A DNA stretch of 35,457 nt, taken from assembly GCA_022795445.1 (NCBI GenBank), contig JAAWGR010000027.1:1-35457 (forward strand), given 5' to 3'. Shown piece after piece: positions 1-35,457 of the stretch; within the stretch, counting starts at the first letter, position 1, and every line of letters starts with the position of its first letter. Source of the stretch: Oscillibacter sp. (GTDB taxonomy: Bacteria; Bacillota; Clostridia; Oscillospirales; Oscillospiraceae). The position numbers and the translations under genes are program-made. The notes under the pieces are model-generated. The model worked only from the letters and a program-made list of their open reading frames with translations. It was not told where the DNA came from and did no database searches.

Positions 1-7
1 CACAGCG

Positions 8-110
8 CTCTTTTCTCTTTGGACCGTGAACGGCCCGTTTCTCTTTTCTCTGGCGAGAGAAAAGAGAAATGGGGGGTTCAAACCTCCCAGCCATGGGAAC
101 GGCTGAAAAG
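8..110 (+). repeat. Three-hairpin structured repeat, copy 1
   Basis: Three consecutive hairpins are visible: 21-36 (GGACCG/CGGCCC around TGAA, with one A.C mismatch), a perfect 14-bp stem at 38-51/56-69 with a GGCG loop, and 88-92/101-105 (CAGCC/GGCTG). A second copy lies in the opposite orientation at 29305-29405, and most of the differences between them fall as paired changes that keep the stems. It lies upstream of the EF-G-like gene in the same orientation, about 90 nt before that gene's promoter. Function unknown; it could be a mobile palindromic unit or a structured RNA. Confidence 0.75.
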
Positions 111-200
111 AAAGCCCCGCTGTGGACTGGACAGAATTGCTAATTTTTGAGGGAACATTTAGAGGACTGAGCAAAAATGTAAAAAGTGCCAAACTTTTAG

Positions 201-229
201 TTGTATTGGCGGGTGGAATGTTGTATAAT
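201..229 (+). promoter_or_regulatory. Sigma-A-like promoter of the EF-G-like gene
   Basis: A perfect TATAAT at 224-229 is preceded by a weak -35 (TTGTAT, 201-206) at the ideal 17-nt spacing. Transcription would start near 236, leaving a leader of about 58 nt before the ATG at 294. Confidence 0.6.
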
Positions 230-293
230 TCATATGTTAGACGCTTGCGGCCATGAGCCGCATAGACCGCAAACGATAAGGAGTGGTAAGACC

Positions 294-2363
294 ATGAGCT
301 ATTCAGTACAGAACATCCGTAACGTCTGCCTGCTGGGCCACAGCGGCAGCGGAAAGACCGCCCTGGCAGAGAGCCTGCTCTACATGACAGGCGCCATCGA
401 CCGCATGGGCCGCAATGCCGACGGGAATACCGTGTGCGACTTTGATCCGGAGGAGATCAAACGCCAGATCTCTCTGTCAACCTCCGTTGCGCCGCTGGAG
501 TACAAGGGCTGCCGCATCAACGTGCTGGACACCCCGGGTGCGTTCGATTTCACCGGCGAAGTCATGGCTGCACTCCGTGCCGCTGACGCCGCCGTTATCG
601 TCTGCTCTGCCAAGGACGGCGTTTCCGTGGGCCTGGAAAAGGCCTGGAAGTATTGTGAAGAACGCAATATGCCCCGCTTCATCTATATTTCAAAAACCGA
701 TGAAGAAAACAGCGACTATAATGCGACCTTTGACGCCCTCCGTGAACGCTTCGGCAAGAACATTGCCCCCCTGGTCGTGCCTATCTGGGACGACAGCCGC
801 CATGTCACCGGCATCATCGACGTGCTGAACAAACGCGCTTATGAGATGCAGAACCTCAAGCGCGTCGAGATCGATCTTCCCGCTGATAAAGCCGATGTTA
901 TTACCGAGTTCAATGACGCGCTGAAGGAATCCGTCGCAGAAACCAGCGAGGAGTTTATGGAAAAATTCTTCGGCGGTGAGGATTTTACCTACGCTGAGAT
1001 GATCCAGGGCCTCCGCCAGGGCGTGCGGGAGCTGAGCCTGTTCCCCGTTCTCTGCGGCTCCGCCATCAACTGTATGGGTTCCCTGATGCTGATGGACAAT
1101 ATCGTGGACCTCCTGCCCAATCCCATGGAAGGCAATTATCACAAAGCCACAAAGGCGGACGGCGAAACGGAGGAATTTGTAGTTTCTCCCGGCGGCGTAC
1201 CCACGGCTTTCGTATTCAAGACGATTTCTGACCAGTATGGCAAGTATTCCTTTGTAAAGGTCCTCTCTGGCTCGATTGTTCCCGATCTGTCTATGGTCAA
1301 CGCCCGTACCGGCGAAAAAATCAAGTTGGGACGGCTTTACACGATCCGCGGCAAAAAGACCACGGAAGTCAAAGAACTGGTTTGCGGCGATATCGGCGCC
1401 ATCGCCAAGATGGACATCAAGACCGGCGACACCCTCTGCGACGAGCGGAAAGTTGTTACCTTGAAACCCATCCCCTTTGCGGAACCCTGCTATTCTGTGG
1501 CCATCGTTCCCAAGACCCGCGGCCAGGAGGATAAGATCGCCCAAGGCCTTACCCGTCTTAATGAAGAAGATCCCTCGTTCTCTGTTGTGAATAACGCGGA
1601 GACGCATCAGATGGTCCTCTCCGGCGCGGGCGATATGCAGATTGACGTGTTAGTGAGCAAGCTGAAAACGCGGTTTAACGTCGAGGCTGAGCTGAAGCCC
1701 ACCCGTGTGCCTTACCGCGAGAAGATTCGCAAGACTGTCCAGAAGCAGGGCCGCCACAAGAAGCAAACCGGCGGCAGCGGCCAATTCGGAGATGTATGGA
1801 TTCGTTTCGAGTACAATCCCGACGAGGAGGAGATGGTCTTTGCGGAGGAGGTCTTTGGCGGCTCGGTGCCCCGGAACTTCTTCCCTGCTGTTGAAAAGGG
1901 CCTGCGCGAGGCCTGCATCCACGGCCCCCTGGCGGGTTATCCCCTGGTGAACCTGAAAGCCGTGCTTTATGATGGTTCTTATCACCCGGTAGACTCTTCG
2001 GAAATTGCTTTCAAAACGGCTGCACAGTTGGCATACAAGGCTGCCATGCCGGAGGCGAACCCGGTTCTGCTGGAACCCATTGGCGAGCTGAAGGTGACGG
2101 TACCGGAGAATTACACCGGCGACGTGATGGGCGACATCTCTAAGCGCCGCGGCACGCCTATGGGCATGGACCCGGTTGGCGACGGCACTCAGGTGATTTC
2201 TGCTGAGGTGCCTATTGCGGAAATGGGCACGTATGCGATTGATTTGCGGTCGATGACCCAGGGCCGTGGGTCTTTCACCCTGCATTTTGTTCGTTATCAG
2301 GACTGCCCCCCTGCCGCGCAGGAGAAGGCGATTGCGGAAGCAAAGGCAATGGCGGAGGCGTAA
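294..2363 (+). CDS. Elongation factor G-like GTPase (EF-G2/FusA paralogue)
   Basis: A 689-residue five-domain translational GTPase of EF-G layout. The start is the ATG at 294, preceded by AAGGAG; an earlier in-frame ATG at 201 overlaps the promoter and has no ribosome site. The P-loop is GHSGSGKT instead of the AHIDAGKT of canonical EF-G. The G3 motif is DTPGAFDF, so the His that activates water in DTPGH is replaced by Ala. G4 is SKTD rather than NKxD. The switch I RGITI signature is also replaced. C-terminal domains IV and V are well preserved. These traits fit the EF-G-like paralogues found beside a canonical fusA, whose role is poorly defined. GTP hydrolysis may be slow or need another activator. 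It appears monocistronic and ends in the hairpin array and terminator at 2373-2498. Confidence 0.9.
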   Translation: MSYSVQNIRNVCLLGHSGSGKTALAESLLYMTGAIDRMGRNADGNTVCDFDPEEIKRQISLSTSVAPLEYKGCRINVLDTPGAFDFTGEVMAALRAADAAVIVCSAKDGVSVGLEKAWKYCEERNMPRFIYISKTDEENSDYNATFDALRERFGKNIAPLVVPIWDDSRHVTGIIDVLNKRAYEMQNLKRVEIDLPADKADVITEFNDALKESVAETSEEFMEKFFGGEDFTYAEMIQGLRQGVRELSLFPVLCGSAINCMGSLMLMDNIVDLLPNPMEGNYHKATKADGETEEFVVSPGGVPTAFVFKTISDQYGKYSFVKVLSGSIVPDLSMVNARTGEKIKLGRLYTIRGKKTTEVKELVCGDIGAIAKMDIKTGDTLCDERKVVTLKPIPFAEPCYSVAIVPKTRGQEDKIAQGLTRLNEEDPSFSVVNNAETHQMVLSGAGDMQIDVLVSKLKTRFNVEAELKPTRVPYREKIRKTVQKQGRHKKQTGGSGQFGDVWIRFEYNPDEEEMVFAEEVFGGSVPRNFFPAVEKGLREACIHGPLAGYPLVNLKAVLYDGSYHPVDSSEIAFKTAAQLAYKAAMPEANPVLLEPIGELKVTVPENYTGDVMGDISKRRGTPMGMDPVGDGTQVISAEVPIAEMGTYAIDLRSMTQGRGSFTLHFVRYQDCPPAAQEKAIAEAKAMAEA

Positions 2364-2372
2364 GGCTGCTGC

Positions 2373-2451
2373 GCTGGGGGTTCCACCCCCAGCACCCCGT
2401 CCAGGGGCCTCCGTCCCCTGGACCCCTGCCAGAGGGCGCGTCGCCCTCTGG
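2373..2451 (-). repeat. Hairpin array, copy A
   Basis: Three GC-rich perfect hairpins in a row: 2373-2393 (GCTGGGGG/CCCCCAGC), 2401-2421 (CCAGGGG/CCCCTGG) and 2429-2451 (CCAGAGGGC/GCCCTCTGG). The same series recurs inverted at 26038-26105, overlapping the end of ribF. Here it begins 10 nt after the EF-G-like stop codon and ends just before the bidirectional terminator. It belongs to a composite repeat with the module at 2500-2675 and the RNA gene at 2676-2898. Confidence 0.8.
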
Positions 2452-2463
2452 ACTCCCTCAAAT

Positions 2464-2498
2464 AAAAAAGGGCCTGCTCGTAGAGCAGGTCCTTTTTT
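2464..2498. terminator. Bidirectional intrinsic terminator
   Basis: A hairpin of GGCCTGCTC and GAGCAGGTC (G.T pair included) is flanked by AAAAAA on the left and TTTTTT on the right, so it works for either strand. It ends the EF-G-like transcript on plus and any read-through from the RNA gene at 2676-2898 on minus. Its counterpart is at 26001-26034. Confidence 0.85.
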
Positions 2499-2499
2499 A

Positions 2500-2675
2500 T
2501 ACGCTTTGATGATGAATTTCTTCCAGCGAACTAACACCCCGAGCCGGGTAAAAAGCAGACAGAAGCTTTCATCCCGAAAAAAGAATCTTATGGTGATGAA
2601 TGTTAAAGGAATCTCAGCGTCCTGATGATGAAACGCCGAAACAGTCCCGGCCCGGGGAGGGTCCGCCGGAAACAT
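2500..2675 (-). repeat. Second structured module of composite repeat, copy A
   Basis: This stretch between the two terminators is shared with 25834-26000 in the opposite orientation. Read on minus it holds a CCCCGGGCCGGG segment near its start that can pair with CCCGGCTCGGGG about 100 nt later (11 Watson-Crick pairs and one G.T). Copy B has a different 3' arm (CCCGGTCCGGGG) with the G.T in the same place. No protein gene is evident. Confidence 0.6.
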
Positions 2676-2713
2676 AAAAAACGGTGCAGAGTCTTTTCCA
2701 TTCCTCAACACCG
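2676..2713 (-). terminator. Intrinsic terminator of small RNA copy A
   Basis: On the minus strand CGGTGTTGAG pairs with CTCTGCACCG (one T.T mismatch, one T.G) and is followed by TTTTTT. The same stem recurs in copy B with the T.G replaced by T-A. Confidence 0.8.
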
Positions 2714-2898
2714 CTCTTATAATAAGCGTTACGCACAAGTTCTCACTCCCATTTGCGAAAAGGGTCTTGCAAAAAATAAAGGGATTGGGTATAATGAGTT
2801 CGTGGTGCAGTTTAACTGCTGTGCTGAGTGGGCCTTCACTCGTACAGGGCCGCGAGGCGGTTCCAGCGCCGTGCGGCCTGCCGCATTTATGTTTCCAT
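2676..2898 (-). ncRNA. Candidate structured small RNA gene, copy A
   Basis: About 223 nt from a predicted start near 2898 to the T-run of an intrinsic terminator. Homologous in sequence and architecture to 25613-25833 and 3848-4054. Near the 5' end is the invariant stem GCGG/CCGC, then GGCCCTGTACG, a GAGTG/CACTC hairpin, and a GCAGT/ACTGC hairpin whose stem differs but still pairs in the other copies, followed by the conserved CACCAC. No open reading frame is shared by all copies. It does not match the hallmarks I know for tmRNA, RNase P or SRP RNA. It is convergent with the EF-G-like gene. Confidence 0.7.
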
Positions 2899-2904
2899 AT
2901 TTCT

Positions 2905-2933
2905 ATTCTAACGGATTTCTCAGCAGATTGCAA
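2905..2933 (-). promoter_or_regulatory. Promoter of small RNA copy A
   Basis: TTGCAA (2928-2933), 17-nt spacer, TAGAAT (2905-2910) on minus. The other two copies have the same -35 and the same spacing. Confidence 0.75.
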
Positions 2934-3018
2934 GAGAAATTTACAAAAAACCACAAAATTTCGGAAATCTGCCGGAAAAGGGAAAACGTGCGAAACATAG
3001 CGGCTTGCATTGACAGGC

Positions 3019-3051
3019 AAAAAAGGGGGGGACCGGTTTTCCGGTCTCCCC
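3019..3051 (-). terminator. Intrinsic terminator of rubrerythrin
   Basis: On minus GGGGAGACCGG-AAAA-CCGGTCCCCCC followed by TTTTTT, starting about 30 nt after the rubrerythrin stop codon. Confidence 0.85.
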
Positions 3052-3081
3052 TTTGAACATTCGTTGATTTTCCGCCGCAAC

Positions 3082-3651
3082 TTATTTGCCGAAATAGCGA
3101 TCCAGCAGGCCCTTGAACGCCTTGCCGTGACGGGCCTCATCCCGGGCCATCTCATGGACGGTGTCGTGGATGGCGTCCAGGTTGTACTGCTTGGCCAGCT
3201 TCGCCAGCTGGAACTTGCCGGCAGTCGCGCCGTTCTCGGCCTCGACGCGCATTTCCAGATTCTTCTTGGTGCTGGTGGTCAGCACATCGCCCAGCAGCTC
3301 AGCGAACTTCGCAGCGTGTTCGGCCTCTTCCAAGGCAGCGCGCCGCCAATACTCGCCGATTTCGGGATAACCCTCCCGGTATGCGACGCGGGCCATTGCC
3401 AGATACATGCCGACTTCGGTGCATTCGCCGGTAAAATTGGCGTTCAGGCCGTCGATGATCTCCTTTTGGACCTCCTCGGGCACATCCGCGCCGAAGGTCT
3501 TGCCAACGCCGACCACGTGCTCGGCAGCCCAGCTCATTTCCGCCTTCTGCTCGGTGAACTTCTCACCAGGGACGTTGCACTGGGGGCACTTCTCAGGGGG
3601 CGTATCGCCTTCATGTACATAACCGCAGACGGGGCAGACCCATTTTTTCAT
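3082..3651 (-). CDS. Reverse rubrerythrin (peroxide-detoxifying diiron protein)
   Basis: A 189-residue protein with an N-terminal rubredoxin-type iron site (Cys6, Cys9, Cys22, Cys25) followed by a ferritin-like diiron four-helix domain with two ExxH-type helices (EEAEH and DEARH). Having the rubredoxin first is the 'reverse rubrerythrin' order, known in anaerobes for NADH-dependent reduction of peroxide and oxygen through a rubredoxin reductase. The start is the ATG at 3651, nine nt after GAGGAGG; an upstream ATG at 3669 begins within that site. Own promoter and terminator suggest a monocistronic oxidative-stress gene. The partner reductase is not in this window. Confidence 0.93.
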
Positions 3652-3688
3652 AAAAATAATCCTCCTCATATTTTATGTTGTCTGATCA

Positions 3689-3703
3689 TGTCCAGATTGG
3701 ACA
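3689..3703. promoter_or_regulatory. Palindromic operator candidate for rubrerythrin
   Basis: TGTCCA-GAT-TGGACA, a perfect 6-3-6 inverted repeat immediately downstream of the predicted transcription start of the rubrerythrin gene. It does not resemble the PerR box consensus. The regulator is unknown. Confidence 0.4.
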
Positions 3704-3711
3704 GTATCATG

Positions 3712-3720
3712 AGTATAACA
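3712..3720 (-). promoter_or_regulatory. Extended -10 promoter of rubrerythrin
   Basis: TGTTATACT on minus is an extended -10 element (TGn plus TATACT). No good -35 is seen 16-18 nt upstream. Confidence 0.5.
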
Positions 3721-3812
3721 GGATGTCCGCCGCTTCGCCAGTTGCATGCGCAACACTTTTGCATTTTTATTTTTTCAGAAACTTTACAGATCTTATAAAA
3801 ATGAAAAAATTC

Positions 3813-3841
3813 TTGCAATTTAATAAGAGGTAAGGTAAAAT
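3813..3841 (+). promoter_or_regulatory. Promoter of small RNA copy C (and possibly the SLH genes)
   Basis: TTGCAA (3813-3818), 17-nt spacer, TAAAAT (3836-3841). No other convincing sigma-A promoter is visible between here and the ATG at 4101, so the downstream SLH genes may depend on it. Confidence 0.75.
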
Positions 3842-3847
3842 AAGGAA

Positions 3848-4054
3848 TATAGAAATGCGGCAGGCCGCGGGATATTGGCGTATCCGGCGGCCCTGTACGG
3901 GTGACGCGACCACTCCGCACAACAATCATATTGCACCACGGGACTATTATAACGATTCCAAATACATTTTGCAAGAGGAAGATTTCCGGATTCTCCGTGG
4001 AGGGCAAAAGATTTCCAGCGGCGTCGGGTTTTGCAGAGCCTGACGCTGCTTTTT
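3848..4054 (+). ncRNA. Candidate structured small RNA gene, copy C
   Basis: About 207 nt, the most divergent of three copies. It keeps the GCGG/CCGC stem, GGCCCTGTACG, the GAGTG/CACTC hairpin as GGGTG/CACTC (A-T changed to G.T), a re-paired third hairpin (CAAT/ATTG) followed by CACCAC, then ATTATA and TTTTGCAAGA, and a terminator. The second half is largely different in sequence from copies A and B. It lacks the second module and hairpin array. Its 3' end lies only 46 nt from the start codon of the first SLH gene, so it could act as a leader whose terminator gates that operon. Confidence 0.65.
4018..4054 (+). terminator. Intrinsic terminator of small RNA copy C
   Basis: An 11-bp stem GCGGCGTCGGG/CCTGACGCTGC (two G.T pairs) with a 10-nt loop, followed by TTTTT. 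The stem sequence is unrelated to copies A and B but sits in the same position, followed by the same ATGT(T/C)(T/C)CCGGCGGA-like stretch. Confidence 0.8.
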
Positions 4055-4100
4055 ATGTCCCCGGCGGATGCTGGAAAATTGAACGAAAGAAGGAGATCAC

Positions 4101-5150
4101 ATGAAAAAACTGTTTTCCCTCGCGCTGGCTCTGGCATTGTGCCTCAGCCTCTCCCCCCCCGCCATGGCAGCCTTTCACGACCTGTACATCGAAGGTCCAA
4201 ACGGCGAGCGCCTCGAGGAAGCGGATGGGGTGCTTGAGTCCGGTCAAGACGCAGACCACCATGAAATTGTAACGCTGAACGGCGTGAAGAACGTAGGGAT
4301 AACGGCCGGCAGCTCCCCCATAATCACCCTGGCCCCTGGCAGCAAAAACGAACTGCTCTTCCTGGGCGGCGGCGATTCGGAGCGCACAAATGACATCACG
4401 ATCAAAGGGACGGGCGAACTTATTATTTACAGCCCGAACCCGACGGAGTTCATCCAAAACAACGGCGTTTTCAGCGGTCTGATCACCAGTTTTAAGCTGG
4501 AAGACGGCCTGGTCATGACCGGCGGCACGAAACTGGGCGACAACAACCCGTTGGAGCTCAAGGTGATAAGGACAGACCCGGTAAACGGCTCCAAAACTTC
4601 TGCCATAGTGGTGGGCAATACTCCCGCGATGTACATCCGCATTGCGCCTGCGGAGCCTTCCGCCGCCGGCTTTACCGATGTCGCAAACTCCTCCCCCTAC
4701 GCGGAAGCCATTAAGTGGGCGGTGGAAAAGGGCATCACCAACGGTACCAGCGCTACGGCGTTCAGCCCCAACACTACCTGTACCATCCGGCAAATCCTGA
4801 CGTTCCTGTACCGTGCCAATGGCCGTCCCGGCGCCGTGTCCGGCCAGTCTGACCTGGACGCTGCCATTACCTGGGCGATCAACGAGGGCCTTCTGGCCGC
4901 CACTGTGGAGACTGACGCCGAGTGCAGCCGCTCAGGGGCGATGCAGTTTATGTGGAAAGCGGCAGGCAGTCCCACGCCCACCAAGACGGCCAGTTTCTCC
5001 GATGTGACTGCCGGTTCTCTTTTCGAGCAAGCCATCTACTGGGCGGTCGAGAAGGGCATCACCAACGGCACCAGTTCGGATCAATTCTCGCCCTTTGATT
5101 TCTGCACCCGCGGGCAGATTGTGACATTCCTTTATCGTGCATACAAGTAA
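4101..5150 (+). CDS. Secreted protein with three SLH domains (first of tandem pair)
   Basis: 349 residues. A classic signal peptide (MKKLFS, hydrophobic core, cleavage after Ala-Met-Ala at residue 23). Residues about 25-185 form a beta-rich region with repeated phrases such as ITIKGTGELIIY, resembling calcium- or polysaccharide-binding beta-solenoid domains of clostridial surface proteins (inference). Three S-layer homology domains follow from about 190 (FTDV...WAVEKGITNGT...FLYRANG), a degenerate middle one, and a C-terminal one ending in FLYRAYK. SLH domains anchor proteins to pyruvylated secondary cell-wall polymer. GAAGGAGA precedes the ATG. The paralogue starts 21 nt downstream. The small RNA copy C lies directly upstream. 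Confidence 0.9.
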   Translation: MKKLFSLALALALCLSLSPPAMAAFHDLYIEGPNGERLEEADGVLESGQDADHHEIVTLNGVKNVGITAGSSPIITLAPGSKNELLFLGGGDSERTNDITIKGTGELIIYSPNPTEFIQNNGVFSGLITSFKLEDGLVMTGGTKLGDNNPLELKVIRTDPVNGSKTSAIVVGNTPAMYIRIAPAEPSAAGFTDVANSSPYAEAIKWAVEKGITNGTSATAFSPNTTCTIRQILTFLYRANGRPGAVSGQSDLDAAITWAINEGLLAATVETDAECSRSGAMQFMWKAAGSPTPTKTASFSDVTAGSLFEQAIYWAVEKGITNGTSSDQFSPFDFCTRGQIVTFLYRAYK

Positions 5151-5171
5151 TAAAAAAAGGGGATTTATAAA

Positions 5172-6218
5172 ATGAAAAAATTTGTATCGCTTCTTCTGGC
5201 TCTGGCCCTGTGCCTCTGCCTTGCTGTTCCCGCCCTGGCTTCCGGCCATGAGCTTTACATTGAATATACAAACGGCGAAATGGATGCCCTCAACGACTCC
5301 GGCAGCGGCAGCGGCTGGTCGTATGACAGCAACACGAACACACTCACCTTGAACGGCCTGAAGGATGCCAATATTTTCGTAAGCGAACTGCCCCAAGGTC
5401 TTCCCACCATCGTCCTGGCCCCCGGCAGCAAAAATGTCCTTACCGGGATTACTGCAGACTCGCTGTCAGATTCAAATGGCTACGAGATAACCATCAAGGG
5501 AACCGGAGAACTGATTGTTTATGACGCCGCCGCGAGTGAACACGGTGTTTTCCGCGGTTTTAGCAGCAGTGTAAAACTTCTGGACGGCTTGACCATGACC
5601 GGCGGGACGAAAGAAGGCGACAACGGCGCCTTGGCATTCAAGGCATCCCCAGACGAAGATCGCACCTGGTATACATGTATGGCCGGCAATCAGCCCGCCA
5701 CCTACATCCGCATTGCGCCCACGGCACCCGCGAAGCCTTCCATCACAGGCTTTACCGATGTAGCCGCGAATTCCACCTTTGAGGAGCCCATCAAGTGGGC
5801 GGTGGACAACGGCATCACTACTGGCATCACCGCCACTACCTTCGGCCCTGGCAACACCTGCACCGTCAAGCACATCCTCACCTTCCTGTGGCGGGCTAAC
5901 GGCCGTCCCGGCGACAACGGGAATGAAAGCGCTGCGGTCGCCGCCTGGGCCGCCGACGCCTTGGGCGTTGACGCCAGCAGCACCAGCGCACCCTGCACCC
6001 GCGCCCTGGCGGTAACGTATATGTGGAAAGCTGCCGGAAGCCCCTCCGCCAGCGCTTCCAGCTTCACCGACGTTCCGGCCAGCGCGGACTACGCCCAAGC
6101 GGTCAACTGGGCGGTCGAGAAGGGCATCACCTCCGGCACCAGCGCCACCACCTTTGCCCCCAACAATACCTGTACCCGCGGTCAAATCGTCACTTTCCTG
6201 TACCGTGCAAGCAAATGA
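5172..6218 (+). CDS. Secreted protein with three SLH domains (second of tandem pair)
   Basis: 348 residues, colinear with its upstream neighbour throughout: signal peptide (cleavage after Ala-Leu-Ala at residue 23), the same N-terminal beta-rich region with LAPGSKN and ITIKGTGELIVY, then three SLH repeats ending FLYRASK. The middle SLH is degenerate in both. This is a tandem duplication that has diverged. The gene is probably co-transcribed with the first and ends in the terminator at 6227-6259. The two likely sit in the cell wall. The ligand of the N-terminal half is not known. Confidence 0.9.
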   Translation: MKKFVSLLLALALCLCLAVPALASGHELYIEYTNGEMDALNDSGSGSGWSYDSNTNTLTLNGLKDANIFVSELPQGLPTIVLAPGSKNVLTGITADSLSDSNGYEITIKGTGELIVYDAAASEHGVFRGFSSSVKLLDGLTMTGGTKEGDNGALAFKASPDEDRTWYTCMAGNQPATYIRIAPTAPAKPSITGFTDVAANSTFEEPIKWAVDNGITTGITATTFGPGNTCTVKHILTFLWRANGRPGDNGNESAAVAAWAADALGVDASSTSAPCTRALAVTYMWKAAGSPSASASSFTDVPASADYAQAVNWAVEKGITSGTSATTFAPNNTCTRGQIVTFLYRASK

Positions 6219-6226
6219 GCAAAAAA

Positions 6227-6259
6227 GAAGCGTCGGGATTTCCCCGGCGCTTCCTTTTT
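6227..6259 (+). terminator. Intrinsic terminator after SLH pair
   Basis: GAAGCGTCGGG pairs with CCCGGCGCTTC (one T.G) and is followed by CTTTTT, 9 nt after the stop codon. Confidence 0.9.
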
Positions 6260-6326
6260 CTGTCCCAATTGAAGAAAACACAGCTCCTGTTTCGTTAAGT
6301 CTATAAGAAACTGATAGGAGGCTGCT

Positions 6327-7079
6327 ATGAGTATTTTTGCGCTGAAAATAACCGCCGCTGTCCTGATGCTCCTGGACCATATCGGATTTTACTTCCAAGC
6401 CGCGCCGGTGTGGCTTCGCTGGCTGGGGCGGGGCGCTTATCCGCTGTTCCTGTTCTGCATGGCCCAGGGGTATGCGCACACTCGGGACCGCAGGCGATAC
6501 CTTCTGCGGCTGTACCTTATGAGCCTGTTCATGACGGCCTTGGGATACGGGCTGGATACCAATTTCCCCACACAAGGCGGCTATGGAAATCATAATATTT
6601 TTGTGCCGCTGTTCCTCACAGGTCTCTTAATCAGCACAATCGAGTTATACCAGCGCGACCACCGGAAAGGCATGTTGCTCCTGAGCGGGATTGCTTTTTC
6701 CCAGGTCTTCTATCAATTACTCCCCACGCTCGTTCCCGCCGCCCAGAATTTGAGCGGCGACGTGCTGACAGGCATCGTCCCCAACCTGGTAATCAACGAA
6801 TATGGCTTTGCATTCATCGCCCTGGGAGTGGCGTTCTATTTCCTCCGGGACCGCCGGGACGCGCTTTGCGCGGTGTACCTGATTTTCTGCATCTGCCAAT
6901 TCAGCGAGGAAATGGTCCAATATGGCGGGGCGGTCCAGTGGATGATGCTTCTGGCATTGCCGCTGATTCTCCGCTATAACGGCGAAAAAGGACCGGGCTG
7001 GAAATGGTTCTTTTACATCTTTTATCCCGCCCATACCTGCTTCCTGTTTTTCCTTGCGCATTTCTGGCTGCACAGCTGA
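6327..7079 (+). CDS. TraX-family integral membrane protein
   Basis: 250 residues with about seven to eight predicted hydrophobic segments. The N-terminus (FALKITAAVLMLLDHIG) is the family signature of TraX-like proteins, named after the F-pilin N-acetylating membrane protein but widespread in Firmicutes without any plasmid transfer system. Here no conjugation genes are present, so a role in acylating a surface polymer or protein is only a guess. AGGAGG lies 8 nt before the ATG. It is separated from the SLH genes by a terminator and faces the AEC transporter gene tail to tail. Confidence 0.85.
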   Translation: MSIFALKITAAVLMLLDHIGFYFQAAPVWLRWLGRGAYPLFLFCMAQGYAHTRDRRRYLLRLYLMSLFMTALGYGLDTNFPTQGGYGNHNIFVPLFLTGLLISTIELYQRDHRKGMLLLSGIAFSQVFYQLLPTLVPAAQNLSGDVLTGIVPNLVINEYGFAFIALGVAFYFLRDRRDALCAVYLIFCICQFSEEMVQYGGAVQWMMLLALPLILRYNGEKGPGWKWFFYIFYPAHTCFLFFLAHFWLHS

Positions 7080-7082
7080 CGC

Positions 7083-7119
7083 AAAAACAGACGCCTGTTC
7101 CAAACCGCACAGGCGCCTG
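7083..7119 (-). terminator. Intrinsic terminator between convergent genes
   Basis: ACAGGCGCCTG and CAGACGCCTGT pair (one mismatch). On minus the stem is followed by TTTTT, so it ends the AEC transporter transcript. The plus-strand side lacks a strong T-run. Confidence 0.8.
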
Positions 7120-7126
7120 TTCGCAA

Positions 7127-8059
7127 TCATATAACAGCGGAAAACAGGCCAATCATGACGGGCATAGTCACAATCGACAGAATGGTCGTCAGCACATACA
7201 GAACGCTTGCCTTCTTGACGCCGCTGTCATACAGCTGCGCCATGGAGGTCAGCGTGGCACAGGCCGGCGTGATACAGGCCAGGTAAACCACCAGCAGCAG
7301 ATTTTTCCCGTCCTGTATAAGGCCCGCAGGCTGAAACACCCAGCAGAATGCCAGCAGCAAAAGCGGGTATGCTATCAGGCGCAAACCGGCGGCACGGTAA
7401 TTCGCCGGTACGGCGAAGACATCCCGAAAGGGGATATCCGCAATCACCATACCGGCCAGCAGCATTCCCAGCGGGCCAATCATAGCGCTCATGGAGGAGA
7501 CGGTTTCCCCCAGCAGGGACGGAAGGCGGATGCGGGCCGCAAATAACAGCGCACCGGCCAGAATGGAGAGGACGTTGACATTCCAGAAAATCTTTTTCCA
7601 CTGCACGCCCTTTTCCCCTGAGAGCTTGCTTCGGCAGTGAGTCCACAGGAGGACCAGCTGAACGACGAGAAAACCGCAGGAATAGACCACGTACTCCGGC
7701 CCCAGGATGGCCTGGATCAAGGGGATAACCAGGATGCCGGCATTTGTGTAAACCACCGTCAACTGTTCGACAACGTCCAGCCGGAACAGCCGTGCAAAAA
7801 GGGCCGTAAACAGCAGGAACAGGATATGTACGGCGATGGACAGCACCGTAGTGAAAGCCAGTCCGGACAGCACCTGGGCGGTAACGTCGATCTGGAAGGA
7901 GTTGATGATCATGCAGGGGATGACCAGGTAGACCAGGATAACCGAGACGCTCTTGGAATCCGCCGGTTTCAGCAGGCGGGTTTTGACCAGCGCGTAGCCC
8001 ATAACCAAGATCAGGAACAGCTTTATGACTTCTTTTAACAATATGAGACTGATTTCCAT
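7127..8059 (-). CDS. AEC-family (auxin efflux carrier-like) transporter
   Basis: 310 residues, strongly hydrophobic, with two groups of about five transmembrane helices as in the AEC/MleP family of carriers. The N-terminus (LLKEVIKLFLILVMGYALVK) and the segment GPLGMLLAGMVIA are typical. Family members export or exchange small carboxylates or amino acids; the substrate cannot be read from sequence. The ribosome site is weak. It lies 72 nt after cysS on the same strand with only a hairpin lacking a T-run between, so it may be a distal member of the Cys T-box operon; if so, a sulfur-amino-acid link is possible. Confidence 0.88.
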   Translation of the reverse strand: MEISLILLKEVIKLFLILVMGYALVKTRLLKPADSKSVSVILVYLVIPCMIINSFQIDVTAQVLSGLAFTTVLSIAVHILFLLFTALFARLFRLDVVEQLTVVYTNAGILVIPLIQAILGPEYVVYSCGFLVVQLVLLWTHCRSKLSGEKGVQWKKIFWNVNVLSILAGALLFAARIRLPSLLGETVSSMSAMIGPLGMLLAGMVIADIPFRDVFAVPANYRAAGLRLIAYPLLLLAFCWVFQPAGLIQDGKNLLLVVYLACITPACATLTSMAQLYDSGVKKASVLYVLTTILSIVTMPVMIGLFSAVI

Positions 8060-8087
8060 GTTTTTATTTCACTTCTTTGCAGGTTTC

Positions 8088-8127
8088 AGCCGCCGGAACG
8101 AAGGATCTGGTTTCCGTTCCGGCGGCT
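8088..8127. other. 13-bp hairpin between cysS and AEC gene
   Basis: AGCCGCCGGAACG and CGTTCCGGCGGCT form a perfect 13-bp stem. No T-run follows on the minus strand, so it may be an mRNA-stabilising or weak attenuating hairpin rather than a full terminator. Confidence 0.6.
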
Positions 8128-8131
8128 AAGA

Positions 8132-9580
8132 TTATGGTTCGATGCGTTTCCAGCTGGCCCCGCCCTTGACGTCGGTCAGCTCAATCCCACGCGCTTTCAG
8201 CTCGTCGCGGATGCGGTCAGCCTCCGGGAAATTCTTTGCTTTCTTCGCCTCATACCGTTTCAGGACCAGCGCATCGATCTCCGGGTCGCCCTCGCCGGTG
8301 ATCACGTATCCCTCCGCGCCGCTCTGCACCGTCTGGGCGGCTTTTTCCCGCAGCTTTGCGGCCTTTTCCAGCAGGCTCAGGGACAGCACCTCATCATACG
8401 ACCCAATCAACGCCAGCTTGGTCGCGTCGTTTGCCTTCGCTTTCAGCGCGTCAAACACGGCCGTTATGCCCATGGAGGTGTTGAGGTCGTTCCCCATCTG
8501 CTGGAGGAATTTGGCCTTGTATTCGTCAAAAACCGCCTGTTCCACTTCGCCGCCGGGTTTCAGCGCCGCGATCCGGTTCAGCAGTTTTCCGTAAGCCGCC
8601 GCCGCGTTGTCCAGATTCTCCCAGGTGAATACCAGCGCTTTGCGGTAGTGGCTTTGGAGGCAGAAGTACCGGTAGGCCAGCGGGTCATAACCGTTCTTTT
8701 CCAACAGCGAAACCGTCAAAAATTCGCCCTTGGATTTGGACATTTTGCCCTCCGGCGTATTCAGGTGATGCACATGGAACCACTGGGGACACCATGGATG
8801 GCCCAGATAGCTCTCCGACTGGGCAATCTCGTTCGTATGGTGCGGGAACGCGTTATCCACCCCGCCGCAGTGGAGGTCCAGGTATTCGCCGTTATACTTC
8901 ATCGAAATACCGGAACACTCGATATGCCAGCCCGGGTAGCCGACGCCCCATGGAGAATCCCATTTCAGCGCTTGGTCCTCAAATTTGCTCTTGGTGAACC
9001 ATAGGACAAAATCGTTCTTGCTCCGCTTGTTGGCGTCTTCTTCCACGCCCTCCCGGACGCCCACTTCCAAATCGTCCTCATCGTGGTCGTTGAAAATATA
9101 GTACCGCTCCAGCTTGGAGGTATCAAAATACACGTTGCCGCCCGCCAAGTAGGCGTAGCCGGTATCCACCAGTTTGGAAATGATCTTGATATATTCATCA
9201 ATGCATCCCGTAGCAGGCTGCACAACGTCAGGACGCTTGATGTTCAGCTTGCCGCAGTCGTCGAAAAAGGCATCTGTGTAAAACTGCGCGATTTCCATCA
9301 CGCCTTTGTGCTCCCGCTTCGCGCCTTTGAGCATTTTATCCTCGCCGGTATCCGCGTCGCTGGCCAGATGGCCTACGTCTGTGATGTTCATCACGCGGTT
9401 CACGTCATACCCCGCCTGCCGCAGATACTTTTCCAGTACATCCTCCATGATATAGCTTCGCAGGTTGCCAATGTGGGCAAAGTGGTAGACGGTCGGGCCG
9501 CAGGTGTACATCTCCACCCGGCCGGGGGTGTGGGTCTGGAATGCTTCTTTTTTGTGGGTTGCAGAATTGTACAGATACAT
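8132..9580 (-). CDS. cysS: Cysteinyl-tRNA synthetase
   Basis: 482-residue class I synthetase that charges tRNA-Cys. It shows the N-terminal CGPTVY with zinc ligand Cys27, the HIGN form of the HIGH motif (residues 36-39), GWHIECSG supplying further zinc ligands, and KMSKSKG. The C-terminal anticodon-binding helical region and the ending ELTDVKGGASWKR are typical. The ATG at 9580 follows GGAGG by 8 nt; an in-frame ATG at 9616 lacks this. It is the third gene after the Cys T-box at 11097-11305, which would couple its expression to uncharged tRNA-Cys. Confidence 0.97.
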   Translation of the reverse strand: MYLYNSATHKKEAFQTHTPGRVEMYTCGPTVYHFAHIGNLRSYIMEDVLEKYLRQAGYDVNRVMNITDVGHLASDADTGEDKMLKGAKREHKGVMEIAQFYTDAFFDDCGKLNIKRPDVVQPATGCIDEYIKIISKLVDTGYAYLAGGNVYFDTSKLERYYIFNDHDEDDLEVGVREGVEEDANKRSKNDFVLWFTKSKFEDQALKWDSPWGVGYPGWHIECSGISMKYNGEYLDLHCGGVDNAFPHHTNEIAQSESYLGHPWCPQWFHVHHLNTPEGKMSKSKGEFLTVSLLEKNGYDPLAYRYFCLQSHYRKALVFTWENLDNAAAAYGKLLNRIAALKPGGEVEQAVFDEYKAKFLQQMGNDLNTSMGITAVFDALKAKANDATKLALIGSYDEVLSLSLLEKAAKLREKAAQTVQSGAEGYVITGEGDPEIDALVLKRYEAKKAKNFPEADRIRDELKARGIELTDVKGGASWKRIEP

Positions 9581-9648
9581 AGGGTTCTCCTCCGTTTTTG
9601 TAAAGGGCGCATACACGCCTATCTTCCATCACATGCCTGATCAAAGGG

Positions 9649-10305
9649 CTACACCGGTTCTCCCAGCCCCTCCATGACCTCCAGCAAAGCGGCATAGCCC
9701 GCTTCTGAAACTGCACCGTAAAGCGTCTGGTATTCGCCGCCCGTGTCCATGACCGCCACCAGATTGTCTGGACGGTTTTGGAAAAAAGCAACCTCCATAT
9801 CAAACCAGTTCCTCAGCACGGCAGGAAGCCTGAACAGCTTCGCCTGGACAACCGTCAGCTCCTCATCACTCAGCCAAAAAAATTCTTCCGAACAATGGTC
9901 CAGCTGCCAGACCGCCTCATAGAGTAAGGCGGCCTGTAAAAATTCGCTGAACGCCGGGGCAGCGCACAGCAAAGAACCGTCCTCGCCTGTGCGGATGTAG
10001 ACCGGCGGGTCCGGAAGCGTCAGGTCCTCCCGCCGGACGACAGCCTGGCAGCACCCCTGGTTCTCATGCAGAAGGATTAGATGTTCCGATTCTCCAGGCC
10101 AACTCCATTTTTGGTAGTCTGCGGGGAAAATCCAATCGTCTTGCACATACTTGAGCCGTTTTGTATGCCCAGCCATGCGCCAGAAGTCCTCCACCGCTGC
10201 CGGAAGCGCGCCGAATATCTCCTTAACCGCGGCAATCTCCTGGCTGGCGCAGCCCTCAAGCTGTTCTACGCCATAAAGATTATTAAGCAACGTTTGCAAT
10301 TCCAT
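9649..10305 (-). CDS. SMI1/KNR4 (SUKH)-like hypothetical protein
   Basis: 218 residues, acidic, no signal or membrane segment. The stretch GALPAAVEDFWRMAG and the later IFPADYQKW pattern recall the SUKH superfamily, which includes many toxin-immunity proteins and general binding modules. AGGAGG lies 8 nt before the ATG. It sits between cysE (25 nt gap) and cysS (68 nt gap), an unusual place because these two are commonly adjacent, so it should be under the same T-box. No toxin gene is nearby. The family call is tentative. Confidence 0.8.
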   Translation of the reverse strand: MELQTLLNNLYGVEQLEGCASQEIAAVKEIFGALPAAVEDFWRMAGHTKRLKYVQDDWIFPADYQKWSWPGESEHLILLHENQGCCQAVVRREDLTLPDPPVYIRTGEDGSLLCAAPAFSEFLQAALLYEAVWQLDHCSEEFFWLSDEELTVVQAKLFRLPAVLRNWFDMEVAFFQNRPDNLVAVMDTGGEYQTLYGAVSEAGYAALLEVMEGLGEPV

Positions 10306-10330
10306 CCGGTAGACCTCCTGCCTGTTTTGA

Positions 10331-11011
10331 TCAGTCCTTCATTTCTTTCTGCGTTTCTCCCTTTAAGTATTCCTCATCCAGCAGCTTTTCTACAAAATCC
10401 AGCCGGTCGGAAAGGGCCTTAACCTTCTCCAATGTCGGGTTGTGTACGCTGGTCTGGTCCACCTCGTCGGCGTAGTGGGTCGTGCGTCCTGCAATGCGCA
10501 CAATCTGGGCGGGAATGCCCACGGCGGTGGCGTCCTCCGGCACCTCGGACAGCACCACCGCGTTGGCGGCAATCCGGGCGTTGTTCCCCACTTTAAACGG
10601 CCCCAGCACCTTTGCGCCGCAGGAAATCAGGACATTGTTTCCAATTGTCGGGTGACGCTTGCCCTGATCCTTCCCAGTGCCGCCAAGGGTGACGCCGTGG
10701 TAAATGAGGCAATCGTCGCCGATCTCGGCAGTCTCACCGATGACGATGCCCATCCCGTGGTCGATCACCAGGCGGTGGCCGATGGTGGCGCCGGGGTGAA
10801 TTTCGATGCCGGTTTTCTTCCGGGCGTGTTGGGAAACCCAGCGGGCGAGGAAGAAGCGTTTATGTTGATACAGCCAGTGGGCGATATGGTGCCAGAGGAC
10901 CGCGTGGACGCCGGGGTAAAGGAGAAAAATCTCCAGCTTGCTGCGGGCGGCGGGGTCGCGGCGCTGGTATGCAGCCAGCAGGCCGTCAAGGCGGGCCATC
11001 CATTTTGCCAT
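10331..11011 (-). CDS. cysE: Serine O-acetyltransferase
   Basis: 226 residues; makes O-acetylserine, the acceptor for sulfide in cysteine synthesis. The N-terminal helical region (PGVHAVLWHHIAHWLY) precedes the left-handed beta-helix with hexapeptide repeats and the catalytic-site phrases HPGATIG and DHGMGIVIGET. The short form lacking the long E. coli N-terminal domain is usual in Firmicutes. The ATG at 11011 follows GGGGAGG by 9 nt; the longer open frame upstream runs into the T-box and is not used. First gene of the T-box operon. Confidence 0.96.
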   Translation of the reverse strand: MAKWMARLDGLLAAYQRRDPAARSKLEIFLLYPGVHAVLWHHIAHWLYQHKRFFLARWVSQHARKKTGIEIHPGATIGHRLVIDHGMGIVIGETAEIGDDCLIYHGVTLGGTGKDQGKRHPTIGNNVLISCGAKVLGPFKVGNNARIAANAVVLSEVPEDATAVGIPAQIVRIAGRTTHYADEVDQTSVHNPTLEKVKALSDRLDFVEKLLDEEYLKGETQKEMKD

Positions 11012-11096
11012 AGAAAAAGACCTCCCCAAAAAATCAACCTGTAAGAGAGGGAAGCGAAGGCAGCCGGAACTTTCTTTTCCTATAAGAAAAAGAAAC

Positions 11097-11305
11097 CGCC
11101 TCCCGTACCACAGGCACGAGAGGCGACGAATCGCGGTTCCACTCTCATTTCTCACTCAAAAACGGCCATTACGCAGGCCAGGCGGGGCGCTCCCGGACGC
11201 ACTTCACAGTTCCCGCCGCAGGCGCGCTTTCAGCCGCTGGCACGCCCTCTCTGCCCTTTGGGAAATCCGCTACTCTTTCCGTTCCTCGCGCTATTTTGTT
11301 CCTGA
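11097..11305 (-). promoter_or_regulatory. T-box leader, cysteine specifier
   Basis: On the minus strand the leader has an AGTA-type 5' box, the GAGAGGGC...GCGGCTGAAAGC Stem I pattern, a specifier region GTGAAGTGCGTCC with a likely UGC (Cys) codon at 11199-11201, the T-box AGTGGAACCGCG (11132-11143), and a terminator stem (11097-11125) followed by GTTTCTTTTT. The T-box binds the uncharged tRNA acceptor end and disrupts the terminator. The Cys specifier fits the cysE-cysS content downstream. Confidence 0.92.
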
Positions 11306-11311
11306 ACTAGT

Positions 11312-11340
11312 ATATTAACAGCCTTTGTCCGGCGTGTCAA
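11312..11340 (-). promoter_or_regulatory. Promoter of the cysE T-box operon
   Basis: TTGACA (11335-11340), 17-nt spacer, TAATAT (11312-11317) on minus; near consensus. Confidence 0.85.
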
Positions 11341-11370
11341 GTTCCTTTTTCGCGCAGGGACGGTCTTTAT

Positions 11371-12210
11371 TCAATAGCCGATGATCAAACCCTTCTCCAT
11401 GGCATAAAAGGTCGTCAGGCCACGGCAGGGGAGGACTTCCACACTCTTTACCGGCAGATCGTTCAAAATCTGTTCCTTCAGCTTCAGCGCTCCCGTCAGG
11501 TTTTCGCAGTGGCAGATCACCACATCTGCCCCCGCACAGTCCTTGCTCTCCTTCATCAGAGCCGTAATTACCTGGAAGGTCTTCACCTCGCCCCGGGCCT
11601 TGCCGGAGACATGGATGGTCCCCTGCGGCGTCGCCTCGGCGACGACATGGATGCCCAAAGAGTGGAGCAGGGTGCCCACCAAGGGACGCATCCGGCCATT
11701 CTTAATCAGGTTGTCAAAGTTCTCCAAGGTGAAGCAGGTCCGCAGCGCGGCCTGGTATATGCGCAGCTGGGCGCAAATCTCCTCAAACTCACCGCCGGCC
11801 TCCATCAGTTCCCTGGCCCGGCGGATCAGGAGGATCATGGCTCCGGCCGTCGCTTTCGAGTCGATGACGCAGATTTGTTTCTCCGGATGTTCTTCCAAAA
11901 CCATGTCCCTGGCCAGCACTGCCGCGTTATAGGTGCCGGAGAGGTTGGAGGAGATCGTAAAGCAGACCGTTTTTTCCCCCTTCTCAAAGGCTCGGGCAAA
12001 AGCCGCGGGGGAAGGGCAGGCCGTGGAGGAGGCAGTCTTTTCCGCCGCCATGGCTGCCAGGAGCTCCGACGTCTCCAAATTATCATTGTCGATAAATTCC
12101 CGTTCGCCCACCAGAAGCCGCAGGGGGACCGTCTCAAAATGGACGCCGCACTCCGGGAAATCGCTCATGCAGAGGTCGCAGCTGCTGTCGCTGACAATAT
12201 TCCAAATCAT
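11371..12210 (-). CDS. DegV-family fatty-acid-binding protein
   Basis: 279 residues. The N-terminal IVSDSSCDL and the phrases TACPSPAAF and TISSNLSGTYNAA are hallmarks of the DegV/EDD fold, which binds a fatty acid; in Gram-positives such proteins (FakB) present fatty acids to the kinase FakA for phospholipid synthesis. No fakA is in this window. The ATG at 12210 follows AAGGAGT; an in-frame ATG at 12237 lies inside the operator palindrome and is rejected. A strong promoter and a palindrome lie directly upstream, so it is a separately controlled gene. Confidence 0.93.
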   Translation of the reverse strand: MIWNIVSDSSCDLCMSDFPECGVHFETVPLRLLVGEREFIDNDNLETSELLAAMAAEKTASSTACPSPAAFARAFEKGEKTVCFTISSNLSGTYNAAVLARDMVLEEHPEKQICVIDSKATAGAMILLIRRARELMEAGGEFEEICAQLRIYQAALRTCFTLENFDNLIKNGRMRPLVGTLLHSLGIHVVAEATPQGTIHVSGKARGEVKTFQVITALMKESKDCAGADVVICHCENLTGALKLKEQILNDLPVKSVEVLPCRGLTTFYAMEKGLIIGY

Positions 12211-12226
12211 ATAATACTCCTTATGA

Positions 12227-12245
12227 TGTGATATCAAATATCACA
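12227..12245. promoter_or_regulatory. Palindromic operator upstream of degV-like gene
   Basis: TGTGATAT-CAA-ATATCACA, a perfect 8-3-8 inverted repeat just after the predicted transcription start and 17 nt before the ATG. It suggests a dimeric repressor. The regulator is not identified. Confidence 0.6.
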
Positions 12246-12254
12246 TTTTCTATT

Positions 12255-12283
12255 ATCATACCGCACTTTCCTCCCTTTGTCAA
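12255..12283 (-). promoter_or_regulatory. Promoter of degV-like gene
   Basis: TTGACA (12278-12283), 17-nt spacer, TATGAT (12255-12260) on minus. Confidence 0.8.
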
Positions 12284-12390
12284 TGATTCCCGAAAAAAAG
12301 GGAGATTCCTTCCATAAGTTTTCACCCGCCGCCTGTTGGACGGCTCAAAGGGCCTGGAGCGGTATTTTTGAAGCGGGAATTTTTTTGCTG

Positions 12391-12441
12391 TTTCCACAGT
12401 TGACATAACGGTGTGGAAAAAACTGTGGAAAATGTGGAAAA
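12391..12441. promoter_or_regulatory. Cluster of DnaA-box-like 9-mers
   Basis: TTTCCACA at 12391-12398 and three direct TGTGGAAAA 9-mers at 12412-12420, 12424-12432 and 12433-12441. Each 9-mer differs by one base from the DnaA box complement TGTGGATAA. They lie upstream of a topoisomerase gene in a gap that is otherwise free of genes. Function not shown. Confidence 0.4.
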
Positions 12442-12567
12442 CCTTGCTGCCGGAACGGTTTATCCGGGTGACCTGCGGATTATGGGAAATTTTGCGCAAC
12501 AACTTTTTTCGGAAAAGCGCGGGCCCGGACGGGAAAGGACGGGAAAAGAGCTTTCGCGGCGGAACAC

Positions 12568-12596
12568 TTGAACCTGCCGCCGGGTTGTGTTATAAT
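12568..12596 (+). promoter_or_regulatory. Promoter of the topoisomerase B-like gene
   Basis: TTGAAC (12568-12573), 17-nt spacer, TATAAT (12591-12596). Confidence 0.8.
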
Positions 12597-12663
12597 GTGC
12601 AAATCATACAAGATTTTGACCGGCAGGGCCTAAATGTTGGGTTTTGCCGGTTTCGGAGGAACT

Positions 12664-14655
12664 ATGGCAAAAAAACAGGATTACGGCAACGACAGTATTT
12701 CCGCCCTCAAGGGCGCGGACCGGGTGCGGAAGCGTCCCGGCGTCATCTTCGGCTCCGACGGCCTGGACGGCTGTGAACACGCCGTCTTTGAGATCCTCTC
12801 CAACTCCATCGACGAGGCCCGGGAGGGACACGGTACCTCCATTACCGTCACCCGCTTCGCCGACCACAGCGTCGAGGTGGAGGACGCAGGCCGGGGCTGT
12901 CCGGTGGATTGGAACGAAAAAGAACAGCGTTACAATTGGGAACTGGTGTTCTGCGAGCTGTACGCCGGCGGCAAATATGACAATGTATCCGGCGACAACT
13001 ACGAATACTCCTTGGGCCTGAACGGCCTGGGTTCCTGCGCGACGCAGTACGCCTCCCGCTATATGGATGTCACCGTCTGGCGGGACGGCTTTGAATACCG
13101 CCTGCGGTTCGAGCGGGGAGAGATCGTGGGGGAATTGCAGAAAACACCTCTTCCGCGCAGCCAGGCCAAGAAAACCGGCACCCGTACCCGCTGGCTGCCG
13201 GATTTGGACGTGTTTACCGACATTGCCATTCCGGCAGAGTATTTCGCCGGGGTCATGAAGCGGCAGGCGGTCGTGAATGCCGGCATTACCTTTCACTTCC
13301 GCAACGAGACGGAGCCGGGGCAGTTTGAGGAGAGCCAATTCTGCTATGAGCACGGTATTGCCGATTACGTCGCTGAACTGGCAGGGGAGAACACGCTGAC
13401 GCCGCCGGTAGAGTGGCAGGCGGAAAAACGGGGCCGGGACCGGGCGGACAAGCCCGAATATAAGGTCAAGCTCTCTGCGGCGTTCTGCTTCTCCAATAAG
13501 GTGAACATCGTGGAGCATTACCACAACTCCAGCTGGCTGGAGCACGGCGGCAGCCCTGAAAAAGCTGCTAAATCGGCGTTTGTATCCGCCGTCGACGGAT
13601 ATCTCCGCCAGCAGAACAAGTACCAGAAAAACGAGGGCAAAATCACCTGGACCGACGTGGAAGACTGCCTGGTTCTGGTCACCAACAACTTTTCCACCCA
13701 GACCTCCTACGAGAATCAGACGAAAAAAGCCATTACGAACAAATTTGTCCAGGAAGCCATGACGGAATTCCTGCGGTCGAATTTGGAAATCTATTTCATT
13801 GAAAATCCCTTTGACGCGGACAAAATCGCGGGACAGGTCCTGCTGAACAAGCGGAGCCGGGAAAAGGCAGAGGAAGCCCGCCTGAACATCAAGAAAAAAT
13901 TATCAGGCAGCATCGACATTTCCAACCGGGTGCAGAAGTTTGTGGACTGCCGCACAAAGGAGGTCGCCCGCCGGGAAATCTACATCGTAGAGGGCGATTC
14001 CGCACTGGGCAGCGTCAAGCTGGCGCGGGATTCGGAGTACCAGGGTATTATGCCCATCCGGGGCAAAATTTTGAACTGCCTGAAGGCCGATTACGCCCGG
14101 ATTTTCAAGAGCGACATCATTATGGACCTGATGCGGGTATTGGGCTGCGGCGTGGAGGTGCAGAATAAGCATGTGAAGGACATGGCGGCCTTCGACCTGG
14201 GGAACCTGCGGTGGAACAAGGTGGTTATCTGCACCGATGGCGACGTGGACGGCTTCCAGATCCGTACGCTGGTGCTGACCATGCTCTACCGCTTGACGCC
14301 GACCCTCATCCGGGAGGGGTACGTCTATATCGCGGAAACGCCGCTGTTTGAAATCAACTGTGGGGAGAAGACATGGTTTGCCTACTCCGACAAGGAAAAA
14401 AATGACATCTTGAAAAAATTGGAGGGGAAGAAGTACAAGATTGACCGCTCCAAGGGCCTGGGCGAGAACGACCCGGACATGATGTGGCTGACGACCATGA
14501 ACCCAGAGACCCGGCGGCTGATCCGGGTGATGCCGGAGGACGTGGAGCGGACGGCGCAGGTCTTTGACCTGCTGCTGGGCGACAACCTCCAAGGCCGGAA
14601 GGACCACATTGCGGAAAACGGGTATAAGTATTTGGAAATGGCGGATATTTCCTGA
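12664..14655 (+). CDS. Divergent type IIA topoisomerase ATPase subunit (GyrB/ParE-like)
   Basis: 663 residues. The GHKL ATPase region has FEILSNSIDEA (catalytic Glu43, Mg-binding Asn47), followed by the transducer and TOPRIM domains. TOPRIM carries EGDSALGS (Glu443) where EGDSAGGS is usual, and DGDVDGFQI (Asp525, 527, 529) where DADVDGAHI is usual, so the metal ligands are intact. The C-terminal KGLGENDPDMMW block matches KGLGEMNPEQLW. The ATG at 12664 follows GGAGG by 4 nt. Together with the A-subunit-like gene at 15510 it forms a paralogous enzyme, likely additional to a standard gyrase; some clostridia carry such extra pairs. Specific role unknown. Confidence 0.92.
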   Translation: MAKKQDYGNDSISALKGADRVRKRPGVIFGSDGLDGCEHAVFEILSNSIDEAREGHGTSITVTRFADHSVEVEDAGRGCPVDWNEKEQRYNWELVFCELYAGGKYDNVSGDNYEYSLGLNGLGSCATQYASRYMDVTVWRDGFEYRLRFERGEIVGELQKTPLPRSQAKKTGTRTRWLPDLDVFTDIAIPAEYFAGVMKRQAVVNAGITFHFRNETEPGQFEESQFCYEHGIADYVAELAGENTLTPPVEWQAEKRGRDRADKPEYKVKLSAAFCFSNKVNIVEHYHNSSWLEHGGSPEKAAKSAFVSAVDGYLRQQNKYQKNEGKITWTDVEDCLVLVTNNFSTQTSYENQTKKAITNKFVQEAMTEFLRSNLEIYFIENPFDADKIAGQVLLNKRSREKAEEARLNIKKKLSGSIDISNRVQKFVDCRTKEVARREIYIVEGDSALGSVKLARDSEYQGIMPIRGKILNCLKADYARIFKSDIIMDLMRVLGCGVEVQNKHVKDMAAFDLGNLRWNKVVICTDGDVDGFQIRTLVLTMLYRLTPTLIREGYVYIAETPLFEINCGEKTWFAYSDKEKNDILKKLEGKKYKIDRSKGLGENDPDMMWLTTMNPETRRLIRVMPEDVERTAQVFDLLLGDNLQGRKDHIAENGYKYLEMADIS

Positions 14656-14659
14656 ACTT

Positions 14660-14872
14660 TCATTCAATCGTTAACCCATTGGCCTGTTGTCCAGCCATCC
14701 GGCGCAGGCCCAGTTGCGGACCAGAGGAAAAGACATCCGTCCCCCACCGTATACACAGGGTTTCGATTTGGTCCCCTAAAAGCAGCTTGTTTTCTGGGCT
14801 GCCGTGGGAAAGGATGGATTGCTTAATTTCGTCCGCCTCTTTCCTGTCCCCATCCAGGGCAGCGTATAATAA
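14660..14872 (-). pseudogene. Gene remnant, C-terminal fragment of unknown protein
   Basis: An open stretch on minus encodes about 70 residues with protein-like character (for example ALDGDRKEADEIKQSILSHG and CIRWGTDVFSSG) ending in TGA 5 nt from the topoisomerase stop. No start codon or ribosome site lies at its 5' end: a TGA sits directly upstream and a continuation seems to exist in another frame. It looks like the tail of a truncated, frameshifted gene. Family not recognised. Confidence 0.45.
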
Positions 14873-15020
14873 TCATACAGCCATTTTAGGTCTCATTCAT
14901 GCTAAATTCCCCCCTAAATATGAACGAATTCATTGTGCCTGAATATTTTCATGTCCTTATTATAACTATCATAAAGAGAGAGGAACTATTACGGAACATA
15001 CAGAAAGAATTCTGAACATC

Positions 15021-15212
15021 TTGAGAGAGCGGGACATTGTTCCAAATCAATTAGCAAATGCTATCGGAATTTCAGACAGCTTGTTCAGCAAATGGCGGGT
15101 AAAGCCTTCCTCTAAAATTTCCTCAAGCATTCTTGTTTCAATCGCGGATTATTTGGATTGCTCCGTGGATTACCTCCTTGGCCGAACCGATGATCCCAAA
15201 ATAAATAAATGA
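15021..15212 (+). CDS. Small XRE-type HTH regulator (start codon apparently altered)
   Basis: An HTH_XRE domain (NQLANAIGISDSLFSKW, then SVDYLLGRTDDP) of the kind found as small repressors on mobile elements. The listed start is a TTG, but the family normally begins a few residues earlier with TERIL. In frame upstream there is no ATG, GTG or TTG; an ACG at 14991 sits exactly 7 nt after AGAGAGG, as if an ATG had mutated. The protein would be about 74 residues from there. It may be weakly expressed or decaying. A broken second HTH gene follows. Confidence 0.6.
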   Translation: MRERDIVPNQLANAIGISDSLFSKWRVKPSSKISSSILVSIADYLDCSVDYLLGRTDDPKINK

Positions 15213-15248
15213 AGCGGCAAAATTACTTTCCTTTTTCAGGGTGATAAA

Positions 15249-15476
15249 ATGGAAACAAGAATACAGGATTTAAGGGAAGATCATGATTTGTCCCAAGCCA
15301 AAGTCGCCAAGGCAATCGGCATTACTCAAAGGAAATATAGCTGCCTGGAAACCGAACAGCAGCCCTGAACCGATGAAATCCTTGTCCGGCTTTCCGAATT
15401 TTACCATACCAGTGTGGATTATTTGTTGAAGCAAACCGACGATCCCAGGCCTTACCCACGTAAGAAGAATTTTTGA
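15249..15476 (+). pseudogene. XRE-type HTH gene interrupted by an in-frame TGA
   Basis: The ATG at 15249 opens METRIQDLREDHDLSQAKVA, a typical XRE helix-turn-helix start. Codon 40 (15366-15368) is TGA, after which the same frame continues with TDEILVRLSEFYHTSVDYLL, the expected second half, up to a TGA at 15474-15476. A single substitution (for example CGA to TGA) explains it. The 39-residue product would lack the end of the domain. It lies with the preceding HTH gene between two topoisomerase subunit genes, in DNA more AT-rich than its flanks. Confidence 0.8.
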
Positions 15477-15479
15477 CGG

Positions 15480-15485
15480 TATAAT
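15480..15485 (+). promoter_or_regulatory. -10 element before topoisomerase A-like gene
   Basis: A perfect TATAAT 24 nt before the ATG at 15510. No good -35 element is seen at 16-18 nt spacing, so activity is uncertain. Confidence 0.4.
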
Positions 15486-15509
15486 GTCAGTTAACGAGGA
15501 ATCGAAATC

Positions 15510-17750
15510 ATGCCAAAGAAGAAAACACCTGAGGGCAAAAAGCCCAAGGCCAACAACCCGAACGTGATGGGCCTCCACGCGGCGGTGGTGGAGCAGAACA
15601 TCACCGATACCCTGGAAACCAACTACATGCCCTACGCTATGTCGGTCATCGTCTCCCGCGCCATCCCGGAAATCGACGGCTTCAAGCCCTCCCACCGCAA
15701 ACTCCTGTATACCATGTACAAAATGGGCCTCCTCACCGGGGCCCGCACCAAGTCCGCCAACATCGTCGGCCAAACCATGCGCCTCAACCCCCACGGCGAC
15801 GCCGCCATCTATGACACCATGGTCCGCCTCTCCCGAGGCTACGGCGCCCTCCTTACCCCCTTCGTCGACTCCAAAGGCAACTTCGGCAAGCACTTTTCCC
15901 GCGACATGTCCTGGGCTGCCCCCCGTTACACCGAAGCCAAGCTTACTCCCATCTGCAGCGAGCTGTTCCGGGACATCGACAGCGATACCGTGGATTTTGT
16001 TGAAAACTATGACAACACCATGCTGGAACCGTCCCTCCTGCCCACCACCTTCCCCAACATCCTGGTTTCCGCCAACAGCGGCATCGCCGTGGGCATGGCC
16101 TCCCAGTTCTGCGGGTTCAACCTGAAGGAGGTCTGTGATACGACGGCGGCCTTTCTCAAAAATCCGGACTGCGATTTGCAGGAAACCCTGTTAGGCCCCG
16201 ACTTCCCCACTGGCGGCGAGCTGATTTGCGACCCCAGCGCCCTCAAGGAAATCTACAACACCGGCCGGGGCGGCGTGCGGGTACGGGCAAAGTGGCGGTA
16301 TGTGAAGACGGAGAACTTGATCGAGATCTACGAAATCCCCTACTCCACCTCAACAGAGGCCATATTGGACAAGGTTGCCGAACTGATTAAGACCGGCAAA
16401 GCCCGTGAAATCGCCGATATGCGGGATGAGACGGACCTCTCCGGCCTGAAGCTGGCCATTGACCTCAAGCGCGGCACAGACCCGGACAAGCTGATGGCCA
16501 AACTGTTCAAGCAGACGCCTCTGGAGGACGCTTTCTCCTGCAACTTCAACGTCTTGATCGCCGGGATGCCCCAAGTGCTGGGCGTGCGGCAGATTTTAGG
16601 GGAGTGGACGGCCTGGCGGACGGAATCCGTCAAGCGGCGGGTATACTTCGTCCTGGGCAAGCGGAAGGAAAAGCTGCACCTGCTCAAGGGCCTGCGGCGG
16701 ATTTTGCTGGATATTGACAAGGCTATCAAGATTATTCGGGAAACCGAGGCGGACGCCGACGTAGTGCCCAACCTGATGATCGGCTTCGGCATCGACCAGA
16801 CCCAGGCGGAATATGTGGCGGAAATCCGTCTGCGGAACATCAATAAGGAATATATTTTAAAGCGGCTCCAGGAGACCGATGCGCTGCAAAGTGAAATCGA
16901 CGACATGGAGGACATTTTGCAAAATCCCCGGCGGGTGAAAAAAATCATCCTGGATGAATTGAGCCAGGCCGCGAAAAAATATGGCGAGCCCCGCCGCACT
17001 ACCATCGTCTACGCCCACGAGCTGCCTGCACCCAGCGAGGAGGAACCGCCTGAGGCGGCCCCTGTTCATATTTTCCTCTCCCGGGAAGGCTACTTTAAGA
17101 AAATCACCCCCCAAAGCCTGCGCATGAGCAACGTGCAGAAGTACAAAGAGGGCGACGGCCTTCGGCAGTCCTTTGAAACCACCAGCACTGCCGAGGTCAT
17201 GTTCTTCACCGACAAGTGCCAGGTATATAAAACCCGCGTCAGCGAGTTCGACGACGCCAAGGCCAGCCTCCTGGGCGACTATGTGCCCGCAAAACTGGGC
17301 ATGGACCCAGGAGAAACCGTGCTGTATATGGTCCTGCCTGGGGACTACTCCGGCGGTTTGATTTTCTTCTTTGAGAACGGCAAGGCCGCCCGGGTGGAGA
17401 TCAAAGCCTACCAGACAGCCTCCAACCGGCGGAAGCTGACGGGCGCCTATTCGGATAAATCGCCCCTGCGGGCGGTGTTCCGGGTGGACGAGGAGCAGGA
17501 ACTGGCGGTTTATTCCACCGAACCCCGCTGCCTGATTTTCCATACCTCCCTCCTTACGCCCAAGACCACCCGCACTACCCAGGGCGCAGCCGTGCTGACG
17601 CTCAAGCCCAAATACCAGCTGGATACCGTGCGGCCCCTGGCGGAAACGCCGGTCGTTAACCAGAGCCGCTACCGCGCCCGGTCCCTGCCCTCGGCAGGCG
17701 CGCTGCTGCGGCAGGAGGATACGGAAGAGAAACAAATTACGCTGGAATAA
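15510..17750 (+). CDS. Divergent type IIA topoisomerase cleavage subunit (GyrA/ParC-like)
   Basis: 746 residues. The N-terminal YAMSVIVSRAIPEIDGFKPSHRKLLY matches the GyrA/ParC winged-helix signature. The catalytic tyrosine is Tyr140 within APRYTEAKLTP, preceded by its partner Arg139. A long coiled-coil tower and a C-terminal beta-pinwheel-like domain follow; the GyrA-box is not evident, which fits a topoisomerase IV-like enzyme that relaxes or decatenates. GAGG lies 14 nt before the ATG. It pairs with the B-like subunit at 12664, from which it is split by 854 nt holding decayed HTH genes. The LUD genes follow 22 nt later, so it may lead a long operon. Confidence 0.92.
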   Translation: MPKKKTPEGKKPKANNPNVMGLHAAVVEQNITDTLETNYMPYAMSVIVSRAIPEIDGFKPSHRKLLYTMYKMGLLTGARTKSANIVGQTMRLNPHGDAAIYDTMVRLSRGYGALLTPFVDSKGNFGKHFSRDMSWAAPRYTEAKLTPICSELFRDIDSDTVDFVENYDNTMLEPSLLPTTFPNILVSANSGIAVGMASQFCGFNLKEVCDTTAAFLKNPDCDLQETLLGPDFPTGGELICDPSALKEIYNTGRGGVRVRAKWRYVKTENLIEIYEIPYSTSTEAILDKVAELIKTGKAREIADMRDETDLSGLKLAIDLKRGTDPDKLMAKLFKQTPLEDAFSCNFNVLIAGMPQVLGVRQILGEWTAWRTESVKRRVYFVLGKRKEKLHLLKGLRRILLDIDKAIKIIRETEADADVVPNLMIGFGIDQTQAEYVAEIRLRNINKEYILKRLQETDALQSEIDDMEDILQNPRRVKKIILDELSQAAKKYGEPRRTTIVYAHELPAPSEEEPPEAAPVHIFLSREGYFKKITPQSLRMSNVQKYKEGDGLRQSFETTSTAEVMFFTDKCQVYKTRVSEFDDAKASLLGDYVPAKLGMDPGETVLYMVLPGDYSGGLIFFFENGKAARVEIKAYQTASNRRKLTGAYSDKSPLRAVFRVDEEQELAVYSTEPRCLIFHTSLLTPKTTRTTQGAAVLTLKPKYQLDTVRPLAETPVVNQSRYRARSLPSAGALLRQEDTEEKQITLE

Positions 17751-17772
17751 CCAGCCAAGGGGGATGTTCTGA

Positions 17773-18348
17773 ATGGATTTCACAACCGTCAAAAGGAATT
17801 TGGAAAACAGGGGATATCTGGTCCATGTGTTCGCTTCCGGACAGGAAGCGGCGGCATATCTCGATGGAGCGCTTGACGGAAAGGACGTTGGATGCGGCGG
17901 TTCCATGACCTTGAACGCCTTGGGCATTCCTGCCATGCTGGAAAAACACAACCGTGTTTTTGGCCTTTCCGACCGCCGGGAAGCTATGAATGCCAATGTT
18001 TACCTGACTTCTGCCAATGCGCTGGCAGAGACCGGAGAGATGATCAATATTGACAACACCGGGAATCGCACTGCGTCTACTCTGTACGGTCACGAAAAGG
18101 TGTATTTTGTGATTGGCCGAAACAAACTGGCCCCTACGCTGGAGGATGCTCTTTGGCGGGCACGGAACATTGCCGGGCCGAAAAATGCGCAGCATTTGGG
18201 CCGGAAAACACCTTGTGCCGTCAAGGGCGACCACTGTTACGATTGCCGCAGCCCAGAGCGCATTTGCCGGTGTTTGGTTATATTATGGGAACCTATGAAC
18301 CGAATGGAAGCGGAAGTATTGTTAATTGACGAGGAGCTGGGCTTCTAA
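17773..18348 (+). CDS. LUD-domain protein (first of tandem pair)
   Basis: 191 residues of the lactate-utilisation (LutC/YkgG, formerly DUF162) domain: MDFTTVKRNL start, GGSMTLNALG phosphate-binding-like loop, and LTSANALAETGEMINID. The C-terminal part carries a Cys-x6-Cys-x2-Cys-x6-Cys-x-Cys array (CYDCRSPERICRC core), which could hold a metal or iron-sulfur cluster (inference). No lutA or lutB partner is present, so a role in lactate oxidation is doubtful; stand-alone LUD proteins of this kind are common in Clostridia and uncharacterised. Near-identical layout to the next gene. Confidence 0.9.
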   Translation: MDFTTVKRNLENRGYLVHVFASGQEAAAYLDGALDGKDVGCGGSMTLNALGIPAMLEKHNRVFGLSDRREAMNANVYLTSANALAETGEMINIDNTGNRTASTLYGHEKVYFVIGRNKLAPTLEDALWRARNIAGPKNAQHLGRKTPCAVKGDHCYDCRSPERICRCLVILWEPMNRMEAEVLLIDEELGF

Positions 18349-18374
18349 GATACCAGAAAAGGAGGATGTTTTGA

Positions 18375-18968
18375 ATGGATTTCACAACCGTCAAAAAGAA
18401 CATGGAAGAACGCAGGTTTACCGTCCGCGTGTTTGCCACGGGGCAGGAAGCGGCGGCGTACCTCAACAAAGCCATTGACGGCAAAACCGTGGGCTTTGGC
18501 GGGTCTATGACCCTGGATGCTTTGGGGCTGTATGATTCCCTGGGCACGCACAACCGGATTCTCTGGCATTGGAAGCAAAACGCCCCTACCGTCCGGCAGG
18601 ATGCCATGTCCTGTGACATTTACCTTACCTCCGCCAACGCCCTGGCCGAAACCGGGGAACTCATCAACATCGACGGCATCGGCAACCGGGTGGCCGCTAC
18701 GCTGTTCGGCCATGAAAAGGTGTACTTCGTCGTCGGACGGAACAAGCTGGCCCCTACCTATGACGAGGCCCTCTGGCGGGCGCGGAACATCGCTGCGCCG
18801 AAGAACGCCCAGCGTCTGGGGAAAAAGACCCCCTGTGCCGTCAACGGCGACCGCTGCTACGATTGCCGCAGTCCGGAGCGCATCTGCCGGGGACTGGTGA
18901 CACTGTGGGGCCCCACGACGGGGATGGAGACGGAAGTTTTGCTGGTAGACGAGGATTTGGGTTTGTAA
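18375..18968 (+). CDS. LUD-domain protein (second of tandem pair)
   Basis: 197 residues, clearly a duplicate of the upstream gene: the same MDFTTVK start, GGSMTLDALG, LTSANALAETGELINID and FGHEKVYFVVGRNKLAPT. It keeps the Cys-x6-Cys-x2-Cys-x6-Cys pattern. AAAAGGAGG lies before the ATG, 27 nt after the previous stop. Two diverged but complete copies suggest they may act together or on different ligands. Ligand unknown. Confidence 0.9.
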   Translation: MDFTTVKKNMEERRFTVRVFATGQEAAAYLNKAIDGKTVGFGGSMTLDALGLYDSLGTHNRILWHWKQNAPTVRQDAMSCDIYLTSANALAETGELINIDGIGNRVAATLFGHEKVYFVVGRNKLAPTYDEALWRARNIAAPKNAQRLGKKTPCAVNGDRCYDCRSPERICRGLVTLWGPTTGMETEVLLVDEDLGL

Positions 18969-18989
18969 GGTTGGAAGGAGGCGGTGTTT

Positions 18990-19784
18990 TTGCAGATCAT
19001 CAGCCTGCTTTTGGCGCTGTGCTTCCTGACGGGCTGCACGCCGCTGCTGGAACGTACCTACAGCACCGCCGAGCCCCACAGCAGTAAATTCTGGGAGAGC
19101 GAGGCCGCAGGGACCCTGCGGGCGGAGAACCATCAGGATATTGTCAACGACCTTCTTTTGCTGGTGGGGCAGCACACGGAGACCGCTACATTGCGGCTTT
19201 ATAACTTTGACGGCGAGTTGTCCGTTGCGGATACTTTGGAGCAGGCCGCCGCTGAGATCCAGCAGGATACGCCCCTGGGAGCTTACGCCGTGGAGTATAT
19301 TACCTCCTCCCGGCAAAGCCAGCGGGGATTTTATGAGGCCTCCATCCAAATCAGTTACCGCCGGACGCTGGAACAGATTCAGGCGGTTGTAAACGCTACC
19401 AGTCCAGAAGCGCTTTATAGCCTGTTAGATACTGCCTTGGAGGAGGGACGGCAGGAACTGGCCGTCCGCCTGGGCTACTGGGATGAGGAAGGCAAAACCA
19501 AGGTCGCTGATGCCATGGCCCAGCTGCGGGAAGAACGGGGACTGGAGGACACCCTGCCTTGGGCGGTGTTCTACTACCCTTCGGAGGAACAGGTGGGGCT
19601 GATTGAGTTCATCCTTGACGGCCCGGAGCTGGAAGCTCTGGCGGCCCTTGCGCCTCCTGAGGAACCCTCTGCGGAGGATGTGCCGGAGGGAGAAGAACCT
19701 TCCGGTGAAACCGGCGGACCGGAGGCTCAGGACGGTGTGCCGGAGGAACCGCCTTTGGAGGCAGATACGGACACAGTTGAATAA
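18990..19784 (+). CDS. Putative lipoprotein
   Basis: About 264 residues. A short hydrophobic segment ends in the lipobox LTGC, so it should be lipidated and exported. The body is acidic and contains helical segments; the last 60 residues are rich in Glu and Pro (PPEEPSAEDVPEGEEPSGE) and probably disordered. I chose TTG at 18990, 8 nt after GGAGG; a GTG at 18984 would add two residues but sits only 2 nt from that site. Family not recognised. It lies in a run of closely spaced genes after the LUD pair. The lspA-like gene further down the run could process such proteins. Confidence 0.8.
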   Translation: MQIISLLLALCFLTGCTPLLERTYSTAEPHSSKFWESEAAGTLRAENHQDIVNDLLLLVGQHTETATLRLYNFDGELSVADTLEQAAAEIQQDTPLGAYAVEYITSSRQSQRGFYEASIQISYRRTLEQIQAVVNATSPEALYSLLDTALEEGRQELAVRLGYWDEEGKTKVADAMAQLREERGLEDTLPWAVFYYPSEEQVGLIEFILDGPELEALAALAPPEEPSAEDVPEGEEPSGETGGPEAQDGVPEEPPLEADTDTVE

Positions 19785-19831
19785 TCCATTTTTACCATAA
19801 ATTAAAATTCATTCAGAAAGGACGCATAATT

Positions 19832-21109
19832 ATGAAAACCTATGCCCAAATGACCCCAGAAGAACGCAGGGCCGAATATGACGCACTGCAAACAGCCTTC
19901 CAAGACCTGAAAGCCAAGGGGCTTTCGCTGAACATGGCCCGGGGCAAGCCTGGTAAGGCCCAGCTGGATCTGGTGAGCGATATTTTCGGCCTGATGCAAA
20001 AGCCGGAGGATTACATCTCCGACGGCATCGATGTGCGGAACTATGGCGAGATGGCCGGTCTGCCCGCCGCCAAGCGGCTGTTTGCGGATATCCTGGGCTG
20101 CCAGCCGGAACAGGTCTTTGTCGGCGGCAACGCCAGCCTTCAGCTTATGTTTGACACCATCTCCAAAGCCTACACCCATGGCCTGCTCCACAGCCCCCGC
20201 CCCTGGTGCAAAGAGGAAAAAGTGAAGTGGCTCTGCCCCGCTCCCGGCTACGACCGGCATTTTAAGATCACCGAGTTCTTTGGCTTCGAACTGATTACCA
20301 TCCCCATGACCGAAACCGGCCCTGATATGGACGCGGTAGAGGAAGCCGTGAAAGACCCCGCGGTCAAGGGCATCTGGTGCGTTCCCAAGTATTCCAACCC
20401 CGACGGCATTATCTACTCCGCCGACACCATCCGGCGGTTCGCCCGCCTGAACGCCGCCGCGCCGGACTTCCTCATCATGTGGGACAACGCCTACTGCATC
20501 CATGAATTTGAGGGCGATTATGTGGAGTTCCCCGACATCCTTGCCCTCTGCGCGGAAGCGGGACATCCGGATATGGTCTTCGAGTTCGCCTCTACCTCCA
20601 AGGTGACGCTGCCCGGCGCAGGCGTGTCCTGCTTCGCCTGCTCCAAGGCGAATATGGCCCATATGGAAACCCTGCTGACCCCCCAGGTGATCAGCTTTGA
20701 CAAGGTGAACCAGCAGCGGCATGTGCTGTACCTCCAGAACAAGGCCCATACCCTAGAGCTGATGAAGAAACACGCCGCCATTATGGGGCCGAAGTTCCGG
20801 GCCGTGGTGGACGCGCTGGACCGGGAGATCGCGCCGCTGGACATCGCCTCCTGGAAACGGCCAAAGGGCGGCTATTTTGTCTCCCTCAACGCCATGCCAG
20901 GCACCGCCAAGCGGACGCTGGCCCTGTGCAAAGAAGCCGGCGTTACTATGACCAGCGCGGGCGCAACCTTCCCCTACGGCAAAGATCCCCAAGACAGCAA
21001 TATTCGCATTGCGCCCTCCCTGCCGCCGGTGGAGGAGCTGGAACAGGCCATCCAGGTCTTCTGCCTGTGCCTGAAGCTGGCGGCGCTGGAAAAGCTGGGC
21101 GCAGTATAA
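19832..21109 (+). CDS. Type Ic (MocR-like family) aspartate aminotransferase
   Basis: 425 residues, fold type I PLP enzyme. The N-terminal LNMARGKPGKAQLDL is the signature of the Aminotran_MocR family, whose characterised mycobacterial member Rv3722c is an aspartate aminotransferase. The PLP lysine is Lys257 in ASTSKVTLPGAG; WDNAYCIHEF supplies the pyridoxal-ring aspartate and tyrosine, and SNIRIAPSLPP carries the carboxylate-binding arginine. It should interconvert aspartate and oxaloacetate with glutamate. AGAAAGGA precedes the ATG. The radical SAM gene begins 13 nt later. Confidence 0.93.
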   Translation: MKTYAQMTPEERRAEYDALQTAFQDLKAKGLSLNMARGKPGKAQLDLVSDIFGLMQKPEDYISDGIDVRNYGEMAGLPAAKRLFADILGCQPEQVFVGGNASLQLMFDTISKAYTHGLLHSPRPWCKEEKVKWLCPAPGYDRHFKITEFFGFELITIPMTETGPDMDAVEEAVKDPAVKGIWCVPKYSNPDGIIYSADTIRRFARLNAAAPDFLIMWDNAYCIHEFEGDYVEFPDILALCAEAGHPDMVFEFASTSKVTLPGAGVSCFACSKANMAHMETLLTPQVISFDKVNQQRHVLYLQNKAHTLELMKKHAAIMGPKFRAVVDALDREIAPLDIASWKRPKGGYFVSLNAMPGTAKRTLALCKEAGVTMTSAGATFPYGKDPQDSNIRIAPSLPPVEELEQAIQVFCLCLKLAALEKLGAV

Positions 21110-21122
21110 CGGGAGCGGTTTC

Positions 21123-21992
21123 ATGAGATACTATGGCAGCGTATACCGTCCACCCTCCGAAGCGCGGAGCCTGATCGTCCAGGTCACCTACGGGTGCAGC
21201 CACAATACCTGCGCCTTCTGCAGCATGTACAAGGAAAAACGGTTCGCCCTCCGGCCTTTGGAGGAAATCCTGGAGGATTTCCACACCGCCCGGGAGCTCT
21301 ACCGCCATGTGGAAAAAGTCTTTCTTGCGGACGGGGATGCCCTCGTCCGCAAGGCGGCGGAACTGTATGCCATCCTGGACCTCATCCGGGAACTCTTCCC
21401 CGAGTGCCGCCAGGTTACTTGTTACGCATCGCCGTCCAGCATCCGCATCCGCACGGAGGAAGAACTCCGGACCCTGCGGGAAAAGGGCCTTGTGATGGTC
21501 TATATGGGCCTGGAATCCGGCTGTGACGCGGTCCTTGCCAAAATGCGCAAGGGCCACCCCGCCGCGGAGATCATTGCGATGGGCCGCAAGGTCCGGGAAT
21601 GCGGCATCGCCCTTTCGGTCACAGCCATCACGGGCCTGGGCGGGCCGGAACTGCTGGAACGCCATGCCATCGAAACGGCAGAGGCTTTCAACGCCATGAA
21701 CCCGGAGTATATCGGGATGCTGACGCTGATGGTGGAGCGGGAAACGCCTCTCTATGACTGGGTGCAGTCGGGGGAATTCCAGCTTTTGACCCAGCCCCAG
21801 GTTTTGGAAGAAACCCGCTTGATGATGGAACGGCTGGACAGCCCTGGAAGCGTGTTCCGGATGAACCATGCCAGCAATTACCTGGTCCTCCGGGGGACCT
21901 TGAACCAGGACAAGGCCGCCATGCTGGCGGAAATCGACCGGGCGGAGCATGACCTGAGCCGCTTGCGGCCGGAGTCCTGGCGGGGGCTGTGA
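21123..21992 (+). CDS. Radical SAM protein
   Basis: 289 residues. The N-terminal segment has Cys25-x4-Cys30-x2-Cys33 (CSHNTCAFC), which binds a 4Fe-4S cluster; the x4 spacing differs from the common CxxxCxxC. The phrases YMGLESGCD and TAITGLGG match the SAM-binding strands of HemN/Elp3-like radical SAM barrels. No auxiliary domain is evident. Substrate unknown. GGGAGCGG precedes the ATG. Its position between the aminotransferase and the TetM-Rae1 fusion (28 nt gap) gives no clear functional clue. Confidence 0.9.
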   Translation: MRYYGSVYRPPSEARSLIVQVTYGCSHNTCAFCSMYKEKRFALRPLEEILEDFHTARELYRHVEKVFLADGDALVRKAAELYAILDLIRELFPECRQVTCYASPSSIRIRTEEELRTLREKGLVMVYMGLESGCDAVLAKMRKGHPAAEIIAMGRKVRECGIALSVTAITGLGGPELLERHAIETAEAFNAMNPEYIGMLTLMVERETPLYDWVQSGEFQLLTQPQVLEETRLMMERLDSPGSVFRMNHASNYLVLRGTLNQDKAAMLAEIDRAEHDLSRLRPESWRGL

Positions 21993-22020
21993 GCCCTGCC
22001 AAGAGAGAGATGGTACACGT

Positions 22021-24675
22021 ATGAAAAAGCTCGTGACCGGCGTCTTGGCCCATGTGGACGCAGGCAAAACCACCCTGTCCGAGGCTTTGCTGTACCAGAG
22101 CGGGGCCATCCGGCGGCTGGGCCGCGTCGACCACCGCGACGCCTTTTTGGATACCCACGCCATTGAGCGGGAACGTGGGATCACCATTTTCTCCAAACAG
22201 GCGGAATTTTCTTATGGAGACCTGGCTGTCACACTCCTGGATACGCCGGGACATGTGGATTTCTCTGCAGAGGCCGAACGTACCTTACGGGTGCTGGACT
22301 GCGCCGTCCTGGTTGTCAGCGGCAGCGACGGCGTACAGGCCCATACCCGTACCCTTTGGCGGCTGCTGGAACAATACGGCGTGCCGGTGTTCCTGTTTGT
22401 AAACAAGATGGACCTCGCCGGGGACCGCCGGGAAACGCTCCTCTCCGAACTCAAGGAGCGGCTGGACAGCAGCTGCATCGACTTCGGCGCGCCGGCGGAT
22501 TCCGTCGCGGAAGAGGCCGCTATGTGCGGGGAAGAAGCTCTGGAGGAATATCTGGAAACGGGCGGACTCTCCGCGGAAACGCTTTCCCGGCTGATTGCAG
22601 AACGCAAGCTGTTCCCCTGCTTCTTCGGCTCCGCCCTGCGGCTGGACGGCGTAGACGCCCTCCTGGACGGCCTGGACCGTTTCGCCCCTGTGCCAGATTA
22701 CCCGGCAGATACCTTTGGCGCACGGATATTCAAGGTCGCACGGGATGAACGGGGAACGCGGCTGACCTATCTGAAAGTCACCGGCGGTACGCTGCGGGTA
22801 AAAAACCTGCTCACAAACCGCCGGCCTGATACTCCGGAGGAAGCTGTGTGGGAGGAAAAAGCCGACCAGCTACGGGTGTACTCCGGGGTAAAATTCCGCC
22901 CCATTGAGGAGGCCCCCGCCGGGACCGTATGCGCGGTAACGGGCTTGAGCCGCACCATCCCGGGCCAGGGGCTGGGTTTTGAAACCGCATGGACCTCTCC
23001 AGTCCTGGAACCGGTTTTGGCCTACCAGGTGGAAACCGACGCCGACCCCCATACCGCCCTCCAGCAGCTGCGGCTTCTGGAGGAAGAAGACCCACAGCTC
23101 CACGTCGCCTGGAACGGACAAGCAATCCGCGTCCATCTCATGGGCGAGGTGCAGACCGAAATTTTACAGCGGCGCCTGCGGGAACGCTTCGGCCTGGAGG
23201 CGGCTTTCGGAGCGGGACGCATCGTCTACCGGGAAACCATCGCGGAACCCGTGGAGGGCGTGGGCCACTTTGAACCCCTGCGGCATTATGCAGAAGTGCA
23301 TCTGCTCTTAGAACCCGGCCCGCGGGGCAGCGGACTGCGCTTCGGAACCATCTGCCCAGAGGACCAGCTGGACGGGCATTGGCAACGCCTTATTTTGGCC
23401 CACCTGATGGAAAAACCCCACCTGGGCGTACTCACAGGAGCGCCGGTCACAGACCTCAAAATCACCCTCACTGCAGGCCGCGCCCACGAAAAGCATACCG
23501 AGGGCGGCGACTTCCGGCAGGCTACCTACCGCGCCGTGCGCCAGGGCCTGATGTCCGCGGAAAGCATCCTGCTGGAACCCTGGTATGCCTTCCGGCTGGA
23601 ATTGCCCGCAAACCAATTGGGCCGGGCTGTGGGGGACATCCAGCGCATGAACGGTGAAACCGAACCTCCAGAAAACCTGGGAGAGGACGCCGTGCTGTCC
23701 GGTGCGGCTCCTGTATCCGCCATGCGGGACTACGCCAAGGAGGTGGCCGCCTATACCCGGGGACAGGGCCGCCTGCTCTGCCGTCCGGCAGGCTACCGCC
23801 CTTGCCCAGATGCAGAAGCCGTCATCGCCGCCAGCGGCTACGACCCGGAACGGGATGTGGAAAATCCGGCGGATTCCGTGTTCTGTTCCCATGGGGCAGG
23901 GCATACGGTGAAATGGAATGAAGTCTCCGCCCACGCCCATATAGACAGCGGCCTCCGGCTGAACCCGCCGGAACCTGAACCCGATGAAACGCCTACATTC
24001 CGGCGTTCCCAGAGCTACGCGGGGACCATCGAGCAGGATAAAGAATTACAGGCTATCTTTGAACGCACCTATGGCCCCATCAAACGCCGGGCCTTTCTTC
24101 CGCCTAAACCGCCGCGGCGTCCGGCTGCGGAACCAGGCGGCAGCGCTCCCCGCGCAATCCAAAAACAACCCTCCGGACCGGAATATGTCCTGGTGGACGG
24201 ATACAACATCATCTTCGCCTGGGACGAGCTGAAAGCCATCGCCCAGGATAGCCTCGACGCCGCCCGCAAAGCCTTGTGCGATATCCTCTGCAACTACCAA
24301 GGGTGCCGGAAATGTGAAGTCATTACCGTCTTCGACGCCTATAAAGTCCGGGGCGGCAAGGGGTCCGTGGAAACCTACCACAACATTCACGTCGTCTACA
24401 CCAAAGAGGCCGAAACCGCCGACGCTTATATCGAACGCGCCACCTATGAGATCGGCAAAAAACACCGCGTCAAAGTCGCTACCTCCGACGGCCCCGAACA
24501 ACTCATCATCTTAGGCCATGGCGCTTTACGGGTGTCGGCCTCCGGCTTCCGGGAGGAGGTGGAGCAGGTACAGGGACAAATCGCCGGTATCCTGCGGAAC
24601 AATAACCGCCGGAACCACGGGACGCTCCGGGCCGCAATGGAAAAGGCCGTGAAAGAAAAGAGGAATGCACCATGA
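22021..24675 (+). CDS. TetM-like ribosomal GTPase fused to Rae1/YacP NYN endoribonuclease
   Basis: 884 residues. Residues 1 to about 650 follow the TetM/EF-G layout: AHVDAGKT (10-17), ERERGIT switch I, DTPGH (74-78, catalytic His kept), NKMD (128-131), EF-G-like domains II-V, and the TetM-type end LLEPWYAF and VLSGAAPVSAMRDY. The domain IV tip, YSPVSTPADFR in TetM, reads HEKHTEGGDFR here, so true tetracycline protection is doubtful. A linker with CSHGAGHTVKW and a proline-rich stretch leads to residues 721-884, a complete YacP/Rae1 NYN domain: VLVDGYNIIFAW (Asp726), VFDAYKVRGG, AETADAYIE, ATSDGPEQ. Rae1 of B. subtilis cleaves mRNA in the ribosomal A site. The fusion implies GTPase-directed delivery of the nuclease (inference). 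It overlaps the next gene by ATGA. Confidence 0.93.
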   Translation: MKKLVTGVLAHVDAGKTTLSEALLYQSGAIRRLGRVDHRDAFLDTHAIERERGITIFSKQAEFSYGDLAVTLLDTPGHVDFSAEAERTLRVLDCAVLVVSGSDGVQAHTRTLWRLLEQYGVPVFLFVNKMDLAGDRRETLLSELKERLDSSCIDFGAPADSVAEEAAMCGEEALEEYLETGGLSAETLSRLIAERKLFPCFFGSALRLDGVDALLDGLDRFAPVPDYPADTFGARIFKVARDERGTRLTYLKVTGGTLRVKNLLTNRRPDTPEEAVWEEKADQLRVYSGVKFRPIEEAPAGTVCAVTGLSRTIPGQGLGFETAWTSPVLEPVLAYQVETDADPHTALQQLRLLEEEDPQLHVAWNGQAIRVHLMGEVQTEILQRRLRERFGLEAAFGAGRIVYRETIAEPVEGVGHFEPLRHYAEVHLLLEPGPRGSGLRFGTICPEDQLDGHWQRLILAHLMEKPHLGVLTGAPVTDLKITLTAGRAHEKHTEGGDFRQATYRAVRQGLMSAESILLEPWYAFRLELPANQLGRAVGDIQRMNGETEPPENLGEDAVLSGAAPVSAMRDYAKEVAAYTRGQGRLLCRPAGYRPCPDAEAVIAASGYDPERDVENPADSVFCSHGAGHTVKWNEVSAHAHIDSGLRLNPPEPEPDETPTFRRSQSYAGTIEQDKELQAIFERTYGPIKRRAFLPPKPPRRPAAEPGGSAPRAIQKQPSGPEYVLVDGYNIIFAWDELKAIAQDSLDAARKALCDILCNYQGCRKCEVITVFDAYKVRGGKGSVETYHNIHVVYTKEAETADAYIERATYEIGKKHRVKVATSDGPEQLIILGHGALRVSASGFREEVEQVQGQIAGILRNNNRRNHGTLRAAMEKAVKEKRNAP

Positions 24676-25094
24676 AAACTCTATGCGCCGCAGGAACCGT
24701 CTTCGCCGCTTGTACCGCCCTGCGCTGGTACCTGGACCGCACCAGCCGCCAGGATACCTTCTGCTGCAAAGGCCGCATCCGCGTGACCGGCTGCCGCAAC
24801 GCCGGCGCGGCGTTCGGGCTGCCGGTCCCTGAGAAAGCCTTGGAACCATTGGCCGCGGCTGCATTCGGGAGCATCTGGGCCCTGCGGCGGCACAGCCCTT
24901 TAGGCGCGGGACTGGCTTTGGGCGGCGGCGCAAGCAACCTCTGGGAACGGTCCCGCTATGGCGCGGTGTTTGATTACGTACAGTTCCCCAGCGCGCCGAA
25001 GCCTTGGAACCGGTACGTGTTCAATCTGGCAGATTTCGCCATCCTGGCCGGGGGCGCAGCCCTGGCGGCGGGACGGAAGGGAAAGGAGCGGTAA
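24672..25094 (+). CDS. Divergent signal peptidase II (LspA-like)
   Basis: 140 residues, shorter than the usual ~160. It retains the LspA blocks: NAGAAF (43-48), SNLWERSRYGAVFDY with catalytic Asp101, and FNLADFAI with catalytic Asp121. The NxxDR position reads NLWER. Hydrophobic segments are fewer and weaker than in standard LspA. If active it would cleave lipoprotein signal peptides in the membrane. Its ATG overlaps the stop of the GTPase-nuclease gene (ATGA), which suggests translational coupling. A canonical lspA is probably elsewhere. Possibly a specialised paralogue. Confidence 0.8.
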   Translation: MKTLCAAGTVFAACTALRWYLDRTSRQDTFCCKGRIRVTGCRNAGAAFGLPVPEKALEPLAAAAFGSIWALRRHSPLGAGLALGGGASNLWERSRYGAVFDYVQFPSAPKPWNRYVFNLADFAILAGGAALAAGRKGKER

Positions 25095-25098
25095 CGCT

Positions 25099-25521
25099 AT
25101 GGAAAAATTGATGTCCGATATCATCTTGACCGCCAAAAATTTCTCCGAAAATTTCAAAGAATGCGGTGATTTCGACTTCAGCATTGAGAGCCTGGGGGCC
25201 GTGGAGACGCTATTGGATGAATTGTCCGGCTACAGCCTGAACGAGGCCGGCTTACAGGACGCTTCCTCCATGATCGGGAGCTATGTGTTCGAGGTAGCGC
25301 GGCGGAATTACGGCGGGGAATATTTTTGGATTGAAGAGGAAGAACAGCCTCTTCTGACGGCGGGCATTCCAGACTTCCGCATCTCCATCAAGGCATGGGA
25401 GAAGGTTCGGGGGCGGCTGACAAAGGGGAAGGAAGACAACATCCCCTATTACCTGGAAGGCTTCCGGCAATATATCGAAAAAGGGAAGCAGGAAAAGGGC
25501 TATGCGGCATTGATCGTGTAA
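25099..25521 (+). CDS. Small hypothetical protein (possibly DUF3806-like)
   Basis: 140 residues, acidic, soluble. Contains GSYVFEVARRNYGGEYFW and FRISIKAWEKVRGRLTKG, a pattern that reminds me of DUF3806-type proteins; this is a weak recollection. It starts 4 nt after the lspA-like stop with GGAGCGG upstream, and is the last gene of the plus-strand run, ending before a clear terminator. No function can be given. Confidence 0.8.
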   Translation: MEKLMSDIILTAKNFSENFKECGDFDFSIESLGAVETLLDELSGYSLNEAGLQDASSMIGSYVFEVARRNYGGEYFWIEEEEQPLLTAGIPDFRISIKAWEKVRGRLTKGKEDNIPYYLEGFRQYIEKGKQEKGYAALIV

Positions 25522-25529
25522 GCAAAAGA

Positions 25530-25556
25530 CGCCGGAAAAATCCGGCGCCTTTTTTT
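25530..25556 (+). terminator. Intrinsic terminator of the long plus-strand operon
   Basis: CGCCGGA-AAAAA-TCCGGCG followed by CCTTTTTTT, 8 nt after the stop codon. Confidence 0.95.
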
Positions 25557-25577
25557 GAAGAAAAACAGAAAATCCTC

Positions 25578-25606
25578 TTGCAATTTAAAAAATAAAGGTG
25601 TAAAAT
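25578..25606 (+). promoter_or_regulatory. Promoter of small RNA copy B
   Basis: TTGCAA (25578-25583), 17-nt spacer, TAAAAT (25601-25606), 22 nt after the preceding terminator. Same -35, spacing and -10 as copy C. Confidence 0.8.
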
Positions 25607-25612
25607 AAACAT

Positions 25613-25833
25613 AGGAAACATGAAATGCGGCAGGCCGCACGACGCTGCCACGCCCCACGGCCCTGTACGAGTGAGGACCCACTCAGCACAGCAGATTTTC
25701 TGCACCACACGCTTATTATACTCAATCCCATTCCTTTTTGCAAGACCCTTTTTCGCATCTGGGAGCGAGAAGTTGTGCGTTACGCTTATTGGAAAGCGGT
25801 GTTGAGATTTGGAAAAACTCTACACCGTTTTTT
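25613..25833 (+). ncRNA. Candidate structured small RNA gene, copy B
   Basis: About 221 nt with its own promoter and terminator, aligned along its whole length with copy A (2676-2898, opposite strand) and in its first half with copy C. Shared blocks: GCGGCAGGCCGC, GGCCCTGTACGAGTG, CACTCAGCACA, a GCAGA/TCTGC hairpin (GCAGT/ACTGC in A, CAAT/ATTG in C), CACCAC, ATTATAC, TTTTTGCAAGACCC and TTGTGCGT. No conserved reading frame. It stands between the long operon's terminator and ribF, convergent with ribF. Confidence 0.75.
25797..25833 (+). terminator. Intrinsic terminator of small RNA copy B
   Basis: CGGTGTTGAG pairs with CTCTACACCG (one T.T mismatch), followed by TTTTTT. Confidence 0.85.
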
Positions 25834-26000
25834 ATGTTTCCGGCGAACTCTCCCCGGGCCGGGAACTCTGGCGTTACATCACCTAACGACCACCAGATTC
25901 CTTTATCAGTCATGTTTTTCTCGTCGGCAGGAAAAACTGCACTTCCTTTTGCCCGGTCCGGGGCTCTCGTTCGCTGGGATATACTTTACCATGAAACGGA
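25834..26000 (+). repeat. Second structured module of composite repeat, copy B
   Basis: Homologous to 2500-2675 inverted. CCCCGGGCCGGG near 25852-25863 can pair with CCCGGTCCGGGG about 90 nt later (11 Watson-Crick pairs and one G.T), a pairing also possible in copy A with a changed sequence. No gene is seen. It lies between the RNA terminator and the bidirectional terminator. Confidence 0.6.
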
Positions 26001-26034
26001 AAAATGACCTGCTCTATGAGCAGGTCATTTTTCT
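26001..26034. terminator. Bidirectional terminator overlapping the ribF stop codon
   Basis: AAAATGACCTGCTC and GAGCAGGTCATTTTT form the stem. On minus it follows ribF and has a TTTTT run; the ribF stop codon TAG (26014-26016) is in the loop. On plus it closes the composite repeat. Counterpart of 2464-2498. Confidence 0.85.
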
Positions 26035-27006
26035 TTGAGGGAGTCCAGAGGGCGTCGCGCCCTCTGGCGGGGGTGCAGGGGGCGGAGTCCCCTGCGAAGC
26101 CTCCGAAAAGTAGCGTCTTACAGTTTCCGCGTCGGCAGCGATTTGGGCGCGGAGGGCGTCCAGGGAGTCGAAGCGGATCTCATTGCGCAGATGTTCATAA
26201 AACTCCACCCGCAGCGTCTGGCCGTATAGATCACCCTCAAAATCCAAAAGACACGCCTCTACCGTCACATCCGTCCCGTTGTTAACCGTGGGCCGGGTGC
26301 CTACGTTCGTCACGGCAGTACAGCCGCGCCCGTCCGGCAGGCTCACCCAGGTGGCGTACACGCCATGGCTGGGTACCAGCACATGGGGCGGTACCGCCAG
26401 GTTCGCCGTTGGGAACAGCCGGGTACTACCTATCCCCCGCCCATGTAGGACCGCTCCCGTCAGGGTGTGGGGATGGCCCAGGTACTGATTCGCACGGCTG
26501 ACCTGCCCCATCTCCAGCAGCCGCCGAATGTATGTGGAACTGACGGTTACTCCCCCCAGCTCCACCTTTGGGATAATATCGCACCCCAAACCCAACGCCG
26601 CACACTTCTCCATAAGAAGCTCCGGCGTGCCCTGGTTCTTGTGTCCAAAGCGGTGGTCATGGCCCGCTACAAGATGAACGGCATGATACCGCCCTACCAA
26701 CAACTTGACCACAAAATCCTCCCAGGAAGTGGTCATCATCTCTTGGTCAAAAGGGGCCAGGATCACCTCCTGTATCCCGTACAAACGACGCACCAGCTCC
26801 CGGCGGTCGTCAGGAGAATTGATCAGCGGGCAGGGCACGCCTGTGACAACCTCCTTTGGCGGACGGTCGAACGTAAACACAGCAGGAACGCACCCCCGCC
26901 GCTGGGCTTCCTCCACCGTCCGGCGAAGCAAGGCCCCATGGCCCAGGTGTACCCCGTCAAAAAAGCCCAGGGCAATGACCCGGTCCTTCCGTTTCCGATT
27001 GCTCAT
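26014..27006 (-). CDS. ribF: Bifunctional riboflavin kinase / FAD synthetase
   Basis: 331 residues making FMN and FAD from riboflavin. The N-terminal nucleotidyltransferase has GFFDGVHLGH; the C-terminal flavokinase has GRGIGSTRLFPTANL and TNVGTRPT. The start is the ATG at 27006 with AAGGAT upstream; in-frame ATGs at 27024 and 27120 are less well supported and overlap or touch truB. The normal flavokinase end is reached at about residue 301 (VRRYF); residues 302-331, a Pro-rich tail (TPPPAPPPEGATPSG) ending in KMTCS, are encoded by the hairpin array and terminator repeat. Last gene of the rimP-ribF operon. Confidence 0.95.
   Translation of the reverse strand: MSNRKRKDRVIALGFFDGVHLGHGALLRRTVEEAQRRGCVPAVFTFDRPPKEVVTGVPCPLINSPDDRRELVRRLYGIQEVILAPFDQEMMTTSWEDFVVKLLVGRYHAVHLVAGHDHRFGHKNQGTPELLMEKCAALGLGCDIIPKVELGGVTVSSTYIRRLLEMGQVSRANQYLGHPHTLTGAVLHGRGIGSTRLFPTANLAVPPHVLVPSHGVYATWVSLPDGRGCTAVTNVGTRPTVNNGTDVTVEACLLDFEGDLYGQTLRVEFYEHLRNEIRFDSLDALRAQIAADAETVRRYFSEASQGTPPPAPPPEGATPSGLPQRKMTCS
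26038..26105 (+). repeat. Hairpin array, copy B (inside ribF 3' end)
   Basis: Stems CCAGAGGGC/GCCCTCTGG and a CAGGGG/CCCCTG-type hairpin in the same order as the array at 2373-2451, in opposite orientation; the third hairpin is missing. The whole element is translated as the tail of RibF on the minus strand. Confidence 0.75.
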
Positions 27007-27032
27007 GGTACAAAATCCTTCCATTGTGGGCT

Positions 27033-27893
27033 TCAGAAAAAATTCTTTACAGAGGTCAGTAGGCCGTTTTCCGACCGGGACAGGCAAAGAAACGCGCCAT
27101 CCTGCCCATAAATACGGCACATGCCGTCCGGCGTTCCCGGCAGCGCAACAGGATTCCCGCAGCGCACACGCTTCTCCTGTCCCGCGGAACGCACCGTCCG
27201 CGCCGGGTAAGCCGTGAACAGGCTGTCCACCGGCCGGAGAAGCGCCTCCCCCTGTTCCTGAACGTCCTCTATCGTTACGGCGTCTTCCAACGTAAACCCC
27301 GCCGCCATCGTCCGCCGCAGAGCGCTCATGGCCCCGCCGCAGCCCAACGCCTGCCCAATATCATGACAAAGCGTCCGGATGTACGTCCCCTTGGAACAGG
27401 CGCAGCGGAGGCGGAATTCGCTCCCGCTCTCCCGGCCCAGAAGCTCCAGCTCATAAATCGTGACCGGCCGGGGCTTTCGTTCCGCAGTCTGGCCCTTCCG
27501 GGCCAAATCGTACAGTCGTTGCCCGTTCACCTTCACAGCCGAGTACATCGGCGGAATCTGCCGGATGTCCCCGCGAAATCCCTCCAAAGCCTTTCCCAGC
27601 GCCTCCTGGGAGACGTCCGCCGGATGGGTCTCCAGCACCTCTCCCGTCACATCCTGGGTATCGGTCACAACCCCCAGGCGCAGGGCGGCGATATACTCCT
27701 TCCGGCTGTTCTCCGCAAACTCCACCGCCTTGGTGGCCTGTCCGACAAACACCGGCAGCACCCCCGTCGCCATCGGGTCCAGCGTTCCCCCGTGGCCGAC
27801 GCGCCTCTCGCGGAGAATCCCCCGCAGCTTGGCGCAGACATCCATGGACGTCCACCCGGCGGGCTTGTCTATTATAAGAATTCCGTTTGGCAT
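27033..27893 (-). CDS. truB: tRNA pseudouridine-55 synthase
   Basis: 286 residues; modifies U55 in the T-loop of tRNAs. Shows the N-terminal GILIIDKPAGWTS, the catalytic-Asp motif HGGTLDPMATGVLPV, and the C-terminal PUA-like region. The ATG at 27893 lies one nt after the nrnA stop codon, so translation is likely coupled; no strong ribosome site precedes it. A longer open frame to 28076 lies wholly inside nrnA and is rejected. ribF begins 26 nt downstream. Confidence 0.95.
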   Translation of the reverse strand: MPNGILIIDKPAGWTSMDVCAKLRGILRERRVGHGGTLDPMATGVLPVFVGQATKAVEFAENSRKEYIAALRLGVVTDTQDVTGEVLETHPADVSQEALGKALEGFRGDIRQIPPMYSAVKVNGQRLYDLARKGQTAERKPRPVTIYELELLGRESGSEFRLRCACSKGTYIRTLCHDIGQALGCGGAMSALRRTMAAGFTLEDAVTIEDVQEQGEALLRPVDSLFTAYPARTVRSAGQEKRVRCGNPVALPGTPDGMCRIYGQDGAFLCLSRSENGLLTSVKNFF

Positions 27894-27894
27894 C

Positions 27895-28860
27895 TCAACA
27901 CTCGCTAAAATCTTCCGCTGTCTGGGCAATGGCCGCCAAGATACGCCGCTTGGCCTCGCTCCACGGAGCCTCGACGGTACAGCCCGCCGCCGCCGCGTGG
28001 CCGCCGCCGCCCAGCATGGCGCAAGCCCTGGTGGCGTTGACGCGGCTTCCGGTCCGGAGGGAGATCTTCCACACATCCGGACGCAGCTCCCGCATAGTGA
28101 CCGCGCAGTCCACGCCTTCGATCTGCCCGCCCAGGGCGGACAAGTCCTCTGCGTCCCGTTCGTCCGCCTGAATGCGCTCCATCAGCGAGAGAGGCACCGA
28201 CAGGACCGCAACCCGCTCCCGATCATAAAACTCCATCGCGCCCAGCATGGCAGCTTCCAGGGCAAGGCGCTTGCGGGTCTTTGTGCGGAAGAAGGCTTTG
28301 TTAACCGCCTTGTAATCAATGCCGGTACGCATCAAGGCTGCCGCTACCGCGTGGGTATCGGGGCTGGTATTGTTATAGGCAAAGCAGCCGGTATCGGTGG
28401 ACACGGCCACATAAAGGGGCAAGGCGATCTCTGGCGTGATGGGTCCCAGCTGGGCGAGGATATCGTAGAGCAGTTCGCCGCAGGCGGCCGCGCCGGCCCG
28501 GACGATATTGGCCCGTCCGAAGGCCTCAAAGGAGGGATGGTGGTCGATGGCAAGGTCGATGCGTCCGGCGTAAGCTTTGGCGTTATCCGGCAGCAGTCCT
28601 GTGGTCGCCAAATCGACGGAGACCATGTTTGCAGCCTCTGACGCAAATCCCTCCGGCGCGGTATAGGGCTGAAAATACGGTACACAAGTGTCGGTTAATT
28701 CAGGATTTGGCAGCAAATAGGCCGTTTTGCCCAACGCACGCAGGCCGGCGCAGAGGGCAGCGGCACAGCCGACGGTATCGCCGTCAGGCCGCAGATGCGT
28801 CAGAATCAAGATGTTGTCGTAAGACCGCAGAAGCCCTGCGGCCTGGGGGACGGTCAGCAT
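27895..28860 (-). CDS. nrnA: DHH/DHHA1 phosphoesterase (NrnA-like nanoRNase/pAp phosphatase)
   Basis: 321 residues. The DHH domain has ILTHLRPDGDTVG (metal ligands) and LAIDHHPSF (the DHH triad); the C-terminal DHHA1 domain ends with GGGGHAAAAG. NrnA degrades short oligoribonucleotides and dephosphorylates pAp. GGAGG lies 7 nt before the ATG, and the start overlaps the end of rbfA by 7 nt. Its place between rbfA and truB is the usual Firmicute order. Confidence 0.93.
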   Translation of the reverse strand: MLTVPQAAGLLRSYDNILILTHLRPDGDTVGCAAALCAGLRALGKTAYLLPNPELTDTCVPYFQPYTAPEGFASEAANMVSVDLATTGLLPDNAKAYAGRIDLAIDHHPSFEAFGRANIVRAGAAACGELLYDILAQLGPITPEIALPLYVAVSTDTGCFAYNNTSPDTHAVAAALMRTGIDYKAVNKAFFRTKTRKRLALEAAMLGAMEFYDRERVAVLSVPLSLMERIQADERDAEDLSALGGQIEGVDCAVTMRELRPDVWKISLRTGSRVNATRACAMLGGGGHAAAAGCTVEAPWSEAKRRILAAIAQTAEDFSEC

Positions 28861-29243
28861 GGTTCTTCCTCCGTTTCTGCGCAGCCGCGGGCGGCGTCAT
28901 CCCGTTCCACCTGCCGCAGGACTTCCAGGATGTGCGCGCCGTGTTGGATGGAGTCGTCTGCGATGAATTGCAGTTCTGGCGTATAGCGCAGCTGTAAGGC
29001 ATGGCCCAGTTCCCGCCGGAGGAAGCCGGAAGCCGATTTCAGACCTTTCAGCACGTCTTTTTCCTGCGTTTTGTCCAATACGCTTACATAGACCCGGGCA
29101 TACCGCAAATCTCCCGTGGTATCGACCCGTGTGATGGAGACCATGCCGGTTCCCGACACACGGGGGTCTTTCAGAAAACGAAACTGCTCCGCCAGCTCCC
29201 TCTGGATTTCTTCATTGATTCGTCCCATTCGATTACTAGACAA
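28854..29243 (-). CDS. rbfA: Ribosome-binding factor A
   Basis: 129 residues; a KH-fold protein needed for 30S maturation near helix 1 of 16S rRNA. Motifs: RINEEIQRELAEQ at the N-terminus, DPRV, and ARVYVSVLD. The start is a TTG at 29243, chosen because GAGGAGG lies 7 nt upstream; the first in-frame ATG is five codons later and has no comparable site. It is separated from infB by 413 nt carrying repeat elements, though still in operon order. Confidence 0.93.
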   Translation of the reverse strand: MSSNRMGRINEEIQRELAEQFRFLKDPRVSGTGMVSITRVDTTGDLRYARVYVSVLDKTQEKDVLKGLKSASGFLRRELGHALQLRYTPELQFIADDSIQHGAHILEVLRQVERDDAARGCAETEEEPC

Positions 29244-29304
29244 GTTATAACCTCCTCATCCCCTTGCAGGGGGTGCCGCGCCTCCCGGCGCGGAGCGTTC
29301 GGTT

Positions 29305-29405
29305 CAGCTATTCCCATAGCTGGTAGGTTTGACCCCCCCATTTTCTCTTTTTCTTGGCAAAGAAAAAGAGAAAACGGGCCATTCACGGTCCAAAAGAGAA
29401 AAAGA
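29305..29405 (-). repeat. Three-hairpin structured repeat, copy 2
   Basis: Inverted relative to copy 1 at 8-110. Hairpins at 29376-29391, 29341-29355/29360-29374 (15-bp perfect stem with GGCA loop on plus) and 29305-29310/29317-29322 (CAGCTA/TAGCTG). It precedes rbfA in the same orientation, ending about 60 nt before the TTG start. Further small GC hairpins lie between it and the rbfA ribosome site. Confidence 0.75.
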
Positions 29406-29656
29406 CGCCCCGCGGGGGATTTTTTGGCCCGGTGAAATCCTACAGTGCCTACTTCTGCAAACGAGAAGACCACACGGATTTGCTTCTGCGTCTCCTTCCG
29501 CTGTCGCTGCTGCGGGGGCCGTTGGGGGGGTGTACTTCTTTCGATTTTCTATCAATAGGTCGGTGCTGTTTTTCTGTTTTTTAGATAAATGCCCGGGTAC
29601 TCTGTCTGCACAGAAGCCAAGGGGCGGCGGCACCGCCGCCGCCCCTATTATGCGCA
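29406..29656 (-). other. Intergenic stretch between infB and the repeat
   Basis: No gene is seen. It begins on the infB side with an 11-bp GC hairpin at 29621-29645 (GGGGCGGCGGC/GCCGCCGCCCC) without a T-run, 12 nt before which infB ends. The rest holds runs of G and T but no recognisable motif. rbfA could have its own promoter here, but I see no convincing one. Confidence 0.5.
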
Positions 29657-32125
29657 TTATTGCGGGATTTCCTCCATTGTGAACCCTTCCACAATGTCGC
29701 CTTCCTTGATATCGTTGAATTTCTCAATCGTTAAACCGCATTCGTACCCGCTGGCTACTTCCTTCGCCGCATCCTTAAACCGCTGCAAAGACGCCAGCTG
29801 TCCCTCGTGAATCACAATGCCGTCCCGCACCAGCCGGATCGAGCAGTTGCGCACAATCTTGCCATCCTGCACATAGCAGCCCGCTACCGTACCAACACCA
29901 GAGACCTTGTACGTCTGCCGCACTTCCGCATGGCCCAACAGCGCCTCCCGGAACTTCGGTGCTAACATGCCCTTCATAGCCGCGGTAATTTCATCGATAC
30001 AATCGTAAATCACCCGGTACATCCGCATATCCACATTCTGCCGCGCTGCTCCGTCCCGCGCCGCCGCATCGGGCCGCACGTTAAAGCCAACAATAATCGC
30101 ATTGGACGACGACGCAAGCATGACGTCAGACTCGTTTACCGCTCCTACGCCGCCGTGGATAACCCGAACGTTTACTTCCTCGTTCGACAGCTTCTCTAAG
30201 GAGGTCTTCACCGCCTCCACGCTGCCCTGTACGTCCGCCTTGACGATCAACGCCAACTCCTTACGTTCGCCCGCCTGGATCTGATCAAACAGATTTTCCA
30301 ACGAGACCTTCTGCACCGGCGCGGCCGCTTTAGCACGCTCCTCGGCCTTCCGCTGCTCCACCAATTCCCGGGCCATCCGCTCATCGCTGACCGCAAAGAA
30401 TGTGCTGCCCGCCGTAGGTGCTTCACTCAAGCCGGCAATCTCAACCGGCATCGACGGGCCGGCCTCTGTCAGCCGTCCGCCCTTGTAATCCAGCATCGTC
30501 CGTACACGGCCCACTGCGGTACCCGCGATGATAATGTCGCCCTGCTTCAGCGTGCCGTTCTGCACCAGCAGCGTCGCCACAGGGCCGCGGCCCTTGTCCA
30601 GGCGCGCCTCAATGACGGTGCCCTGCCCTGCTCGGTTCGGGTTGGCTTTCAGTTCTGCCATTTCAGCCGTCAGCGTCACCATTTCCAGGAGATTGTCAAT
30701 GCCAATGTTCTTCTTTGCGGATATCTTGCAGCAAATAGTTTCCCCGCCCCAGTCCTCAGGGACCAGGCCATGTTCCGTCAGCTGCTGCATAACCTTATCC
30801 GGGTTCGCGTTTTCTTTATCGATCTTATTGATTGCCACCACAATCGGGATGCTTGCCGCCTTCGCATGGCTGATGGACTCGATGGTCTGGGGCATGATGC
30901 CGTCATCCGCCGCGACCATCAGGATGGCGATATCGGTCACCATTGCGCCGCGGGCGCGCATGGAGGCAAAGGCCTCATGGCCCGGCGTATCCAAGAAGGT
31001 GATCGGCTTACCGTTCACCTGCACCTGATACGCGCCGATGTGCTGGGTGATGCCGCCCGCTTCGCCGGAGGCAACGGAAGTGTTGCGGATCGTGTCCAGC
31101 AGGGAGGTCTTACCGTGGTCAACGTGGCCCATGACCACCACCACCGGGGCGCGGGGGACCAGCTCCTCAGGCTGATCCTGCCGGTCGTCAATGAGCTTTT
31201 CCTCAATGGTGACGACCACTTCCTTTTCCACCTTGCAGCCCATCTCCTCCGCCACAAAAGCGGCGGTATCATAGTCGATGATCTGGGGCAAAGAGGCCAT
31301 GATGCCGTTTTTCATCAGGCACTTGACCACCTCCGCACCGGTTTTCTTCATCCGGGAGGCCAGTTCGCCTACAGAGATCTCGTCCGGGATGGAGACCTTG
31401 ACAGGAGCCTTTTTTGCAATTTCCAGTTGCAGGCGGCGCATCCGTTCCTGTTCATCCTGCCGCCGCTTGTTGGAGTATGCAGGGCCGTTATTCCGGCGCT
31501 GCTGGCTGCTGCGCACTTTCTCGCGTCCGCTGCGCTGCTGGCGCTGCATCCGCTCGCCCTGCTGGCCGCCCAAAGTTTCCAGCCGCTCGTCGTACTTGGC
31601 GAGGTTCACGTCGCCGCCCTTGCGGGTATCGACAATCTTTTTCTGCGGCACACGGCTGGTAGGCATAGCAGGTTTTGCCGCCGCGGGAGCCGCTGGCTTG
31701 CTGTTGTTATTGGCAGGGGCTGGTTTCGCTCCCTGGGCTTGAGCGGAAGCCGGTTTTTGTCCCCCTTGCTGCTGGCTGGAACCCTGCTGCTTAGCCGGGG
31801 CAGCCTTTTGGCTGGAAGCCGCAGCGGGTTTTGGACTAACCGCCGGTTTTTGACCGGACGCCGGCTTTTGGTTGGCAGCCGGCGTCTGGCTGGAAGATGC
31901 CGGTTTGTCCGGCGCAGCGGCGGTATCCTGGAAAATGACCTGGATATCCGAGACCGGATGCTGCTGGGTCAGGCAGTCAAAGATGACAGACAGTTCGTGG
32001 TCGGTCAAAACCTGCATATGGTTTTTCGGCGCGGCCACATACTTCGTCAGGATTTCCATAATGGTTTTCGTGGGGACGCCGAAATCCTTTGCGACCTCAT
32101 GCACTCTGTATTTTTCAATAGCCAA
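29657..32125 (-). CDS. infB: Translation initiation factor IF-2
   Basis: 822 residues. Order: an N-terminal IF2_N helix bundle ([20 protein letters not shown]), a Pro/Ala/Gln-rich linker (about residues 65-165, KPA-type repeats), an Arg-rich patch, a second IF2_N module (about 245-300), then the GTPase with GHVDHGKT (from residue 333), DTPGHEAF and NKID, and C-terminal domains ending FTMEEIPQ. It delivers initiator tRNA to the 30S. The start is a TTG at 32125 with GAGGTG 6 nt upstream. Preceded by a long hairpin at 32156-32220. Confidence 0.97.
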
Positions 32126-32155
32126 TCAAAACACCTCGTTATATCCCGGCCCCAA

Positions 32156-32220
32156 ATCCGTTTGAAAACCGCCGCAGCCCTGGGAGGCTAGGAAGCTGCT
32201 GCGGCAGCTTTCAGACGGAC
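32156..32220 (-). other. 23-bp hairpin between ylxQ and infB
   Basis: Arms 32156-32178 and 32198-32220 pair at 22 of 23 positions (three G.T pairs, one C.A mismatch) around a 19-nt loop. No T-run follows, so it is not a simple terminator. It could be an RNase III substrate or an mRNA end-protecting structure that separates nusA-ylxQ from infB messages. Confidence 0.7.
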
Positions 32221-32245
32221 TTGGAACCGTAAAATTTTAGGAAAA

Positions 32246-32263
32246 CCGGGCTTTCCCGCCCGG
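32246..32263 (-). terminator. Weak terminator-like hairpin after ylxQ
   Basis: CCGGGC-GGGAAA-GCCCGG followed by TTTTCC on minus, 21 nt after the ylxQ stop. Short T-run; partial termination or attenuation before infB is plausible. Confidence 0.5.
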
Positions 32264-32283
32264 CAGGGCAGCGCGGCGGCACT

Positions 32284-32979
32284 TTAGCGGCCTCCGCCTG
32301 GCTTGCGGCCAGAACCCGGCTTGTAACTGGAGCCCGGCTTATAACCGCTGCGTCCTGGATTGGAACGTCGTCCCGGCTTCTGTCCGGAACCGTGGGGCGG
32401 TTTCCCGTAGGGACGCTTTCCCGGACGGTCTTCCGCTCTCTGAAAACCTCCGGGCCGCCGGGGCCGTGCCTCTGGCGGACGTTCTGCACCGCGGGGTTCC
32501 CCTTTTCCACGCCGTTCCTCCGGATGCTTCCGGGGCTTTTCTGGATGGCGGCCTGCTGGCCGCAGATGTGCTTCCGGTTTTTCCGGCGGTTTCCGACGGG
32601 GGGTCTTTTTCCGTTCCGCCGCCCGGCGGACTTTTAACGCCATCCGTTCCGCCGCTTCACCGTATGCCTCCTGGTCCAGCGCCGCAAGACGCTTTACAAT
32701 GGCTGCCGCAAGGCCCAGGTCGGTCACAGCCGCAATGGCCGCCGAGCCGCGCCCTAACGCGCCGCCCAGCTCTGTTTTCGGGAAGGGGATGGTCAGCCAC
32801 AGGCATTTCCCAATTTCCGCCAGATGCTCCGCCCGGCGCAGGGTACTGCCTCCTGCGTCCTGGGTTGTCAGCAGCAGACGGGCTGCCCCAGCCCGTACCG
32901 CAAGGGTTGTGGGCTCGTCGCCCACTGCCAGGCGTCCGCCCCGCAGGGCCAGCCCCAGCATGGAGAGGACAGGGTTCAT
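32284..32979 (-). CDS. ylxQ: L7Ae-family RNA-binding protein YlxQ with long basic tail
   Basis: 231 residues, more than twice the usual ~100. Residues 1-100 are the L7Ae/L30e fold (LGLALRGGRLAVGDE, ARLLLTTQDAG, LGGALGRGSAAIAAVTDLGLA), which in relatives binds kink-turn RNA. From about residue 110 on the protein is a low-complexity Arg/Pro/Lys/Gly region (RRKPPEKPEAH, RPRRPGG) ending in YKPGS-type repeats. The ATG overlaps the ylxR stop (ATGA). The tail is in the same base composition as the gene and has no frameshift, so it looks genuine; it may bind RNA non-specifically. Confidence 0.9.
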   Translation of the reverse strand: MNPVLSMLGLALRGGRLAVGDEPTTLAVRAGAARLLLTTQDAGGSTLRRAEHLAEIGKCLWLTIPFPKTELGGALGRGSAAIAAVTDLGLAAAIVKRLAALDQEAYGEAAERMALKVRRAAERKKTPRRKPPEKPEAHLRPAGRHPEKPRKHPEERRGKGEPRGAERPPEARPRRPGGFQRAEDRPGKRPYGKPPHGSGQKPGRRSNPGRSGYKPGSSYKPGSGRKPGGGR

Positions 32980-33248
32980 GTTGCGCCTCCCAACTCGGAT
33001 TCCATCGCGTCGTATACCTCCGCAGGAATAACCGTCTCAAAGTTCCGTTCCAGCGCCCGGGACTTGCGTGCCTTCTTTAAGCACGCCACATCCCGGCAGA
33101 TATACGCGCCCCGTCCGGGTTTTTTCCCGCCGAAGTCCAGGCTGACCTTCCCCTCTGGGGAACGCACCACACGCAGCAGGATTTTTTTCTCTTTCATTTC
33201 CCGGCAGCCTACGCACTGCCGGAGAGGGATTTTTTTCACTTTCGGCAT
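32976..33248 (-). CDS. ylxR: YlxR/RnpM RNA-binding protein
   Basis: 90 residues, DUF448 family. Contains PLRQCVGCREMKEKKILLR and the GRGAYICRD motif that marks the family. In B. subtilis the protein binds RNase P RNA (RnpM). Usual length. Lies 46 nt after nusA and overlaps ylxQ. Confidence 0.93.
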   Translation of the reverse strand: MPKVKKIPLRQCVGCREMKEKKILLRVVRSPEGKVSLDFGGKKPGRGAYICRDVACLKKARKSRALERNFETVIPAEVYDAMESELGGAT

Positions 33249-33294
33249 AGTCTTCTAACCGCCTTTCCACCCAAAGGGAGAAGCCCCGTCCGGC

Positions 33295-34515
33295 TCACTC
33301 CTCCACAGGTTCTTCGGTTTCTTCGTCTGCCGGAAGGTCTGTCAAAAGGTCCTCGGTAAGGTTCGCCGGAAGGTCTGCCATGGGTTCTTCCGAATTCTCT
33401 TCGCTGGCGTCCTCCGCTTCCGGCTCCTGGTAGCCCTGGGGCTTGATGTCGATTTTATAGCTCGTAAGCCGCGCCGCAAGGCGGGCATTCTGTCCTTCCT
33501 TGCCGATGGCCAGGGACAGCTGGTCGGCAGGTACTAGGCAGCGGCAGGCTTTGCTGTCGCTCTCAAGCCGGACTTCCAGCACATCGGCGGGCGCCAGGGC
33601 GGCGGCAATAAACTCGGCAGGGTCGTCGCTGTACTTGATGATGTCGATCTTCTCGCCCCGCAGTTCCTCCACGATGGCGGCTACCCGCTGCCCTCTGGGG
33701 CCGACGCATGCGCCGATGGGGTCCACATTCTCATCGGAGGACCAGACCGCCATTTTTGTCCGGCTGCCCGCCTCCCGGGCAATGGATTTCACTTCCACAA
33801 TACCATCGTAAATTTCCGGAACCTCCAGCTCGAAAAGCCGCTTCACCAAACCCGGATGCGTCCGGGAGATCAGCACCTGAGGCCCGCGGGTAGAGCGCCG
33901 TACCTCCACCACATACACCTTGATATGCATTCCCTCTTCCAGGGTCTCGCCGGCAACCTGTTCCCCAGCCAGCAGCAGCGCCTCGGTGGATTCCGACTCT
34001 GTGCCGATGCGGAGAGAAGCCGCGCCGTTCCGGGGGTCAATGCGGGTGACGACCCCGGTGAGGATCTCATGCTGTTTGGAGTTAAATTCGTCGTAGACCA
34101 TCCCCCGTTCCGCTTCCCGCAGGCCCTGGATGATGACCTGTTTCCCGTTGCCGGCGGCGATGCGGCCAAATTCCATTTTGTCCACCGGGAAGTTGATCAC
34201 ATCCCCGATGGCATACCGGGCAGACATCGCTTTTGCCTCTTCCAGGGGCACCTCGTTAAAGGGGTCGACATAATCCTCCTCGTCTACAACCACCTTCTGC
34301 ACAAACATCCGCAGGTCATGGTGTTCCTCGTCCACTTCCACGATTACGTTCTCCACATCCGTGTGATCCCGCTTGTAGGCGGTCGTGATTGCTTGGATGA
34401 TCTTATCCATCATGAAGGTACGGGGGATACCGCGTTCTTTTTCCAGCAGCTCCAGGGCGGCAAAAATCTCCCCGGGGTTCATGCCCGCTGGTTCCTTCTG
34501 TTTTTTGCCTTTCAT
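33295..34515 (-). CDS. nusA: Transcription termination/antitermination factor NusA
   Basis: 406 residues. N-terminal RNA-polymerase-binding domain, then S1 and two KH domains, with the typical DPIGACVGPRGQRV and GKEGQNARLAARLT signatures. A Glu/Asp-rich tail of about 45 residues follows the last KH domain. The ATG at 34515 follows AAGGAGA by 8 nt; the family's usual first residues (EIFAALELLEKERGI) start 12 residues further on. Second gene of the operon, 58 nt after rimP. Confidence 0.97.
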   Translation of the reverse strand: MKGKKQKEPAGMNPGEIFAALELLEKERGIPRTFMMDKIIQAITTAYKRDHTDVENVIVEVDEEHHDLRMFVQKVVVDEEDYVDPFNEVPLEEAKAMSARYAIGDVINFPVDKMEFGRIAAGNGKQVIIQGLREAERGMVYDEFNSKQHEILTGVVTRIDPRNGAASLRIGTESESTEALLLAGEQVAGETLEEGMHIKVYVVEVRRSTRGPQVLISRTHPGLVKRLFELEVPEIYDGIVEVKSIAREAGSRTKMAVWSSDENVDPIGACVGPRGQRVAAIVEELRGEKIDIIKYSDDPAEFIAAALAPADVLEVRLESDSKACRCLVPADQLSLAIGKEGQNARLAARLTSYKIDIKPQGYQEPEAEDASEENSEEPMADLPANLTEDLLTDLPADEETEEPVEE

Positions 34516-34573
34516 CGCTGATTCTCCTTACTGTCGATTGACATCATAATAACATTCGTAAAACCCAGGCGCC

Positions 34574-35035
34574 TCAGAACTCCACCCGCAGACGGACCAA
34601 GGCAATCTCTTTTTTCTCCAAGGTACGCTCCCCATCCGGCAGGGCCACGGTAACGGCTCCGGTGGACGCATCATAGGCGGCAAGGGTTCCGGCCAGTTCT
34701 TTCCGGCCGTCCAGGGGACGATAGAGCTTCACCAGCACGGGGCTGCCCAAAAACTGCTGGAAATCCCGAGGGCGTTTCAAGGCCCGCTCAGCCCCTGCGG
34801 AACCCACCTCCAAGGTATAGCTGCCCTCAATGGGGTCCGCCTCGTCCAGCAGGTCCGACAGCTTGCGGGACACCGCTTCGCAGTCCAAGATATCCACGCC
34901 GCCCTCTTTGTCCAGCAGGACGCGGAGGTACCAGCTCCCGCCCTCTTTGACGTATTCCACATCCCACAAGGTGCAGCCCGCCTCTGCGATGGCTGGGGCG
35001 GCCAATTCCGCCGTCAGCTCGGTGATTTTTTTCAT
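34574..35035 (-). CDS. rimP: Ribosome maturation factor RimP
   Basis: 153 residues, DUF150 family, needed for 30S assembly. Features: AEAGCTLWDVEYVKEGGSW, LLDKEGGVDILDCEAVSR and the YTLEVGSAGAERALKR core. I take the ATG at 35035 because AGGAGG lies 5 nt upstream; an ATG at 35056 precedes that site. First gene of the rimP-nusA-ylxR-ylxQ-infB-rbfA-nrnA-truB-ribF operon. Confidence 0.96.
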   Translation of the reverse strand: MKKITELTAELAAPAIAEAGCTLWDVEYVKEGGSWYLRVLLDKEGGVDILDCEAVSRKLSDLLDEADPIEGSYTLEVGSAGAERALKRPRDFQQFLGSPVLVKLYRPLDGRKELAGTLAAYDASTGAVTVALPDGERTLEKKEIALVRLRVEF

Positions 35036-35087
35036 GCACGCCTCCTGCGCATTCAAATTTTAGCAGGGCAAAAAAGTCAATAAGAAA

Positions 35088-35108
35088 GAGCGGACCCGCG
35101 GCCCACTC
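35088..35108 (-). promoter_or_regulatory. Leader hairpin upstream of rimP-nusA
   Basis: GAGTGGGCC-GCG-GGTCCGCTC forms a 9-bp stem in the ~105-nt leader, followed by TTTCTTATT and later TTTTTT. It could be an attenuator under NusA or RNA-level control. It resembles a T-box core only superficially. Confidence 0.45.
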
Positions 35109-35146
35109 CCAATTCCTTACCCTACCATCCTACTCTTACTAAAGTC

Positions 35147-35175
35147 AATATAACACAGTCTCCCGGAAAGTGCAA
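35147..35175 (-). promoter_or_regulatory. Promoter of the rimP-nusA-infB operon
   Basis: TTGCAC (35170-35175), 17-nt spacer, TATATT (35147-35152) on minus, giving a leader of about 105 nt. Confidence 0.75.
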
Positions 35176-35297
35176 GCTTTTTCTTAGAAATATAAGGCTT
35201 TGGACAGCATTCGCGCTTCATCCGGCAGGACAGGAGCCTTCCGGCTCCCTGCCTGCGGCACAAATTTCCGGATTTTAAAAAAGTTGTGAAAAAACTC

Positions 35298-35325
35298 TTG
35301 ACAAGTGAAGGTTTTTCTGTATAAT
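35298..35325 (+). promoter_or_regulatory. Promoter of tRNA-Gln
   Basis: Consensus TTGACA (35298-35303) and TATAAT (35320-35325) with a 16-nt spacer. Confidence 0.88.
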
Positions 35326-35358
35326 AGGTAATGTTCGGACGCAATGCACGCGACAAAT

Positions 35359-35432
35359 AGCGGGTTTGTGTAAAGGTAGCACAGCAGACTCTGACTCTGT
35401 ATGTGAGGGTTCGAATCCTTCACCCGCTGCCA
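35359..35432 (+). tRNA. tRNA-Gln (anticodon CUG)
   Basis: A complete cloverleaf: acceptor AGCGGGT/ACCCGCT, D-arm GTGT/GCAC, anticodon stem GCAGA/TCTGT with loop CTCTGAC (anticodon CTG), T-arm GAGGG/CCTTC with TTCGAAT loop, discriminator G and an encoded CCA end. It reads CAG codons. More tRNA genes may follow beyond the window edge. Confidence 0.96.
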
Positions 35433-35457
35433 CAAGAGAGCCTTGAAACCACAATGG

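Follow-up and report, generated by a model that had tools for sequence, protein, structure and literature searches.

The locus and the fusion gene

The window, i.e., the whole stretch of 35,457 bases of Oscillibacter sp. DNA that was analysed, carries on its plus strand (as do all features given below) a frame of 884 amino acids at 22021..24675, which starts with ATG and has no internal stop codons. The gene begins 28 bases past a radical SAM gene, and overlaps a short signal-peptidase-II-like gene by 4 bases. It encodes a translational GTPase (trGTPase) of the EF-G/Tet type joined to an endoribonuclease domain of the NYN_YacP (Rae1) type; the earlier note, made from the letters alone, had read both domains from this one frame, and the open frame and Pfam matches bear this out.

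The GTP-binding domain (residues 6–223; 22036..22689) matches Pfam GTP_EFTU (E 4e-52), and domains II and III (residues 233–397; 22717..23211) are covered by EF-G_D2 (233–312) and EFG_III (335–397), both of which score slightly below their own cut-offs. Domain IV (residues 399–513; 23215..23559) corresponds to EFG_IV and domain V (residues 517–598; 23569..23814) to EFG_C. With its G domain motifs and domains II–V, the protein belongs to the translational GTPases of EF-G/Tet fold; the fold comparison spans about residues 1–611. There follow a family-specific C-terminal tail of the GTPase (residues 599–642; 23815..23946) with the motif SVFCSHGAGHTVKW..V....H, a linker (residues 643–719; 23947..24177), and the NYN_YacP domain (residues 723–880; 24187..24660; Pfam E 3e-49, score 167.6 bits, cut-off 24.6). 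This domain search, named beforehand as a possible refutation, thus assigned the C-terminal part to NYN_YacP.

The linker is both flexible and variable: it is disordered in the predicted structure of the fusion (pTM 0.58; pLDDT below 50 at residues 649–668 and 688–715), its conservation is 0.33, and the spacing from W632 to D726 ranges from 76 to 160 residues (median 91; n = 152 of 160 fused proteins). The same two-part frame, at 47–69% identity, recurs in all 29 of the further loci examined at family level and in 19 of 20 regions examined at class level, the exception (L103) being a locus at a contig end; this recurrence excludes chance or a local frame error. Across the Clostridia, the search proposed in the earlier note found the same architecture widely, with the domain IV tip loop and the cysteine motif conserved. 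The fusion is real and widespread.

The NYN_YacP domain

Residues 717–884 match B. subtilis YacP (PDB 5mq8/5mq9; E 1e-24). The acidic residues of YacP/Rae1 had been noticed at first reading, and four aspartates proved invariant across 164 of 164 fused frames, in line with Rae1/YacP membership of the domain: D726 (24196..24198) and D801 (24421..24423), which align with D7 and D81 of B. subtilis Rae1, and the conserved acids D772 (24334..24336) and D823 (24487..24489). D772, D801, and D823 are also kept in 26 of 26 standalone NYN_YacP proteins; these 26 were chosen by their DGYN motif, and the equivalent of D726 is there by construction. Tyrosine occupies the position of Y774 in 159 of 160 fused proteins, in contrast to the standalone copies, which mostly have histidine there (20/26).

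Residue counts out of 164, here and below, refer to fused frames of at least 780 amino acids, taken without motif selection (164 of 166 loci; L103 and L164 were too short). The fused set behind the Y774 count and the W632–D726 spacing was instead selected for the presence of DTPGH and DGYN, and it omitted L149, L164, L190, L248, and L249; within that set, D726 and H78 are therefore conserved partly by construction.

The GTPase and its relatives

The G motifs listed in the earlier note, including DTPGH with H78 (22252..22254), were found as described and are conserved in the family. H78, which we take to be the equivalent of the catalytic histidine of EF-G, is kept in 163 of 164 fused frames, the sole deviation being a tyrosine in L149, while K129 and D131 are present in all 164, K16 in 163, and H11 in 158. 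In domain IV, loop I (RHYAEVHL, residues 421–428; 23281..23304) is shorter than in EF-G. The domain IV tip (residues 489–499; 23485..23517) reads HEKHTEGGDFR, where an aligned Tet protein of the same family (L244) has YSPVSTPADFR and EF-G has HEVDSSEMAF. The alignment thus upholds the earlier reading that the drug-site loop of TetM is replaced. The family consensus is H.KHT.GGDFR, with H492, T493, D497, and F498 in all 164 fused frames, G496 in 163, K491 in 162, and H489 and R499 in 161 each.

The tail is similarly constrained in the fused frames (G625 and W632 in 164/164, C622 in 161, H640 in 160). The 13 unfused relatives examined reach their C-terminus at or shortly past the tail motif SVFC..G.....W....MH, and the cysteine motif therefore belongs to the GTPase; the “linker cysteine motif” around C622 is present as the earlier note described it, and only its placement in the linker was wrong.

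Domain IV is the most conserved of all domains in the fused set (0.82; G domain, 0.70), and among unfused relatives it likewise exceeds the G domain (0.74 vs. 0.61). In EF-G, by contrast, domain IV (0.83) and the G domain (0.81) are about equal and domain III ranks first (0.92). The sets comprised 24 of 25 hand-picked fused, 12 of 13 unfused, and 30 EF-G proteins, of which the EF-G set is less diverse than the fused set (mean identity 0.75 vs. 0.60). The tip stretch taken alone is no less conserved in EF-G (0.91) than in the fused family (0.88).

In a quick GTPase tree of 64 rows with long outgroup branches (46 fused, 13 unfused, three Tet-like, and two EF-G), the fused and unfused proteins make up a single clade (SH-aLRT 99), separated from the Tet-like and EF-G rows, and the three Tet-like rows group with support of 97. 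All 46 fused rows fall together (99), with one unfused row among them, a gene without NYN from a Ligilactobacillus salivarius megaplasmid; support is weaker (85) for the grouping of the remaining 12 unfused rows. By this tree, the GTPase is a distinct clade of its own, which occurs fused and unfused. The fused label changes twice, which we interpret as a single fusion followed by a single loss. In the NYN tree (45 fused, 26 standalone rows) the fused sequences are not one clade in the free tree, again with two changes, and none of 200 bootstrap trees has a single change; resolution is poor, and a single fused clade is not rejected (p-AU 0.527).

The question of tetracycline resistance

It has been suggested that proteins of this architecture confer tetracycline resistance by means of an RNase, as stated in the excerpted parts of Atkinson 2015 (PMC4342817), where such proteins are placed with Tet; the window protein would then be a ribosomal protection protein of the Tet type to which an RNase has been added. 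Several public records indeed label members as TetM/W/O/S family, and the best NCBIfam match of the fusion is tet_protect. However, this match scores 394.6 bits where 775 are required, the Tet M/W model gives 241.1 bits against 1100, and the fusion stays under every curated Tet cut-off in NCBIfam. Under the general Tet model (cut-off 775), scores of 308–450 bits were obtained for the window protein and six relatives, whereas two Tet proteins of the same family (L244, L245) pass at 821–822; a further Tet-like protein (L243) fails at 486. Also against resistance are the tip, which is not of the Tet type, the separate clade, and the lack of a recurring neighbour gene (see “Genomic context”); in the tree on which the separation from Tet rests, there were just three Tet-like rows, and EF-G was represented by two. 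Moreover, a full-length Tet-like protein without NYN occurs in nine family genomes, and eight of these nine also have the fusion. We therefore side with the earlier note in doubting resistance, and give the 2015 suggestion little chance of being correct. The label “TetM-like” used in that note is loose, because the GTPase forms a lineage apart, with a tip and tail of its own.

An attenuator or leader of the antibiotic-inducible type upstream of the gene was rejected as a candidate, since terminator-like sites within 250 bases upstream show no clear excess (20/76 fused genes, from 76 of 92 anchored loci that qualified, vs. 43/255 controls). Across the window, Rfam gave a single match at gathering threshold, a tRNA at 35359.

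Distribution across genomes

In the family of the source genome, the NYN_YacP domain was found in 92 of 150 genomes, with frames of at least 602 amino acids except in G026, G057, G103, and one piece of G131, and full-length or near-full-length GTPase–NYN homologs share 50–69% identity. At class level, 249 of 391 genomes have a PF05991 match (248 above the cut-off) and 164 match the query at 1e-100. These 164 were sorted into 140 with the fusion, 22 with an unfused GTPase, and two that are unclear (G372, with pieces across two contigs, and G279, which is cut). The 140 consist of 132 assigned by query coverage or frame length, and eight with contig ends or shifted frames in which NYN lies within a frame of at least 295 amino acids. 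The fusion occurs mostly once per genome, in many families; G281 has two fused copies.

A phylum-wide sample yielded the GTPase in 29 of 398 genomes, 21 of them outside the class, and coverage reaches the NYN domain in 15 of these 21 and not in the other six. In a scan of named genomes, at least 590 of 599 stretches were confirmed and at least 80 matches kept. Among the 80 kept matches listed, the titles name Clostridia as far as we recognised them, except for one assembly (L194) titled Thermoflexaceae, which we take to be a Chloroflexota family.

An unfused GTPase and a separate NYN_YacP occur together in 15 of 391 class genomes, and seven (G178, G183, G210, G226, G331, G355, and G481; 85–99% complete) have the unfused GTPase and lack NYN_YacP entirely; the same holds for G053 and G100 in the source family. 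These genomes imply that the GTPase also has a role that is independent of Rae1. Neither the fusion or GTPase nor NYN_YacP was found in 134 of 391 genomes, which indicates that the function is dispensable.

Probable replacement of separate yacP

A separate NYN_YacP above the cut-off occurs in only one of 140 fused genomes (G477), compared with 107 of 250 genomes without the fusion (G372 excluded); these are raw counts that ignore shared ancestry. Second NYN matches in three fused genomes (G284, G349, G390) are 21-bit fragments. For the 108 fusion-free genomes with a match of any strength the NYN_YacP was assumed to be separate, and the frames known for 61 of them measure 169–216 amino acids. 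The source genome has a single NYN_YacP, the fused one, and no separate gene of this kind between rlmB and sigH.

That position is where standalone yacP usually lies: in 26 of the best-scoring standalone loci, an RlmB-cluster gene is upstream in 21 of the 25 that have a frame on that side, and on the downstream side a SigH-cluster gene follows in 25 of 26, with one member per cluster identified. SigH was sought in 14 genomes and matched in 13, the genome without a match being G000. RlmB and SigH adjoin without yacP in six fused genomes (G284, G349, G370, G426, G484, and G495), with gaps of 88–594 bases, and RlmB was not recognised beside the SigH match in six of the 13 matching genomes. The fused genome G477 retains the order RlmB–YacP–SigH. 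In G495, the gap of 205 bases holds a weak YacP-like stretch of 60 residues (25 bits, with E calculated for that gap alone), which may be a remnant of yacP. Our reading is that separate yacP was lost from its ancestral rlmB–sigH slot once the fused copy served. Distribution and synteny support the conclusion that in these lineages the fusion replaced standalone Rae1. The near exclusivity of the two forms, and the rlmB–sigH junctions that lack yacP, also lend indirect support to a Rae1-like job on the ribosome.

Genomic context

No neighbouring gene recurs in more than seven of 101 loci (92 anchored). A conserved partner gene was accordingly rejected as a candidate, the largest neighbour cluster spanning seven of the 101.

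Plasmid and viral records were also searched. Two of 1320 matching plasmid records, from replicons of 252 and 518 kb, reach a query coverage of 80% or more, and none of 49 loci on viral contigs matches past residue 645; mobile or phage carriage was rejected on these counts. Two records titled “Bacteriophage sp.” contain a near-full copy of the fusion. When seven neighbouring frames in one of them were scanned, three had Pfam matches, to an NAD(P)H-hydrate dehydratase, Sir2, and a peptidoglycan-binding protein; because of these neighbors, the examined record is probably bacterial.

The earlier note had left open an antiphage response. As an abortive-infection factor, the protein would cut ribosome-bound mRNA upon infection, and mRNA cutting on ribosomes would be a plausible defence output. 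Nevertheless, PADLOC gave no match for the fusion or its four neighbours (5/5 window proteins scanned), so that neither a PADLOC-DB model nor a defence context was found. The absence of recurring neighbours likewise fails to favour this option, as do the mostly single-copy occurrence across many families and the viral-contig matches, none of which extends into the NYN domain. We consider an antiphage role very improbable.

Proposed mechanism

We incline, with some reserve, to the view that the fusion is a tethered Rae1, that is, a ribosome-dependent mRNA endonuclease linked flexibly to a GTPase whose domain IV would reach into the A site, replacing the standalone enzyme. As judged from the EF-G fold, the GTP form would bind ribosomes whose A site is open to it, for instance paused ones. 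Given their conservation, the tip of domain IV and the C-terminal tail, both peculiar to the family, would read or clear the A site; the tethered NYN domain would cut A-site mRNA after the GTPase has acted; and the truncated complex could be handed to tmRNA–SmpB, the SmpB gene being present in the source genome. In favour of a tethered Rae1 are the conserved NYN acids and H78, the near exclusivity and synteny, the GTPase tree, and the conservation of domain IV above the G domain, unlike in EF-G. Against it, domain IV and Rae1 would compete for one A site; since the two can hardly share it, we favour a sequential hand-over, and cutting by NYN at the mRNA entry side instead is possible. One genome (G477) that keeps fused and separate forms, and one fused protein (L149) without H78, also count against it, as do the genomes with an unfused GTPase and no NYN_YacP, the 134 genomes with neither, and the tip stretch being as conserved in EF-G. 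Standalone Rae1, moreover, functions in B. subtilis without a GTPase of the fusion type.

Rae1 is an mRNA endonuclease that depends on translation and acts in the A site, as described in excerpts of PMC10100781, PMC12320835, and PMC6613710. The spyTA and bmrCD mRNAs are among its known targets, going by titles that PMC12320835 cites. As the closest characterized relative, it argues against a role of NYN in maturing or degrading rRNA or tRNA, with the GTPase delivering it to ribosomes as an assembly or ribosome-decay factor. NYN domains have earlier been proposed to act in rRNA/tRNA maturation (cited in the excerpted text of PMC4342817), yet the most constrained domain of the fusion is IV, the A-site element of EF-G, and we regard an rRNA/tRNA role as improbable.

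The genomes with an unfused GTPase only (seven) or with both halves as separate genes (15) speak against tight coupling of GTPase and NYN. The halves might work largely independently, the GTPase clearing or sensing the A site and NYN merely being kept near ribosomes, with no GTP-timed cutting. The 22 genomes with an unfused GTPase, the long and variable linker, and the NYN-free Ligilactobacillus salivarius homolog within the fused clade fit such independence; the fusion is nonetheless kept nearly throughout that clade, with two label changes, though separate genes would do, and we think independence of the halves unlikely.

More tentatively, the GTPase might be a timer and gatekeeper that allows Rae1 to cleave the A-site codon solely on ribosomes whose A site stays empty. 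The fusion could then be a one-protein clostridial counterpart of eukaryotic no-go decay, and the unfused GTPase a hitherto undescribed A-site surveillance factor with Rae1 acting in trans in other lineages. Rae1 naturally fused to an A-site GTPase makes the question of how Rae1 reaches and selects its ribosomes directly testable, and across much of the Clostridia the fusion seems to have taken the place of the separate enzyme.

Comparison with known systems

The architecture is already in print: the excerpted parts of Atkinson 2015 (PMC4342817) report Tet–NYN_YacP from ten species of clostridia, to which the window gene adds another example of the same architecture. Replacement of Rae1, near exclusivity, unfused relatives, rlmB/sigH neighborhoods without yacP, and domain IV conservation go beyond the contents of those parts. 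Among the papers listed by literature searches, there was no other on the fusion, and PMC7180214 mentions NYN only in a reference; an earlier mention is possible in Leroy 2017 and Condon 2018, which concern Rae1. The fusion, common in gut Clostridia and often filed as a tetracycline-resistance gene, is probably misnamed, and some chromosomal “TetM/W/O/S family” genes in commensals are probably not resistance genes, which affects resistome counts.

The fusion shares its NYN domain and aligned aspartates with Rae1/YacP of Bacillus subtilis (PDB 5mq8, 5mq9), which is a free protein of 170 amino acids whose gene lies beside yacO (an RlmB homolog), whereas here the domain is fused. It is colinear with TetM/TetO over about residues 2–593, at 29–36% identity to the Tet ribosomal protection proteins (TetM/O/W), and differs from these in tip loop, C-terminal tail, and clade. 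Relative to elongation factor G, it has a shortened loop I, the KHTxGGDFR tip, an extra tail, and the nuclease, and its G domain is about 45 residues shorter than in T. thermophilus EF-G. SmrB and MutS2 represent other ways in which bacteria couple ribosome stalling to mRNA cutting or ribosome splitting, and are described as acting on collisions. Their domains differ from those of the GTPase–NYN fusion.

Residue Signature of the Fused NYN Domain

The C-terminal NYN_YacP domain of the fusion protein carries a tyrosine directly after the VFDA motif, at residue 774 (window 24340-24342), and of the 160 fused NYN domains compared, 159 share this tyrosine; in standalone NYN domains, histidine is found at the same position in 20 of 26. 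Tyr774, which lies near a conserved acid, is a signature specific to fused NYN domains.

Variation Among the Fused Proteins

Three fusions assigned to family f6 (L248, L249, and L250) are strongly diverged: the tail cysteine is missing from each of them, their domain IV tips are changed, and in two of the three DGYN is replaced by DAYN, with the aspartate retained. Substitutions were also identified in two named assemblies: in L149 tyrosine replaces H78, the histidine of the GTPase, and in L190 the DGYN motif reads DGFN.

Plasmid-borne, Viral-labeled, and Possibly Decayed Copies

In the GTPase tree, the unfused GTPase encoded on megaplasmid pMP118 of Ligilactobacillus salivarius (L198) is placed within the fused clade, and its lack of an NYN domain may represent secondary domain loss. 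A copy of rpsN adjoins this GTPase gene on the megaplasmid. The fusion is also carried by a GenBank record labeled 'Bacteriophage sp.' (MT835563.1); because the neighboring genes are bacterial metabolic genes, this record is probably a bacterial contig rather than phage. In public records, both fused and unfused members of the GTPase family are annotated as TetM/TetW/TetO/TetS family tetracycline resistance proteins (NZ_CP143948.1, NC_007930.1, and other plasmid records), and further members are named translation factor GTPase family protein.

In a fused genome that has adjacent RlmB and SigH genes without yacP (G495), the 205-base gap between these two genes contains a stretch with weak YacP-like similarity (25 bits over 60 residues, 35% identity), possibly a decayed yacP.

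Other Genes in the Window

Besides the fusion gene, the window encodes a second EF-G-like GTPase of 720 aa (window 201-2363), which scored 861.7 bits against the NCBIfam profile NF009381 (cut-off 583) and fell below the cut-off of the NCBIfam EF-G equivalog model. A short signal-peptidase-II-like gene (window 24672-25094; 140 aa) overlaps the fusion gene by 4 bases and matches Peptidase_A8 at 58 bits; eight NCBIfam models for signal peptidases were listed for its product, which stayed below the cut-off of each. The paired genes for type II topoisomerase subunits of the GyrB/ParE type (window 12634-14655) and the GyrA/ParC type (window 15510-17750) reached none of the listed NCBIfam models at its cut-off. 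The window also includes cysS (window 8132-9616), and the adjoining gene in the direction of cysS encodes a membrane transporter; in B. subtilis, the genes after cysS are mrnC, rlmB, and yacP.
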